Assembly: GCA_029582265.1 (NCBI GenBank)
Contig: CM055817.1
Span: 62,063,152 to 62,127,151, forward strand
DNA: 64,000 bases
Reading direction: 5' to 3'
DNA from: Zoroaster sp. YZ-2022
Taxonomy: Eukaryota; Echinodermata; Asteroidea; Forcipulatida; Zoroasteridae
The position numbers and the translations under genes are program-made. Positions 1-64,000 of this stretch are shown in pieces (position 1 is the stretch's first letter; each line of letters begins with the position of its first letter). The notes under the pieces are model-generated. The model did not search any database and was not told the DNA's origin. It was given only the letters and a program-made list of their open reading frames with translations.

Positions 1-985
1 CTTGGCATCCCAAAACAACACATGAGTCCAACACTCGAAAACTGCTTGGAAGCCTCAAAATATGAACCATGAGATTTCAAAACATAATCCGTCCATTAAT
101 CACACAGATGTGAAACAAGCAGTAAACATAATGGCAAAATCCCTTATTCAAAATGGACAAACTCACTCGAACACAAAATTAGTCTGTGGGCTGGAGGGGT
201 CTACCGTGCACCCCCCTATAACCCACCGCCACCGATATTTTTTTGTTCCTTTGGATGTCCTAAACACGAAAAAATATGTTAACATTGAACATTTTGGGTT
301 GCACTATCTGTTCTGGTCCACTATTGTTTACCCGTATAATGAGCTTATGCTGATAATTCTTAGCACTATAGGGGTGGAAGAACATCAAACATCTCGCCAT
401 TACTCCATCATGTCTTCACCTATTATCATGTAACTTGTTACAATTAATGTTCAGTCATATGTCGTCATGATGACGTCATCGGTTCTCGTGAAAACGACCG
501 GTAGAGGGCGCTATAATTGTACGTATTTTATGCATATTTTAATTATTGGTATTTTCAGAAAATATCTCGTTATAAATCATTTAGTTTTTATTGTTGCTAC
601 CAAGGACAAACAATTAATTAATTTATGCCTTAAATGGGTTTGTCTATGTCTAATGTAACCACAAAAATGTGTTAACTTAGAATTCTTTTGGATTTTCTAT
701 CTCTGGGGGCACTTTTTTAGCCCCCATGGACCATGGTATTAAGCTTAGTTGGACGTCCATATCACTTCATATTGAATAATCCTTTATTTCTCAAACATAT
801 GGTGTTCTTTAATGGACACCTACGCGGCGCCTTTTTTTCTACGCGGCGACTTTTTTTTTACGTGGCGACTTTTTGTTTTTTTAAACAAAAAGTCGCCGTC
901 CAAAAACAAAAAGTCGCCGCTTACTTTCCAAACATAAATTATTCGTCACTTCATGAAAACGCAAAAACAAGACCCCGCGTGCAGA
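1..985. other. unassigned AT-rich sequence
   Basis: No coding potential or domain is recognisable; short open frames here have no recognisable composition or splice context. The last 40 bases (about 945-985) match the tail of the tandem macro-unit that follows (GACCCCGCGTGCAGAG), so the tandem array probably extended further left. Confidence 0.5.
864..897. repeat. short perfect hairpin with poly-T/poly-A arms
   Basis: The 15-base arm GGCGACTTTTTGTTT is followed, after four bases, by its exact reverse complement. Related GGCGACTTTT pieces lie just upstream (about 828-860) and downstream (about 904-921), so this is the centre of a cluster of GGCGAC-T tract repeats. It may be the tip of a degenerate foldback element. 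Confidence 0.6.
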
Positions 986-988
986 GAG

Positions 989-3094
989 ATTCCTCACTTC
1001 GCGAAAATGCCAATACCGGTGTATATAGGTTACACGATTACGTCACTTCGTGTTGGTACTGTTGTCTGTGTTAATGTTGCAAGGGCTTTTTGTTTTCCAT
1101 AGTAGACCTTAGGCTTTTCTGAATTTGAGACAAAAAGGGTTCGAACAATGATTTTTTTTCTTCAAATGTATTGTTTAGCTATTACCATGATTATATACTG
1201 TCAAACTCAGCCTGGCACAATTATGTTTTACATGTATAGAACTTCCGTGAGTAAAGCCAGATAGTATTATCCAATAACTCAAAAAAGTGGGTTGAACGTC
1301 GTAATATCGGAATATGAAAAGTGTATTGAGTTTACATATGAAAGGGGAGTACGATGTTGCTAAGTACAGTTCGTTATGCGCCAAAGGTTCCTTGTCAACA
1401 TATTTTATAGAAAGTTGAACTTGTATGATGTTGCCTGCCATCACTGAGAGTTAGTACCAACCTGTTGTATGTATTTCATATTGACACCCCTTTTTTATAT
1501 TTGTATGTTATATCAGACCATATTGCGTGTATATTGTAGTAGATTCACTCCACAAATGAAGATACACATTAAATTATACGAATCTAAAACTATGACCAAA
1601 TTTCTATAACATTTAATTGGTAGACTCTTAAAACTAAAGTATTGAATCAACATTTTAAAGGGTTCGGTGAGTGACAACTCTTTATAAAGTTGAATTTAAC
1701 TTATAAAAGTGTTGAATTAACATTAATAAAGTTATACTTAACTTGACTGTTAATTCAACACTTTCTTTGAGTTGAAATTAACTATATAAGTGTTGTCACT
1801 CACCGACTATATGGTAGATTCAACACTTTCTTTGAGTTGAATTTAACTATATAAGTGTTGTCACCCACCGACTCTATGGTAGATTCAACACTTTCTTTGA
1901 GTTGAATTTAACTATATAAGTGTTGTCACCCACCGACTCTATGGTAGATTCAACACTTTCTTTGAGTTGAATTTAACTATATAAGTGTTGTCACTCACCG
2001 ACTCTATGGTAGATTCAACACTTTCTTTGAGTTGAATTTAACTATATAAGTGTTGTCACTCACCGACTCTATGGTAGATTCAACACTTTCTTTGAGTTGA
2101 ATTTAACTATATAAGTGTTGTCACTCACCGACTCTATGGTAGATTCAACACTTTCTTTGAGTTGAATTTAACTATATAAGTGTTGTCACTCACCGACTCT
2201 ATGGTAGATTCAACACTTTCTTTGAGTTGAATTTAACTATATAAGTGTTGTCACTCACCGACTCTATGGTAGATTCAACACTTTCTGTGAGTTGGATTTA
2301 ACTATATAAGTGTTGTCACTCACCGACTCTATGGTAGATTCAACACTTTAGTTTTAAGAGTGTACGCATTGCGATTATATCAAAGTTTGAAAAATTATTC
2401 TGTACACTCAGCCTATATACATAACGTCATATCTAACTTCCGTGAGTAAAGCCAGACAGTATTGTCCAATAACTCAATGGGTTGAACGTATGAATATGAA
2501 AAGTCTATTGAGTTTACATATGAAAGGGGATATGATGTTATGCGCCAAAGGTTCCTTTGTCAACATTTATACATTTATAGAAAGTTGACCTTGTTTGAGA
2601 CTGCCTGCCATCAGTAGAGAGTTAGAACCAACCTGATGTATATATATTTCATCCTGACACACCCTTTTTATATTTGTATGTTATATCAGACAAGTTTGCG
2701 TGTATATTGTAGTGTATTCACGACTAAGCATTCAAATTGCGTAGTAAGTTCTTGCCCTTCTAATCATCCTCATGCCTTCTCAGTAAACTAACAAAACGAG
2801 TCCCTGCAGGAATTACCAAAACCATGAAGTATGGCAACAAAAGTCTGACCTCAAATCTATCTACACAAATTAATAGTTTGAGTATACCAAAGGAAATCCC
2901 AAACTTAAAAGGATTAAATTCACGTACGTGACACCAATGCAGAAATTCTTAAAGATGTGTCGCCCGTATTTTTTGCCGTTTTCACGGCAGTTTCCGATTT
3001 TGTTTTTATCGGAACATTGCTATTTTACCCGAGGAAATTACACGAAATTACTGGAGGGTTATGTCACATTAAAAACAAGACCCCGCGTGCAGAG
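989..3094. repeat. tandem macro-unit, copy 1
   Basis: First of three long direct repeats of non-coding DNA. Each starts with sequence like TTCGTCACTTCGTGAAAATG and ends near AAAACAAGACCCCGCGT. Inside, in order, are a segment containing AACTTCCGTGAGTAAAGCC, an inverted-repeat element with a 65-bp satellite, a second copy of that segment, and a conserved tail with ACCATGAAGTATGGCAACAA. Short open frames in it differ in length and frame between copies and are not conserved as protein. Confidence 0.8.
1619..2364. mobile_element. TA-flanked inverted-repeat element with internal 65-bp satellite, copy 1
   Basis: The left end reads TA-(G/C)ACTCTTAAAACTAAAG and the right end is its inverse, CTTTAGTTTTAAGAGTG-TA, as expected of a Tc1/mariner-type MITE with a TA target. 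The interior is about ten near-identical 65-bp units (period checked between 1981 and 2046). Each unit holds its own inverted repeat, CAACACTT...AAGTGTTG. No transposase is present. Other copies at 4203, 4822 and 7257 sit in the same flanks but have different unit numbers. Confidence 0.8.
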
Positions 3095-3106
3095 TGCTGA
3101 TCGATA

Positions 3107-3604
3107 TTAAAGAGGCACTCTAAGGTCAAATTCAGTTTCCAATAGATAGAGTCCTTATTAAAGTGTGAAAAAATTACAAGTATCTAACTTCACTTTAAAG
3201 TGGTGTAACATATCATTTTATTTGATACCCTTTCAGAGCGATATTTGAAACATGACGTCACTATTTTCTTACGGTAAATGAGTCTGTAACATTCCATACA
3301 GGAATTTTTTGTTTGTCAAAAAGTCAATTTCAACGCCGATTTGATCAAATATTGTGGAGATTCAGGAATGAACTGCAAATTCACCGTACAAAAATGTAGA
3401 GACCCATTTATTTGAAATGTGACGTCACTGTTGTCTTTGGATGTTAACAAATTTCACACAGGAAGGCTATCAAATAAAATGACATTTTACATCACTTTAA
3501 CGAGGTTAGAGACTAATTTTTTTGGTAATTTTTTCAGACTTTAATAAGGACTCTAGTTATTGGAAAATCACAAAACTAAATTTGACCTTAGAGCCCCTCT
3601 TTAA
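3107..3604. mobile_element. foldback MITE with long inverted arms
   Basis: The left arm starts TTAAAGAGGCACTCTAAGGT and the right arm ends with the near inverse, ACCTTAGAGCCCCTCTTTAA. Similarity continues for roughly 120 bases into each arm, including an ATCATTTTATTTGATA motif near the inner ends. It lies between macro-units 1 and 2 and is absent between units 2 and 3, so it inserted after or during the duplication. No coding sequence is seen. Confidence 0.75.
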
Positions 3605-4202
3605 ACAACTTATTAAGGGATTCGTGACTTCGTGAAAATGCCAATACCGGTGTAGGTCACACGATTACGTCACTTCATGTTGGTACTGTTGCCTGTGTAA
3701 TGTTAGAAGGGCTTTTTGTTTTCCATATAGTAGACCTTAGGCTTTTCTGAATTTGAGACAAAAAGGGTTTGAACTTAATGATTTTTTGTTCAAATATGTT
3801 GTTTAGCTATTACCATGATTATATACTGTCAAACTCAGCATATACATTTATGTTTTACATGTAGAACTTCCGTGAGTAAAGCTTCCGTGAGTAAAGCCAG
3901 ACAGTATTGTCCAACAACTCAATGGGTTGAACGTAGTAATATGAATATGAAAAGTGTATTGAGTTTACATATGAAAGGGGAATATGATGTTGCCAAGTAC
4001 AGTTCATTATGCGTCAAAGGTTCCTTTGTCAACATTTATACATTTATAGAAAGTTGAACTTGTATGATGTTGCCTGCCATCAGTAGAGAGTTAGTACCAA
4101 CCTGTTGTATAAATATTTCATCCTGACACACCCTTATATTATTGTATGTTATATCAGACAAGATTGCGTGAATATTGTAGTGGATTCATTCCACAAATAA
4201 AG

Positions 4203-4386
4203 ATGAGTGACGTACAACTCTTTATAAAGTTGAATTTAACTTTTAAAAGTGTTGAATTAGTAAAGTTATAGACTTAACTTGACTGTGTTAATTCAACACT
4301 TTCTTTGAGTTGAATTTAACTATATAAGTGTTGTCACTCGCTAACTCTATGCATGGTAGATTCAACACTTAAGTTTTAAGAGTGTA
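4203..4386. mobile_element. inverted-repeat element, copy 2 (left end deleted)
   Basis: Keeps the right end AAGTTTTAAGAGTG-TA and one satellite unit. The left terminal repeat and about 100 bases of flank are missing, and the junction reads AAGATGAGTGAC, so the deletion may have used the short GATGAGTGAC-like sequence. It is otherwise the same family as 1619-2364. Confidence 0.7.
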
Positions 4387-4821
4387 CGCATTGTGATTAT
4401 ATCAAAGTTTGAACAATTATTATGTACACTCAGCCTATAATATACATAACGTCATATCTAACTTCCGTGAGTAAAGCCAGACAGTATTGTCCAATAACTC
4501 AATGGGTTGAACGTAGCCATAAAAAGTATATTGAGTTTACATATGAAAGGGAATATGATGTCGGCAAGTACAGTTCGTTATGCTCCAAAGGTTCCTTTGT
4601 CAACATTTATAGAAAGTTGAACTTGTATGATGTTGCCTGCGAGTCAGTAGAGAGTTAGTACCAACCTGCTGTATATTTCATCTTGACACACCCTTTTTAT
4701 ATGTTATATCAGACAAGATTGCATGTACGTTGTAGTTAATTCACTCCACAAATGAAGATACACCTTTTTAAAATTGTACGAATCTAAAACTATGACCAAA
4801 TTTATATAACATTTAAATTGG

Positions 4822-5435
4822 TACACCGTCTTAAAACTAAAGTGTTGAATCAACACTTTATAGGGTTCGGTGAGTGACATCTCTTTATAAAGTTGAATTT
4901 AACCAAAGTGTTGAATTAACATTAATAAAGTTATACTTAACTTAACTGTGTTAATTCAACACTTTCTTTGAGTTGAATTTAACTATATAAGTGTTGTCAC
5001 CCACCGACTCTATGGTAGATTCAACACTTTCTTTGAGTTGAATTTAACTATATAAGTGTTGTCACTCACCGACTCTATGGTAGATTCAACACTTTCTGTG
5101 AGTTGAATTTAACTATATAAGTGTTGTCACCCACCGACTCTATGGTAGATTCAACACTTTCTTTGAGTTGAATTTAACTATATAAGTGTTGTCACTCACC
5201 GACTCTATGGTAGATTCAACACTTTCTTTGAGTTGAATTTAACTATATAAGTGTTGTCACCCACCGACTCTATGGTAGATTCAACACTTTCTGTGAGTTG
5301 AATTTAACTATATAAGTGTTGTCACTCACCGACTCTATGGTAGATTCAACACTTTCTGTGAGTTGAATTTAACTATATAAGTGTTGTCACTCACCGACTC
5401 TATGGTAGATTCAACACTTTAGTTTTAAGAGTGTA
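4822..5435. mobile_element. inverted-repeat element with 65-bp satellite, copy 3
   Basis: The left end is TACACCGTCTTAAAACTAAAG (one extra G) and the right end CTTTAGTTTTAAGAGTG-TA. There are about seven 65-bp units. Variants CTTTCTTTGAG/CTTTCTGTGAG and CACTCACC/CACCCACC alternate along the array, which suggests amplification of multi-unit blocks. Confidence 0.75.
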
Positions 5436-5650
5436 CGTATTGTGATTATATCAAAGTTTGAACAATTCTGTGCATTCAGCCTATTATACATAACGTCATA
5501 TCTAACTTCCGTGAGTAAAGCCAGACAGTATTGTCCAATAACTCAATAGTAATATGAATATGAAAAGTGTATTGAGTTTACATATGAAAGGAGAACATGA
5601 CGTTGCATGCAGTTCTAATATGCGCCAAAAAGTTTCTTTGTCAAGAACTA

Positions 5651-5818
5651 TGAGGCTGCCTGCCGTACACAGTGTGAGGCTGCCTGCCGTACACAGTATG
5701 AGGCTGCCTGCCGTACACAGTGTGAGGCTGCCTGCCGTACACAGTGTGAGGCTGCCTGCCGTACACAGTATGAGGCTGCCTGCCGTACACAGTGTGAGGC
5801 TGCCTGTCGTACACAGTT
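5651..5818. repeat. 24-bp minisatellite, seven units
   Basis: The unit TGAGGCTGCCTGCCGTACACAG is repeated with a 24-base period. It is a local expansion of one short segment of the macro-unit; the corresponding single copy at about 7700 reads GAGGCTGCCTGCCGTACACAG. Because 24 is a multiple of three the array is open on both strands, but nothing indicates translation. Confidence 0.85.
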
Positions 5819-6620
5819 AGAACCAACCTGCTGTATATTTCATCCTGACACACCTTTTTATATTTGTATGTTATATCAGACAAGTTTTTACGTGTTTATT
5901 GTAGTGGATTCACGACTAAGCGTTTGTGTGACTTTTCAATTAAATGTTCAAATTGCGTATAGTAAGTTATTCCCCTTCCAATCATCCTCATTCCTTCTTC
6001 TTAGTAAATTAACCAAACGAGTCACTAAAGATATTACCAAAACCATGAAGTATGGCAACAAAAGTCTGACCTCAAATCTATCTACAACCAAAAACACAGA
6101 AATAGTTTGGGTATACCAAAGGAAATCCCAAACTTAAACTGAGGATTAAATTCACGTAAGTGACACCAATTCAGAAATTCTTAAAGATGTGTCGCCCGTA
6201 TTTTTTTGCCGTTTTGACGGCAGTTTCCGATTTTGTTTTTATCGGAACATTACTATTTTACCCGAGGAAATTAAACGAAATTACTGGAGGGTTATGTCAC
6301 ATTAAAAACAAGACCCCGCGTATTAAGGGATTCGTCACTTCGTGAAAATGCCAATACCGGTGTAGGTCACACGATTACGTCACTTCATGTTGGTACTGTT
6401 GCCTGTGTTAATGTTACAAGGGCTTTTTGTTTTCCATATAGTAGACCTTAGGCTTTTCTGAATTTGAGACAAAAAGGGTTCACACAATATGATTTTTTGT
6501 TCAAATAGGCTATGTTGTTTAGCTATGATGATTATATACTGTCAAACTCAGTCTACACATTATGTTTTACATGTATAGAACTTCCGTGAGTAAAGCCAAA
6601 CAGTATTGTCCAATAACTCA

Positions 6621-6905
6621 ACAAGGGCGCAACCACTGGGGGGGTCGGGGTCACGACTCCCCCTACTTTTATGTGGACCTCCCCAACTTCTGGAACATTT
6701 TGGTATTTTATGTATACATGATCCTAGTAATGTCATTCATGACATCACAATTATGCAACACTTCCATCAACACGCTCAAATACGTGATATTGAACCAAGA
6801 CCCCAGCTGCTAGTGGCGTGCTCGCTTCGCTCGCCCGCAGATCACGTTGCTATTGGCTGCTTGGGACCCCCCCCCCCAACTTTCAACACGTGGTTGCGCC
6901 CTTGT
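6621..6905. mobile_element. non-autonomous element, 16-bp inverted ends, no target duplication
   Basis: The ends are ACAAGGGCGCAACCAC and its exact inverse, GTGGTTGCGCCCTTGT. The interior is non-coding, with G-tracts and C-tracts next to the ends. It interrupts the macro-unit in the string ACTCA|ATGGGTT. In the paralogous empty sites (for example 2472 and 3920) the same string is uninterrupted, so no duplicated target bases were left. The family is not recognised. Confidence 0.75.
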
Positions 6906-7256
6906 ATGGGTTCAACGTAGTAATATGAATATGAAAAGTGTATTGAGTTTACATATGAAAGGGGAATATGATGTTGCCAAGTACAGTTCGTTATGTTCCA
7001 AAGGTTTCTTTGTCAACATTTATACATTTATAGAAAGTTGAACTTGTTATGAGGCTGCCTGCCAGTCAGTAGAGAGTTACCAACTTCGGCCTGCTGTATG
7101 TATTTTATCTTGACACACCCTTTTTATATTTGTATGTTATATCAGACAATATTGCGTGTATGTTGTACTTTGTAGTGGATTCACTCCACAAATGAAGATA
7201 CACCTTAAATTATACGAATCTAAAACTATGACCAAATTTATATAACATTTAATTGG

Positions 7257-7477
7257 TACACTCTTAAAACTAAAGTATTGAATCAACATTTTAAAGGGTT
7301 CGGTGAGTGACAACTCTTTATAAAGTTGAATTTAACTTTTAAAAGTGTTGAATGAACATTAATCAAGTTACTTAACTTGACTGTGTTAATTCAACACTTT
7401 CTTTGAGTTGAATTTAACAATTTAAGTGTCACCCACCCACTCTATGGTAGATTCAACACTTTAGTTTTAAGAGTGTA
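7257..7477. mobile_element. inverted-repeat element, copy 4 (about one satellite unit)
   Basis: The ends are TA-CACTCTTAAAACTAAAG and CTTTAGTTTTAAGAGTG-TA, with a single diverged satellite unit between. This is the shortest complete member and probably close to the unexpanded form of the element. Confidence 0.8.
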
Positions 7478-8205
7478 TACGCATTGTGATTATATCAAAG
7501 TTTGAACAATTCTGTGCATTCAGCCTATATACATAACGTCATATCTAACTTCCGTGAGTAAAGCCAGACAGTATGGTCGAATAACTCAATAGTAATATGA
7601 ATATGAAAAGTGTATTGAGTTTACATATGAAAGGGGAACATGACGTTGTAGTTCGATATGCGCCAAAGGTTTCTTTGTCAACATTTAGTTGAACTTGTAT
7701 GAGGCTGCCTGCCGTACACAGTTAGAACCAACCTGCTGTGTATTTCATCACGACACACCCTTTTTATATCAGACAAGATTGCGTGTACATGTATAATTGT
7801 AGTGGATTCACGACTAAGTGTTTGTGTGACTTTTCAATTATATGTTCAAATTGCGTATAGTAAGTTCTTCCCCTTACAATCATTCTCATTCCTTCTTCTC
7901 AGTAAATTAACCAAACGAGTCACTACAGATATTACCAAAACCATGAAGTATGGCAACAAAAGTCTGACCTCAAATCTATCTACAACCAAAAACACATAAA
8001 TAGTTCGAGTATACCAAAGGAAATCCCAAACTTAAAAGGATTAAATTCACGCAAGTGACACCAATGCAGAAGTTCTTAAAAATGTGTCACCCGTATTTTT
8101 TGCTGTTTTGACGGCAGTTTACGATTTTGTTTTTATCGGATCATTGCTATTTTACCCGAGAAAATTACACGAAATTACTGGAGGGTTATGTCACATTAAA
8201 AGAAC

Positions 8206-10080
8206 AATTAAATGACTAGATAAGTAAGTACATCAATACATCTTGAAATAACATTTTGCATCAGACTTTTTCGACAAATCTCTTCTTACAAATTCATTTA
8301 TCACAGACTCAGCGAAGCTAAGCCCGGATCACTATAGGAACAAAACAGGACGAGCAGTGACAGAATACCAAATACCGGTATTAGGGGACAACACGGGCAT
8401 AGTTTCTGGGATTCCTCCATGAATTATGAAGGAAACACCAATAATGAAGCAGAGTGTTTGTTACATAATGGCACTTACCATTAAATAGAGAAGCCGATCC
8501 AGAAGAAGAGGATGCAAGGAATCGAGACAACCAAGAACCAACAAGAAACAGCAACCTCTGAAATGAAAGCTTCGCTGCTGTGAAATGATTGTGAGTCGAC
8601 CAGCGCCCCACTCTTAAATAATTATATCACCCCAGAACGCGTACGTTACCATGGTTCTGGTTTCAAATGAGTTAACAAATTCAAAAGTTTAAGGACAACC
8701 ATTCTATGGGAAAGCGCAAAACGAATTTGAATAATAACATAAACTTGTCTAAGCCCGCATATATATGCATTCATGAAAATTGTATTCAATACCATATATA
8801 CAGTAGGCCGGCGTCAGATACACGAATATGAGACAATGGACATTGGTGTAAGTCTAATGTCAAACGTATTAATGTGAATATGAAAAATGGATTGAGTTTG
8901 CGTGTGAAAGGAAAGTATATAATGTGCGTAGGTGGAAGCTGTTCAAGTGCGCTAATGGTTCCTCTGTAAACATCTATAGTTGTACTCTTGTACCAGACTG
9001 ACTCGCATCTCACAGAGTCAAACAATGGTTCCTCTGTAAACATCTATAGTTGTACTCTTGTACCAGACTGACTCACATCAATACAGAGTTAATACCACTC
9101 TGCTGTATATAACATTCTGATATACTTTTGTGTTACATTTTGATGTAGCAGACATAGATGTCGTGTATCAGTGAACAAGATTCACAAATATAAAACGTTC
9201 GTTTGTCACTTTTCTGGACCGTATTTCAAGTTGCATTTTCTGTCCCTTCACTTACTGTTATCCTCATCTCTTCTTCTGAGTATAACGCTGAGTATAATGA
9301 CGATTTTACAAATCATCTTTTACAGAAATACTCAAATATATCATACGAGTTTTAAATAGCATAATATAATACTATAGAAAACTAAATAAGATCGGTCATT
9401 AGGCCTACCCCCTACTGGCCAAAACAATGTATGCAGTATCACACCAATCCAGATACATCCCCGCCCACCCTTTCCAGTTATGAAAACTCGGTCACGCCAC
9501 CTGCATAAAAGTCAAACACTTGACCAGCGTAGTAGCAGTTATCATGGAGAGGCTTATCATGACCCTATTGGTTTATCCACACTGTTTGATTGACAGCTGG
9601 ATCAGTGTAGGCTATTGTTGATTGGAGACCAGAAACCAGAGACTTTTTTAGCCTTATGTGTATTTCGATATATTTTTGTTCGGGAATTATACGGCCAGCG
9701 TAATAAGTCACTCACTTGCATTGAGACTGTGATGGTTTTGGTAATTTAACTGCACACATGTGTTAAGTTAATTACACTATTTGAAAGTCTGGCACAGCGA
9801 CAGCATCATGTCACTGGGTGCTATCCGACCGACTTCCACGGTGGAGTGTTGCTGTGTGTCTGTAAACTTGACGAATTTGTTATTATTAAAATTACTTGTT
9901 TTGATCACTATGAATGTGTTTAAAATGTGAATATAGGGTTCCCATTGCTATCGTAGCCCTGAATGGACATCACAAATCCTAAATATCTTCGCCTATATAT
10001 TTGTGATGTAAAACAAATAATAAGTACATGCAGTTCGTTCTGCGCCAAAGGTTACTTTGTCAACATCCATCAATAGAGAG
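8206..10080. other. mostly unassigned; diverged macro-unit relics
   Basis: From about 8780 to 9180 there is a strongly diverged copy of the macro-unit core (AATATGAAAA-TGGATTGAGTTT, CTGACATA). Within it a 70-base segment starting AATGGTTCCTCTGTAAACAT is duplicated in tandem at 8954 and 9024. Nothing coding is recognised, and 9420-10020 shows no clear feature. Confidence 0.5.
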
Positions 10081-10288
10081 TTAGTTCCAAAATTTCAAGG
10101 GACCGTCCCGTTTTTTTACCAAATTGTCCCGCGTAACCTTTGACACCTCCCTGGGATGGCTCTTTGTCCCGTATTTTAAGTATTTGTTCCCAGGTCCACA
10201 AAAGCGTGTATCTATAGAAAGTTGAACTTGTAAGGCTATCAGGCTGCCTAACATCAGTTCATACCGCAAAAAGTGTCGTAGTCACCTA

Positions 10289-10815
10289 AGGGTTTCCCGA
10301 TTGGGGCATATGTTCCTCATTGGGAGAAGAGGGTTTCAATCGGGATAAAAAGTATCTCCCAAACGGGATAGTACAATAGAAGCTGTCGTTGGCATCTAAG
10401 GGTTTTGGTATCCTCATTGGGAGAAGAGGGTTTCAATCGAGATAAAAGTATCTCCCAAACAGGGATAGTACAATAGAAGCTGTCGTTGGCATCTAAGGGT
10501 TTCCCGATTGGGGCATATACTGGTATCCTCATTGGGAGAAGAGGGTTTCAATCGAGATAAAAGTATCTCCCAAACGGGATAGTACAATAGAAGCTGTCGT
10601 TGGCATCTAAGGGTTTCCCAATTGGGGCATATACTGGTATCCTCATTGGGAGAAGAGGGTTTCAATCGAGATAAAAGTATCTCCCAAACGGGATAGTACA
10701 ATGGCCAGAAGCTGTCGTTGGCATCTAAGGGTTTTCCTGATTGGGGCATATATAGTATCCTCATTGGGAGAAGAGGGTTTCAATCGAGATAAAAAGTATC
10801 TCCCAATCGGGATTA
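10289..10815. repeat. minisatellite, about 115-bp unit, five copies
   Basis: CCTCATTGGGAGAAGAGGGT recurs at 10315, 10412, 10527, 10641 and 10759. The first interval is shortened by deletion of GCCCCAATCGG-like sequence; the rest are 114-118 bases. The unit contains AAGTATCTCCCAAACGGGAT. Minus-strand open frames through it follow the repeat and are not taken as genes. Confidence 0.85.
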
Positions 10816-11511
10816 TAGTTCATAGTCGACCCTCGTCGTGATCGTTATACCCCGTGTTGTATACTGATATATTGTACAAACAATAATTCATGAACCATGA
10901 ATAAACATTAACAATTGCACAACTTTCTATGTGACAGTTTCCATTGGTAGTTTCTACCTCTAACCTAACTTCTCCAGGTCCATATTCCCAGTTACGGTTA
11001 ATCCTAAATGTACAGAATCTCTTCTTTCTCAGAAATGTGAGTATGGGGCCTATGATACGATTTTCTATTATTAAGACAATTTTTTTTATTTTATAATATC
11101 AATGCCTACAACTACAGGACTTTATATAATTTACTTTTTGCCAATCACAATCTTCAAAACTATCTACATATTGGGTTTTGTATTCACGTTTGCTTTATTG
11201 TATGAGTTGATAAGGATTCCTGGTCATTTGTATGTAAATACTGCACAGTAGATAATATGAGAATAAACATTGATTCTACATGTCTTATTACCATGATTTT
11301 ACTGTCATTCAAACTCAGTTTACATAATGTATTACGTGTAGAACTTGCATTACGTGTAGAACGTGTTAAACGCGAGTCAAGCCAGACAGTATTGTCCATT
11401 AGACTAAACATGTGAACAAAGTGAGTACAAGCCAAGTGTTTAGATGTGTTTGGATTCTATAAACAGCATTTTTACAGTGAAGCTCCAGTACATGCCCCCC
11501 CCCCCACCCAG

Positions 11512-12158
11512 ACTGCAAAAACTGTGGTGTTAAAAAGTACACCATCGGTGTTTATATCAGAGATCGAAGAAGAAGGCAAGAAAACCCAAACTTTGTCCTT
11601 TAAATTAGACAAATTTGTTTAATTGTTTTAAATTAAGTCAAGGGAGAATTTTCCCCCATTCTTCTAAATTAGATAAATTTGTTTTAATTAGCTTAAATTA
11701 AGGGAGAAATTTTCTCCTTCCTTTAAAATTTGGACATTTCTTGTTTCCTCGTCTTAAAACTGTTTAATTTGTTTAAATCAAGTCAAAGGAGAATTTTTTT
11801 CTCCTTCCTTTAAATTAGATAAAATTGTTTAATTTACTTGAATTAAGGGAGGCATTTTCTCCTTTAAAATTTAGACTCTTCTTGTTTTCTTCGTCTTAAA
11901 ACTTTGTTTAATTAGCTTAAAATTAAGTCTAAGGAGAAATTTTTCTCCTTCCTTTAAATTTAGACATTTCTTGTTTTCTTCAAACTTTGTTTAAACTGAT
12001 TCACTCCTTTTATTTGTAATTTCTGTAACAAGTGTATATTTTATTTATAAGAATAAAATATTTAAAAACATTATTACTAGGCAACTAGCACAATATAAAC
12101 ACTATGGAAGAATAAAGTGACATCACTAGTGTTATTTTAACACCTCAGTTTTTGCATG
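11512..12158. mobile_element. foldback element with internal degenerate tandem repeat
   Basis: The ends ACTGCAAAAACTGTGGTGTTA and TAACACCTCAGTTTTTGCATG are inverted repeats of about 22 bases. The interior is a decayed tandem array of segments containing TTTAATT, AATTAAG and GGAGAAATTTTTCTCC, the last a small palindrome repeated four or five times. It is non-coding. Confidence 0.6.
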
Positions 12159-12436
12159 CAGGGCATGCCTGATATACACTCTAAAAAGCGTGTTAGCAAT
12201 TAAACATTACTAACCAGTTTAAACATGTCAAATTCCTAAACACTAAGAAAGTTGGTATTTAATTTCTAAACGGAAAATATTAATTGCTAAACACAAGTAT
12301 TTTAATGCTAAACGTGATACTTGTCTGAACGTTTTGTTGTATACCCCGCGCTGATTGGCCCGATTCAGCGTGGGCGCGAAAAAAACAAGTTACAGACGTC
12401 ATCTTTCATCTAACCCGCTGCTAGCATGCTATAGTA

Positions 12437-12830
12437 ATTCTAGCCAGACCAATCGTCACTCAGGCAAGCTCGGTGGTCCGAGAAGCAGCTTATATCGTAA
12501 CTCCACGGGGGCACAAATTTCCAGTGCCCCCAAATAACCCCCCCACACAAAAATCATTAGTGGTGCCCCAAAACAGAAAGAAAGGGAAAAACCCATACCC
12601 TGGGCCCCACAGATAAGCAATCCCTGTACCCCACTGGAAAGTCCTGGCTACGCCGCTGATGTCGAGAAGTTAAGACGTCTGCACTAGTGAGCAGGAGGTT
12701 GTGGGTTCGAATCCTGCCGAGGTGCCTGTGAATTTCCCCACAGACACTCCCGGAAAGCACTGATTATGAAGTGCTATACACGTCGGTGTAGGACAAAATT
12801 AAATCACCCGACGCAAGAATTTCATCAACC
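12437..12830 (+). mobile_element. tRNA-derived SINE (interrupted)
   Basis: The head has an RNA polymerase III A-box-like stretch (AGCTCGGTGGTC..GAG) and a B box, GGTTCGAATCC, followed by a non-tRNA body and the shared tail CCCGACGCAAGAATTTCATC. The same SINE occurs on the other strand at 18408, 25103, 54760 and 55011. This copy is split by a nested insertion at 12486-12658. It is not a functional tRNA: the 3' half lacks normal tRNA folding and continues into SINE body. Confidence 0.8.
12486..12658. mobile_element. hAT-like MITE nested inside the SINE
   Basis: Inserted into the SINE head at CGAGAAG. The near-duplicate flanks are CCGAGAAG on the left and GTCGAGAAG on the right, as for an 8-9 bp target duplication with a mismatch. 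The right end, GGCTACGCCGCTG, resembles the CAGCGGCGTAGCC type of hAT terminus; the left end starts CAGC but is otherwise decayed. Confidence 0.6.
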
Positions 12831-12958
12831 TATAGACTAGACTCCATTTTGTTTTTAGTTGTCACCAATTAATGTTTAATTAATAACATTAAATGTTGTA
12901 CTGCTAAACATTTTAAGTGTTTAGCACTAGCAGTATATGTGTGGTTTCTTCAGAGAAA

Positions 12959-14600
12959 GAAAAAATGATTTGCTTTTCAATACAATTTTTAAAGAGGGGT
13001 GAATTGTCACAGAGAAACCTTGCTTACGCTACTGGTTGTGAACAATTAGTGATTTTTAACCCTGTAGTGAATATATAAGTTGGGCCAGTGCCAATCCAAC
13101 AATGCCGTGGTTGACCAACATGGCATAAATAACAATAGGTTTAACACAGTTCTGGTTAGAAATTCCCAGTTGCTTAACCCCCATAGGTTTAATTTGTATA
13201 TCAATGAGGTAAGTTTGGGTTTGAAAAGAGTCAGAGGTGAAAGGTTGAACAATGAATGAGAAGATTTAAATGAGATGTAGGTGTATATGTAAAGGATGGA
13301 AGGTTGTAGGGTTTTGAGGAATGTGAAAGCAGTTGTCTTCTGGATCTCGATCTGTGAGGACTGTCTTACACTCTGCTCTGCTGCAATATTTTCATGTATA
13401 GTCAGAGTATTTCAGGCTTTTTGATATATTTTTATTTAGCAAGTATTCAGGCCTTTTAGTCGTGATGTATACTAACATCCTTTATCAGAGTGCTTTTCAA
13501 GGCAAATTTTGCCAGTTTTACCAACTTTTGGAGAAAGGGACACAAGTCGGAAGATCAACCATAAACCGTTAGTAGTTATTAAACACATTGGGTTTGATAA
13601 CATTATTTGACTGAAGTAGGCTATGTTATATAAGGCCAAAATTTTTTGTTGAGTTGCCCTCAGTGAAAATATTTGAAGGGGTTGGTCGGTCAGGAGTTTT
13701 ATTTTGGTGTTCGGCTTTTCAGCCGAACAACTATTAACAAATTGTTCGTTTTTTATATTTTTTTTTACTTCTCCTTCTTCTCCTTAACTCTTCTCTACAT
13801 CGAAAGTGCCAAGTTAACACACAACTGGCAAACTTCACACGCACACATATAAAGACCTGATCACGTCATCAGGTATCAAATTACAAGCCATTTAGTTTTA
13901 AAATGACCATTTGCTATCGACTGTATATCAAAATGTACTAAAGCTATGACGTTCATAATCTGGGATCTGATAGATCAAGGCTTGGCAACATTTGAAAAGT
14001 TAACGTCAAAATCGTCTATTTACTTCGGTCGTACCGGAAGGTCAAAGTTTTGATTTGTTTTTTTCTTCAAAATTCCTTTTCTGGGCCAAAATCCCATTGA
14101 CTTAACACACCAGACACTCGTGGTTCTGGGGCCCGTGTTTACAAACCGCAGAGACTGAGATCGTTATCTACTGGAAAACAGCTGGCGGTCTTCACGGGGA
14201 CGTTTATGCGGTTTCTGAGCTCAAAAGCTCTTGCAGGATAAAATATATTTATAGATGTGTGGTTGGGCGTTTAAGCCAATAACGGATGCTTCTAATATTT
14301 CTAAAACCATAGATCGTATTAACTTAATACCAAGTACTCATTTGAGCGAAATTTAGTCGCATCACATTTTAACAATGATCCCAATTGATATAGACATCAA
14401 TTACCGTCACTTTCGAACACCTTGAGTTTGTGCACAAACTCTGAATTTCTAGTTTTTAAATATATTTTTCTTCCTTGACTGTCATTTTAACATTGAAATG
14501 CATTAGAACTGAAACCACATACCATGTTTTCATTTGTATACCTATCAGCAAGGAATTTTGCTTCAGAATAAAAGTATCCCAAGCAAATTCATCATGGTGC
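12959..14600. other. no recognised feature
   Basis: AT-rich sequence without credible open frames. One small perfect hairpin, TTCGGCTTTTCAGCCGAA, lies at about 13710-13730. Nothing else is supported. Confidence 0.4.
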
Positions 14601-14624
14601 AATGCTCAACATGCAACATGGAGT

Positions 14625-14815
14625 GGCCATTCGATTTGAAAACAACTGTAGATCGGTCGCAATCGTTGACACATACAGTGCGGGGAGCCAGTGCACAACG
14701 TATGAGGCCATTCGATTGGAAAACGTTGAATTTGAGTCGCAATCGTTGGCTTTGTGTGTGCGAAGGCAGTGCACCATGTGAGGCCGGGGCCATTCGATTT
14801 GAAAACATGTAGATT
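14625..14815. repeat. short tandem repeat, about 84-bp unit
   Basis: CCATTCGATTTGAAAAC recurs at about 14629, 14709 (as CCATTCGATTGGAAAAC) and 14792, each followed by GTCGCAATCGTTG in the first two units. Overlapping open frames on both strands reflect the repeat, not genes. Confidence 0.7.
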
Positions 14816-16270
14816 GAGTCTTGGGTATCGGTAAATTTACCGGTAAAAAAGTGGAAAATTTCACAAATCAAACGTATTATGTTTTATACAAGAAAATTGG
14901 AAAGTTTCATTAATAAATGGGCCTATGAATGACGGGGAAAAAAAAAAAGAAAAAAAGAAAAAAAGTAAACCCGAGATTTCAACTTTTGGGTCGGTCGGTG
15001 GAGGGCAACTCAACATCTTTTTTTGTGGCCTAACCTTGATGTTCTTTCACTTGAGGAAGATTGGCGATATTTATTTTCAAGCGAAGTTTAAGAAAGGTGT
15101 TGTAAAATTTGAATTGAATATACTCTTTATATTTGTGATTTTAAATACTGCTCAGTGATTTGTCACTAGGTGGTTTATAACTTTAATAAATTATGGCAAT
15201 ATTATTAGTCGATATAACCTTTCCACATAGCGACGCCAGAGAGCTCTATATACATGTACAAAAATAATTAAGCAAATCAAGTGCTAGTGCTAGTGATGAC
15301 GGGCATGTGAACGTGATGTGACATGTGACAGACTTTCGTCTCGAGACGGGAGTAAATCTTACAACATCGGACTACCACCGCAAGTACTTCTTTCTTATCC
15401 AAGATTATGAACATTTGCTGTTGTGTCGGGACCAAAGAGAGGGCCAAAATTTTCATTACCCTGTCGGATGCCAGTGAGGGCGGTACCTTCATGTATTTAT
15501 TATACGATTTGTATTGTACTTTCTAACGTGTCCTTGGTGACAACATAGTGACATTAATATTTAATAACATGTCTTTAGTAACATAATTTAATAACTTGTC
15601 TTGGTGACAACATGTAACCTTTGTCTTACTCTTAGTCTTAGTGACATTGTTTAATAACTTATAAATTGGAATTCTGGCAGTGTAATTCATACCATGGCAT
15701 TGTACTCCAAATATGCACACAACAAGCATGGTTATGAGTTTCGTTCCCCTGTCTGACCGTGTTTTTTTCCTGCAGTACACTTCAGCCACTATTATAGCTT
15801 TGCATGATGAAGAGGATAAGTAAAGACCGGGAGAATGCCGTATCAGACTGCCACTTTTTCTCATTCAATATAACCAATAATGTACAAATGTAATCTTACC
15901 AACCCAGGTGGGTGGAGAATAATGATGGTGGACATATAGCTTCAAATTATTCCAGGATATTTATTTCATGAAAATTTGGGCATTTTGGTATACAATGACT
16001 TCCTCAGTCATGTCAGTCTGATAATCTTGTCAACTCCCCGTTAGTGACCAACAGTCATTGTACATGCACAGTGGCAACTATAATAGGATCCTTCTATTTT
16101 CTGAAGGGAGAATTTTTTAGAAGGAAATAAGTCAAAACCATCATAAGTAGATTTTAAAGATAGTTTTCGCTTTCTGTACCCAAAAATCGATAGAATGATT
16201 TTTTTAACTGGTTAGCGGTTGCAAAAAAAATTCCCCAAAAAACCTTAAAGTGGCGGTCGGATACGACATA
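14816..16270. other. no recognised feature
   Basis: Contains A-rich tracts at 14938-14964 and a weak repeat of TTTAATAACTTGTCTTGGTGAC-like sequence at 15540-15660. No protein domain or splice-supported exon is seen. Confidence 0.4.
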
Positions 16271-16274
16271 TTTC

Positions 16275-16375
16275 CGTAAAGGCTCAATTGCGGTGACACC
16301 ATGTGAAATTTTCAGTTGAGTAGTAATTAGTTCTGAAAAGAAGTGGAGGTTACAACTCAACGTTTTGATCTATTA
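16275..16375 (-). mobile_element. retroelement-end fragment (shared with 32398 and 35522)
   Basis: GCGGTGACACCATGTGAAAT...AGTTCTGAAAAGAA...CAACTCAACGTTT is shared with two other places in the window. The most complete copy (32398-32515) ends in a hammerhead-like motif; this copy stops at GTTTTGATC and lacks it. Confidence 0.55.
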
Positions 16376-16578
16376 TTATACATTCGTATTCTAAAAATGA
16401 ATGTTTGACTTTATTTTCCTATATCCTTCGTAACTGAATTATTATTAAATAGAAATATTGACTTTGCTTTTTAAACACTCTGATTCCATGACCTGTTTGT
16501 CATGACGATATTGTCCCTTTTAATACTTGATGCCAAATTATCATGTTTAAGATGTTACTTATTTTCTTTTGCCATTAG

Positions 16579-16749
16579 ATTGTATTCAATCTTGACGGTC
16601 TGCTCAGGTAATCTGACGAGCACCAGACTATCCATCACCTCACCACTTCAGATTACAGGGTGATGAGACCTCATGCTCCATAACTGATCAAGGTCACTGT
16701 CTCCTTCACCAATGTCGTCATTGATCTCACCGACTGCCCTGAATTGTCT
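16579..16749 (+). pseudogene. candidate CUB-domain exon, N-terminal half, two frame slips
   Basis: Bounded by an acceptor (TTTTGCCATTAG) and a donor (GTAAGT). The pieces are CSGNLTSTRLSITSPLQIT in one frame, DETSCSIT in the next, and VTVSFTNVVIDLTDCPELS in the third. In order they give the usual CUB layout: Cys at the start, SP turn, central beta strand, DC near the end. The slips are near the GGG at 16658-16660 and near 16686-16691. The exon length (171) is a multiple of three. It splices in phase with the next exon at the same position as the later CUB pair. The breaks mean either a decaying gene or base-calling errors. Confidence 0.5.
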
Positions 16750-17689
16750 GTAAGTATTTTTTCTTTGTGTAGGCTGGCTGAAGTCATCAGCTGCTGTGTC
16801 AATCGAAGTCATTCATTAGTAAAGCGGTTTTTGGGCTCAACTGGGGATAAAATAGGCCAGTAGGCCAGGCAAAGAACCAGGCCTGGCAGCTGTGGGTATT
16901 CTTAAAAAGCTTGGCTGTAGTATATGACTTTGGCTCTTGCTTTGTATACATTTATTTGTAACAAGGTGAGTGCCATTTTGTTGTGGTGGATACCAGGTGG
17001 TACTCTGCTGTGTGTGATTGTGTTTCATGCATGTTTGACATGGGATACAAGGTTGTGATTACAAATCATCTGCACTGCAGCCTGATTCAGAACAGACAGC
17101 ACTTTACCAACGACCGTTTTCTACGATTAACTCGTATATCCTAAAATAGTCGTGGATTTCCTGTTTTTTAATGCATGGTGGTGGTATTAAAAATCTCTTC
17201 AAATTTTTGCAAAGCCAGGAAGTTGCAACGATTTTGTTAAAACACGGGCTCGGTTTTCACTATTTTCTTGTGACTCAGATGACCGATTGAGCTCAAACTT
17301 TCATAGGTTTGTTATTTCATGCATATGGTGGATCACACAAGTGTTAATACTACCAGCAACTGTTTTGTCAGGGATACATGTATCACTAACAGGCAGTTGT
17401 TTGTAAATGGACAGAAAATGCCACCCAATAATTGTATTTCTCTGCTGGAGGGCTACAATATGTACAAAGAAGAGTAATGGTTTTGATTCTCACTCTGTAG
17501 AAATCTTTTTTATATTTGGAGTATAGGTTTGCAGTAACATGTTTCTTAGGAGTGGTAATAATTGTTAATCTGATCATCTTTAGGAGAATGCTGCTCAAGA
17601 CTGTAGCTGAGCGGAGAGTCCGGCATTCTCTGAGACAATCGAGTATACTGATCGAAACGTTTCTCACCACCACTTCTAAGAACCAGTAA

Positions 17690-18370
17690 TTAATACAACT
17701 CCTCGAAACCATTTACAGAACCAGGTATTACAACTCCTCCAGAAACCATTTTACGGAACCAGTAATTATTACCAACTCCTCAGAAACCATTTACAGAACC
17801 AGTAATTATTACAACTCCTCAGAAACCATTTACGGAACCAGTAGTCATTACAACTCCTTAGAAACCATTTACAGAACCAGTAATTATTACAACTCCTCAG
17901 AAACCATTTACAGAACAGTAATTATTACAACTCCTCAGAAACCATTTACAGAACCAGTATTACAACTCCTCAGAAACCATTTACAGAACTAGTAATTATT
18001 ACAACTCCTTGAAACCATTTACAGAACTAGTAATTATTACAACTCGTAGAAACCATTTACAGAACCAGTAATTATTACAACTCCTTGAAACCATTTACAG
18101 AACCAGTAATTATTACAACTCCTTGAAACCATTAACAGACAGTAATTATTACAACTCATTAGAAACCATTTACAGAACTAGTAATTATTACAACTCATTA
18201 GAAACCATTTACAGAACCAGTAATTATTACAACTCCTCGGAAACCATTTACAGAAACAGTAATTATTACAACTCCTCAGAAACCATTTACAGAACCAGTA
18301 ATTATTACAACTCCTCAGAAACCATTTACAGAACTAGTAATTATTACAACTCCTTAGAAACCATTTACAT
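17690..18370. repeat. 39-bp intronic minisatellite, about 18 units
   Basis: The unit AACCATTTACAGAACCAGTA plus ATTATTACAACTCCTCAGA repeats with small indels in the left part and regular 39-base spacing at 18130-18370. The regular part is open (13-residue repeat with NYYNS and ETIYR), but spacing is irregular on the left and the array lies between two candidate exons, so it is taken as intronic. Confidence 0.85.
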
Positions 18371-18407
18371 GGTGCTACAGCAAACCTACTCCTAATGTTG
18401 ATTTTAA

Positions 18408-18585
18408 TTTTGCCCTACACTGACATGTGTATAGCACTGTATGCTCGGTGCTTTGAGTGTCTGTGAAAAAATTTCACAGGCGACTAGGGCAGGATTTGAA
18501 CCCACGACCTTCTGCTTACGAGAGCAGACGGCTTAACCTCTCGACCACCTAGCTTGCCCGATGACGATTGGCTGGCTGTATTTCC
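18408..18585 (-). mobile_element. tRNA-derived SINE
   Basis: Minus-strand copy with B box GGTTCAAATCC and A-box region AGGTGGTCGAGAGG, body with CACAGACACTC, as in the other copies. The tail beyond TTTGCCCTACACT is missing or diverged. Confidence 0.75.
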
Positions 18586-18633
18586 ACCATACAAATCTTC
18601 AATTCTTGCATGATTGTTTTATATTCCTAATAG

Positions 18634-18808
18634 ATTATGGATCATGTATCATCCAATCCCATTATCGAAGTATCTGGTCAAATCTACCCTTTCTCCTGGA
18701 CGTCAACCTCCAATGAGCTTCTCCTATGGTGTGCACCAGTCTGCCGTAATATCGCTCTTATCTGGTACTAGGCTAACTTTAGGACATCAGTGAGCCCCAA
18801 ACCTGCAA
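18634..18808 (+). pseudogene. candidate CUB-domain exon, C-terminal half, in-frame stop
   Basis: Acceptor TTCCTAATAG and donor A|GTATGT. One frame runs through the exon with SGQIYPFSWTSTSNELLLW, the typical 'P..W.S..N.L' strand of a CUB C-terminal half, and continues as ANFRTSVSP after a TAG at 18769-18771. It aligns by pattern with the exons at 23994 and 31666, which start in the same phase with I-x-D and contain PF-x-W-x-S-x2-NE. Whether the TAG is real decides if the gene is functional. Confidence 0.5.
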
Positions 18809-19800
18809 GTATGTATTTAATAGTGGCTTTAAGCAAAAAGATTCCGGTTTCTGGTCATTGGTCGGTTTCAAAATCGGTGCGGTTATACTAGAGCCTGTGC
18901 GAATGAAGTAAAATTTACTATTCGATTAATCGTGCGCAACTTTCACGAATAATCGACTATTCGCGAATAGTTGGCCATTTTTCCCGCGGTTTATAAAGTA
19001 CTAAAACATTAAAACAATTGCTTTGATAGTAATTTCTGGCCTATTTGTATAAACATTCAGACAATAAACAAACACATACATTAAGCTCTTTAATGCCTGT
19101 TGTTGTTTTTATTATTCTTGCAAAATTGTACTCGAAATAATACATTTTCGTAAGTGAAAATCCAATCGCCAAATCGAGTTATTACTCTGGCAGCGTGGAA
19201 AACTTCCAGCACCAAAGTAGCATTGACAACAGTGCACATTGAGCACATGCTATTGTCACGTGCGGTTACGTTCATCCCATATCAACAGAGGAAGTCCACC
19301 TAAACCCCATAAAATGAACGCATTGAATAGATCTTGTTTATATTTAAGTCGCCGTTAAGAAATACCAATAAGTTGACGGTCACCCTGTTATTTCAAATCG
19401 ATTAGCCTAGTCCTATACACAAAATAAATAACCATGCAAGCAGTACGTGTTTATGCTCATGCATGGGCCACTTTAGACGTATTCGTTGTTTTACGTCCAA
19501 AGCTTCCGCAGTGTGCCCGCACTATGCTTAAAACCTTTGGTTCAGGCACACACGTGGTGAGTGTACCCTGAACTGATTTTGTACGACGGCCTATGCGTTT
19601 TGTGATTGACTTGTGCTCGCCGCAAATTACGTTATCATTATTGGACAAACTTTTCTTGGGAACCAAATGGGGCGTGGCAAACAATTACGCCATGCAATAA
19701 GTGGATCGGTGGGATTTATCATTACTCATCAGTAGACCTACGTTACCTGCAAGTGCAAAGGCAATTACACCAGCAATGCGAAAGACAGTGACCAAAGACC

Positions 19801-21235
19801 ATCCCAGCTAACACGCATACGTTGGGCCGACGTCGGTGAACGTCGGATAAGTCGGCGTCAAAAAACGGACGTTGTACGGACGTCGGGAAGGTCGGAGTCA
19901 CTTTCTAAAGGTTGTGCCAATGTTGTGCAGTATACAAGGTCGATATTCAACGTTGGCACAACGTAAGTATAATGTGGTCAATGTAACGTTGGCACAACAT
20001 AGTTAAAATGTGTACAACCTAACTACGGCGCATCATACGTTGTGTCGACGTCAAAGTCCAATGGTGTTTTAATTTCCGAAGAGGCAGGACATTGTACACT
20101 TTAATTTTAAAATAAATATAGTAATTTTACGGCGAAAAGTGTGTAAATTCCACGGTGAATTACCGTATCATCCCTTTTTCAGTGTTTTACGGCCGAAACC
20201 CGTATTACGGCCGCTCCCATTGCACTCTGGGATATCCAATATGTAAATCATCTGAACTTGATTTGACCTAGCTTTGTGCTCAAATCATTTCCAAGGTTTA
20301 AATATGTGAAAATGGGTCATTTTAAGCCATTTTCAAATATTTACTGTTAACTTTATGATAAAAAGTTAAGATTTTGGTGTTCTCTTCTATTTTGATGTAA
20401 AAAAGTACATTCAAAATTTCAAATATTGGAATATAGATTATAATTGCATGACACCATGATTTGAAAAGAGATTTGAAAAGACAGTATATAAAGGATACAT
20501 GTACTAAACATTAGTAACTGGAGAGGGGTCGTTGAAAAAGGAACCAGACTACGCGTACGTGTAGGTAAGTGAAAGACTTTGTGTAAAATAAACAATTGCA
20601 TCGATTAACCCAAATTAATATCTACAGATCCATCCCATAGTAAATGCAGCATCCCGTGGACGTTTCAACCTTAACTGCTTAAATACCGTAAATAATACGT
20701 TAACTGTAGATTCATTTCAGTTATGAAAAATACTGTACCCGTGAATATATGGAAATATTTAAAACACGCTGCATTACTATTGATCGGGAATTTTACTGGA
20801 TTTTTTTTTACAGTGTAGGTCTACCCATCCAAGCATGCATACTTTGGCACAACGTGTGCCAACGATTTGGCAGGGTTGACTCGTCGTCGGTACAACGTTG
20901 GCCTAACGTCTTCGACGTTGGCCCGATGGAGAAAATAAACGTCTAGGCGACGTCAACTGCCGACGTTGGGCCAATCATAAAATATTATGTTGTCCCAACG
21001 TGTTACTAATACGTCATACGAACGTTGGACGTGCCGACGTTGGCCCAACAAATACCGACGTTGTGACGAGGGTTGGCCCGACGTCGGCCCAACGTTGGCC
21101 CAACGTCTTCGACGTTGGCCCGATGGAAAAATTAACGTCAAGGCGACGTCAACTGCCAACGTTGGGCCAACTTTAAATTCTTACGTTGGCCAACGTTGGC
21201 CCACGTTGGCCCAATGTATGCATGTTAGCTGGGAT
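19801..21235. mobile_element. nested element with CCCAGCTAACA termini
   Basis: Left end ATCCCAGCTAACACGCATAC, right end GCATGTTAGCTGGGAT. Both ends continue into imperfect arrays of GTTGG(C/G)CCAACG and GACGTCGG words that pair with one another. It interrupts the hAT element. The duplication is at most AT. No coding sequence is recognised; the superfamily is uncertain. Confidence 0.75.
20095..20817. mobile_element. possible third-level nested element
   Basis: Left TACACTTTAATTTTAAAAT...AGTAATTTTACGG and right GGGAATTTTACTGGAT...TACAGTGTA look like the decayed ends of a 'CACTGTAAAA..TTTACGG' MITE, a sequence style also seen at 46755-47035. The inverted match is imperfect, so this is tentative. 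Confidence 0.4.
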
Positions 21236-22322
21236 GCTTTTCGTAGTTAATATTTATGAAAATAAATTGACATTTTCAAACAAATCGATGTGTAATAAAT
21301 AAACAACATGAAACATTCAAGTTAGTGTAAATTAATCGCAGTTGTTTAATCATTAATTCATCAGCTGCAGTTTTTCTTAAAAAACAAAAACGTTACATGA
21401 TTTTGTAGTGTTCAAATTTAATTACCTTCAGTTTATGCTACTTTTAAGTTTATGCTACTTTTAAGTTTATGCTATACAAAACAAGTTTTTACTTGGGACA
21501 AATGAGTGCACCGTTATCATCATTCAGCAGGTAACAGTCGATGCAGTCACAGCCATCCAGGCTGCCCTTTTGGCTTCCTCAAAGGCACAACTCGCGAGTA
21601 CTATTCGTGAGTACTACAATGCGTACAACTACCAGCAGTGCCTGGACAGAACAGTACAACTGGCAGCATTGCTCGATCGCGAATAGTATTCGCGAACAGT
21701 TCTCACGAACAGTTCACGACCACAATTTTTATGTTGTGTAAAGGCAATGCATTATTGCAGGTAACAGTCGCTGCAGTCGCAGCCAGCCAGCCTGACTTGT
21801 CAGCTTTCTCAAAGGCATTACTAGTTGCAAACACTACAATGCTTACTACCATGACTAGACAAAACTGTAATTGCCAGCTTAATAGGATTACTCACGAATA
21901 GCGGTTGTTATGGAAATTATGGTTTGGAAGGCAATTGGTCATTATTCGCGAATAGTTGCAAGTATTCGCGCCTGCGCGATTAATCGAATAATTAAAAAAA
22001 ACGCAAATACGAGTACGATTAGCAACAACTATTCGCGAATAATCGAATTATTCGCACAGGCCTAGGTTATACACTTTGGTTTTTCAACGAAAATGCATAG
22101 TGATCAACGAAAAATGCATAGTGCATTTTGAAGATAAGGGCATGTTTACAAAATTGCACTGATTGCACTGATGGATTTTGGAGGATTCAGGAAGGTTCCT
22201 AGCCAGAATACCTAGGGTTTTAGGGTTAATTGAGGTCACAGAACAGCTACCCCACCTCTTTTAAAATAGGGTCAAATATATTGTTGTTGAGCAATTTATT
22301 TTTGCAAAAAAAGTACTTAATA

Positions 22323-22410
22323 GCCTTACGTTTCAAAACTAGCAGGTTCTTTCACAAAGGCAAAATTTAGTGCCATTTAGAAAGAACCTGCTAGAATCAA
22401 AACGTAAGGC
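22323..22410. repeat. isolated 88-base hairpin
   Basis: Arms of about 30 bases, GCCTTACGTTTC...GCAGGTTCTTT and AAAGAACCTGC...CAAAACGTAAGGC, are about 87 percent complementary around a loop of about 28 bases. It could be a very small foldback MITE or a hairpin RNA precursor; nothing here decides. Confidence 0.6.
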
Positions 22411-23470
22411 CAATAACCACTATTTTGCATTTATACTACAGGTCCTTTAGATTGGTAAGCAGTTTGCTACAACTAATTATGTGTACCCGGAAGAAGGTTG
22501 TAAGGCTCTACGACCTCCTTCTGGGCACACAAAATACAACTTTTTGTCCCAGCAGAAAGTCGTAAGAAATAAAATGGCTCCTTTGAAAAATTTAGGGCAT
22601 AACTGTTATATATTTGTTGCTAGAATTACTCCCAAGACATGTTTTTCCATTCCCATGCGGAATTGAACTTCTCTACAATGACATATAAATGGCCGAAAAA
22701 CGACCAAACCTTCACACTCAGTTTTCTTGAAACACAATTTTGCACATTAATTGCGTACAACGTCCTTCTTCCGGGCACACAACATTTTGTTCTACTATTT
22801 TTATTGATAAAGTCTTCCCCTTGCTTCCCCCTAGGCTACTTACCTGGGTGGAGACTATTGTCCAATCAGAATTGGTGTCTTATGTGATGAGATTTAATAT
22901 TTTTTTTTTCTTGTGTTTCCATGACAGCATGCATAGAGTTACATGGAAGCCGACTTTCCAGGTAAATTTAGTTGGCACAAAATACCCTCTTAATTGGTTC
23001 CCAGAACTGTTACAATGTCATAAGCACCCACCCAACCCTCAACCATCGTATCCTGAGATTTGAAAACTTAGTTTTGAGCCTAAAGGACTGTGATACCCAT
23101 ATAAAGGTTTGTGTTGGGTAGGAAAAAGTAAACAAATTTGTTATTGTTTGTTTGTTCGTTCGTTTATTCAGGTCAAAGCCACCAATGTGCAGGCCTGTTC
23201 AGGATTTTTGACAAATCTCCCTTTGCCTCAAAATTTTCTTGAAAGAGAAGTAGCCACCAAGGAAAGAAAAAGTAGCCTCTAGTTTCTTGTTAGTGGGGAT
23301 GTGGAGAGTCTGTAAATCCTCCACAGTTATACATCTGGAAGGTTCAGGGGACTTTGTCCTCGAGACCAAAGGGAGACCCAGGCCTGCTACCCATTTGTCA
23401 GGATTTGTTTTTTTACTTTTGTTAAATCACATCACTGAATGTGGGTTTCTTTGAGAAAATTGTTTGCCAG
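22411..23470. other. intronic sequence, no recognised gene
   Basis: Contains a short related pair of (T/C)CTTCTGGGCACACAAAATAC (22520) and CTTCCGGGCACACAACATTT (22765), and a GTTTGTTCGTTCGTTTATTC tract at 23150. No domain is recognised in the open frames at 22481-23063. Confidence 0.4.
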
Positions 23471-23876
23471 TAAGTGTGTAACAATTCACTGATGCATTGA
23501 TTATTGCGATACCAAAATGCTGCAATACTACACATCACGATCAAAAACTGTATCGCGATACTGATTTTTCCCCACAAATATTTCATCAAAATATAACAAA
23601 ATACTGAATGTTATCCAAACCAAATTTTGTTTAAAAATATTAGCACTTCATACCTGACATTCAGACCACAAAAGTCAGTGAAGTTTACCCTGACAAAAAT
23701 GCCTTTTGCCGTCTTAAAAAATGCTGACGATAAAATCTGTTTTACTGTGTCTAAGTCTCTGTACAACATTGGGTAATTCACAACATTACTGACATTTTTT
23801 AAAAGCATTTTTAGTATTCACGATACGTATCATGATATATATCGTATCGTGTAAAAGTGTTATCGTTGCACCCCTA
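23471..23876. mobile_element. hAT MITE with 8-bp target duplication
   Basis: Perfect duplication TTTGCCAG at 23463-23470 and 23877-23884. The right end, inverted, reads TAGGGGTGCAACGATAACAC, a classic hAT terminus; the left end TAAGTGTGTAACAAT is a decayed partner. It is rich in CGATAC/GTATCG. Confidence 0.85.
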
Positions 23877-23993
23877 TTTGCCAGTGTGCCAGATGGCACA
23901 TATTCCCTGAAAGGGTAGATGGTTTTCTTGATTCAAAGAAAGTAAGCATACATGACCAATGTTGTACCTTTCCTGTTTATTCTGTGGCTGTAG

Positions 23994-24077
23994 GTGATAG
24001 ACACTACCACCCAACGGAGTCAGAAAACATGCGAGATGTCAAAATGGCCATTCACATGGACTTCAGATGGAAATGAG
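23994..24077 (+). CDS. candidate CUB-like exon
   Basis: Twenty-eight codons, open, between acceptor TTCTGTGGCTGTAG and donor GTAAAA, phase 0 at both ends. It starts VIDTTTQRS and contains WPFTWTSDGNE, which matches PF-W-S-NE in the C-terminal halves at 18634 and 31666. The next exon (25905) continues the same frame. Its partner N-terminal half is not found upstream and may be lost or too diverged to see. Secreted or extracellular location is inferred from the domain type. Confidence 0.55.
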
Positions 24078-24269
24078 GTAAAAATCCCATCTGGTCAAAG
24101 GTCAAGAGTTATATGACGTACCATCTACATGGTCTTTTCAAGATGCATATTTTGAGTGATTTGTAAACTGTTGTACAGACTGTCCTGTTCATAAAGTAAT
24201 ACGTAATACGTGCACGCATTGGTAGTACACACATTCTTTTCCCTACTTTTTTAATAAGATTTTGAGTTT

Positions 24270-24845
24270 ACAATAAACTTGGGCGATAACACAATATCAA
24301 ATATCGTGATACCTTTTTTTTTATTAGATTATGATTTCTATAACTTAAGTTATCTAGATATCGTCAAATTGTACTTAAAAATATATCGCAATTTAAAAAA
24401 AAATCGCCATTGTGAGTCAAGTCAGAAATTCCATGGAAACAAAATTAGGACAGTCTTTTCAGCTTTTGGAAATGAGAAAAAAAAGTCAACTACTCACGGA
24501 ATTTAAAAACGCATCAACTTATATTTCTCAATAAATATGTATAACTTATATAAATTGAAGACATAATTGTACATAGCACTTTTATTGTGTCAGTATGATG
24601 TGAAAATTTGCGCTCATAAATTGTTAACCTATGTTCTCACTGCAATAATCTGCTGTTGAAAAATATGTGAAATATTGGGATGATGCATTTTTAAATTCCG
24701 TGACTATACTTTAGAAGTACATACACGATCTGCAAACAAATTTGTGATTTATTGTGACTCGTGTAGAAGGGTACAAACCTGTGGTTATCGGCTCTAAAAC
24801 ATAAATTTATGTTTGCCGATATATATCGTCTACATGTTAAATGCA
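24270..24845. mobile_element. truncated hAT element related to 26191-27600
   Basis: Left end ACTTGGGCGATAACACAATATC, and inner right sequence GGTTATCGGCTCTAAAAC..TTTGCCGATATATATCG match the longer element at 26191. The right terminal repeat is missing. It is non-coding. Confidence 0.6.
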
Positions 24846-25102
24846 AGCACCAAGCTTATTAATTTCTAACATAAATCCTTAAAGAAATGAGTGGTTAATC
24901 CATTTCCAATGGGCTTCTAGATTTGATGATTGTTGGAGCCAGCACGTGCAAAGTGGACGTGGTTTATGTTGGAATTACGTCACACTAACAAACAGGATAA
25001 GGCTCCCATATTTATTTAGATTATTTGGGATTCTGTTTGGAGAATAAAATGGGCTGATCTTCACATACTAACACATACATTATTAAACAATTGAATTAAT
25101 TT

Positions 25103-25278
25103 TTGCCCTACACCGACGTGTGTATAGTACTGTATACTCTTTCGGAGTGTCTGTGAAAAAACTACACATGCGACTCGGGCGGGATTCAAACCCACGACCT
25201 CCTGCTTACTAGTGCAGACGTCTTGACCTCTCAACCACTGAGCTTGCCCGATGTTGATTGGCCGGCTAGAATCCCATA
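25103..25278 (-). mobile_element. tRNA-derived SINE
   Basis: Minus-strand copy with GGTTTGAATCC B box and CTCAGTGGTTGAGAGG A-box region, followed by the shared body ending at TGTAGGGCAAAAATTAATTC. Confidence 0.75.
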
Positions 25279-25403
25279 TAGCAGTGGTAATCTTTAAAAA
25301 ACATGATTATAGCTTGACATGAAACATTCCATCCCTTGAAATATTTCATCCCTTGAAATATTTCATCCCTTGAAATATTTCTGTCTGAGGTGGTATTATT
25401 TTA

Positions 25404-25690
25404 GTTCAATTAACCCTCCTATTTTAGTGGCAAGTAGCTATAGCGGTCAAAACCAGTCAACTGCCTGTTTTGACTGTTGACCCAAATGTGCACACAGGGG
25501 CATTTTTTGACTGGTTTTTACTGTCATTTTGACCACCCTCAACAATACAAGACAATACTTTTACCAGTCAAAAATGGTCAACTCATTTTGACCTGTAAAT
25601 GTACTTATACACGTAAGGTTTGACAGTGTTTAAGTGCACTAGATATACCTTGGCAAGTATGTCAACATTTTGACTGATTTTGACTCTTGT
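25404..25690. mobile_element. piggyBac-like MITE, right end missing
   Basis: Begins TTAA-CCCTCCTATTTTAG and is collinear with 32594-32880 (AGTGGCAAGTAGCTATAG, GTCAAAACCAGTCAACTGCC, GTGCACACAGGGGCATTTTT). The right end lacks the CCCTT-TTAA terminus seen in the 32594-33160 copy. Confidence 0.6.
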
Positions 25691-25904
25691 AGTCATCTCT
25701 TGATTCTTATAAAGTATAGATGTGGTACATTGTTTTAATATCAAGTCTGGCTTTAATGTCATCAATTCCTAACTTATTAACTCATTATCCATGCTCTAGT
25801 AACTTATTTATAAGTTGTTTACTTCCATTCAGAAACTGAAAACTTTTCTAGTTGTTGAATGTATTTTTTGTTGAGAATGCATTTTATTTAATTTTCTGTG
25901 ACAG

Positions 25905-25991
25905 GTTATCTACAATTCGTCAGTGGACCTGGTTCCAGCCAACATACCGTCAATGGTTTCTTTTCCAGTGAGCCACATCGCCACCCTACAG
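25905..25991 (+). CDS. candidate exon following the 23994 exon
   Basis: Twenty-nine open codons, phase 0 at both ends, between acceptor TTTTCTGTGACAG and donor GTAACT. It begins VIYNSSVDLVPANIPS and ends HIATLQ. Joined to the previous exon it gives the pattern expected for the last strands of a CUB module. No Cys is present. The next intron is long and filled with repeats. Confidence 0.55.
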
Positions 25992-26109
25992 GTAACTTAC
26001 CATCATTTACGTGATCCAATTATCCCTTCAAATTTTGTACTATTATCTTGTAAATGGATTATCCAACAAAGTGTTGATACATAGCCATCTTTGCAAATAC
26101 CATAGTGCA

Positions 26110-27945
26110 CATGCCTAAACTGATTTTAGCAATGCATGCTGGTCTAGCTAACGAACAAAAATACTGCAAACTGATCTTACCTCCCCAGATTAGGCTTGAG
26201 TGATGACACGATAATATCGAATATCGCAATATGTTTTTTTACTCGATTATAATATCGAGAACTTTTTAAATCATCAAGATATCGGCAGATCGCGATGAAA
26301 AAAATATATCGCGATTAAACAAAATCCTCGATTGTCAGTTGGGTCAGAAATTCCATGGAAAAACTTCGTGAGAAACAAAATCGAACTACTACTGTAGTAA
26401 TCCGACTGTCAGATCACAAAGGAGCCGCCTGACAGAGTGTTTAATAATCCACCGCCACTCAAAGAAATCTATTCAAACTGATTAAGTGTTGGGGATTGAA
26501 TGGATTATTTGATCCAACAATGTGTAGACAATGTTTACGTCTCTCTCACTGTGTATCCATGGTGGTCTGTGACTGGTGCACCATGGGTGAGTACGTTATA
26601 TCATACATATTTAAATATATGCAGAATATGGGCGTTACCTTAAAAATCTACATTAGTCAAGAATTAAATCAAAGCATGGATCGGCAGCGGCTCGATCAAA
26701 GTTGAGTGATTAGGACACTATTCTATTATACCATACTTGGACTCTTGTCTAGTGTGACAAAACACATACACGTACTCTTGATAAACCATGTGACGTTTAT
26801 TTAAAATAGTGTGACTACAATCCACATTTTCTGAAGTGCAAATGACGTTCACAATCACATGGTTTTATTCTCCACGGTGCTTTATGCAGGAATAAACCTA
26901 GTCACGTCTTTATACTTTGACCCAGTCCGTGGAACACGAATCACGTGAACTCGAGCTGATGATTTGATTGGGACGCACGACACAGTAACCATCCCACATA
27001 ATTATTATGCAAACAATTTGCCAATGGCGATGGGTGCGTTTTTGCGACCGTAACCAGAAACATGTTTGGGCTTTGGTCATTGGTTAAGCGTTTTCGCAAG
27101 TTCGGTTGTGCTGCGATGACATCATGGTTCTGACCAAACATAAACCGAACTTTGTGATCGGTTACGCTTAATTTCAAAATGGCGGATTGTAAAAAGTGTT
27201 AAAACATGATGAAATGATTGTTCGTACACCAGTATATCTTTCAAGTTACTAGCACTCACGAGTTCTAGCTTGAGAAACGTTGATGATTGAACATGTCACA
27301 AACTGAAAACAATTGTCTGGTTACGTTCACATTTTCGCATAGCTGTGCCGTTTTTTTTTTTTTTATTGGTTAGGGGAGCGAAAACCCGCCCCATATGTTG
27401 CACTCGTGAACGGCGCAATTGCACTTGTCGCTCAGGTAAGCACTGGCAATTTATTGTGACGCATGTATGGGTACATCCCTGTCATTACCGGCTCTAAAGC
27501 AATCGTGCATGAAAAACAAAAATCGCGATATTATCGAATATCGCGATATATGTTTGACGATATATCGTGGATGAAAAAAATTCGATATCGCCCAAGCCTA
27601 CCCCAGATATTGTCTGTAAGTGTTACAGCCACACTGAACATCAATTAGCCATGCTACAAAACTGATCTTACCTCCCCCAGATATTGTCTATCAGTGTTAC
27701 AACCACACTGAACAACAATTTGCCATGCTGCTAAACTGATCTTACCTCCTCAGATATTGTCTGTCAGTGTTACAACCACACTGAACAACAATTAGCCATG
27801 CTACAAAACTGATCTTACCTCTCCAGATAATGTCTCAGTGTTACAACCACACTGAACAACAATTAGCCATGCTGCTAAACTGATCTTACCTTTCCAGATA
27901 TTGTCTATCGGTTTTACAGCCACACTGAACAACAATTAGCCATGC
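26110..27945. repeat. intronic minisatellite, about 75-bp unit, split by a hAT element
   Basis: Units of the form CAGATATTGTCTGTCAGTGT..ACACTGAACAACAATTAGCC..AAACTGATCTTACCTCC lie at 27601-27945 (about four and a half), and one partial unit at 26130-26190. The hAT element at 26191-27600 inserted inside a unit. Confidence 0.8.
26191..27600. mobile_element. hAT element (non-autonomous), 1410 bp
   Basis: Perfect 8-bp target duplication CCCCAGAT at 26183-26190 and 27601-27608. Left end TAGGCTTGAGTGATGACACG; right end inverse TAGGCTTGGGCGATATCGAA. Subterminal regions are rich in ATATCG/CGATAT. Open frames inside (26496 +, 26941 -) show no transposase motif. Confidence 0.9.
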
Positions 27946-27957
27946 TTGGAGTGGAGC

Positions 27958-28311
27958 GTCATGGCCGAGCGGTTTAGTGCATCGGATTTGTGTTCTGATG
28001 GCTGAGTCGTCAGAATGTGGGTTCGAATCCTGGCTGCAACCATGGTGCTTGTGTCCTTGAGCAAGACACTTTACCATAACTGCTTCTCTCCACCCAGGAG
28101 TAAATGGGTACCTGTGAGGGCAGAGTTGTTTGTTGTGTTTGATTAGCCCTATATGCGCTGTAATGGCAGCAATTGAGCTGTATACTCCCTAGGGAGCTGA
28201 GATGGTTTCAGGAATGATTTATGAACCTGATGAGCAGGGATAATAATGTAATGTGCCTTTGAGCATCAGTTTGGTGGATACATGCGCTGTATAAGTCCAC
28301 ATTATTATCCT
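27958..28311 (+). mobile_element. tRNA-derived SINE with conserved central domain
   Basis: The head GTCATGGCCGAGCGGTTTAG (A box) and GGTTCGAATCC (B box) is tRNA-like. The body has TGTCCTTGAGCAAGACACTT and CTCTCCACCCAGGAGTAAAT, and ends GCGCTGTATAAGTCCACATT. The body and tail, but not the head, are shared with the minus-strand element at 28967, so they are two SINE families with a common centre. Confidence 0.85.
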
Positions 28312-28677
28312 TTTCTTTGATTGCAGTTTTATTAATGGGCTGGTCAGAACGAGTGCGTCCATTTTATAGCAAAAGCACTTGATGAGTCACCTGTCTTAAA
28401 CATCAACCAGATTCAGTTTTTAATAGTGGTTTTTTAAAATAACATTCGAGACCGGACTTTTAACCCACTATTTCAGACCTGTCTTTTTTACAACCATATA
28501 AGGGACTCTCGCCAATCTCTCCCGCTAAAACCACTGGGTCATTCTCCCAGTATTATCGTGACACTCACCCACAAAGCAGTGATGAAGCTGCGCATGCAGT
28601 CCTTAAAAAATAACCTAATTCATTGACAAGAGTGTTCCTGCAGAGCGTAGACCTTTTGAATTGCCAATGAAGCCTTT

Positions 28678-28840
28678 CTATTGTGTGGATGGATTAACGT
28701 TGGGTCAACAGTGCCCAGCCAGGCGAAGTGGTTACATCAAACTGGTGTGGCTAGCTTCTATTGTGTGGATGGATTAACATTGGGCCAACAGTGCTCAGTC
28801 AGGCAAAGTGGTTACATCAAACTGGTGTGGCTGGCTGGTT
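28678..28840. repeat. 80-bp tandem duplication
   Basis: TTCTATTGTGTGGATGGATT ... CATCAAACTGGTGTGGCT occurs twice in direct order with a few substitutions. Confidence 0.8.
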
Positions 28841-28966
28841 TTCTAAAGGTCTTGTAGGAAACGAGAATTTTTGCGGGTGAGAATTTAGATTGTTCTGGGT
28901 GGAGTTAGTGGGCGAGATTAGCTAAGCTCCCAAAACAATTTTTTTGTATAACTTTCTGAGATAATA

Positions 28967-29205
28967 ATAATAATAATAGTGTGTGGACTTGTATAGCGCA
29001 CGTATCCACCAACTAAGTGGTGCTCAAGGCGCATTATTTTTTACGTGCATTACACAACACACGGGACCTACGGCTTTACGTCCCATCCGAAGGACGAAGC
29101 AATTATGGTTAAGTACCTTGCTCAAGGACACAAGTGTCACGACCGGGGCTCGAACTCACACCCTGCTGCTGGCAACACCAGAACTTGAGTTGAGACAGTT
29201 AAAAC
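28967..29205 (-). mobile_element. SINE sharing the CCTTGAGCAAG core
   Basis: On the minus strand: B-box-like GAGTTCGAGCCCC, core TTGTGTCCTTGAGCAAGGTA, then CGTCCTTCGGATGGGACGTA, GTTGGTGGATACGTGCGCTA and a terminal (TTA)n run. It lies directly upstream of a CUB exon, and an open frame starting in it runs into the exon by chance. Confidence 0.8.
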
Positions 29206-29298
29206 ATAACCATGTGACCAATTTCAACCATGCAGAATGTTTAAAATGTCTGGGACTGACCTCGGTATTAAGGTATCATGTATGTCCGACTTTTTCAG

Positions 29299-29519
29299 GT
29301 ACTGACGGATCTTTCACAAGTCCAAACTATCCAGATGACTACCCATCTAACGTTCACATTGACTACCTTCTACAAGGCAAATCCCATGAGGTTGTCTTTG
29401 TTAGTGTCACACCAGTCACCAAGATACGTAAGAGAAGAGAAGCAGTGTCTGAACATACGCTCTACAAACAGCAGTCAATTCCCAAAACGCAAACGGCTTG
29501 TGAATATGACTTCATTGAG
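29299..29519 (+). CDS. CUB-domain exon, N-terminal half
   Basis: Acceptor TTTTTCAG and donor GTATAG. The frame gives TDGSFTSPNYPDDYPSNVHI, the hallmark start of a CUB domain, then a hydrophobic strand (HEVVFVSVTPV), a basic insert (KIRKRRE), and ends ACEYDFIE, the C-x-YD-x-IE strand that carries the calcium-site Asp in many CUB modules. The exon starts one base into a codon and ends on a codon boundary. The C-terminal half is the exon at 31666. CUB domains are extracellular protein-interaction modules. The preceding exon supplying the first Cys was not found. Confidence 0.75.
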
Positions 29520-29578
29520 GTATAGTAGACTTTGTTCAACTGCCACTGACTACCAGCGCAGTCACTGTGATCATCCTT

Positions 29579-29867
29579 TCACTATGAATAAATTTACCCT
29601 GAAAAACCTTGAAAATCTGCTTGCCGTGAAATAAGAGTTCAATGAAATTTCACGGCAAATTCATGGCGCTCTCAAGAATTAATGAGCTGCCCCAAAACTG
29701 CCACAAGAAGTTCATGGCGTTTTCACTGCATTTCACGGCGAAGGAATCCCAAAAGAGTATTTCATGGCGTTTTCACAGTATTGTGTCATGAAATTACCGT
29801 GAACTATATATTTCATGGAAAAACAGATTTTCAGGGCATTTTCAGGGTAAAGTGTTTTATTCAGTGT
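29579..29867. mobile_element. foldback MITE (CACTATGAA..ACCCTGAAAA family), copy 1
   Basis: Left CACTATGAATAAATTTACCC and right inverse CACTGAATAAAACACTTTACCC. The interior repeats ATTTCACGGC and TTTCATGGCG. It lies in an inverted relation to 30543-30890. Confidence 0.7.
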
Positions 29868-29999
29868 TTTGTGGTCATTGTTCAGTCGTTGTCTTTGTCG
29901 TGCAACGAGTAACTGGAGCTTGCAAAATAAATCAATAACAAGAGTCACTCTCGAGCGTGCGCTGGCAGGGGCACTATACTTTGATTACTGGTGTCTCGC

Positions 30000-30535
30000 C
30001 TTAAAATACAGGCCTTAAATTTCATGGAAGCCACTGCCTCCGTTGCCCTGTTCTTAGCCTTATTGCTGTCTCGCCAATTAAAATACAGGCCTTAAGTTTC
30101 ATGGAAGCCACTGCCTCCGTTACCCTGTTCTTTGCCTTATTGGTGCCCCCTTTGAAATATTTACATACCAAATATACTTTTAGATGATTATATATTCATA
30201 AATGTCCAAAACAGTTGAGACAATCTGATTGGACAAAATGTAATCTGTTGGGGTGTATTAACAGATGGTACAGACATGGCTTATCAAAATCAGAACAGCG
30301 CGTATGTGCCAGCTATTTGCCAGCAGTTCTATTTAGCTGACATGTGACATGTATTTGAACTAACCAGAGTGATGAAGGTTGTTTTGCATCATGTTGACTC
30401 ATGTTCTATTTAGCTGACATGTGACATGCATTTGAACCAACCAGAGTGATGAAGGTTGTTTTGCATCATGTTGACTCATGTTCTATTTAGCCAACATGTG
30501 ACATGCATTTGAACCAACTAGAGTGATGGTTGTTT
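30000..30535. repeat. two local tandem duplications
   Basis: First, a segment of about 75 bases with ATACAGGCCTTAAATTTCAT and GAAGCCACTGCCTCCGTTGC occurs twice (30000-30146). Second, a segment of about 78 bases with TTCTATTTAGCTGACATGTG and AACCAGAGTGATGAAGGTTG occurs three times (30318-30535). Confidence 0.8.
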
Positions 30536-30542
30536 TCCATCA

Positions 30543-30890
30543 TACACTATAAATAACTTTACCCTGAAAATGCCCTGAAAATCAATTTTACCGTGAAATA
30601 AATAGTTCACAGCAATTTCACGATGACACAACACTGTGAAAACTCCATGAAATATTTTTGGGATTCCTTCGCTGTGAAAATGCCGTGAAAATGCCATGAA
30701 CTTCTCATGGCAGTTTTGGGGCAGCTCATTAATTCTCAAGAGTGCTGTGAATTTGCCATGAAATCACTGTGAACATTATTGCCAATATCTGAGAGGAAGA
30801 GACACCGTGAAATTACAGTGAAATTATGGTGAACTGTTATTTCAAGGCAGAACAGATTTTCAGGGTGAAGTTTTTCATAGTGATACTGAC
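30543..30890. mobile_element. foldback MITE, copy 2 (inverted relative to 29579)
   Basis: Ends CACTATAAATAACTTTACCC and GGGTGAAGTTTTTCATAGTG. The interior is collinear with copy 1 read on the other strand (GGGATTCCTTCGC, CATGGCAGTTTTGGGGCAGC). Confidence 0.7.
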
Positions 30891-31665
30891 TCATGTTCTT
30901 TTCAAGTGTTTTGTGTTTCCCCAAAACGTGAATTTGCCGTGAATTTCTTTTTGGCTTCAACAAAAATTACAATTTACATTTTAAAAACGAAATTGATGAC
31001 GGTTGGTTTTTACTGCAGGATAATGACCTGTTTTGTGCATGGTCAAAGGCAATAAGGACTTGGCATTCGACTCGGTCCTCATTGCCAGTGACCACGCCCA
31101 AAACCTGTAATAAACGATGTTGTACCTTCCCTTAAAGTAGCACACTAAATTCATTTATGGGTGTTTGAAATTCAGCAAACCTTAATGAACAGGTGACACA
31201 TTTAGGGAGGAGGGCCACACAGTCATGGTAGAGCAAAGCCTTTGAGAAACCCAGCCAGGCATAGGTCTATGGGCCTATATAATCCGCTTTCTGCTTGTTA
31301 TATACCCTACCTGAACACAAAAAACCCTTTACTAATGAATAGATCTCAAATAGCTCTTATTGTGAACACAAACTCAATTGACACCTTGGTTGTCTTTAGT
31401 TCACAACTGCAGCCATTATAATGAGGTCTACTTGGCTGGGCTAGGCCCTCCAGAAGCTCAGGTTATGTTGATTGGCAGGTACTGTATTGTTACAGGATTT
31501 GGACTCACAAAAGACAGATTAGGAGGCCAGGTAGCCCAGGCCTGGCCAGGTTCTCAAAGGCTTGGCTGTACCATGACTTTGGCCCTCCTCCCTTGATTTT
31601 ATGAGGTCTTGTGCGCAATGTTGATGTAAGTTGTTTTCATCCTTTAATTTTGGCAACAAATACAG

Positions 31666-31834
31666 ATAACAGATAAGTTGGACACCTCACGAAATATCAA
31701 ATATTGTGGCAGCCAGCTGCCATTTGGTTGGGTATCATCTAGCAACGAGGTTGTCGTAACATTTGTCACAGACAGTAGCGTTGTCAAGAAAGGTTTCCAT
31801 GCAGAATTTCTGTTTATGGGACTCTCAGATAAAG
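31666..31834 (+). CDS. CUB-domain exon, C-terminal half
   Basis: Acceptor CAACAAATACAG, donor G|GTATTT. It is open throughout, starts ITDKLDTSRNIKYCGSQLPF and continues GWVSSSNEVVVTFVTDSS, then GFHAEFLF, the CG...P...S..N...F.SD...GF.A.F pattern that closes a CUB domain. It joins in phase with the exon at 29299. It ends one base into a codon, whereas the next candidate exon (33231) reads best from phase 0, so a small exon may be missing or the boundary may be wrong. Confidence 0.75.
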
Positions 31835-31865
31835 GTATTTTCTCATTAAAAATTAGTTCTATATT

Positions 31866-32090
31866 AAAGGGGCAGTATCGTCATGATCAGAGTAGACATT
31901 CAACAGGGCATGGAATCGATGTCTTAGCTTATATTGAACACAGTGACTGAAAATTACTGGCTCATGTATGCAGCAGCAACGGTAATATGACCTTATCATG
32001 TGGGGAATTATTTTCAGTCAGTGAGTTAATCTAAAACATGCATTCCAATTCCATGTCCTGTTGATTGTGACGATACTGCCCATTTAACAT
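31866..32090. mobile_element. foldback MITE with GGGCAGTATCGTCA ends
   Basis: Left TTAAAGGGGCAGTATCGTCA, right inverse TTAAATGGGCAGTATCGTCA, with CAACAGGGCATGGAATCG and its inverse further in. TTAA flanks both ends, compatible with a TTAA-targeting family. A relative split by two SINEs is at 54690-55330. Confidence 0.75.
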
Positions 32091-32397
32091 AATTCCTGAA
32101 GCCAGTTTTTTATTGTTATCGCACTTATGGAACATTGAAAAAGTATTGTACTTATTGGATTTTTTCGTATTTTTACAAATCACAATGTTGTGATTTAAGC
32201 AATAAAGGAAAGCAAAACAAATGCTTATAGATTTCACCCCAGCACTGTTCACAACAGTGGCCCCAATACCCCAAGCAAAATTTACTTGCATTTTTCAAAA
32301 CTGCCCAATCACACCTGTGTTATTTACTATGTAGTCCATTTCCCTTGTTTTATTTGATTACATTAAAATGATCTAAAACGGGTTCATTATAAGTAAG

Positions 32398-32515
32398 ACT
32401 AATTGCGGTGACACCATGTGAAATTCTCAATTGAGTAGTAATTAGTTCTGAAAAGAACTGGAGGTACAACTCAACGTTTCGATCAGTGTGCTCTGATCGT
32501 CCTCAGGGTTCATGA
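32398..32515 (-). mobile_element. Penelope-type retroelement-end fragment
   Basis: Contains GCGGTGACACCATGTGAAAT and, on the minus strand, CTGAGGACGATCAG...CTGATCGAAACGTTGAG. This is the common 'CTGA(A/G)GA..stem..CGAAACG' terminal motif of Penelope-like elements; the assignment rests on that motif only, with no reverse transcriptase present. Confidence 0.5.
32477..32506 (-). ncRNA. hammerhead-ribozyme-like core
   Basis: On the minus strand: CUGAGGA (fits CUGANGA), a 7-bp stem CGAUCAG/CUGAUCG with a 6-base loop, then GAAA. These are the conserved core and stem II. GUUGAG after the core can pair with CUCAA about 40 bases on (32428), but a clean N-U-H cleavage site there is not evident. It is probably a degenerate relic. 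Confidence 0.4.
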
Positions 32516-32593
32516 TTATACACTTGTAGTGTTTGGTGATTAGTGAAGCTCACTACTTGAGTAATCACACAGCAATTACTCATAAGTACTTGA

Positions 32594-33160
32594 TTAACCC
32601 TCCTACTACAGCTGAACTTCAGTGGCAAGTAGCTATAGAGGTCAAAACCAGTCAACTGCCTGTTTTGATTGTTGACCCAAATGTGCACACAGGGGCATTT
32701 TTGACTGGTTTTTACTGTCATTTTGACCACCCTCAACAATACAAAACAATACTTTTACCAGTCCAAAACGGTCGACTCATTTTGACCTGTAAATTTTACT
32801 TACTACATGCAAGGTTTGACAGTGTTCTAGTGCACTAGATATACCTTGGCAAGTATATCAACATTTTGACTGCAAGGTTTGACAGCGTTCTATTCTAGTG
32901 CACTAGATATACCTTGGCAAGTATATCAACATTTTGACTGCAAGGTTTGACAGCGTTCTAGTGCACTAGGTATACCTTGGCAAGTATATCAACATTTTGA
33001 CTGCAAGGTTTTACAGTGTTCTAGTGCACTAGATATACCTTAGCAAGTATATCAACATTTTGACTGCAAGGTTTGACAGTGTTCTAGTGCACTAGATATA
33101 CCTTGGCAAGTATATCAACATTTTGACTGATTTTGACCCTTGCAGTCATAGAAGGGTTAA
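32594..33160. mobile_element. piggyBac-like MITE with internal 62-bp repeat
   Basis: TTAA at 32594-32597 followed by CCCTCCTACTACAG; right end CATAGAAGGG followed by TTAA at 33157-33160. The interior includes about five tandem units of GCAAGGTTTGACAG..GTTCTAGTGCACTAGATATACC..CAACATTTTGACT at 32813-33130. It is non-coding, and the same family as 25404. Confidence 0.75.
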
Positions 33161-33230
33161 TGAAGGGAAACATGTTACATGTAATTGTGATTGAGAGAGG
33201 AATACAAGAGGGAATGTTTGTTTCTTATAG

Positions 33231-33362
33231 GTCGCTAGTGGAGCTTTAGAAGTGATGATTGAGGCTGACCTAATCAAGATGGAGTTTGCAGGTCACTGCT
33301 GGCTGTCCTAGAAAAGACTGGCATTAAACTGCTTGGTCTCGGACAAGGAGGATACGCTCGAG
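33231..33362 (+). pseudogene. candidate ectodomain exon with one in-frame stop
   Basis: Acceptor GTTTCTTATAG, donor GTATGT, 44 codons in phase 0. It reads VASGALEVMIEADLIKMEFA, then GHCWLS, a TAG at 33309-33311, then KRLALNCLVSDKEDTLE. The same frame continues through the exons at 33846 and 34828. The domain is not recognised; the spacing of Cys and Trp vaguely recalls PKD/REJ-type ectodomains but this is weak. Alternative frame usage would require a one-base slip. Confidence 0.4.
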
Positions 33363-33845
33363 GTATGTTGGCTTTCTTGTCAAGCTTGTGTGTCCTTTTA
33401 AAGGTATATGATGCATTTGATGGGCATGGATGTTTTTGGACGGCCATTTCTTCACAGGATGAGGTATACATTGCTGATCTAAATCTACAATCTTGTGCAA
33501 ACCTCATTGGGATATCCCTCTGTCCACCAGTTAATGTTGCTGTCAGTGTGCTCAAAAGTTTGTTGAAACTGGTGCACATAAATACATATTTGTGCAAAGT
33601 GCCGTCCTGTGAGGGTGGTTGTTTTTAGAATATAAAGATGTATACAAAGACCTGAATTATGTATAAATTTTAAAGGAAATTATTTCACATGACAATGAGG
33701 ACAGCCAATAAGTTTTGAAGAATTGTTGAATGTTTTTTATTTTGACAAAATTACCTTTTTTATATGAACATCACCTAGCACTGCAACCTTGTTATTAACT
33801 TGAAATAGTTATTGCATAATTTTATAATGATTTTTGTATTTTCAG

Positions 33846-33956
33846 GCATATTTGTTGTCAATATTCCACTGGAGATTGACAGCCATCATCACTTTCGAGT
33901 GGCTCTGTGTCTACGGTGCTCAAGATGGACAGCTGATCCAGAGAAAAGAACTAAAG
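33846..33956 (+). CDS. candidate ectodomain exon
   Basis: Acceptor TTGTATTTTCAG, donor GTATTG, 37 codons, phase 0 at both ends. It is open: AYLLSIFHWRLTAIITFEWL, then CVYGAQDGQLIQRKELK. A second frame is also open across this exon, but only phase 0 joins both neighbours. The domain is not identified. Confidence 0.5.
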
Positions 33957-33959
33957 GTA

Positions 33960-34090
33960 TTGTAGATAACCCACTCCCATCCAACCCCCTCCCCATCCAA
34001 CCCCCTCCCATCCAACCCCCTCCCATCCAATCCCCCTCCCATCCAACCCCCTCCTATCCAACCCCCTCCTATCCAACCCCTTTCCCAACG
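33960..34090. repeat. 14-bp minisatellite (CCAACCCCCTCCCAT)n
   Basis: About eight units of CCAACCCCCTCCCAT with small variants, directly behind the donor of the preceding exon. Confidence 0.85.
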
Positions 34091-34434
34091 CACTTACTAA
34101 GTTACTGAAACATAATTTTTTAAACGACCATAAAAATGTTTAAAACAACTATTTAAACGTCCTTTTAAAAAGTTGACTTTCATTTCTAATTTGTCAAAAT
34201 TATTTGTCCTTGTTTGATAATTTTTATTTTAATTAACAGACCTTAAAGTCTGTGAAAATTTAATTTGATTGAGTATAAATAACACCTACTTAGTGTAAAG
34301 TGCGAACAAAATCTTTTTTTTTGTAAGAAACTTTATATAATTTTTTTTGGGGGAGGTGAACAAATTAGGTTTTGTTCTTTTAAAATTTGTACTATAAGTA
34401 GGGTTTGAAGCTTTGCATGGTGGAAGTGCAGTAG

Positions 34435-34497
34435 GAGTAAGGTTTGAGGTAGTACCATGTTTAATCTCTACAGAGCTTACTTCAAACCTTACTCACA
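34435..34497. repeat. short hairpin
   Basis: GAGTAAGGTTTGAGGTAG and CTTACTTCAAACCTTACTC form inverted arms of about 18 bases around a 26-base loop. The function is unknown. Confidence 0.5.
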
Positions 34498-34827
34498 TTT
34501 GTACTAAGATCCATATTATGGATGCCTAAAATTAGAGTTTCTTGGGGCTTCCTCCCCTAGCTGGACCTCTATCAAGGGCTTTGCATGTATGGGTTTGCTT
34601 AACTCTAGAAATGTATTTACAAAATCAACCCACTGAATACTAAACCTGAATACGCCATATTGTGCATGGACTGTATTTTGATATGTCAGAGGTTTTGTAA
34701 TGTAATGGAAATTTGACATAAATTTGTTGACATTTCACAACATTTTCACAGGGAAAATCACAAGTTAAAATGAATTTGATTTCAGCTCCAATATTTATTC
34801 CAATATTCTTTCCATCTTATCCCTCAG

Positions 34828-34968
34828 GACACAAAGCCTTTTGAAACCGAGAATCTCATAGCTCAACTGATGAACAACACCAATTTACACTTTTCCCAGA
34901 TGGCCGGAAGTTGTTAGGGGTCCTGCCCAACGCCACGAGGGGCACAAGTTGTCATTGACATGTCAGAC
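34828..34968 (+). pseudogene. candidate ectodomain exon with one in-frame stop
   Basis: Acceptor TTATCCCTCAG, donor GTGAGT, 47 codons in phase 0. It reads DTKPFETENLIAQLMNNTNL, then HFSQMAGSC, a TAG at 34915-34917, then GSCPTPRGAQVVIDMSD. It joins in phase to 33846 and 36385. There is one potential N-glycosylation site (NNT). The domain is not identified; the stop is a single-base change from a sense codon. Confidence 0.45.
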
Positions 34969-35006
34969 GTGAGTTTCTCACTGATTTTACCGGGGAAAGT
35001 GATTTG

Positions 35007-35515
35007 AAGGTACGGTAACCATACCCATAAGGGTTACTGTGTAACTTTAAGTGTGGGACTTGAAGGTACGGTAACCATACCCATAAGGGTTACTGTGTAA
35101 CTTTAAGTGTGGGATTTGAAGGTACGGTAACCATACCCATAAGGGTTACTGTGTAACTTTAAGTGTGGGATTTGAAGGTACGGTAACCATACCCATAAGG
35201 GTTACTGTGTAACTTTAAGTGTGGGACTTGAAGGTACGGTAACCATACCCATAAGGGTTACTGTGTAACTTTAAGTGTGGGACTTGATTGTTAGGTAACC
35301 ATACCCATAAGGGTTACTGTGTAACTTTAAGTGTGGGACTTGAAGGTACGGTAACCATACCCATAAGGGTTACTGTGTAACTTTAAGTGTGGGACTTGAA
35401 GGTACGGTAACCATACCCATAAGGGTTACTGTGTAACTTTAAGTGTGGGACTTGAAGGTACGGTAACCATACCCATAAGGGTTACTGTGTAACTTTAAGT
35501 GTGGGACTTTATCGT
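35007..35515. repeat. 56-bp minisatellite, nine units
   Basis: GGGACTTGAAGGTACGGTAA, CCATACCCATAAGGGTTACT, GTGTAACTTTAAGTGT repeats with almost no divergence. One unit (about 35283) has a variant start. Very high identity implies recent expansion. GGTAACC...GGTTAC within each unit can form a small hairpin. Confidence 0.9.
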
Positions 35516-35521
35516 TTTGGT

Positions 35522-35790
35522 TTGCGGTAACACCATGTGTTTATCTCAACTATTGCGAAGCTGAGGTACAGGTTCTGAAAAGAATTATCGCACAACTCGT
35601 ATCTCAACCTTCGTTAAGTGAGAAAGGTTCAAGGGAGAACCAATGTCGGGCAACTCGTTTTTCTCTACTGTCGATATAGAAAGTGAGAAATATGGTTCAG
35701 GGAGAACCATGGGGACTTCATGGGTTAATATGGTTCAGGGAGAACCATGGGGACTTTGCAGGTTATTCTCAACGTTTTGATTAGCCTGCT
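35522..35790 (-). mobile_element. retroelement-end fragment, rearranged
   Basis: GCGGTAACACCATGTGTTTA, TTCTGAAAAGAATTATCGCA and TCTCAACGTTTTGATTAGCC match the 16275 and 32398 copies. It contains internal duplication of GGTTCAGGGAGAACCATGGG. Confidence 0.5.
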
Positions 35791-36384
35791 TACCATTGGC
35801 GACTTTAGTCGACCAAGGTCACCACACACACAGCACTTAATTGGGAGTCTCATGGCCAGCTTTTAAAACAGCTGTATTTTTTCCCTTCATCGCAGTCCAT
35901 ACCCATGCTATATATGGTTGGAAAGACTGATTCCTTATCTTTCTAATGATATAACCCAACCTACATGTTTCTATTATAGAAATCAGACATAATACAAGTC
36001 AATCCTTTCAATGGCCATTTGTGCTATGGAATGCCATACACTTGTGTACAAAATGCTCTGTGTTTGTGAAAGTCATATGAAAGGGAATTTCGTAAGCAAC
36101 AATCATTTCATTGAATATATCTATCTCCAACAAAGTCTTCATGTTGAAAAACAAGTTTAGCAAAAGTGCCTGTAAATGGATGCATACTGTTGTGCAATAA
36201 TGTGTGAATTCATGCATGACTGGGCAAACAATTCGGTAACCAGTGGGGCATCGATGTTGCAACAAATCGGTAATGAAAGCGTTAAATAAAATGAGATTTT
36301 CATATACTGGGGTTTATATCTTGATGCATTTACAGACATTTTATGAATCGTGTAACCATAGCAATATATTGTTCTTCCTTGTAG

Positions 36385-36541
36385 AGTCATGATGGGCCAG
36401 TAGAAAGCTGTGTATATTCAACAGATGGTCGCCATGCAGTAACATCATGCCAAAATGACAACGAACATTGGCTTTGGAGTATCACTATAGCTACAACCCC
36501 ACCGAATGTAGTTCTTCATTTCAGATCTGCCGAGTCTTGTA
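36385..36541 (+). CDS. candidate Cys-containing ectodomain exon
   Basis: Acceptor TTCTTCCTTGTAG, donor A|GTAAGTG. It is open: SHDGPVESCVYSTDGRHAVT, then SCQNDNEHWLWSITIATTPP, then NVVLHFRSAESC. Three Cys and two Trp suggest an extracellular fold, possibly a further CUB-like half, but this is not certain. Entry phase 0 fits the exon at 34828. No downstream partner exon is visible before the composite element at 36890. Confidence 0.55.
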
Positions 36542-36899
36542 GTAAGTGTGGATTTTAATTTGTTTTTAACCAGTTGACGTCGGGAATATTTATTTTTTTC
36601 CGGTCCCCCGTGCGGGTTTATTTTCAGTGAAAATCTGAAAAAAAATTATAGCCATTAATAATTTTTTTTGTCAATGAAACTAAGTTCGGACAACCAAATA
36701 AATGCCTTTACTCATTGACATTTCGAGAATTAAATGGCTAGTTTTTTAATTACGGTTGTTTGTTCAGCACAATTAGACCGTTTGCAAGCTCCAATGCAAC
36801 GGCCTCCCAGTAGCGACCAGCGCCCGGTCGAAAAGACGGCATACCTGGAGAGAGATCGAATGCCTCGTAAACAATGGATATAAATCCGTAGTAGTATGT

Positions 36900-37005
36900 A
36901 TGCCGCATCTTGACCTCCTTTGTGGTGGAGGTGGGATTGAGGTGGGATTGAGGTGGGATCCCCTCCACCTCCACCACAAAGGAGGTCAAGATGCGGCATA
37001 CGCAC
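36900..37005. repeat. terminal hairpin palindrome of composite element, copy 1
   Basis: ATGCCGCATCTTGACCTCCT and its inverse AGGAGGTCAAGATGCGGCAT flank a G-rich/C-rich centre (GGAGGTGGGATTGAGG, then CCCCTCCACCTCC). A nearly perfect arm of about 35 bases lies directly inside the element tip. Confidence 0.85.
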
Positions 37006-37614
37006 ACAAAATACATGGGCGCGCGCGCGCCGGGCGCGCGCGTGTTGACTCCCTCCACACAAAACTGCACACAAAATACTTGCCTCCTTCATCTATCTAA
37101 TATATACATATTACATATATACATATATATGGAGGTGTGCAGTTTGTGTGGTGGAGGGAGTAGTGCGCAAGCGCAGCAGCGCTCCTCCACCTCCACAAAC
37201 CGGCTTGTGATGCTCCACACACAAACTGCACACAAAATACATGGGCGCGCGCGCGCCGGGCGCGCGCGTGTTGACTCCCTCCATACAAAACTGCACACAA
37301 AATACTTGCCTCCTTCATCTATCTAATATATACATATTACATATATACATATATATGGAGGTGTGCAGTTTGTGTGGTGGAGGGAGTAGTGCGCAAGCGC
37401 AGCATGCATATTGATGATTTTTCCTTAAGGGAAGTAGAAAGGGGAGGGACAACAACGTACGAAGACAGACAAAAGAACGACTGTACATGAAGCTATTCAA
37501 GTATGATTTGTTAAATTTAATTTTAACACCAACAGCAATCTTTGACATCAATATATTTACAGATGGTTTTTATATTGGTTTTAAATTGGAAAACATTTGA
37601 TAAACTGAAAACAT

Positions 37615-37655
<41 letters not shown>

Positions 37656-37689
37656 TTAAATTCTAACAAATTCGGGCCTTTAGAACATT

Positions 37690-38200
37690 GAGTCTTTACT
37701 CATTCAGTCTTTACTCATTGAGTCTTTACTCATTCAGTCTTTACTCATTCAGTCTTTACTCATTGAGTCTTTACTCATTTCGCTGCTAATTTCGCTGCTC
37801 ATTTACTCATTTACTCATTTCGCTACTCATTTGCTCATTTCGCTGCTCATTTACTCATTTACTCATTTGCTCATTTCGCTACTCATTTCGCTACTCATTT
37901 ACTCATTTCGCTACTCATTTGCTCATTTCGCTATTCATTTGCTAATTTCGCTACTCATTTACTCATTTCGCTGCTCATTTACTCATTTCGCTGCTCATTT
38001 ACTCATTTCGCTACTCATTTGCTCATTTCGCTACTCATTTGCTCATTTCGCTACTCATTTACTCATTTCGCTGCTCATTTACTCATTTCGCTACTCATTT
38101 ACTCATTTCGCTGCTCATTTACTCATTTGAGTCTTTACTCATTCAGTCTTTACTCATTGAGTCTCTTTACTCATTGAATCTTTACTCATTGAATCTTTAC
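37690..38200. repeat. satellite block: 15-bp and 20-bp arrays (left of gene)
   Basis: Order outward to inward: about six 15-bp units (GAGTCTTTACTCATT), then about 18 units of the 20-bp CGCTACTCATTTGCTCATTT, then about five 15-bp units that run into the gene's last codons. Both unit types share the word TACTCATT. The block is mirrored on the other side of the gene. Confidence 0.9.
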
Positions 38201-38915
38201 CATCCTCGTTCTCTTCATCCTCATTTAGTTGAAGTAGCAGTCCGTCAAATTTGGTATGGTGTTTAGGCATTACTCTGTTCAGAGCTTTGTTTACTTCCAT
38301 GCCTTTATTTACTTTTTCTTCGAGATCTTCCGCAATATCCTGATGAGTCCCATTATCTTTCAGATGTAGGTAACTTGACAAAAAATCCTTGTATTTGTTG
38401 AAAAAGATTCGCTTGACTGCCCAAAGGGTTTCCCTATTGGCTTTTTCCTTGGCTTGATCTTCACTCATACCCCCGTTGACGTACTTTTCATATTTTTCAC
38501 ACCACATCTCTTCAGTAGCCACTTTAGCCTCTTCCAACCAGTCTCGAAAAGTGGCATTGTCTTCCAGTTCAGAACTAGACTCATCCTCTTCCGATGATTC
38601 GTCATATTCCACCTCCGTATCGGATTCTGAATCATCTTCCTCGAAATCTTCGTCTTCATCCTGCGTAGATGCAGTTTCACAAGTTTCTATTTCCGAATCT
38701 TCAAATCTACGCTTTTTAACATCCGGTTCAGAATTATCGATGTCTGAATTGTCAGATTGAATAGCTTTAATTTCAGAATCATCGTCAACTTCATCCATTT
38801 TATATTTCTCTTCATTATGTACATGTTCTGCATGCCTCCGTAGGTTATATCTCCGTCCAAAGCTTTTGCCACACTGGTGACAAGCATGGGGTTTGACAGC
38901 AGAAATAACATTCAT
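38154..38915 (-). CDS. C2H2 zinc-finger/acidic protein of composite element, intact (253 aa)
   Basis: Function unknown. Residues 12-33 form one C2H2 finger (C12, C15, H28, H33; CHQCGKSF). A basic KKRR (67-70) could be a nuclear signal. Residues 72-119 are almost all Asp, Glu and Ser. Residues 120-235 look helical (DWLEEAKVATEEM, NGGMSEDQAKEKAN, VMPKHHTKFDGLL). The last 15 residues, GKDSMSKDSMSKETQ, are translated from satellite-like 15-bp repeats. The first ATG is chosen because it lies about 50 bases below a TATA box, with the inverted satellite immediately upstream. There is no transposase, polymerase or integrase motif. A DNA-binding, transcription or accessory role in the element is inference. 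A second, frameshifted copy lies at 52185-52876. Confidence 0.8.
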   Translation of the reverse strand: MNVISAVKPHACHQCGKSFGRRYNLRRHAEHVHNEEKYKMDEVDDDSEIKAIQSDNSDIDNSEPDVKKRRFEDSEIETCETASTQDEDEDFEEDDSESDTEVEYDESSEEDESSSELEDNATFRDWLEEAKVATEEMWCEKYEKYVNGGMSEDQAKEKANRETLWAVKRIFFNKYKDFLSSYLHLKDNGTHQDIAEDLEEKVNKGMEVNKALNRVMPKHHTKFDGLLLQLNEDEENEDGKDSMSKDSMSKETQ

Positions 38916-38964
38916 GTTGACTCTCTGATGCTTAATCTCCGATTGACAAGAAACGGAAGAAATA

Positions 38965-38975
38965 GTTTATATATA
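38965..38975 (-). promoter_or_regulatory. TATA box of the zinc-finger gene
   Basis: On the minus strand TATATATAAAC lies 50 bases upstream of the ATG and about 10 bases inside the satellite border, so promoter plus leader occupy only about 70 bases. It is conserved in copy 2 at 52926-52936. Confidence 0.6.
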
Positions 38976-38984
38976 GGCCTATAA

Positions 38985-39445
38985 CTACTCATTTTGGAAT
39001 GAGTAAAGACTGAATGAGTAAAGACTCAATGAGTAAAGAGACTCAATGAGTAAAGACTGAATGAGTAAAGACTCAATGAGTAAAGACTCAAATGAGTAAA
39101 TGAGTAGCGAAATGAGCAAATGAGTAGCGAAATGAGCAAATGAGTAGCGAAATGAGCAAATGAGCAGCGAAATGAGCAAATGAGCAGCGAAATGAGCAAA
39201 TGAGCAGCGAAATGAGCAAATAAACAGCGAAATGAGCAAATGAGTAAATGAGTAGCGAAATGAGTAGCGAAATGAGCAAATGAGTAGCGAAATGAGCAAA
39301 TGAGTAAATGAGTAAATGAGCAGCGAAATGAGCAAATGAGTAGGTAAATGAGTAAATGAGCAGCGAAATGAGTAAAGACTCAATGAGTAAAGACTCAATG
39401 AGTAAAGACTCAATGAGTAAAGACTGAATGAGTAAAGACTCAATG
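38985..39445. repeat. satellite block, inverted (right of gene)
   Basis: Mirror image of 37690-38200: 15-bp units AATGAGTAAAGACTC, then 20-bp units GCGAAATGAGCAAATGAGTA, then 15-bp units again, ending in ACTCAATGTTCTAAAGGCCC. The two blocks could pair over several hundred bases. Confidence 0.9.
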
Positions 39446-39492
39446 TTCTAAAGGCCCCGAATTTGTTAGAATTTGTTAGAATTTAAAATAAC

Positions 39493-39527
<35 letters not shown>

Positions 39528-39810
39528 ATGTTTTCAGTTTATCAAATGTTTTCCAATTTAAAACCAATATAAAAACCATCTGTAAATATATTGATGTCAA
39601 AGATTGCTGTTGGTGTTAAAATTAAATTTAACAAATCATACTTGAATAGCTTCATGTACAGTCGTTCTTTTGTCTGTCTTCGTACGTTGTTGTCCCTCCC
39701 CTTTCTACTTCCCTTAAGGAAAAATCATCAATATGCATGCTGCGCTTGCGCACTACTCCCTCCACCACACAAACTGCACACCTCCATATATATATGTATA
39801 TATGTAATTA
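39446..39810. repeat. inner inverted arm of composite element, copy 1
   Basis: Inverse of 37380-37690: GGCCCCGAATTTGTTAGAAT, an (AAT)n run, AACCATCTGTAAATATATTG, GACAGACAAAAGAACGACTG on the other strand, ending in CACTACTCCCTCCACCACAC. Short open frames here appear in both arms and in copy 2 and are not conserved as protein. Confidence 0.85.
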
Positions 39811-39814
39811 TACA

Positions 39815-40550
39815 GATATAACATGGTTCGAGGGTGGACAGTCGATATTAGCTCCCCGAGGTATTGGAAGTTGAGAAACTAGTTCCCGAGGCGAAGCCGA
39901 GGACTAGTTCTCAACTTCCAATACCGAGGGAGCTAATATCGACTGTCCACCTCGCCATGTTATATCTGTTTTACTATACCTCATACATATTCAGTTGCCA
40001 TTACAATAGAGAAGCAAGGGGAAAAGGCAATATAACCACTGTGAAATAAAACGCGAATTTACATTTACGTGTGCCGCCATCTTTCATGTGTATGTATGTA
40101 GCTAGCTAGCTAGCTAAGGCGATGTTCGCGCGTGCGTACTACTGTTCCCCGCTGGCATGTTCCCGGATGCGGGGAACAGATCGTTGGGACTATTTCCCCG
40201 CCGGGACTGTTCCCCGATGCGACAGTCGACTACGCACTACTGCGCATGCGTATTTACCCTGTGCGTGAATACTCGCGGACGCGGGGTAAACAGCAAAAAT
40301 AGCATCTGGCACGTGACGGTGAATGGACCAGTGAGAATTCGGCTCTCGATCATGAATATGTATGAGGTATAGTAAGATACAAATATAACATGGTTTGAGG
40401 GTGGACAGTCGATATTAGCTCCCCGAGGTATTGGAAGTTGAGAAAACTGGTTCCCGAGGCGAAGCCGAGGGAACCAGTTCTCAACTTCAATACCGAGGGG
40501 AGCTAATATCGACTCCGCTCGAAATAAACCATGTTATATTTGTTTTACTA
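39815..40550. repeat. alternating palindromes A-B-A
   Basis: Unit A (39815-39968 and 40380-40548) is a palindrome of about 150 bases: ATATAACATGG, GTCGATATTAGCTCCC, GGAAGTTGAGAAAC, loop GAGGCGAAGCCGAGG, and inverse. Unit B (39970-40374) is bounded by ACTATACCTCATACATATT and AATATGTATGAGGTATAGT. B contains repeated GTTCCC(C/G)G words and (AGCT)n. The B-A pair also occurs inside copy 2 of the composite element at 50296-50857, in the opposite orientation. Confidence 0.8.
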
Positions 40551-41071
40551 TACCTCATACATATTCACAATATTCTCTAGTTTGGCATCACTGAGCTTGG
40601 TAAATTAAAACGCGACATTTACGTGTGCCGCCATCTTTTCATGTGTATGTACGTAGCTAGCTAGCTAGCTAGCTGCGCTGATAAAGGCGATGTTCGCGCG
40701 TGCGTACTACTGTTCCCCGCTGCTGGCATGTTCCCGGATGCAGGGAACAGATCGTTGGGACTATTTCCCCGCCGGTGTCACGGTCTCAGCTATCCGGCGT
40801 GCTCAGCTATCCGGATGACCAAATATGGTAAAATTACGTCATGCTATGTCTGCGCACAGCGTACGAAAGTAGTCCATTTTAGTGCCGTGCTGAGTCGTGT
40901 ACGTATCCGTGTACGTACGTACACACACTTGCTGGAACTGTCATGGCGGCCTCCACGAGCAGTGACTACAGCGTGCTGATATGCCCTTACCGTCATCCGG
41001 ATAGCTGAGCACGCCGGATAGGCTGAGACCGTGACTACAGCGTGCTGAAATGCCCGGCTCGTCATCGGAAT
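40551..41071. repeat. second unit B with inserted foldback, cut by gap
   Basis: Starts TACTATACCTCATACATATT like unit B. At 40777-41034 it holds a 258-base foldback with ends GTCACGGTCTCAGCTATCCG and CGGATAGGCTGAGACCGTGAC, containing CGTGCTCAGCTATCCGGATG and inverse. The sequence stops at the gap. Confidence 0.75.
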
Positions 41072-41571
41072 NNNNNNNNNNNNNNNNNNNNNNNNNNNNN
41101 NNNNNNNNNNNNNNNNNNNNNNNNNNNNNNNNNNNNNNNNNNNNNNNNNNNNNNNNNNNNNNNNNNNNNNNNNNNNNNNNNNNNNNNNNNNNNNNNNNNN
41201 NNNNNNNNNNNNNNNNNNNNNNNNNNNNNNNNNNNNNNNNNNNNNNNNNNNNNNNNNNNNNNNNNNNNNNNNNNNNNNNNNNNNNNNNNNNNNNNNNNNN
41301 NNNNNNNNNNNNNNNNNNNNNNNNNNNNNNNNNNNNNNNNNNNNNNNNNNNNNNNNNNNNNNNNNNNNNNNNNNNNNNNNNNNNNNNNNNNNNNNNNNNN
41401 NNNNNNNNNNNNNNNNNNNNNNNNNNNNNNNNNNNNNNNNNNNNNNNNNNNNNNNNNNNNNNNNNNNNNNNNNNNNNNNNNNNNNNNNNNNNNNNNNNNN
41501 NNNNNNNNNNNNNNNNNNNNNNNNNNNNNNNNNNNNNNNNNNNNNNNNNNNNNNNNNNNNNNNNNNNNNNN
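41072..41571. other. assembly gap (500 N)
   Basis: Exactly 500 unknown bases, the conventional length for a gap of unknown size. It follows directly after palindromic sequence, the likely cause of the break. Open frames that appear to cross it are meaningless. Confidence 0.99.
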
Positions 41572-42376
41572 TCAATTTTAAACTGTAATTTTTGGGGTTC
41601 TTTTTGAGTGCCATAGAAAATTGAAAAACACTGAAATTTTTTTTTTGAAGTTTGCTCTATATTTGTCAAGAACAAAGTTGCATGTCTGAGCATTGCATAT
41701 TATGCTTACAAAACTTTTGACTAGGCAGGTTTTTAATACATCTTTGAATGAAGAATGTTCAATCAATTACTGCATGTGTATTAGATTGTATAAAGCATGT
41801 GAGTTCCAAGCTCATTAAAATGTGTTGTTCACCAGAAGAGAATGAAAATTGGCTTCAGTTTAAACATTACATTACAATAATATAAACTTTAGAAAAGGAT
41901 ACCTTTTCTTAATTCAGACTCGAAATAAAAAATTTACCCAGACTATTGGCAATTTTGGTAACATAAAATATGTTTGGTAAAGATGATTACTCAACAATTG
42001 TTACATTGAAATGTTGATGTTAGTTTGTTGTTAGTTTGTTTTGAGGCTTTGTACAGTGTACCTGTACATGTTTTTGTAATTCGTTTGGGTAATCAAGTAA
42101 AACCAGTCCTGAAATTTCATGTCTGTATCATCAGCTTTAGTTTCATAGAAACAGTATGAAATATGTCTTTAGTTATACATTGAGATAAAACTTGTACAAT
42201 TTGTTAATGTGTTCAGTATGTCAGTTTCAGAACTTTTATTATAAAAGAAGATACAACATTGTTATATGATGGAAAACCACTGCACAATACTTCTCGTATG
42301 GTGACTTCTAAAATCAAGATCACATAACCATGGGCTAATTTGCGAGTTACAGGTTTAAATTACATGCATATCATAC
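41572..42376. other. AT-rich sequence, no recognised feature
   Basis: No domain, splice-supported exon or repeat structure is identified. Confidence 0.4.
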
Positions 42377-42944
42377 AATGGGTCGTATGGATAAAAACTA
42401 GTAAATGCTAGGAAGCTTAAGCAAACAGTTAAAGCATTGACTTTGGAGAAAATCATTAATGAAAAGCAAATGCTTGAATTCGTATGCATTAAAATTAGAG
42501 TTTGATTGTTCAGCATTTACGCACTGAAATCGTAGTAAATGCTTCACCTGTGGTTGAATGCATAGCCGAATAGTTTATACCAATAGGGACTCCATTGCGT
42601 GTACGAACAGAGCAAAAAAACAACAAAAGGGGGCTATAACTTGTATATTCGGCCTATCGCACTTTGGCACTGGAATTAAATGGACTTTGTATGGTGGAAT
42701 TATTTGTTTGGACTCAAGAGATTTACCGAACTTTCAGGTGCCATACAGTGTTGGCTTTCTAGGTAACTTTGCCTCTACACCAGATTTTGTTCCATGGGTC
42801 CATCCAATATCCAAGACTCTTAAGTGACGTCTCCGCCTCATAGTCACATGACAAAGAAGGAAGCTGATGTGATTCCTTCTGGCCAGTGAAAAGAGAGAAA
42901 ACATCATCTCTTCCAAAAACGGAAACCTGAGGGACTCTCATGAC

Positions 42945-43038
42945 AGCTGAGCTACAGAGACTGGTTTTATTAGAGCAGCTGAAACTGATACGAATGCAGC
43001 AACAGCAGATAGGCCTATCGAGCCGTAGACAGTGAATC
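42945..43038 (+). pseudogene. possible C-terminal relic of Harbinger Myb-like partner
   Basis: A short frame reads MTAELQRLVLLEQLKLIRMQ, then QQQIGLSSRRQ and a stop, a Leu/Gln helix like the C-terminal end of the Myb/trihelix proteins that accompany Harbinger transposases. The upstream part is not readable in one frame. Confidence 0.35.
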
Positions 43039-43789
43039 ATTGAACATTTACTTGTAATATATTTCGAGAAGAAAACCTGTCCTTATTATTTAAAAAAGAA
43101 GAGATATTCTATGAGGAGAATTTATTGTATACATTCTTTATTTTAATCGCCAACGTATTGATTTTAATAAATGCCAAGACATTTACAAAATATTACATTT
43201 AGAAAGAAGGTAATGTGGGCTGACAAAGTTAAAAAAAAAAAAGACAAAGAGAAGGTAGAACAGAATACTCCATTTAATTCACGTTTTATGGGATCGAATA
43301 CTACTTGTTTTTCTTTTAATTTGCGAAACAGAAAAGATGTCATCTTGATTGTTTAAATGTGACTGAAAATAAATATTATTTATTAGCTGTACTTTAACAC
43401 TTGACCAAAATAATTGTTTTCTTCTCAGCTTAAATGCTTGTCCTGAAAATCATAATAAGAACAAACTTATAACATGTTATAATAATGTTATTTCAGGAAT
43501 TTGAAATGGATATACACTTTGTAGTTTTGCTTGGGACTTGTAGTGACCTTATTTGATTTTATATAACATAATCCAACTAAAAAGAAATACGCAATAAAAT
43601 AGTAATGATTGTCTAATTATTTTTCAAGCGTTCTCATAGAGCATTTCTGAGATGGCTCTCCTCTTCCGTTGACCCTTGCTTAACTGTATGTAAAGCGTGA
43701 TTTTCATCATCAATCTTCATGACCATCGATTAATCATCTTCTGGATGTTCCGTAACTTACTGGAAGTCAAATTCATCATCCAGATATTT

Positions 43790-44678
43790 TGGCAACATTG
43801 TGAAGCATGAAGCAAGCGGACAATTATAGCTGGAGACTTTCTCCAGAGAAAGAAGTTGCACTTTGTACTGCACTGATGGGAAATCTTTGCTTCAGCTGTC
43901 CGAAGGCACCTGTTCGATGATTGCTCGTTCTCTTACGTGAATCCGCCGTTGTATATATGCCTCCTGGGGGTTGGATGCAGGGTGTAGGGAGTCATAAGCC
44001 AGGGAGCAATACCGTATGGCGCTTTATCGGCTAAGAGAACTGCATCACTTCAGATTGATTCAGAGTGCACAGCAGCCACATGAGAGAGTTCCTCAAATCC
44101 TACTGGAAACATGCGAACAACAGAGCCCGAGGCCAGGTTGTATCTACGCTTGTGAACATCTCATTTGCATTGCATGTTGCTTTTGCACTTTATAGTTGCC
44201 TGTCCTTTCCTGTTGATGTACTCATCCCTTCAGGTGCAGGCGGCTTGTTGATTTGCACGTGCGTACAGTCAACTGCTTCAATGACAAATGGAATCTGAAA
44301 TGGCCCCCTTGCTCGCTACATTTCCTGTGCAGATTATGTCAGCTGCAGTTTTGGGAACTTGATCCACAGCTCTGCGTTTCTCATCATTTGTTTGAGAACA
44401 ACCGTAATCGTAGTGGACACGGTGCTCTGATGAATCCCAGCATCTTCTCCGACGCCAACTTGAAAACATGGGTCACCAACATACTTAGTAGAACCTCGTT
44501 GCTGCTTTGCAGTCAGTGCTCCCCTCTTCGTTCCCCCAGAATGTTCCAAGAAATGGTCAGCAATCCATGTTACATTTGGTTCCTCAAACCGGTACAGCTG
44601 CTTGTATTTTGACTTCTGACACTCCCTTCTCTGAGCATAAACCTTTTCCTGCCGAACGACATTCATAAACACTGCCAT
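43790..44678 (-). pseudogene. HARBI1-like (PIF/Harbinger) transposase, frame-broken
   Basis: From a Met at 44676-44678 it reads RFEEPNVTWIADHFLEHSGG, GALTAKQQ, YVGDP-FQVGVGEDAGIHQST, MMRNAELWIKFP: the N-terminal and helix-turn-helix part of HARBI1-like transposases. After frame slips near 44345 and 44290 the nuclease part continues: PFQIPFVIEAVDCTHVQINK (first catalytic Asp in VDCTH), then LADKAPYGIAPWLMTPY (second Asp region), then HRTGAFGQLKQRFPIS. Several frame changes and stops make it inactive as written. DDE chemistry would cut and paste the surrounding element. Confidence 0.8.
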
Positions 44679-44962
44679 TTTGTAAACTAGTATTTGGTTC
44701 ATCCTTTTCAGGGTTGCCTCGACCCAGCCTTGAAAACTGACTACCCGGTAGTAAATACTCCAAATCTGAAGCATTTACTCGTTTTATTCATACCAAACGA
44801 AGCAAATGCTAATAGTCTAGCAAAGCTACAAAGTAAGTAAATACTTTCAGTGTTTAGCAAATGCTTTCCAGTAAAAGCATTTGCTTCATTTTATTCATAC
44901 AGATGCGAGTAAATGCTTAAATTGGTAGTAAAAGCAAATGCTGGTTTTTATACATACGACCC

Positions 44963-45171
44963 AATGACTTGATTAATCACAAGTGACCGCTTAAATTTTA
45001 ATACATGTGACTAGAGACAGGCTGCTATGTCACATGGTTTGAGAATAAACTTTATGTAAGATACGGCCAACACCCATACCAATTCTAAATGATTATATAT
45101 GGCTCAGTGGTACCAGGCTTGCCCATTAGTCTGGGGAACTTGAGTGTTCACTTGTGAATAATCAAGTCATT
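44963..45171. repeat. inverted spacer between two Harbinger elements
   Basis: AATGACTTGATTAATCACAAG at the left and CTTGTGAATAATCAAGTCATT at the right are inverted repeats. Each end abuts the 3-bp target of a Harbinger-type element, so this may itself be a small foldback into whose ends the two elements inserted. Confidence 0.6.
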
Positions 45172-46197
45172 GGCCGGATAAATAAAAGTTAACAATTGCT
45201 TATCTAGTAAAAGCTCAAGCAATAGCAATTGCTTAACAAGTAAAAGCTCAAGGTTAAGCAATTGCTTAAAATGTATAAATAACCTTCTTCTTTGACTAGC
45301 ACCTGTTGCTTGGTGGGTTAGCAATTGCTTATGGGTATAACAATGATGGGAGGTCAGTTCCGATTAGCCTAGTGGTTGTATATGAGGCATGTTAGCAACA
45401 TGGATGCTGCCGAAGAATTGGGGAGTGGTACAAATAGCGAGCAATCTTTGAACGAAATGTTCGTTAGTATAATCAAAGAGTACCCTGTTCTAATCGAGAA
45501 AAGTCAGTTGCCGGGGTAAAGACATGAAGGCAAATGCACTTAAAAAGCACAAATGTCAATTGCTACCAAAACAGGTAAAGCCATGGATGAGAAGCAAATC
45601 TTGAAAAGATAGCAAACATGAAAAGTCAAGTGAAGAAGAAAACAGATGGAATGCAAACAGGAAATAGGAAGATTGTTTTTGGTTCATGGGAACAAAATCT
45701 GCACAACATCTTCAAAGGGATGAAAACCCGACTATTACGAAGATGCCATGCGCCATTTCTGCTGGTTTCAAACCAAATACTTCGACTGCTAGCCACTCCA
45801 AATTTTCAAAATTGAACCGAAATAATTTCCGGTATCTGGTAGGATTGACTTCATCACGATTTATTTTTCATTGTACACCTTTTCATGTTCCCTTACATGC
45901 ATAAACTCGGCCATGATGGAAGGAGTAATGCAACATGCAAGTGTTAGCAAATGCGTAAGCTCCCTCATTGAGGATCTTGTAAAAATATTAGCAAGTGCTA
46001 CAAGTCATTAGTAAAAGGTCTGGTTTATTTATATGCTTCCAAGCAAGTGCTAATCTCTCTAGTAATTGCTTAAAAATCATAGCAATTGCTTTTGCTAACT
46101 ACTGGAAGCAATTACTTGCAAGTAATTGCTCACTTTATTAATGAAGATTTAAGAAAATGACTAGTAAAGCAATTGCTACTTTTTATTTATCCGGCCC
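45172..46197. mobile_element. Harbinger-type element without transposase
   Basis: 3-bp duplication ATT (45169-45171 and 46198-46200). Ends GGCCGGATAAATAAAAGT and inverse GGGCCGGATAAATAAAAAGT, followed by repeated AGCAATTGCTT words. It carries only a relic of the Myb/trihelix partner gene. Confidence 0.8.
45400..45840 (+). pseudogene. Myb/trihelix-like Harbinger accessory protein, frame-broken
   Basis: Starts MDAAEELGSGTNSEQSLNEM, FVSIIKEYPVLIEKSQLPG. After frame breaks and stops it continues ANMKSQVKKKTDGMQTGN, RKIVFGSWEQNLHNIFKG and, in another frame, NPTITKMPCAISAG, the typical order of the SANT/trihelix proteins that help Harbinger transposases bind DNA and enter the nucleus. It is inactive as written. 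Confidence 0.65.
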
Positions 46198-46200
46198 ATT

Positions 46201-46750
46201 GTACCAGACATTCATAATCTAACTTGCAAATGGCTCATTGAAAACAGATTTTGCCTTTTGTAATTTAAAATAAAAGCTCAAGTGCCTGCTCTTTTAAAAT
46301 TTTGAAAATGTTTGAAATTTATGCAGTTCAATGAATTTAATAAATTTAGATGCAATTTTAATTGCAGAATGTTTAATGATATTATAACCTATGCTCATTA
46401 CAGTTGTTTCTTGCAGATGTATATTTTGTTCATAAATTAAGGGAGTTTGGACAGTGTTGATGTTCTACATGGATAAATGGTATTGACCTCCTTGGCATCT
46501 TTTAAAGAGCTTTTTGAAATCCTTTTTGTTATAGTTTCCAATCCAATTGATACACAATGTCATTAAAATACATATTTTTCTGTAATTTGTCAATAATTCT
46601 GTTTTTGGATTTGGCAACAAAATTACATAAAACTAACAGAGCCTTTAAAAAGTTTATTTTTAATCTGTAACTTTACAATTTGTTTGGTTTAAATTATTCC
46701 ATTAAAATACATACATTGTCCTGTATTTTGCCCAATATTCCGTTAAAAGA
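46201..46750. other. AT-rich sequence, no recognised feature
   Basis: Short similar segments with ATTAAAATACAT occur at 46560 and 46700. Nothing coding is recognised. Confidence 0.4.
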
Positions 46751-46754
46751 AATT

Positions 46755-47035
46755 AATTAAAAAGGCATAAAATTACGGAATCCTGGAGAAATTCTGGCAG
46801 CTCTATTACCGGATATTTTTTTATTATTCCGTAAATTTACAGATATTGAAAAAAATTAACTCTCCGTTATTTTACAGAATTCTCCCTGTAATTGTTTTTT
46901 TTTATTCCGTAAATTTACAGATATTTAAAAAATTATTTTTCCGTTAGTTTACAGAATTTTCCCTGTAAAAAGAAATTACGGAATCAGAAAAAAAAGTCCG
47001 GTAATAGAGCTGCCAGAATTTTTTCCGTAAAAAAA
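46755..47035. mobile_element. foldback MITE with TTACGGAA ends
   Basis: AATTCTGGCAGCTCTATTACCGGA on the left and TCCGGTAATAGAGCTGCCAG on the right are inverse, flanked by ATTACGGAA / TTTCCGTAA. The interior has two tandem TATTCCGTAAATTTACAGAT segments. Confidence 0.75.
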
Positions 47036-47054
47036 TGGATTTTTTTAAAAATGT

Positions 47055-47815
47055 ACATATCTCTTGATTCTTATAAAGTATGGATGCATTTATAGACATT
47101 GGTTGGTTTCTGTACATCTCTTGATTCTTATAAAGTATGGATGCATTTACAGACATCGGTTGGTTTCTGTACATATCTCTTGATTCTTATAAAGTATGGA
47201 TGCATTTATAGACATTGGTTGGTTTCTGTACATCTCTTGATTCTTATCAAGTATGGATGCATACAGACATTGGTTGGTTTGTATACATATCTTGATTCTT
47301 ATAAAGTATGGATGCATTTACAGACATTGGTTGGTTTCTATACATATCTCTTGATTCTTATAAAGTATGGATGCATTTACAGACATTGGTTGGTTTCTCT
47401 ACATATCTCTTGATTCTTATAAAGTATGGATGCATTTACAGACATTGGTTGGTTTCTATACATATCTCTTGATTCTTATAAAGTATGGATGCATTTACAG
47501 ACATTGGTTGGTTTCTGTACACATCTCTTGATTCTTATAAAGTATGGATGCATTTACAGACATTGGTTGGTTTCTGTACACATCTCTTGATTCTTATAAA
47601 GTATGGATGCATTTACAGACATTGGTTGGTTTCTGTACATATCTCTTGATTCTTATAAAGTATGGATGCATCAGACAATCTGAATGCATTTTCACTATTT
47701 TCTCGTTTATGAAACAATCCTAAACTGTTACAGGTTGTTTTTTTATACATAATATTGATTCTTATAAAGTATGGATGCATTTACAGACCTCGGTTGGTTT
47801 CTATATCTCTTGATA
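47055..47815. repeat. 57-60 bp minisatellite, about eleven units
   Basis: TCTTGATTCTTATAAAGTAT, GGATGCATTTACAGACATTG, GTTGGTTTCTGTACATA repeats at 57-60 base spacing to about 47670, with one more unit at 47755-47815 after an 85-base interruption. A single related word, CTCTTGATTCTTATAAAGTA, is at 25695. Confidence 0.9.
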
Positions 47816-48060
47816 GGGGTGTTGTGAAGGAGGGGTGTTGTGAAGGGTTGGGGTGAGGAGGAGGGGTGATAGAGATAGAGGGTGGGATGTCAAGGAGATG
47901 AGAAGGATTGTGTTGAGGAAGAGGGGGTAGATAGAGATAGGGGAGGGTGGGATGTCAAGGAGGGTGTGATGTCAAGGAGGGTGTTGAGAAAGAACGGATT
48001 TGAGGAGGAGGGGTAGATAGAGATAGGAGAGGGTGGGTAAAATGGCGGGGGAAAGGGAAG
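47816..48060. repeat. G/A-rich degenerate minisatellite
   Basis: Repeats of GGAGGGGT, ATAGAGATAG, GTGGGATGTCAAGGAG in variable order; strong purine strand asymmetry. Confidence 0.75.
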
Positions 48061-49130
48061 ATAGCATGGGAGTCAAACAGTATATAGGCATGAAACAAAT
48101 TATAAAACATATTTGTACCTCTGTCAATTACGAACTGTTGTTATTTATGCATACAAAATTTAGCTACTCTTGGTCTGATGGAAGAGTATGCCATAATGGC
48201 TTCTTAAAATAATATTATAGTTGGCATAGAAACAACATGGCTCTTGTAATTTGTATTAATTATACATAGTATGATGACGCAACCCTTGGCCAGTTCCTGT
48301 TTAACATGCTATTCAATACATGCATCATTATTTGTGTATATAAAGTAAAATTAGTCATCAAACAAACCGCACTTACAACTCCAATAGAAATGAAATTAAT
48401 TATTTTTCCTGAATCCTGTAGAAATTCGAGGGTGCGAAACAGTATAAATGTGGTTTTGATGAATGTTTTCCGGTATTAGACAATTTATATTCATTACTGC
48501 TGCGACTGGCCTTCAATGATACCGCGTCTATAAATATTTAATAAGCTTGCTTTCAGAGAAACTTGCCAATAAATCATCATGATTGCTCAGTGGCAGATTG
48601 GGGAAAAAAGGGGCCCTTTTTATCGCCATCAATGCATGCAAATTTACAATACATTTTAGTTTTAGTATCCCGCATTTTTGTCTTGCCAACCTTTTTGCAT
48701 TCTACCCTCCCCTCCATTTAATAGGTTCTGGATCCTCGCCTGTCATTTATCACTTACATAGCTGATGTCGCACCATAGTCCGGATCAAGGTTCAATCGTT
48801 TTTCAAAACTAGCATGACCCTTGTGTAACTGGGTCATGTTTTTTTGTTTATTGGTCTCAATTCATCTTTTAAACTTAATAATATTATTATAATAATAAAT
48901 ATATGAAAAAAACTGTTAACAAAACCATTATAGCCTACAAACTATAACAAAATACAGATGTTCACCAATATCACTATGATTTTCTTCAGTATTTAATATA
49001 CTCCCAACTCTTCAACAGATATTTTCTCATTTGAGACATTTCTCTCTCAAACAAATGCCTTCCAACAAAAAATCCAGTCACTTAAAAATCGAAATCACTA
49101 TCACTATGAGTATGTTAACTTTCTTTGAAT
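48061..49130. other. no recognised feature
   Basis: AT-rich, with no repeat structure or domain that can be supported. Confidence 0.4.
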
Positions 49131-49285
49131 CAAAATATACATTAAAGGGAAGGTACAACATTGTGGTAATGTTGGCAAAACTGCTTCTGTGAGTATGTTT
49201 ACTCTCTTTGAATCAAGATATACATTAAAGGAAGGCACAACACATTGGTAATGTTGGCAAAACTGCTTCTGTGAGTACAAAGTTT
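49131..49285. repeat. tandem duplication, about 75 bp
   Basis: CTTTGAATCAAAATATACAT..AAAGGGAAGGTACAAC..GGTAATGTTGGCAAAACTGC occurs twice in direct order, with the second copy diverged (GAAGGCACAACACATT). Confidence 0.75.
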
Positions 49286-49405
49286 CAGCTCAATGCGAAG
49301 TCTAGTCATGGGAAACTGTAAATAAAACATTACTTTACAGAAAACACTTAGGCCTTTTTGTAATGGTGAATATTTGGACATACCAAATAATTGGTAAATA
49401 CCTTT

Positions 49406-49712
49406 TAGTTGTGCAACGATTACTTGGTTACTCGGTTAACCGAATTTATATACGGTTCGGTTATCCGAAAATTGATGCTACCTTTTTGGTAATAACCCGA
49501 TACCCCATGCACTACAAAATCCGTCAACATCTCTTGAATCAATCCACAAAATGTACCAGAAATAATGAATAACATAAATTTAATATCTATTCCTTACCTT
49601 TATTTTCCTACCATCTTCGATTTTGTTTTATTCGGTTCGATTAACCGATTAACCGTATATTTTATGTTCGCGGTTACTGAGTTACAATATTAACCGTAAA
49701 CTCGCAGCACTA
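49406..49712. mobile_element. hAT MITE with 8-bp target duplication
   Basis: Flanks ATACCTTT and GTACCTTT (one mismatch). Left end TAGTTGTGCAACGATTAC; right inverse TAGTGCTGCGAGTTTACGG. Subterminal GGTTAACCGA and TCGGTTCGATTAACCG palindromic words. Confidence 0.8.
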
Positions 49713-50034
49713 GTACCTTTACCAACTTCTTATCAAATAAACTTTCGAATAATTATTCCGGTAATTTTGTAATTAAGTAATTGCAAATGGTGTTATATTC
49801 CACTTAACCATGGTAATATCGTGTAAAACTGTTTAAGTTTTCACAGATTACACACTAGACCTAAGCCAGGGCATTAAGTTAAGCTCTAATAAAGTTACAC
49901 ATTCTCGAAAACCTCACACGCAGCATGTGAACATCTTACGAAAGGTTTGTATGTTCCTCAGACGTTATAAGCAGGTGAAGATCCAGTGTCTCGAATTAAA
50001 AGGAGGACACACAAGATATATACCACCAGTAGTA

Positions 50035-50165
50035 TGTATGCCGCAAACCTACCTGCTTTGTGGAGAGGGATTGAGGAGGGAATTGAGGAGGGATTGAGGA
50101 GGACTGAGGAGGACCTCCTCAATTCCCTCCTCAATCCCTCCACAAAGCAGGTAGATTTGCGCCAT
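50035..50165. repeat. left terminal hairpin palindrome
   Basis: GCAAACCTACCTGCTTTGTG and inverse CACAAAGCAGGTAGATTTGC flank a centre of GGATTGAGGAGGGAATTGAGG and inverse. Its partner is at 54435-54557. Confidence 0.85.
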
Positions 50166-50295
50166 ACTCAAATCGGATGCTGCGCGCGCGCGGGCACGTC
50201 TGGGCGCGCGCGTGACTCCCTCCACACAAAATCCCTCCACACAAAACTGCACACAAGTTCCTCCCCTTGCCTCCTTCATCTATCTAATATATACA

Positions 50296-50857
50296 TTTAC
50301 TATACCTCATACATATTAATGATCGAGAGCCGAATTCTCACTGGTCCATTCACCGTCACGTGCCAGATGCTATTTTTGCTGTTTACCTCGCGTCCGCGAG
50401 TATTCACGCACAGGGTAAATACGCATGCGCAGTAGTGCGTAGTAGACTGTCGCATCGGGGAACAGTCCCGGCGGGGAAATAGTCCCAACGATCTGTTCCC
50501 TGCATCCGGGAACATGCCAGCGGGGAACAGTAGTACGCACGCGCGAACATCGCCTTAGCTAGCCAGCTACGTACATACACATGAAAAAGATGGCGGCACA
50601 CGTAAATGTAAATTCGCGTTTTATTTCACAGTGGTTATATTGCCTTTCCCCTTGCTTCTTATTGTAATGGCAACTGAATATGTATGAGGTATAGTAAAAC
50701 AGATATAACATGGTTTATTTCGGTGGACAGTCGATATTAGCTCCCTCGGTATTGGAAGTTGAGAAACTAGTTCCTCGGCTTCGCCTCGGGAACCAGTTTC
50801 TCAACCCAATACCGAGAGCCATATCGACCGTCCACCCTCAAACCATGTTATATCTGT
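50296..50857. mobile_element. B-A palindrome pair inserted in the left arm
   Basis: B (50296-50696) runs ACTATACCTCATACATATT to AATATGTATGAGGTATAGT. A (50702-50857) runs ATATAACATGG to CCATGTTATATCTG. They interrupt an AT-rich run; the right arm (54290-54320) shows the uninterrupted form. They are the inverse of 39815-40550. Confidence 0.75.
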
Positions 50858-51189
50858 ATAATATATATATAGCGCAAGCGCATGCCAAACTGGACGTATA
50901 AGACATTTGTGTGGTGGAGGAGTAGTGCAAGCGCAGCATGCATATTGATGATTGTTCCTTAAGGAAGTAGGGAGGGACAACAACGTACGAAGACAGACAA
51001 AGAACGACTGTACATGAAGCTATTCAAGTATGATTTGTTAAATTTAATTTTAACAGCAATCTTTGACATCAATATATATTAACAGATGGTTTTTATATTG
51101 GTTTTAAATTGGAAAACATTTGATAAACTGAAAACATTAAGTATTATTATTATTGTTATTTTAAATTCTAACAAATTCGGGGCCTTTAG

Positions 51190-52165
51190 AACATTGAGTC
51201 TTTACTCATTGAGTCTTTACTCTTTGAGTCTCTACTCTTTGAGTCTCTACTCTTTGAGTCTCTACTCTTTGAGTCTCTACTCTTTGAGTCTCTACTCTTT
51301 GAGTCTCTACTCTTTGAGTCTCTACTCTTTGAGTCTCTACTCTTTGAGTCTCTACTCTTTGAGTCTCTACTCTTTGAGTCTCTACTCTTTGAGTCTCTAC
51401 TCTTTGAGTCTTTACTCTTTGAGTCTTTACTCTTTGAGTCTTTACTCTTTGAGTCTTTACTCTTTGAGTCTTTACTCTTTGAGTCTTACTCATTTCGCTA
51501 CTCATTTACTCATTTCCTACTCATTTACTCATTTCGCTACTCATTTACTCATTTCGCTACTCATTTACTCATTTCGCTACTCATTTGCTCATTTCGCTGC
51601 TCATTTACTCATTTCGCTACTCATTTACTCATTTCGCTACTCATTTGCTCATTTCGCTACTCATTTACTCATTTCGCTACTCATTTGCTCATTTCGCTAC
51701 TCATTTACTCATTTCGCTGCTCATTTGCTCATTTCGCAACTCATTTGCTCATTTTGCTGCTCATTTACTCATTTCGCTACTCATTTACTCATTTCGCTGC
51801 TCATTTACTCATTTGAGTCTTTACTCATTGAATCTTTACTCATTGAGTCTTTACTCATTCAGTCTTTACTCATTGAGTCTCTTCATTGCGCTGCTCATTT
51901 GCTCATTTCGCTACTCATTTGCTCATTTCGCTACTCATTTACTCATTTCGCTACTCATTTGCTCATTTCGCTACTCATTTACTTATTTCGCTACTCATTT
52001 GCTCATTTCGCTGCTCATTTACTCATTTCGCTACTCATTTACTCATTTCGCTGCTCATTTACTCATTTGAGTCTTTACTCAGTGAATCTTTACTCATTGA
52101 GTCTTTACTCATTCAGTCTTTACTCATTGAGTCTCTTTACTCATTGAATCTTTACTCATTGAATC
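51190..52165. repeat. satellite block left of gene copy 2
   Basis: Outermost are about 19 nearly identical 15-bp units of the variant GAGTCTCTACTCTTT, then 20-bp units, 15-bp units, a second 20-bp block and final 15-bp units. The long open frames through it arise because both unit lengths can stay open without stops and are not genes. Confidence 0.9.
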
Positions 52166-52184
52166 TTTACCATCCTCGTTCATT

Positions 52185-52876
52185 TAGTTGAAGTAGTAGT
52201 CCGTAAAATTTGGTATGGTGTTTAGGCATTACTCTGTTCAGAGCTTTGTTTACTTCCATGCCTTTATTTACTTTTTCTTCGAGATCTTCCGCAATATCCT
52301 GATGAGTCCCATTATCTTTTTCAGATGTAGGTAACTTGACAAAAAATCCTTGTATTTGTTGAAAAAGATTCGCTTGACTGCCCAAAGAGTTTTCCTATTG
52401 GCTTTTTCTTTGGCTTGATCTTCACTCATACCCCCGTTGACGTACTTTTCATATTTTTCACACCACATCTCTTCAGTAGCCACTTTAGCCTCTTCCAACC
52501 AGTCTCGAAAAGTGGCATTGTCTTCCAGTTCAGAACTAGACTCATCCTCTTCCGATGATTCGTCATATTCCACCTCCGTATCGGATTCTGAATCATCTTC
52601 CTCGAAATCTTCGTCTTCATCCTGCGTAGATTCAGTTTCACAAGTTTCTATTTCCGAATCTTCAAATCTACGCTTTTTAACATCCGGTTTAGAATTATCG
52701 ATGTCTGAATTGTCAGATTGGATAGCTTTAATTTCAGAATCATCGTCAACTTCATCCATTTTAGATTTCTCTTCATTATGTACATGTTCTGCATGCCTCC
52801 GTAGGTTATATCTCCGTCCAAAGCTTTTGCCGCACTGGTGACAAGCATGGGGTTTGACAGCAGAAATAACATTCAT
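52185..52876 (-). pseudogene. C2H2 zinc-finger/acidic protein, frameshifted copy
   Basis: Collinear with the intact gene at 38154-38915 through the finger, acidic tract and most of the helical region. Relative to that copy it has two extra T in a T run at about 52316-52321, shifting the frame after SSYLHLK, and an 11-bp deletion near 52180 removing part of the DEENEDG stretch. Other differences are a mix of silent (several third-position) and replacing changes (for example Glu to Lys twice, Asp to Tyr). The TATA box is kept. The T-run change could be an assembly error, the deletion less likely so. Confidence 0.8.
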
Positions 52877-52949
52877 GTTGACTCTCTGATGCTTAATCTC
52901 CGATTGACAAGAAACGGAAGAAACAGTTTATATATGAGCCTATAACTAC

Positions 52950-53960
52950 TCATTTCGGAATGAGTAAAGACTGAATGAGTAAAGACTCAATGAGTAAAAG
53001 ATTCAATGAGTAAAGACTCAAATGAGTAAATGAGCAGCGAAATGAGTAAATGAGTAGCGAAATGAGTAAATGAGCAGCGAAATGAGCAAATGGTAGCGAA
53101 ATGAGTAAATGAGTAGCGAAATGAGCAAATGAGTAGCGAAATGAGTAAATGGTAGCGAAATGAGCAAATGAGTAGCGAAATGAGCAAATGAGTAGCGAAA
53201 TGAGTAAATGAGTAGCGAAATGAGTAAATGAGCAGCACAATGAAGAGACTCAATGAGTAAAGACTGAATGAGTAAAGACTCAATGAGTAAAGATTCAATG
53301 AGTAAAGACTCAAATGAGTAAATGAGCAGCGAAATGAGTAAATGAGAAGCGAAATGAGTAAATGAGCAGCGAATGAGCAAATGAGTAGCGAAATGAGCAA
53401 ATGAGTAGGCGAAATGAGTAAATGAGTAGCGAAATGAGCAAATGGAGTGGCGAAATGGTAAATGAGTGCGAAATGAGAAGAAATGAGCAAATGAGTAGCG
53501 AAATGAGCAAATGAGTGAGCGAAATGAGTAAATGGTAGTGAAATGAGCAAATGAGTGGCGAAATGAGTAAATGGTGGCGAAATGAGCAAATGAGTAGCGA
53601 AATGAGTAAATGAGTGCGAAATGAGTAAATGAGTAGCGAAATGAGTAAGACTCAAGAGTAAAGACTCAAAGAGTAAAGACTCAAATAGTAAAGACTCAAG
53701 AGTGAGACTCAAGAGTAAAGACTCAAAGAGTAAAGACTCAAAGAGTAGAGACTCAAAGAGTAGAGACTCAAGAGTAGAGACTCAAAGTGAGACTCAAAGA
53801 GTAGAGACTCAAAGAGTAGAGAGACTCAAAGAGTAGAGACTCAAGAGTGTAGAGACTCAAAGAGTAGAGACTCAAAGAGTAGAGACTCAAAGAGTAAAGA
53901 CTCAAAGAGTGAGACTCAAAGAGTAAAGACTCAAAGAGTAAAGACTCAATGAGTAAAGAC
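52950..53960. repeat. satellite block, inverted, right of gene copy 2
   Basis: Mirror of 51190-52165 with the same unit types, but with many single-base losses (for example AATGGTAGCG, AATGAGTGCG, CTCAAGAGT), far more than on the left side. Confidence 0.85.
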
Positions 53961-54434
53961 TCAATGTTCTAAAGGCCCCGAATTTGTTAGAAATTAAAAT
54001 AACAATAATAATAATACTTAATGTTTTCAGTTTATCAAATGTTTTCCAATTAAAACCAATAAAACCATCTGTTAATATATTGATGTCAAAGATTGCTGTT
54101 AAAATTAAATTTAACAAATCATACTTGAATAGCTTCATGTACAGTCGTTCTTTTGTCTGTCTTCGTACGTTGTTGTCCCTCCCCTTTCTACTTCCCTTAA
54201 GGAAAAATCATCAATATGCATGCTGCGCTTGCGCACTACTCCCTCCACCACACAAATGTCTTATACGCTCCAGTTTGGCATGCGCTTGCGCTATATATAT
54301 ATGTATATATTAGATAGATGAAGGAGGCAAGGGCAGGAACTTGTGTGCAGTTTTGTGTGGAGGGATTTTGTGTGGAGGAGTCACGCGCGCGCCCAGACGT
54401 GCCCGCCCGCGCCCAGCATCCGATTTGAGAAAGG

Positions 54435-54557
54435 CGCAAATCTACCTGCTTTTGTGGAGGGATTGAGGAGGGAATTGAGGAGGTCCTCCTCAGTCCTCCT
54501 CAATCCCTCCTCAATTCCCTCCTCAATCCCTCCACAAAGCAGGTAGGTTTGCGGCAT
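54435..54557. repeat. right terminal hairpin palindrome
   Basis: CAAATCTACCTGCTTTTGTG...CACAAAGCAGGTAGGTTTG, with centre GGAGGTCCTCCTCAGTCC. Inverse of 50035-50165. Confidence 0.85.
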
Positions 54558-54759
54558 ACATACTACTACCACCTTTGCTTCCCAGATCGTTTGTGTCATA
54601 ATAGGTACATGTCATGAGCAAATTTCATATATATTCTTTAAAAAATAATCTTCATTTTCGTGAATTTTTTACCCGAAACATTGTCTGACACCTTTCAACA
54701 GGGCATGGAATCTGTTTCCAAGATTAAGATGAACACAGTGACTGATCAAAACTATACTT

Positions 54760-54992
54760 TGGTGAAATTCTTGCGTCGGGAGATAAACAATTGATTTAAT
54801 TTTGCCCTACACCGACGTGTGTATAGCACTGTATACTCAGTGCTTTCCGAGTGTCTGTGAAAAAACTACACAGGCGACTCGGGCGGGATTCGAACCCACG
54901 ACCTCCTGCTTACTAGTGCAGACGTCTTAACCTCTCGACCACCGAGCTTGCCCGATGACGATTGGCCGGCTAGAATCCTATATAGCAGCGGG
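54760..54992 (-). mobile_element. tRNA-derived SINE, first of a tandem pair
   Basis: Complete on the minus strand: GGATTCTAGCCGGCCAATCG, A-box region CTCGGTGGTCGAGAGG, B box GGTTCGAATCC, body, tail ending CGACGCAAGAATTTCACC. Best-preserved copy in the window. Confidence 0.85.
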
Positions 54993-55010
54993 TTCCGCGA
55001 TATATATAGA

Positions 55011-55200
55011 TTGGTGAAATTCTTGCGTCGGGAGATAAACAATTGATTTAATTTTGCCCTACACCGACGTGTGTATAGCACTGTATACTCAGTGCTTTCC
55101 GAGTGTCTGTGAAAAAACTACACAGGCGACTCGGGCGGGATTCGAACCCACAACCTCCTGCTTATACTAGTGCAGACGTCTTAACCTCTCGACCACCGAC
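55011..55200 (-). mobile_element. tRNA-derived SINE, second of a tandem pair, head truncated
   Basis: Nearly identical to the preceding copy over tail, body and B box; the head is cut at GGTGGTCGAGAGG. Probably a tandem duplication or insertion into the tail of its neighbour. Confidence 0.8.
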
Positions 55201-55424
55201 TCATTTATGCAACAGCAACGGTAATATCACCTTATCACGTGGGTATTACTTTCAATCACTGAGTTAATCTAAAACTGGCACTCCGATTCCATGCCCTGAT
55301 GATCGTGACGATATTGCCCCTTTAAACTTCTGACCCTTTCAATCTCTGAACCATCTTTGGCTGGTTTCACTGTAGGCTAAACAAATAGAATCCGACTGGC
55401 CAAAGTGATGGACCCAGGGGTTAA

Positions 55425-58400
55425 CCCTTTCGATCCCACGGGCTCTAAAAAGAGCCTTTGTTGTGATACGCTTCCTTCCCGTGGGCTCTAAAAGGTGCCG
55501 GGAATCAGCATGCCCTTGACGACCACGGCGACTTAAATCACCATCTGAAAATGCTTGAGTGGTTTTGGGGGTTGGCGCCCTCTATTGACAGGAATGAAGT
55601 GTATAAAAGTTTATGAAAAGAAAAGTGCGTCACTTTGCGGTTCCCGGTGCTAGCGTCCACTCGCTTCCACAACGGTCAGTTTAATTTAGTTGCAATCATA
55701 ATGGAAACGGACATAAATGATGGCATTTTGGCTGAGATTTTGGCAGACAGTGGCTCAGAATCAGATGACGAAGTAACGGATGACGACAGCACTATAGAAG
55801 AACAAATTCCAGCGGAATTCGTTGAACTTGAAGAGGTAGGCCAAAATCACAGTAAAAATGAATAACTAATAACAGTTAACGTTACTCTTCCTGGCCCAAT
55901 GCAAATTAACGTAATTCACTTATTTTCCTAGGCTATAGCGTAAATAGCGTTACAACTGTTGGAGTTGAGTAATGTAAATTTAGAAAATGGATCCTTTAAT
56001 AGGATTGACCAATCCCCACCCCCTGGACTGGGTCAAAAAAGTCAAGTGAAAATGTACAATTATTAGTAGTTTGTTGGGAATGTTGGGGTAATATTTGTAT
56101 TCATTGAAACAGCAAGTTGATGTATAGATATAGCATAGAAATTTTAACATTCACCCATAGCCGGTCGTGCTGTTTAGCGTTAACAGGCTGAAAATGCACT
56201 CTTAGTCTCAAGCTTCCATATAAGTCATATAACACAAGAAGTTGTGGGAATTCACTTTCACAATCCCACATTAAAACAACAATTTATCGGCAACGAGTTT
56301 TGGAGAGTGGATGGAAGTATATTTCTTTTCTCAGCACAATATTCATTTTGCGCATGACCCCCTGTGGCCTGTGTGCACATGCAGCAAAGTAGCATTGAGA
56401 TATTGTATTTACAAATGTATGACCGAGATTAATCCTCCTTTGCCTTGTTTTTCTGTTGCAGCCGACCTACCAAGGTGATAGCCGACCGAGATCAAGGAGG
56501 ACGACAGGAAAGTTAGATTTCCGATCTGGTTGGGAACGACGAGACCATTACGAGTGTGGGACTGTGCAGTTCACTGGAAATTCTGGCCCCACCGGCGACT
56601 TTGCCACACTGTCGGCAGTAGAGATCTTCAAGCTGTATTTTTGTCAACTTGTGTGGAATATGCTCGTCGACGAGAGGACTAATCGCTATGCGCAGCAAAC
56701 AATAGAATCAATTCCTGATGAACAATTCTCCTGGCACCCAACCAACATTCCAGAAATGATGGCATTTGTGGCACTTCTCATTGCTATGGGCATAAACAAA
56801 TCCTCTCAATACAAGATGTACTGGTCGACATCTGAAATTCTTCACATCCCATTCTATCCGTCGATCATGTCCCGTAATCGGTTCAGTTCAATTCTTCGGT
56901 TCCTCCACATCTCAAATAACCAAATTCCTCGTAGAGCCTTGGCTAAACAGGACAAACTTTCAAAGTTCGGCCCTTGATAGAAGTCCTCGTCCAGAAGTTT
57001 CTCAACCTGTATAACCCTGCGCAGAATCTGTCTCCAGACGAGAGTATGTTGAAATTCAAGGGACGCTTGAGTTTTGTTCAGTACATGCCTAACAAACCTA
57101 TCAAACGGGGTATTAAAGCCTTCTCCCTGAACGAGTCCAAAACAGGATACACGTGTGCTTGGAAACTGTACACAGGAGCCAACGACACCCAAACTGTTTG
57201 TGATGCAGACGTAGATTTCAATTCATCAGACTGCCATCCACCAAACCCAACAGTTGCAGGAAAAGTCGTCATTGATCTGGTCCATGGACTTGAGAATAAG
57301 GGACACGTAATATATTGTGATAATTACTATACTAGCCCAGCCCTTGTAGCTAAACTTGCTAAACTAGGATTCGGATGTTGTGGAACTGTTCGTTACACTA
57401 CACAGGAATACCCCAGGCCGCAAACCCAAAACCATAAAATGAAGAAAGGAGATGACCCATTTTTTTGGTGAAAGGTGGGCAATTGTGTATCGTTTGGCAA
57501 TACAAAAATCTGTAACACTTTTTAACTAATGTAGGCAACACTGATTTGTCCAAAAAGCAAATTCGGTGTAATAAAAGCACAAGTGGATTTTGTGATGTTA
57601 TGAAGCCCAATTGTATTGAAGATTACAACAAAAACATGGGTGGAACTGATCTTGCCAACCAATGTTTTCAGTACTACAATCATACACACAGAAGCTTGAA
57701 ATGGTGGAAAAGAGTTTTTTCCATATGCTGAATATCTGTATTGTCAATAGCAGAGTAATATTCACCAGCATAGCAGGGAACAAAAATGTCAGTAATCTTG
57801 ATTTTCGTATAGGGATTGTACAGGGCTTGCTGTTGGGTTGGGAACGTAACGCAACAAGTCAATTGAGATACCATATTCCTATTGAGTTGACAGGGCAACA
57901 GCACTATCCTGGCAAAACCCCAATGGAAAGAAACGCGACTGCATTGTTTGCAGTAACCGAAAATTAGGCAGGCGAAAACAAACAAAGATGATCTGTAAAC
58001 AATGTACTCAACCTATGTGCATAGTTCCTTGCTTTGAGAAATACCACATCACTTGATTGTAAATCTATACTATTTGCCTTCAAACCCCCCCCCCCCCGTT
58101 CAATGTTGGGAAAGGTCAGACAAGCCGCAGATTACAGTCCAAACCAACATTGAATTGGGGAAATGAGGTTGTTAGCATGGATTGTGATGTATGTACACTG
58201 AATGGTTCATTTCCAAGTAGAAAACAAACAAAAAATCCCCAAAAATCTCATCCAAGTTAATATTTTTCACATGGAAAAGAAATCTTATACATGTACCGTA
58301 TTTGCATGAAATATCACCCATTTGTATTACTTTTCTTAAGTGTAAATACTGATCTAAATATTTCATTGTTTTGCTTTTACACTTAAAAATCTGCACAATA

Positions 58401-58624
58401 TTTTCCTCCCTTTGTATACTCATTTGTACCATCAGTTTAACATACAAATATATTTGAGCCATTTGGTATGTACAGTACATGTAAAAAAAGTGTCTATTAC
58501 TGCAGAGTGAGGGCGCACTTCAATGAAATTGTGAAAAACCCACTGGTGCTCAAGTGACATTGGGCTCCTAATTACTGTGGTAAAGAAGGGTACTTTCTTA
58601 CATAACTGGCTGGTAATGAAAGGG
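55425..58624 (+). mobile_element. piggyBac element, 3.2 kb
   Basis: TTAA at 55421-55424 and 58625-58628. Ends CCCTTTCGATCCCACGGG and inverse CCCTTTCATTACCAGCC share the CCCTTTC(A/G)(A/T)T start. Near the left end CCCGTGGGCTCTAAAA is repeated as a subterminal hairpin. It carries one transposase gene with an intron. It inserted just upstream of an exon of the lectin gene. Confidence 0.9.
55701..58056 (+). pseudogene. piggyBac transposase, two exons, frame-broken
   Basis: Exon 1 (55701-55835) starts METDINDGILAEILADSGSE and ends VELEE before GTAGGC; exon 2 begins after TTTTCTGTTGCAG at 56462. The catalytic Asp residues are visible in SPDESMLKFKGR, VIYCDNYYTS and NMGGTDLANQ. The end has a Cys-rich finger (CIVCSNRK, ICKQCTQPMCIVPC, FEKYHIT-stop), typical of piggyBac. 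Frame shifts occur near 56974, 57462 (in a T7 run), 57715 (in a T6 run) and 57927. The enzyme would excise the element precisely at TTAA; as written it is not translatable. Confidence 0.85.
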
Positions 58625-58733
58625 TTAAGGAGGTCACGGAGTGCCTTCTCTTTCAGCGATGCACCCTTTTTACTACTTTGAATCCACTTCTGAATGAATA
58701 TTATTTTAACGATTAATCTACAGCTGTCAGAAT

Positions 58734-58948
58734 GCAGGCTCACATCTGATACGCCAGCAATGAACCGGATTCAAGCGGTAAGATGCGATGGGTGTTACCC
58801 TACCGTAACCCGTGTAACTGCACTAAAATACGTCTTGGTGGAGTCAACATGCAGAAACCATGGCGACCGTTTGAACCTCGATATCTTAATTCATTGGTGA
58901 TAACTGATGATATTGATGAGATCAAGATGCTGCTGAATTGCTCACTGC
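58734..58948 (+). CDS. candidate exon upstream of lectin exon (frame ambiguous)
   Basis: Bounded by TTAATCTACAG and donor C|GTAAGT. The frame matching the lectin exon in phase reads CTKIRLGGVNMQKPWRPFEP, RYLNSLVITDDIDEIKMLLN, CSL, but has a stop upstream at about 58745. Another frame is open from the acceptor (LSECRLTSDTPAMNRIQAVR, VLVESTCRNHGDRLNLDILI) and stops at 58900. A single one-base slip would join the second to the first. No domain is recognised. Confidence 0.45.
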
Positions 58949-59113
58949 GTAAGTCCAACTTAATATGATTATTATCCCTATTCATCTCTTAAATTTAAGT
59001 GTTGATTCTCACGTTTTATAAGATTCTTTGTTGTTTTCTGTCACAGATTTACCTCGAATTTTCCAAATCAGAATTTATTTATTTGTTTAACGGTTTTTTT
59101 TCTTCAAACGCAG

Positions 59114-59394
59114 TGCAAAAACACGTCTGTGAGCACGAAACGTTCTTCATCGATTGTAGAAACAACAAGACCATCGATGTGAAGTGGGCCCTCTACGGTC
59201 GTGAAGACGGTTCTTCTCTCTGTGTCATCAATGAAGCAGTACCTTGCGGTAATGAAGCTCAGTCGCTGCAGAAGGTTCAGGCAGATTGTCAGGGCAAGGA
59301 GCGATGTACATTCACTGCTACCAATAGTCACTTTGGTGGTGATCCTTGTAAAAAAGTTGGGAAGTATCTGAAAGTTATTTATATTTGCCGATAA
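59114..59394 (+). CDS. terminal exon: galactose/rhamnose-binding lectin (SUEL) domain
   Basis: After acceptor TTCAAACGCAG the frame reads QKHVCEHETFFIDCRNNKTI, DVKWALYGREDGSSLCV, AVPCGNEAQSLQKVQADCQG, KERCTFTATNSHFGGDPCKK, VGKYLKVIYICR and a TAA stop. It has the family's Cys pattern with CEHE, ALYGR and the DPC..V.KYL.V.Y.C end, about 90 residues, a full Gal_Lectin domain at the C-terminus. Such domains bind galactose or rhamnose extracellularly. It starts two bases into a codon, matching the donor phase at 58948. There is no membrane segment after it. It may be the last exon of the CUB gene further left. Confidence 0.85.
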
Positions 59395-60090
59395 ATTAAC
59401 GCATCAAAGTGATGATTTTGATGGACAAGAATTTATTTTTAATATACAGTGATAAAACGTATTTATAAATTAAATTTACTTATGTTGCGTTTACTTTAGA
59501 AATTGGCGTAGCTATTTGTTAATGGGTTCACTGAAGCCAAAAAGGTATCCGGTTTCTGGTCATCGGTCGGCTTCAAAATCGGTGTGATGACGTGCTTCTT
59601 CGGCCTGTGTGTATACGCGGGGACTAAATTTCCCATATACAAAGTATGGTGGCTAACAGAGGCCTCACAGAGCGGGCAAACGTTCATACCTCTATGTGAA
59701 AAAGTCGTTTAAAACACAGCACAGCAGAATTCTAATCGATCCAGTAATTTTGGCTGGAATTGGACATCATTTCATAGCAAAAAAACAACAAAAATAATAA
59801 AACTAAAAATACCAACGGGCGGGTCTGGAAACTTTTGTTTTGGGCCTGATGGAACTATAATGTTTAGAGAGTGAAATGGCGCTGAAATGGAAGCTGTGTA
59901 TTCATAACAAAAAAAAACGGTTATGCATTCAATTGTCCCCCCCCCCCCCGAGCACCCAGGCCCTGTCTCTTGATTTGGGGATTGGTAAATGGAAATGTTC
60001 ATTCCCGGCATATGGGGTACAGTTGAAGTGACAATATCCTCACACCATCCGCAACATCCATATGTGGGGATGTCAGTTATATCACTCTCC
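59395..60090. other. 3' flank with dispersed repeat
   Basis: TATCCGGTTTCTGGTCATCG and GGCTTCAAAATCGGTG (59548-59590) are shared with 18840-18880. Nothing coding is recognised; a minus-strand open frame at 59772-60302 is low-complexity. Confidence 0.5.
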
Positions 60091-60094
60091 GTGC

Positions 60095-60300
60095 AGTGAG
60101 CAACGGCGCACCTGGGGGGCTTGGGGGCTTGAGCGCCCCAAGTGGGTCCCCGCAAAAGAAGGGACAAAAAGAAGAAGGACAAAAAGGAGAGAGAGAGGGG
60201 AGGAGAAAAGTTGCAAATGTTTTTTCCAGCCCTTTTCATCTTATGCCACTGGAATTTTTTTTTCTTCTTTCTGCCAAAATTTATTTTATTATGATGTCTC
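60095..60300. mobile_element. possible left end of ZMYM-type hAT element
   Basis: GGCGCACCTGGGGGGCTTGG and GCTTGAGCGCCCCAAGTGGG resemble the G-rich termini of hAT elements that encode ZMYM1-like transposases, followed by an A/G-rich run. The right end and target duplication are not identified. Confidence 0.4.
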
Positions 60301-60310
60301 ATGAAATCTC

Positions 60311-61328
60311 ACTATAATTGTTTAAATTTGCAACAATAACATAAACATTTGAAACCAACGTGCCAATTTGTCCGGGCTAAAATATATTTTACGTGGTTCC
60401 GCATTTTTCAAATTTAAGTGTTTTCCTTTTCAAGGAATGCCGGACAAGTGTAAGGATAAAGTAATGCATTTTGTTTACCCCACAATTTATTTTTTAGATG
60501 ATGTATAATGAATATGCATGAACATGTAACTCTGGTGCAACGACCAGATCCAATCTTATTTTATCATGTGTTGTTTCCTTTCTCCATTTTTCTTTAACTC
60601 GGCTGTGTGCAGGGCATTAAAAAGGCCTGCAATCCTACCCTTTCAAATTACACATCACATACATGCCCAGGTTGGGTTTTAGTTTTAGTTTAGTAATCTG
60701 ATATAAATAATTATTATGTGACACCGTTTTAGCAAAAAAGAAGAAGAAAAAGATTACCGGTAGGATCTGAATTTGCCGCCCACTTGTTCATGGAATTTGC
60801 CGCCCATTGATGGAAAGTAGGTAGCACCGCCCCGGAATGATCTCTTCAACAACGTCCGCTATATAATTATTTAAAGCAAAAAATCTTGCCGACGATATAC
60901 ACTCAAGTTCATGTTTATTAAGAGGGAGTATTACTGAAAAATTGCAATCCAGACTCCAGAGATTGGCTTCATCGGTAAGTATAATCAATTGGAAGTCCAG
61001 TAGGCTGTTTTTGCAGCACTGTACACAGATTACACCAACATACCACAACATTCTGGGGAAACCATGCGGGCACCAGCCTAACCCAGATGAGTGGCAATAA
61101 GTCTAACATATATACTTGGGCCCTATTTCTTGTTTTGAGCCTATATTGACAATCTGACGAACATCCATTATAAATAAGTTTAGAACTAAATATATATGCC
61201 CCCTATACTGAATACAAAAAAATAAACACCATGTTAAAGATACAAATTAAGGGCTAGTATTAAAAAAAAAAAAAAAAAATTAAAATGTGCAATTTTTATT
61301 TTGATTTGTACTTTCTCAGAAATTAAGA
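60311..61328. other. non-coding sequence upstream of hAT transposase
   Basis: GAATTTGCCGCCCA occurs twice at 60769-60808. An A17-A18 run is at 61262-61280. No gene is recognised. Confidence 0.4.
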
Positions 61329-63693
61329 ATGAGCACCAGTGGGCCCCCACCCAAGAAACTGAAGCAAGCCAAATTAAGCTTTGCCCCAGTAAGCAAAGAG
61401 AGTAGCTCTAAAGACACCCCTGATGACTTCGGCATCCTTAAGTCCGTTCCACAGCGTGGAAGCAGTGAAAGCTCAGACGACTGCAATAAACAAATTGATT
61501 CTGCCACAGCTGTCATAATAGAAGGGTCTAACTGTACAGGTTTCACAAATAAGTACGACATTGGAAACTACAGTAAAGCGCACGGGAGGAAATTGCTAGA
61601 CGATGAAACAAAGTTGGCCCTCATTACAGACTGCTGGGTACCTGATTCCTCCTTCAACTTCCCACAGTGTGCAAATTCTAGGAGACGATTTCAACATAGC
61701 TGGCTAAAACGATACAACTGGTTGGCATACAGCGATGCAGAGAAGGGTGTTTTCTGCAAACCATGTCTCATCTTTGCCCTGAATCTGCCGGAGCACACGG
61801 CAATCAAATATTAAAAACCTTAGTAAGCACTCCCTTTAACAAATACAAAGACGCAATTGAAGTCTTCAACAAGCACAACAGTGCAAAGTATCATGCTGAT
61901 GCTGTCAACTCATGTCAGATGTTTCTCAAGGTTGTGACCAACAAGGTACCAAGCATTGACAATCAACTTGACAACACAAGACAACAACAAATAATAACCA
62001 ATAGACAGCGTATTAGACCTATGATTGAAACTGTGCTCTTTTTGGGAAGGCAGGAAATTTCATTTCGTGGTCACCGAGACAGCGGCAGTATCGCCAACAT
62101 CGCCAACACATCCACGGAAAATGATGGAAACTTCAGGTCAGCCCTTCGTTTCCGCATCAACGCTGGAGACAATTATCTGAAGAGGCACATAGAAACTGCA
62201 GGAGGAAACGCCATGTACACAAGTTGGAACACACAAAATGAGATCATCAACACCGTTGGAGATATTATCTCTGAAAAGATAGTTGATGAAGTGAAGGATG
62301 CGAAATACTTCAGTGTATTGGTGGATGAGACAACAGACTGTTCCACAAAAGAACAAATGAGCCTATCAGTGAGATATGTGCATGATGGCAAAAGTATGTG
62401 AGAAGTTTTGACTTTTGTAACAGTGAATGATCCTCACAGGACACGGACTTGCAAGCATACTTGACATACTCCATGAGAAAACTCTAGATCCCATGAATAT
62501 GCGTGGTCAAGGTTATGATGGGGCTTCGGCTATGAGCGGGCAATTTAATGGAGTCCAAGCATGCATAAGAGAGAAGAACCCACTCGCAGTGTACACACAT
62601 TGTGCAAGTCATGTATTAAATCTGGTTGTCTCTCATGGAAGTAACTTACCTACAATACTAAACACGATCAGCACCATTCAGGAGATTTGTTCGTTTTTTG
62701 GAAACGTCTGAAAAAACTATGCACCACAAGATGGGTTGAGAGGCACGAGGCTGTTAACGTCTTCTATGAACTCTACGTCCCTATAGAGGAGGCCCTTGAG
62801 TATGTGTCACATAATGGTGACAGATCATCGTCGCAAAGAGCGTCCACATTGCTTACTGCTCTCAGATCTTCAGTATTTATCGTGGCCACAACCATACTAA
62901 ACCGGCTCAGCGGAGTCCTCCTACCCTTATCCCGGAAATTGCAGTCACCTACATGTGACCTCGTTGGATGCGTTAGACTTGTGCGTGATGTGCAGCAGAT
63001 CATCAAGCAAATGAGGGAAAACAGTGAAGAAGAGTTTGGACGGTTGTTTAGTGACGCAACGAAGTTGGCTGATGATAGACGGCGTCATACGCAAACCACG
63101 GACAGCATCTCGTCAAACAGCTAGAGAAAATCATCCATCTCAATCAGCTGAAGAATACTTCAGGGTATCAATGTTTGGCATCTACATTGATCAATTGCTA
63201 GTGAACTCAGCACAAGGTTTTCAGTCCACTTTGAAAGATGCGCCAAACTACAGTACATATTGCCTGCATACTGCAATGATACCAACTTCAATCAACTCCA
63301 GGACATTGTGCAAATGTACGCACAAGACATCGAATCTGAAGGCATAGTGAGAGGCGAGTTTGATATGTGGTGTGCGAGGTGGGGAAAAATGCTGTCGGTA
63401 ATGTACCATCTACACCTACAGAGACTCTGACTTCAGTACCAGGATTGGCGGACCTGTACCCGAATATACACACACTTATCACGATATTTGCAGTCATCCC
63501 TGCTACCTCAGCTACTGCAGAACGCACCTTCGGTACCCTTCGTCGCCTTAAATCCTACTTGAGGTCAACCGCGAGCAACCAGCGTCTGACAGGCCTTGCT
63601 TTGATGGCTATACATAGAGCAATAGATGTGGACATCGATGACGTCATAAATCGGATGGCACTAAAGCGTCGTAGATTGGACTTTTCACTTTAA
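61329..63693 (+). pseudogene. ZMYM1-like hAT transposase, multiply frame-broken
   Basis: Starts MSTSGPPPKKLKQAKLSF. A TTF-type zinc-binding region follows (RFQHSWLKRYNWL, GVFCKPCLIFA). The catalytic core has SVLVDETTDCS (first Asp), RGQGYDGASAMSGQFNG (second Asp) and THCASHVLNLVV. The C-terminus has the hAT dimerisation block ATSATAERTFGTLRRLKSYL and ends RRRLDFSL. Frame changes occur near 61775, 62399, 62697 (in a T6 run), 63080, 63230 and 63385, with only short overlaps, so the full protein of about 780 residues can be followed but not translated. It uses a DDE-type cut-and-paste mechanism. Confidence 0.85.
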
Positions 63694-63774
63694 TGTTATT
63701 GCCTCACTAGATTTATTAAGTAAAGTTGTACATTTGTCACAAATAAATGATTTTTTTAGGTATCATAAATGAAA

Positions 63775-63865
63775 GGATTAGGAGCCAGTTTTTGAACGTC
63801 CTTATTATTATACCCTATGCCTCTACCTAACCAGTTTTTGAACACCCTTACATCCTATGCCTCTA
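63775..63865. repeat. short tandem duplication
   Basis: CCAGTTTTTGAAC..CCTTA..CCTATGCCTCTAC occurs twice with about a 47-base period. Confidence 0.7.
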
Positions 63866-63907
63866 CTAGGACTATAGAGGTTAAAAATTGCTGCCCCCTA
63901 TTATACT

Positions 63908-64000
63908 AATGGCACCGTGGTCACGTGGTTAGACTGCAGGACTTGCAATCACAAGGTTGTGAGTTCGGAATCCCAGGCTGACCGCTGATTTCACAATGCC
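63908..64000 (+). mobile_element. SINE head, cut by window end
   Basis: GGCACCGTGGTCACGTGGTT (A-box-like) and GTTGTGAGTTCGGAATCCC (B box with an extra G) form a tRNA-like head different from the other SINEs. The extra base in the B box argues against a functional tRNA. Confidence 0.6.

What the first reader, a model, noticed from the sequence alone, without database searches (positions are those of the whole stretch)
50028..54567. Undescribed composite element: 6-bp target duplication, AGTAGT tips, hairpins, mirrored satellites and one C2H2/acidic gene
Seen: perfect ACCACC duplication, identical inverted tips, terminal hairpins, nested inverted arms and mirrored satellite blocks around a single short gene with its own TATA box. 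Known: Polinton/Maverick elements make 6-bp duplications and start with 5'-AG, but are normally 15-20 kb and encode polymerase, integrase and capsid proteins. Inference: this is either a strongly reduced Polinton-related passenger or a separate, undescribed element class whose only protein is the finger/acidic protein.
Basis: partly seen in the sequence, partly recalled or inferred. Interest (0 to 1): 0.88.

Follow-up and report, generated by a model that had tools for sequence, protein, structure and literature searches.

The report
Small one-gene transposon with Maverick-type ends
A 4.5-kb animal transposon carries the end signature of the giant virus-like Maverick (Polinton) elements but none of their genes, only one small gene from an unnamed family of single-zinc-finger proteins, so it looks like a parasite of Mavericks with a gene of its own.

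Summary
50028-54567 is one insertion: ACCACC duplication, AGTAGT...ACTACT tips, tip hairpins, and 1.6-kb inverted arms that include the satellites, around a 0.8-kb core with one gene. The left arm carries a separate 0.56-kb insert. A second copy (36890 to about 39809) shares tip, arms and core; its gene is open (253 aa), its right end is lost. The gene of the named copy is frameshifted.

The tip bases and 6-bp duplication are those reported for vertebrate Mavericks, where the repeated AGT is thought to serve protein-primed replication. No Maverick gene is present. The protein has one C2H2 finger, an acidic linker and a confidently predicted five-helix domain without a convincing solved match. 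It belongs to a family of over a hundred proteins, nearly all unnamed. By a published finger code it should read GAG, the most over-represented triplet in 7 of 7 satellite blocks tested.

Best reading: a non-autonomous, foldback-shaped satellite of Mavericks, using their integrase and perhaps polymerase, with its own arm-binding protein. Membership in Mavericks fails (size, genes). The whole-genome test could not be run (tool unreachable), so the 6-bp duplication rests on one copy and no Maverick was shown in this genome.

The parts
50022..50027 (.). target duplication ACCACC, left
   Evidence: exactly 6 bp
54568..54573 (.). target duplication ACCACC, right
50028..50033 (+). end motif (AGT)2, left tip
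   Evidence: same motif as vertebrate Mavericks
54562..54567 (-). end motif (ACT)2, right tip
50036..50167 (+). left tip hairpin (GAGG-rich stem)
   Evidence: z -12.8
54435..54553 (-). right tip hairpin
   Evidence: z -14.6
50028..50296 (+). outer part of left inverted arm
   Evidence: 268 of 276 aligned bases identical to the right arm
50297..50860 (.). separate insert in the left arm (two MITE-like units end to end); not part of the element proper; edges good to a few bases
   Evidence: absent from the right arm
50861..51189 (+). inner part of left arm
   Evidence: 337 of 340 aligned bases identical to the right arm
51190..52170 (+). left satellite block (15-bp and 20-bp units rich in GAG/CTC), part of the inverted arm
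52171..52958 (-). unique core with the gene
52268..52876 (-). ORF of this copy, 202 aa: C2H2 finger, acidic linker, helical domain; frame shifted near its end relative to copy 2
52927..52934 (-). TATATAAA box of the gene
   Evidence: also in copy 2
52959..53964 (-). right satellite block, part of the inverted arm
53965..54567 (-). right arm, inner and outer parts, uninterrupted
36890..39809 (+). second copy, same orientation; left tip and hairpin kept, right end lost beyond an insert at about 39810 and an N gap (41072-41571)
36898..37001 (+). tip hairpin of copy 2: different stem sequence, outer 28 pairs all formed
38154..38915 (-). open 253-aa ORF of copy 2
38966..38973 (-). TATA box of the copy 2 gene

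Best explanation
A non-autonomous DNA element that lives off Mavericks (Polintons) and carries one gene of its own. Shown: a 6-bp duplication, (AGT)2 ends, long near-identical inverted arms with tip hairpins and GAG-rich tandem arrays, and a single gene with a TATA box whose protein family is conserved. Inferred, step by step: (1) a Maverick integrase cuts and joins the ends, giving the 6-bp duplication; (2) the repeated AGT lets a Maverick protein-primed polymerase start at the tips and jump back, so that the element can be copied as linear DNA; (3) the element's own protein binds the GAG arrays, and perhaps the hairpin stems, through its single finger, brings the two ends together through its helical domain, and recruits the helper or activates transcription through its acidic linker. 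Step 1 is the best supported, step 2 is plausible, step 3 rests on the finger code and the arrays.
For: Ends and duplication equal the reported Maverick signature; the chance that a random end fits one of the three reported motifs is about 1 in 1,800 at even base use. 3 of 3 ends seen carry AGTAGT. The paper gives jumping-back in protein-primed replication as the expected use of the repeats. No enzyme: Pfam finds no family above its cut-off in the protein (best zf-C2H2, 21.7 bits, cut-off 25.2), nor in ten other mechanical ORFs of the cores and arms of the two copies (best E 0.004, below cut-off); the other ORFs of 60 aa or more in the core overlap the gene in other frames. A gene family of its own: 66, 113 and 59 matches in three searches (E limits 0.001, 0.01, 0.001; one search scored a capped list of candidates); the helical domain is better conserved than finger and linker (mean majority fraction 0.72, 0.66, 0.42 over 30 sequences). 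Finger contacts: R at -1 in 63, N at 3 in 38, R at 6 in 69 of 70 proteins with a recognisable finger, of 115 examined. R-N-R modules (RSDNLVR) stand for GAG in PMC5260015 (passages). GAG/CTC ranks 1 of 32 triplets, against base-composition expectation, in 7 of 7 satellite blocks tested in both copies, but 10th in the core, 28th in the inner arm, 21st in host DNA. Repeat units inside the elements reach 0.2 GAG/CTC per base, 24 of 30 rows above the highest of 26 rows elsewhere in the window (0.087; several rows describe one array). Stem pairing is kept between copies: 5 of 28 outer stem pairs change on both sides and pair in both.
Against: The duplication is seen at one copy only; copy 2 has lost its right end. 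No Maverick was shown in this genome or window. No relative was found in viral contigs, so nothing links this gene to a Maverick. The finger match is not blind (I had seen the repeats first); position 2 is Y here, D in the published module; by plain count GAG/CTC ranks only 1 to 4 in the satellite blocks; base-shuffled units give P 0.004 and 0.02 for the 15-bp units but 0.18 for the 20-bp unit and 0.26 for the hairpin unit; in the hairpins GAG ranks 2nd (copy 1) and 7th (copy 2). Four of the five double changes in the stem lie within five positions and may be one event. Between the two copies the gene shows 4 silent and 4 replacement changes in 186 codons, no evidence of selection by itself. 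One arm has the insert and the other does not, so the arms are not copied from each other at every round.
Confidence: 0.55

Rival explanations
1. An ordinary internal-deletion derivative of a Maverick: it kept the Maverick's own arms and one of its accessory genes, and has no biology of its own.
For: Vertebrate Mavericks have accessory regions with diverse ORFs beside the core modules, and arms up to 1,447 bp.
Against: No relative of the protein was met in pattern scans of the viral contigs, though these may hold few animal Mavericks; the gene stays recognisable over great distances (domain identity mean 0.53, lowest 0.24 among 61 sequences), which is not expected of a stranded gene.
Confidence: 0.18
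2. A foldback element of another cut-and-paste superfamily with 6-bp duplications (such as IS3EU/GingerRoot, or an unnamed one), with the gene as accessory DNA-binding protein.
For: Arm architecture is like foldback elements such as Galileo and Tetris; in Galileo the arm repeats hold transposase-binding sites. IS3EU and GingerRoot also make 6-bp duplications.
Against: IS3EU ends are TA..TA, GingerRoot TA..TA or TG..CA, Ginger2 starts TGTNR; Tetris makes 8-10 bp duplications. None fits AGTAGT with 6 bp.
Confidence: 0.17
3. A new class of autonomous element in which the finger/helical protein itself is the recombinase.
For: It is the only credible gene; its helical domain has invariant E, N, W, Y and F residues over 61 sequences and no convincing match among solved structures.
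Against: A 127-residue all-helical model does not have the layout of RNase H-like, HUH or tyrosine recombinases (recalled).
Confidence: 0.07

Closest known systems
Polinton/Maverick elements
   Same: (AGT)2//(ACT)2 end motif, 6-bp duplication, long inverted repeats
   Different: 4.5 kb instead of 12.7-24.6 kb; no polymerase, integrase, ATPase, capsid or protease gene found; arms make up most of the element
Foldback-like elements: Galileo (Drosophila), Tetris (D. virilis), TU (sea urchin; details recalled)
   Same: Long arms with tandem repeats, short middle; in Galileo the arm repeats hold binding sites of the transposase's THAP domain
   Different: Duplications of 8-10 bp in Tetris, which lacks conserved ORFs; P-type transposase in Galileo; a C2H2/acidic gene is not mentioned in the parts I read
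IS3EU / GingerRoot
   Same: 6-bp duplications
   Different: TA..TA or TG..CA ends and a DDE transposase
Satellites with own genes (virophages, transpovirons; recalled)
   Same: A small element that would borrow a larger virus-like element's enzymes while keeping a gene of its own
   Different: Those exploit giant viruses; no capsid or polymerase gene here

Membership tests
Polinton/Maverick | 6-bp target duplication | tested here: met
   ACCACC, 1 of 1 copy with both ends
Polinton/Maverick | (AGT)2//(ACT)2 or another reported end motif | tested here: met
   3 of 3 ends seen
Polinton/Maverick | long terminal inverted repeats | tested here: met
   1.6-kb arms
Polinton/Maverick | size of 12.7-24.6 kb (intact vertebrate elements) | tested here: not met
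   4,540 bp
Polinton/Maverick | polymerase, integrase, ATPase, capsid and protease genes | tested here: not met
   no Pfam family above cut-off in the gene or in ten other ORFs of cores and arms
Polinton/Maverick | mobilised by a Maverick integrase | not testable with these tools
   whole-genome search did not complete (15 attempts, last)
Foldback-like (Galileo/Tetris) | long arms with internal tandem repeats | tested here: met
Foldback-like (Galileo/Tetris) | 8-10 bp duplication (Tetris) | tested here: not met
   6 bp; Tetris figure
IS3EU/GingerRoot | TA..TA (or TG..CA) ends | tested here: not met
   AG..CT ends; reference figure
IS3EU/GingerRoot | DDE transposase gene | tested here: not met
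   none by Pfam

The most novel reading that the evidence does not exclude
Animals harbour a widespread class of satellites of Mavericks: small foldback elements that are replicated and integrated by the virus-like helper, and whose only gene encodes a single-finger, five-helix protein that binds GAG arrays in the arms and steers the helper to the satellite. This would be the animal counterpart of virophage-type parasitism, perhaps with a new protein fold.
Probability: 0.3. Interest if true: 0.88.

Novelty: new variant of a known kind. Interest (0 to 1): 0.62.

Why it matters
A Maverick-like ancestor is one hypothesis for the origin of a large group of DNA viruses (start of the abstract of PMC10328495 in the listing), yet no satellite of Mavericks with its own gene turned up in the library searches made here (of the 53 papers I saw only the 25 listed). 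A family with readable ends, a defined gene and predicted binding sites would let one test whether Mavericks act in trans in living animals. The protein family, conserved but without a Pfam name or a convincing solved match, is worth a description in its own right.

Tried and rejected

Matches that I do not count as family: multi-finger proteins matched through the finger (P0109, P0110, P0112-P0114, P0163), and the Holothuria proteins P0111, P0154, P0161, which share finger and acidic part but show no helical domain by eye. Alignment A4 held P0111 and P0115, so some weak matches may have been drawn by those. Of the 115 proteins at hand, 45 had no recognisable finger by my pattern and were left out of the contact counts; the 70 kept include P0111, P0114 and P0115. 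Of all 166 proteins fetched, 94 hold my rough motif for the start of the helical domain.
Full report
What is there. The window looks like animal DNA (SUEL lectin and CUB domains and a transposase of the DDE_Tnp_1_7 type by Pfam; the species is not known to me). At 50028-54567 stands one clean insertion, flanked by ACCACC on both sides. Its two ends read AGTAGTATGTATGCCGC inward, exactly, and the same 17 bases occur once more in the window at 36890. The arms are one long inverted repeat: tip, hairpin, GC-rich stretch, AT-rich stretch, a well kept 0.33-kb part, then the satellites, then a unique core of 788 bp. The core holds one gene on the minus strand with a TATA box about 50 bp before its ATG. 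Other ORFs in cores and arms give no Pfam match above cut-off (ten ORFs tested).

A second copy starts at 36890. It has the same tip, arms, satellites and core in the same orientation, 98.2% identical in the core (772 of 786 aligned bases, 13 gap columns), and an open 253-aa frame. Its right end is lost behind an insert at about 39810 and an assembly gap. The frame of the first copy is shifted near its end and gives 202 aa. So neither copy in the window is complete in every part, and the 6-bp duplication rests on the first copy.

The tips. Each of three tips folds into a hairpin far better than its shuffles (z -12.8, -13.1, -14.6). Between the copies the stem differs in sequence but stays paired: of 28 outer stem pairs, 5 changed on both sides and pair in both copies, 2 changed on one side and pair only in copy 2. 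Four of the five lie within five positions and may be one event. The palindrome, rather than its letters, seems to be what is kept.

What the ends say. A study of vertebrate Mavericks, of which I read section 7 and passages, reports conserved end motifs, the commonest being (AGT)2//(ACT)2, together with perfect 6-bp duplications, and explains the repeats by the jumping-back step of protein-primed replication in adenoviruses and tectiviruses (PMC8097293). Both features stand here letter for letter. Retrovirus-type integrases of Polinton-like viruses typically make 6-bp duplications (PMC12220804, passages). IS3EU and GingerRoot also make 6 bp but end in TA..TA or TG..CA (PMC10045372, passages). 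Ginger2 starts TGTNR (PMC2836005, passages). Hence a Maverick-type machinery is the best guess for what moved this element, although no Maverick gene is in it and none was shown in this genome.

The gene. Three searches of 5.8 billion proteins gave 66, 113 and 59 matches (a few are finger-only matches, listed under Tried and rejected). Two named relatives hold helical-domain sequence: P0053 of Patiria miniata (47% identity, lacking a middle stretch of the domain) and P0147 of Pinctada imbricata (26% to the first sequence of the distant profile, found only through it). Two clusters list 38 and 69 member sequences on 3 and 1 contigs (P0116, P0118), which may but need not mean a repeated gene. 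The protein has one C2H2 finger (Pfam 21.7 bits, below the 25.2 cut-off), a linker that is 44% D and E, and a domain of five helices predicted at pLDDT 92.3 and pTM 0.74 from 61 sequences. That domain is the best conserved part and has no convincing match among solved structures; the whole model, with a less certain linker, has none among viral models. It shows no sign of being an enzyme.

A binding model. The contact residues of the finger are R, Y, N, R at -1, 2, 3, 6. Modules with R, N, R at -1, 3, 6 (RSDNLVR) stand for GAG in a table of PMC5260015 (passages). Against base composition GAG/CTC is the most over-represented of the 32 strand-symmetric triplets in 7 of 7 satellite blocks tested in both copies (by plain count it ranks 1 to 4), with 9.3-12.2 per 100 bp against 2.0 in host DNA, 2.8 in the core and 0.9 in the inner arm. 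Of 26 repeat units elsewhere in the window none exceeds 0.087 GAG/CTC per base; 24 of 30 rows inside the elements do (several rows describe the same array). The match is suggestive only: I had seen the repeats first; unit shuffles give P 0.004 and 0.02 for the 15-bp units but 0.18 for the 20-bp unit and 0.26 for the hairpin unit; and in the hairpin of copy 2 GAG is 7th. The layout has a tested parallel in Galileo, where repeats in foldback-like arms carry binding sites for the transposase's own DNA-binding domain (PMC3688188, abstract and discussion).

How it may work. A Maverick elsewhere in the genome supplies integrase and perhaps polymerase; the ends fit both. The element's own protein binds the arrays, pairs the ends and recruits the helper or activates transcription. 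The first step is supported by the ends; the rest is inference. The alternatives are a plain deletion derivative of a Maverick with an accessory gene, a foldback of another superfamily, and a new recombinase; each is weighed in its field.

Limits. The host genome could not be searched: the genome search did not answer in 15 attempts (last). No DNA around any homologue could be read. The statement that no gene-bearing Maverick satellite turned up in print rests in an open-access library (listings; passages of one of the three papers); Kapitonov and Jurka 2006 is not held, and Repbase was not available.

Noticed in passing
50297-50860 and about 39810-40775: Two MITE-like units, one with 21-bp ends TTACTATACCTCATACATATT and one around ACAGATATAACATGG, stand end to end in copy 1 and as an alternating series in copy 2, at about the same arm position but on opposite arms.
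   Followed up: partly
37002-37178 and 37228-37404: The outer left arm of copy 2 holds a 177-bp direct duplication, 99.4% identical, start to start 226 bp; I did not see one in copy 1.
   Followed up: partly
54873-55202: Two tRNA-like units (Rfam tRNA, 45.2 bits each, odd anticodons) in tandem about 250 bp apart, with single ones at 18481 and 25171: probably a tRNA-derived SINE.
   Followed up: partly
56423-57468: Broken transposase with DDE_Tnp_1_7 matches in two overlapping frames; piggyBac-type by recall.
   Followed up: no
61700-62398: ORF with a DUF4371 match, as in hAT-like transposase genes (recalled).
   Followed up: no
P0157, P0160: Distant relatives with one finger, acidic linker and a C-terminal part of another pattern; the layout may be a wider superfamily.
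   Followed up: partly
40790-41021: 30-bp perfect inverted repeat, arms 172 bp apart, just before the assembly gap: another unassigned repeat unit.
   Followed up: no
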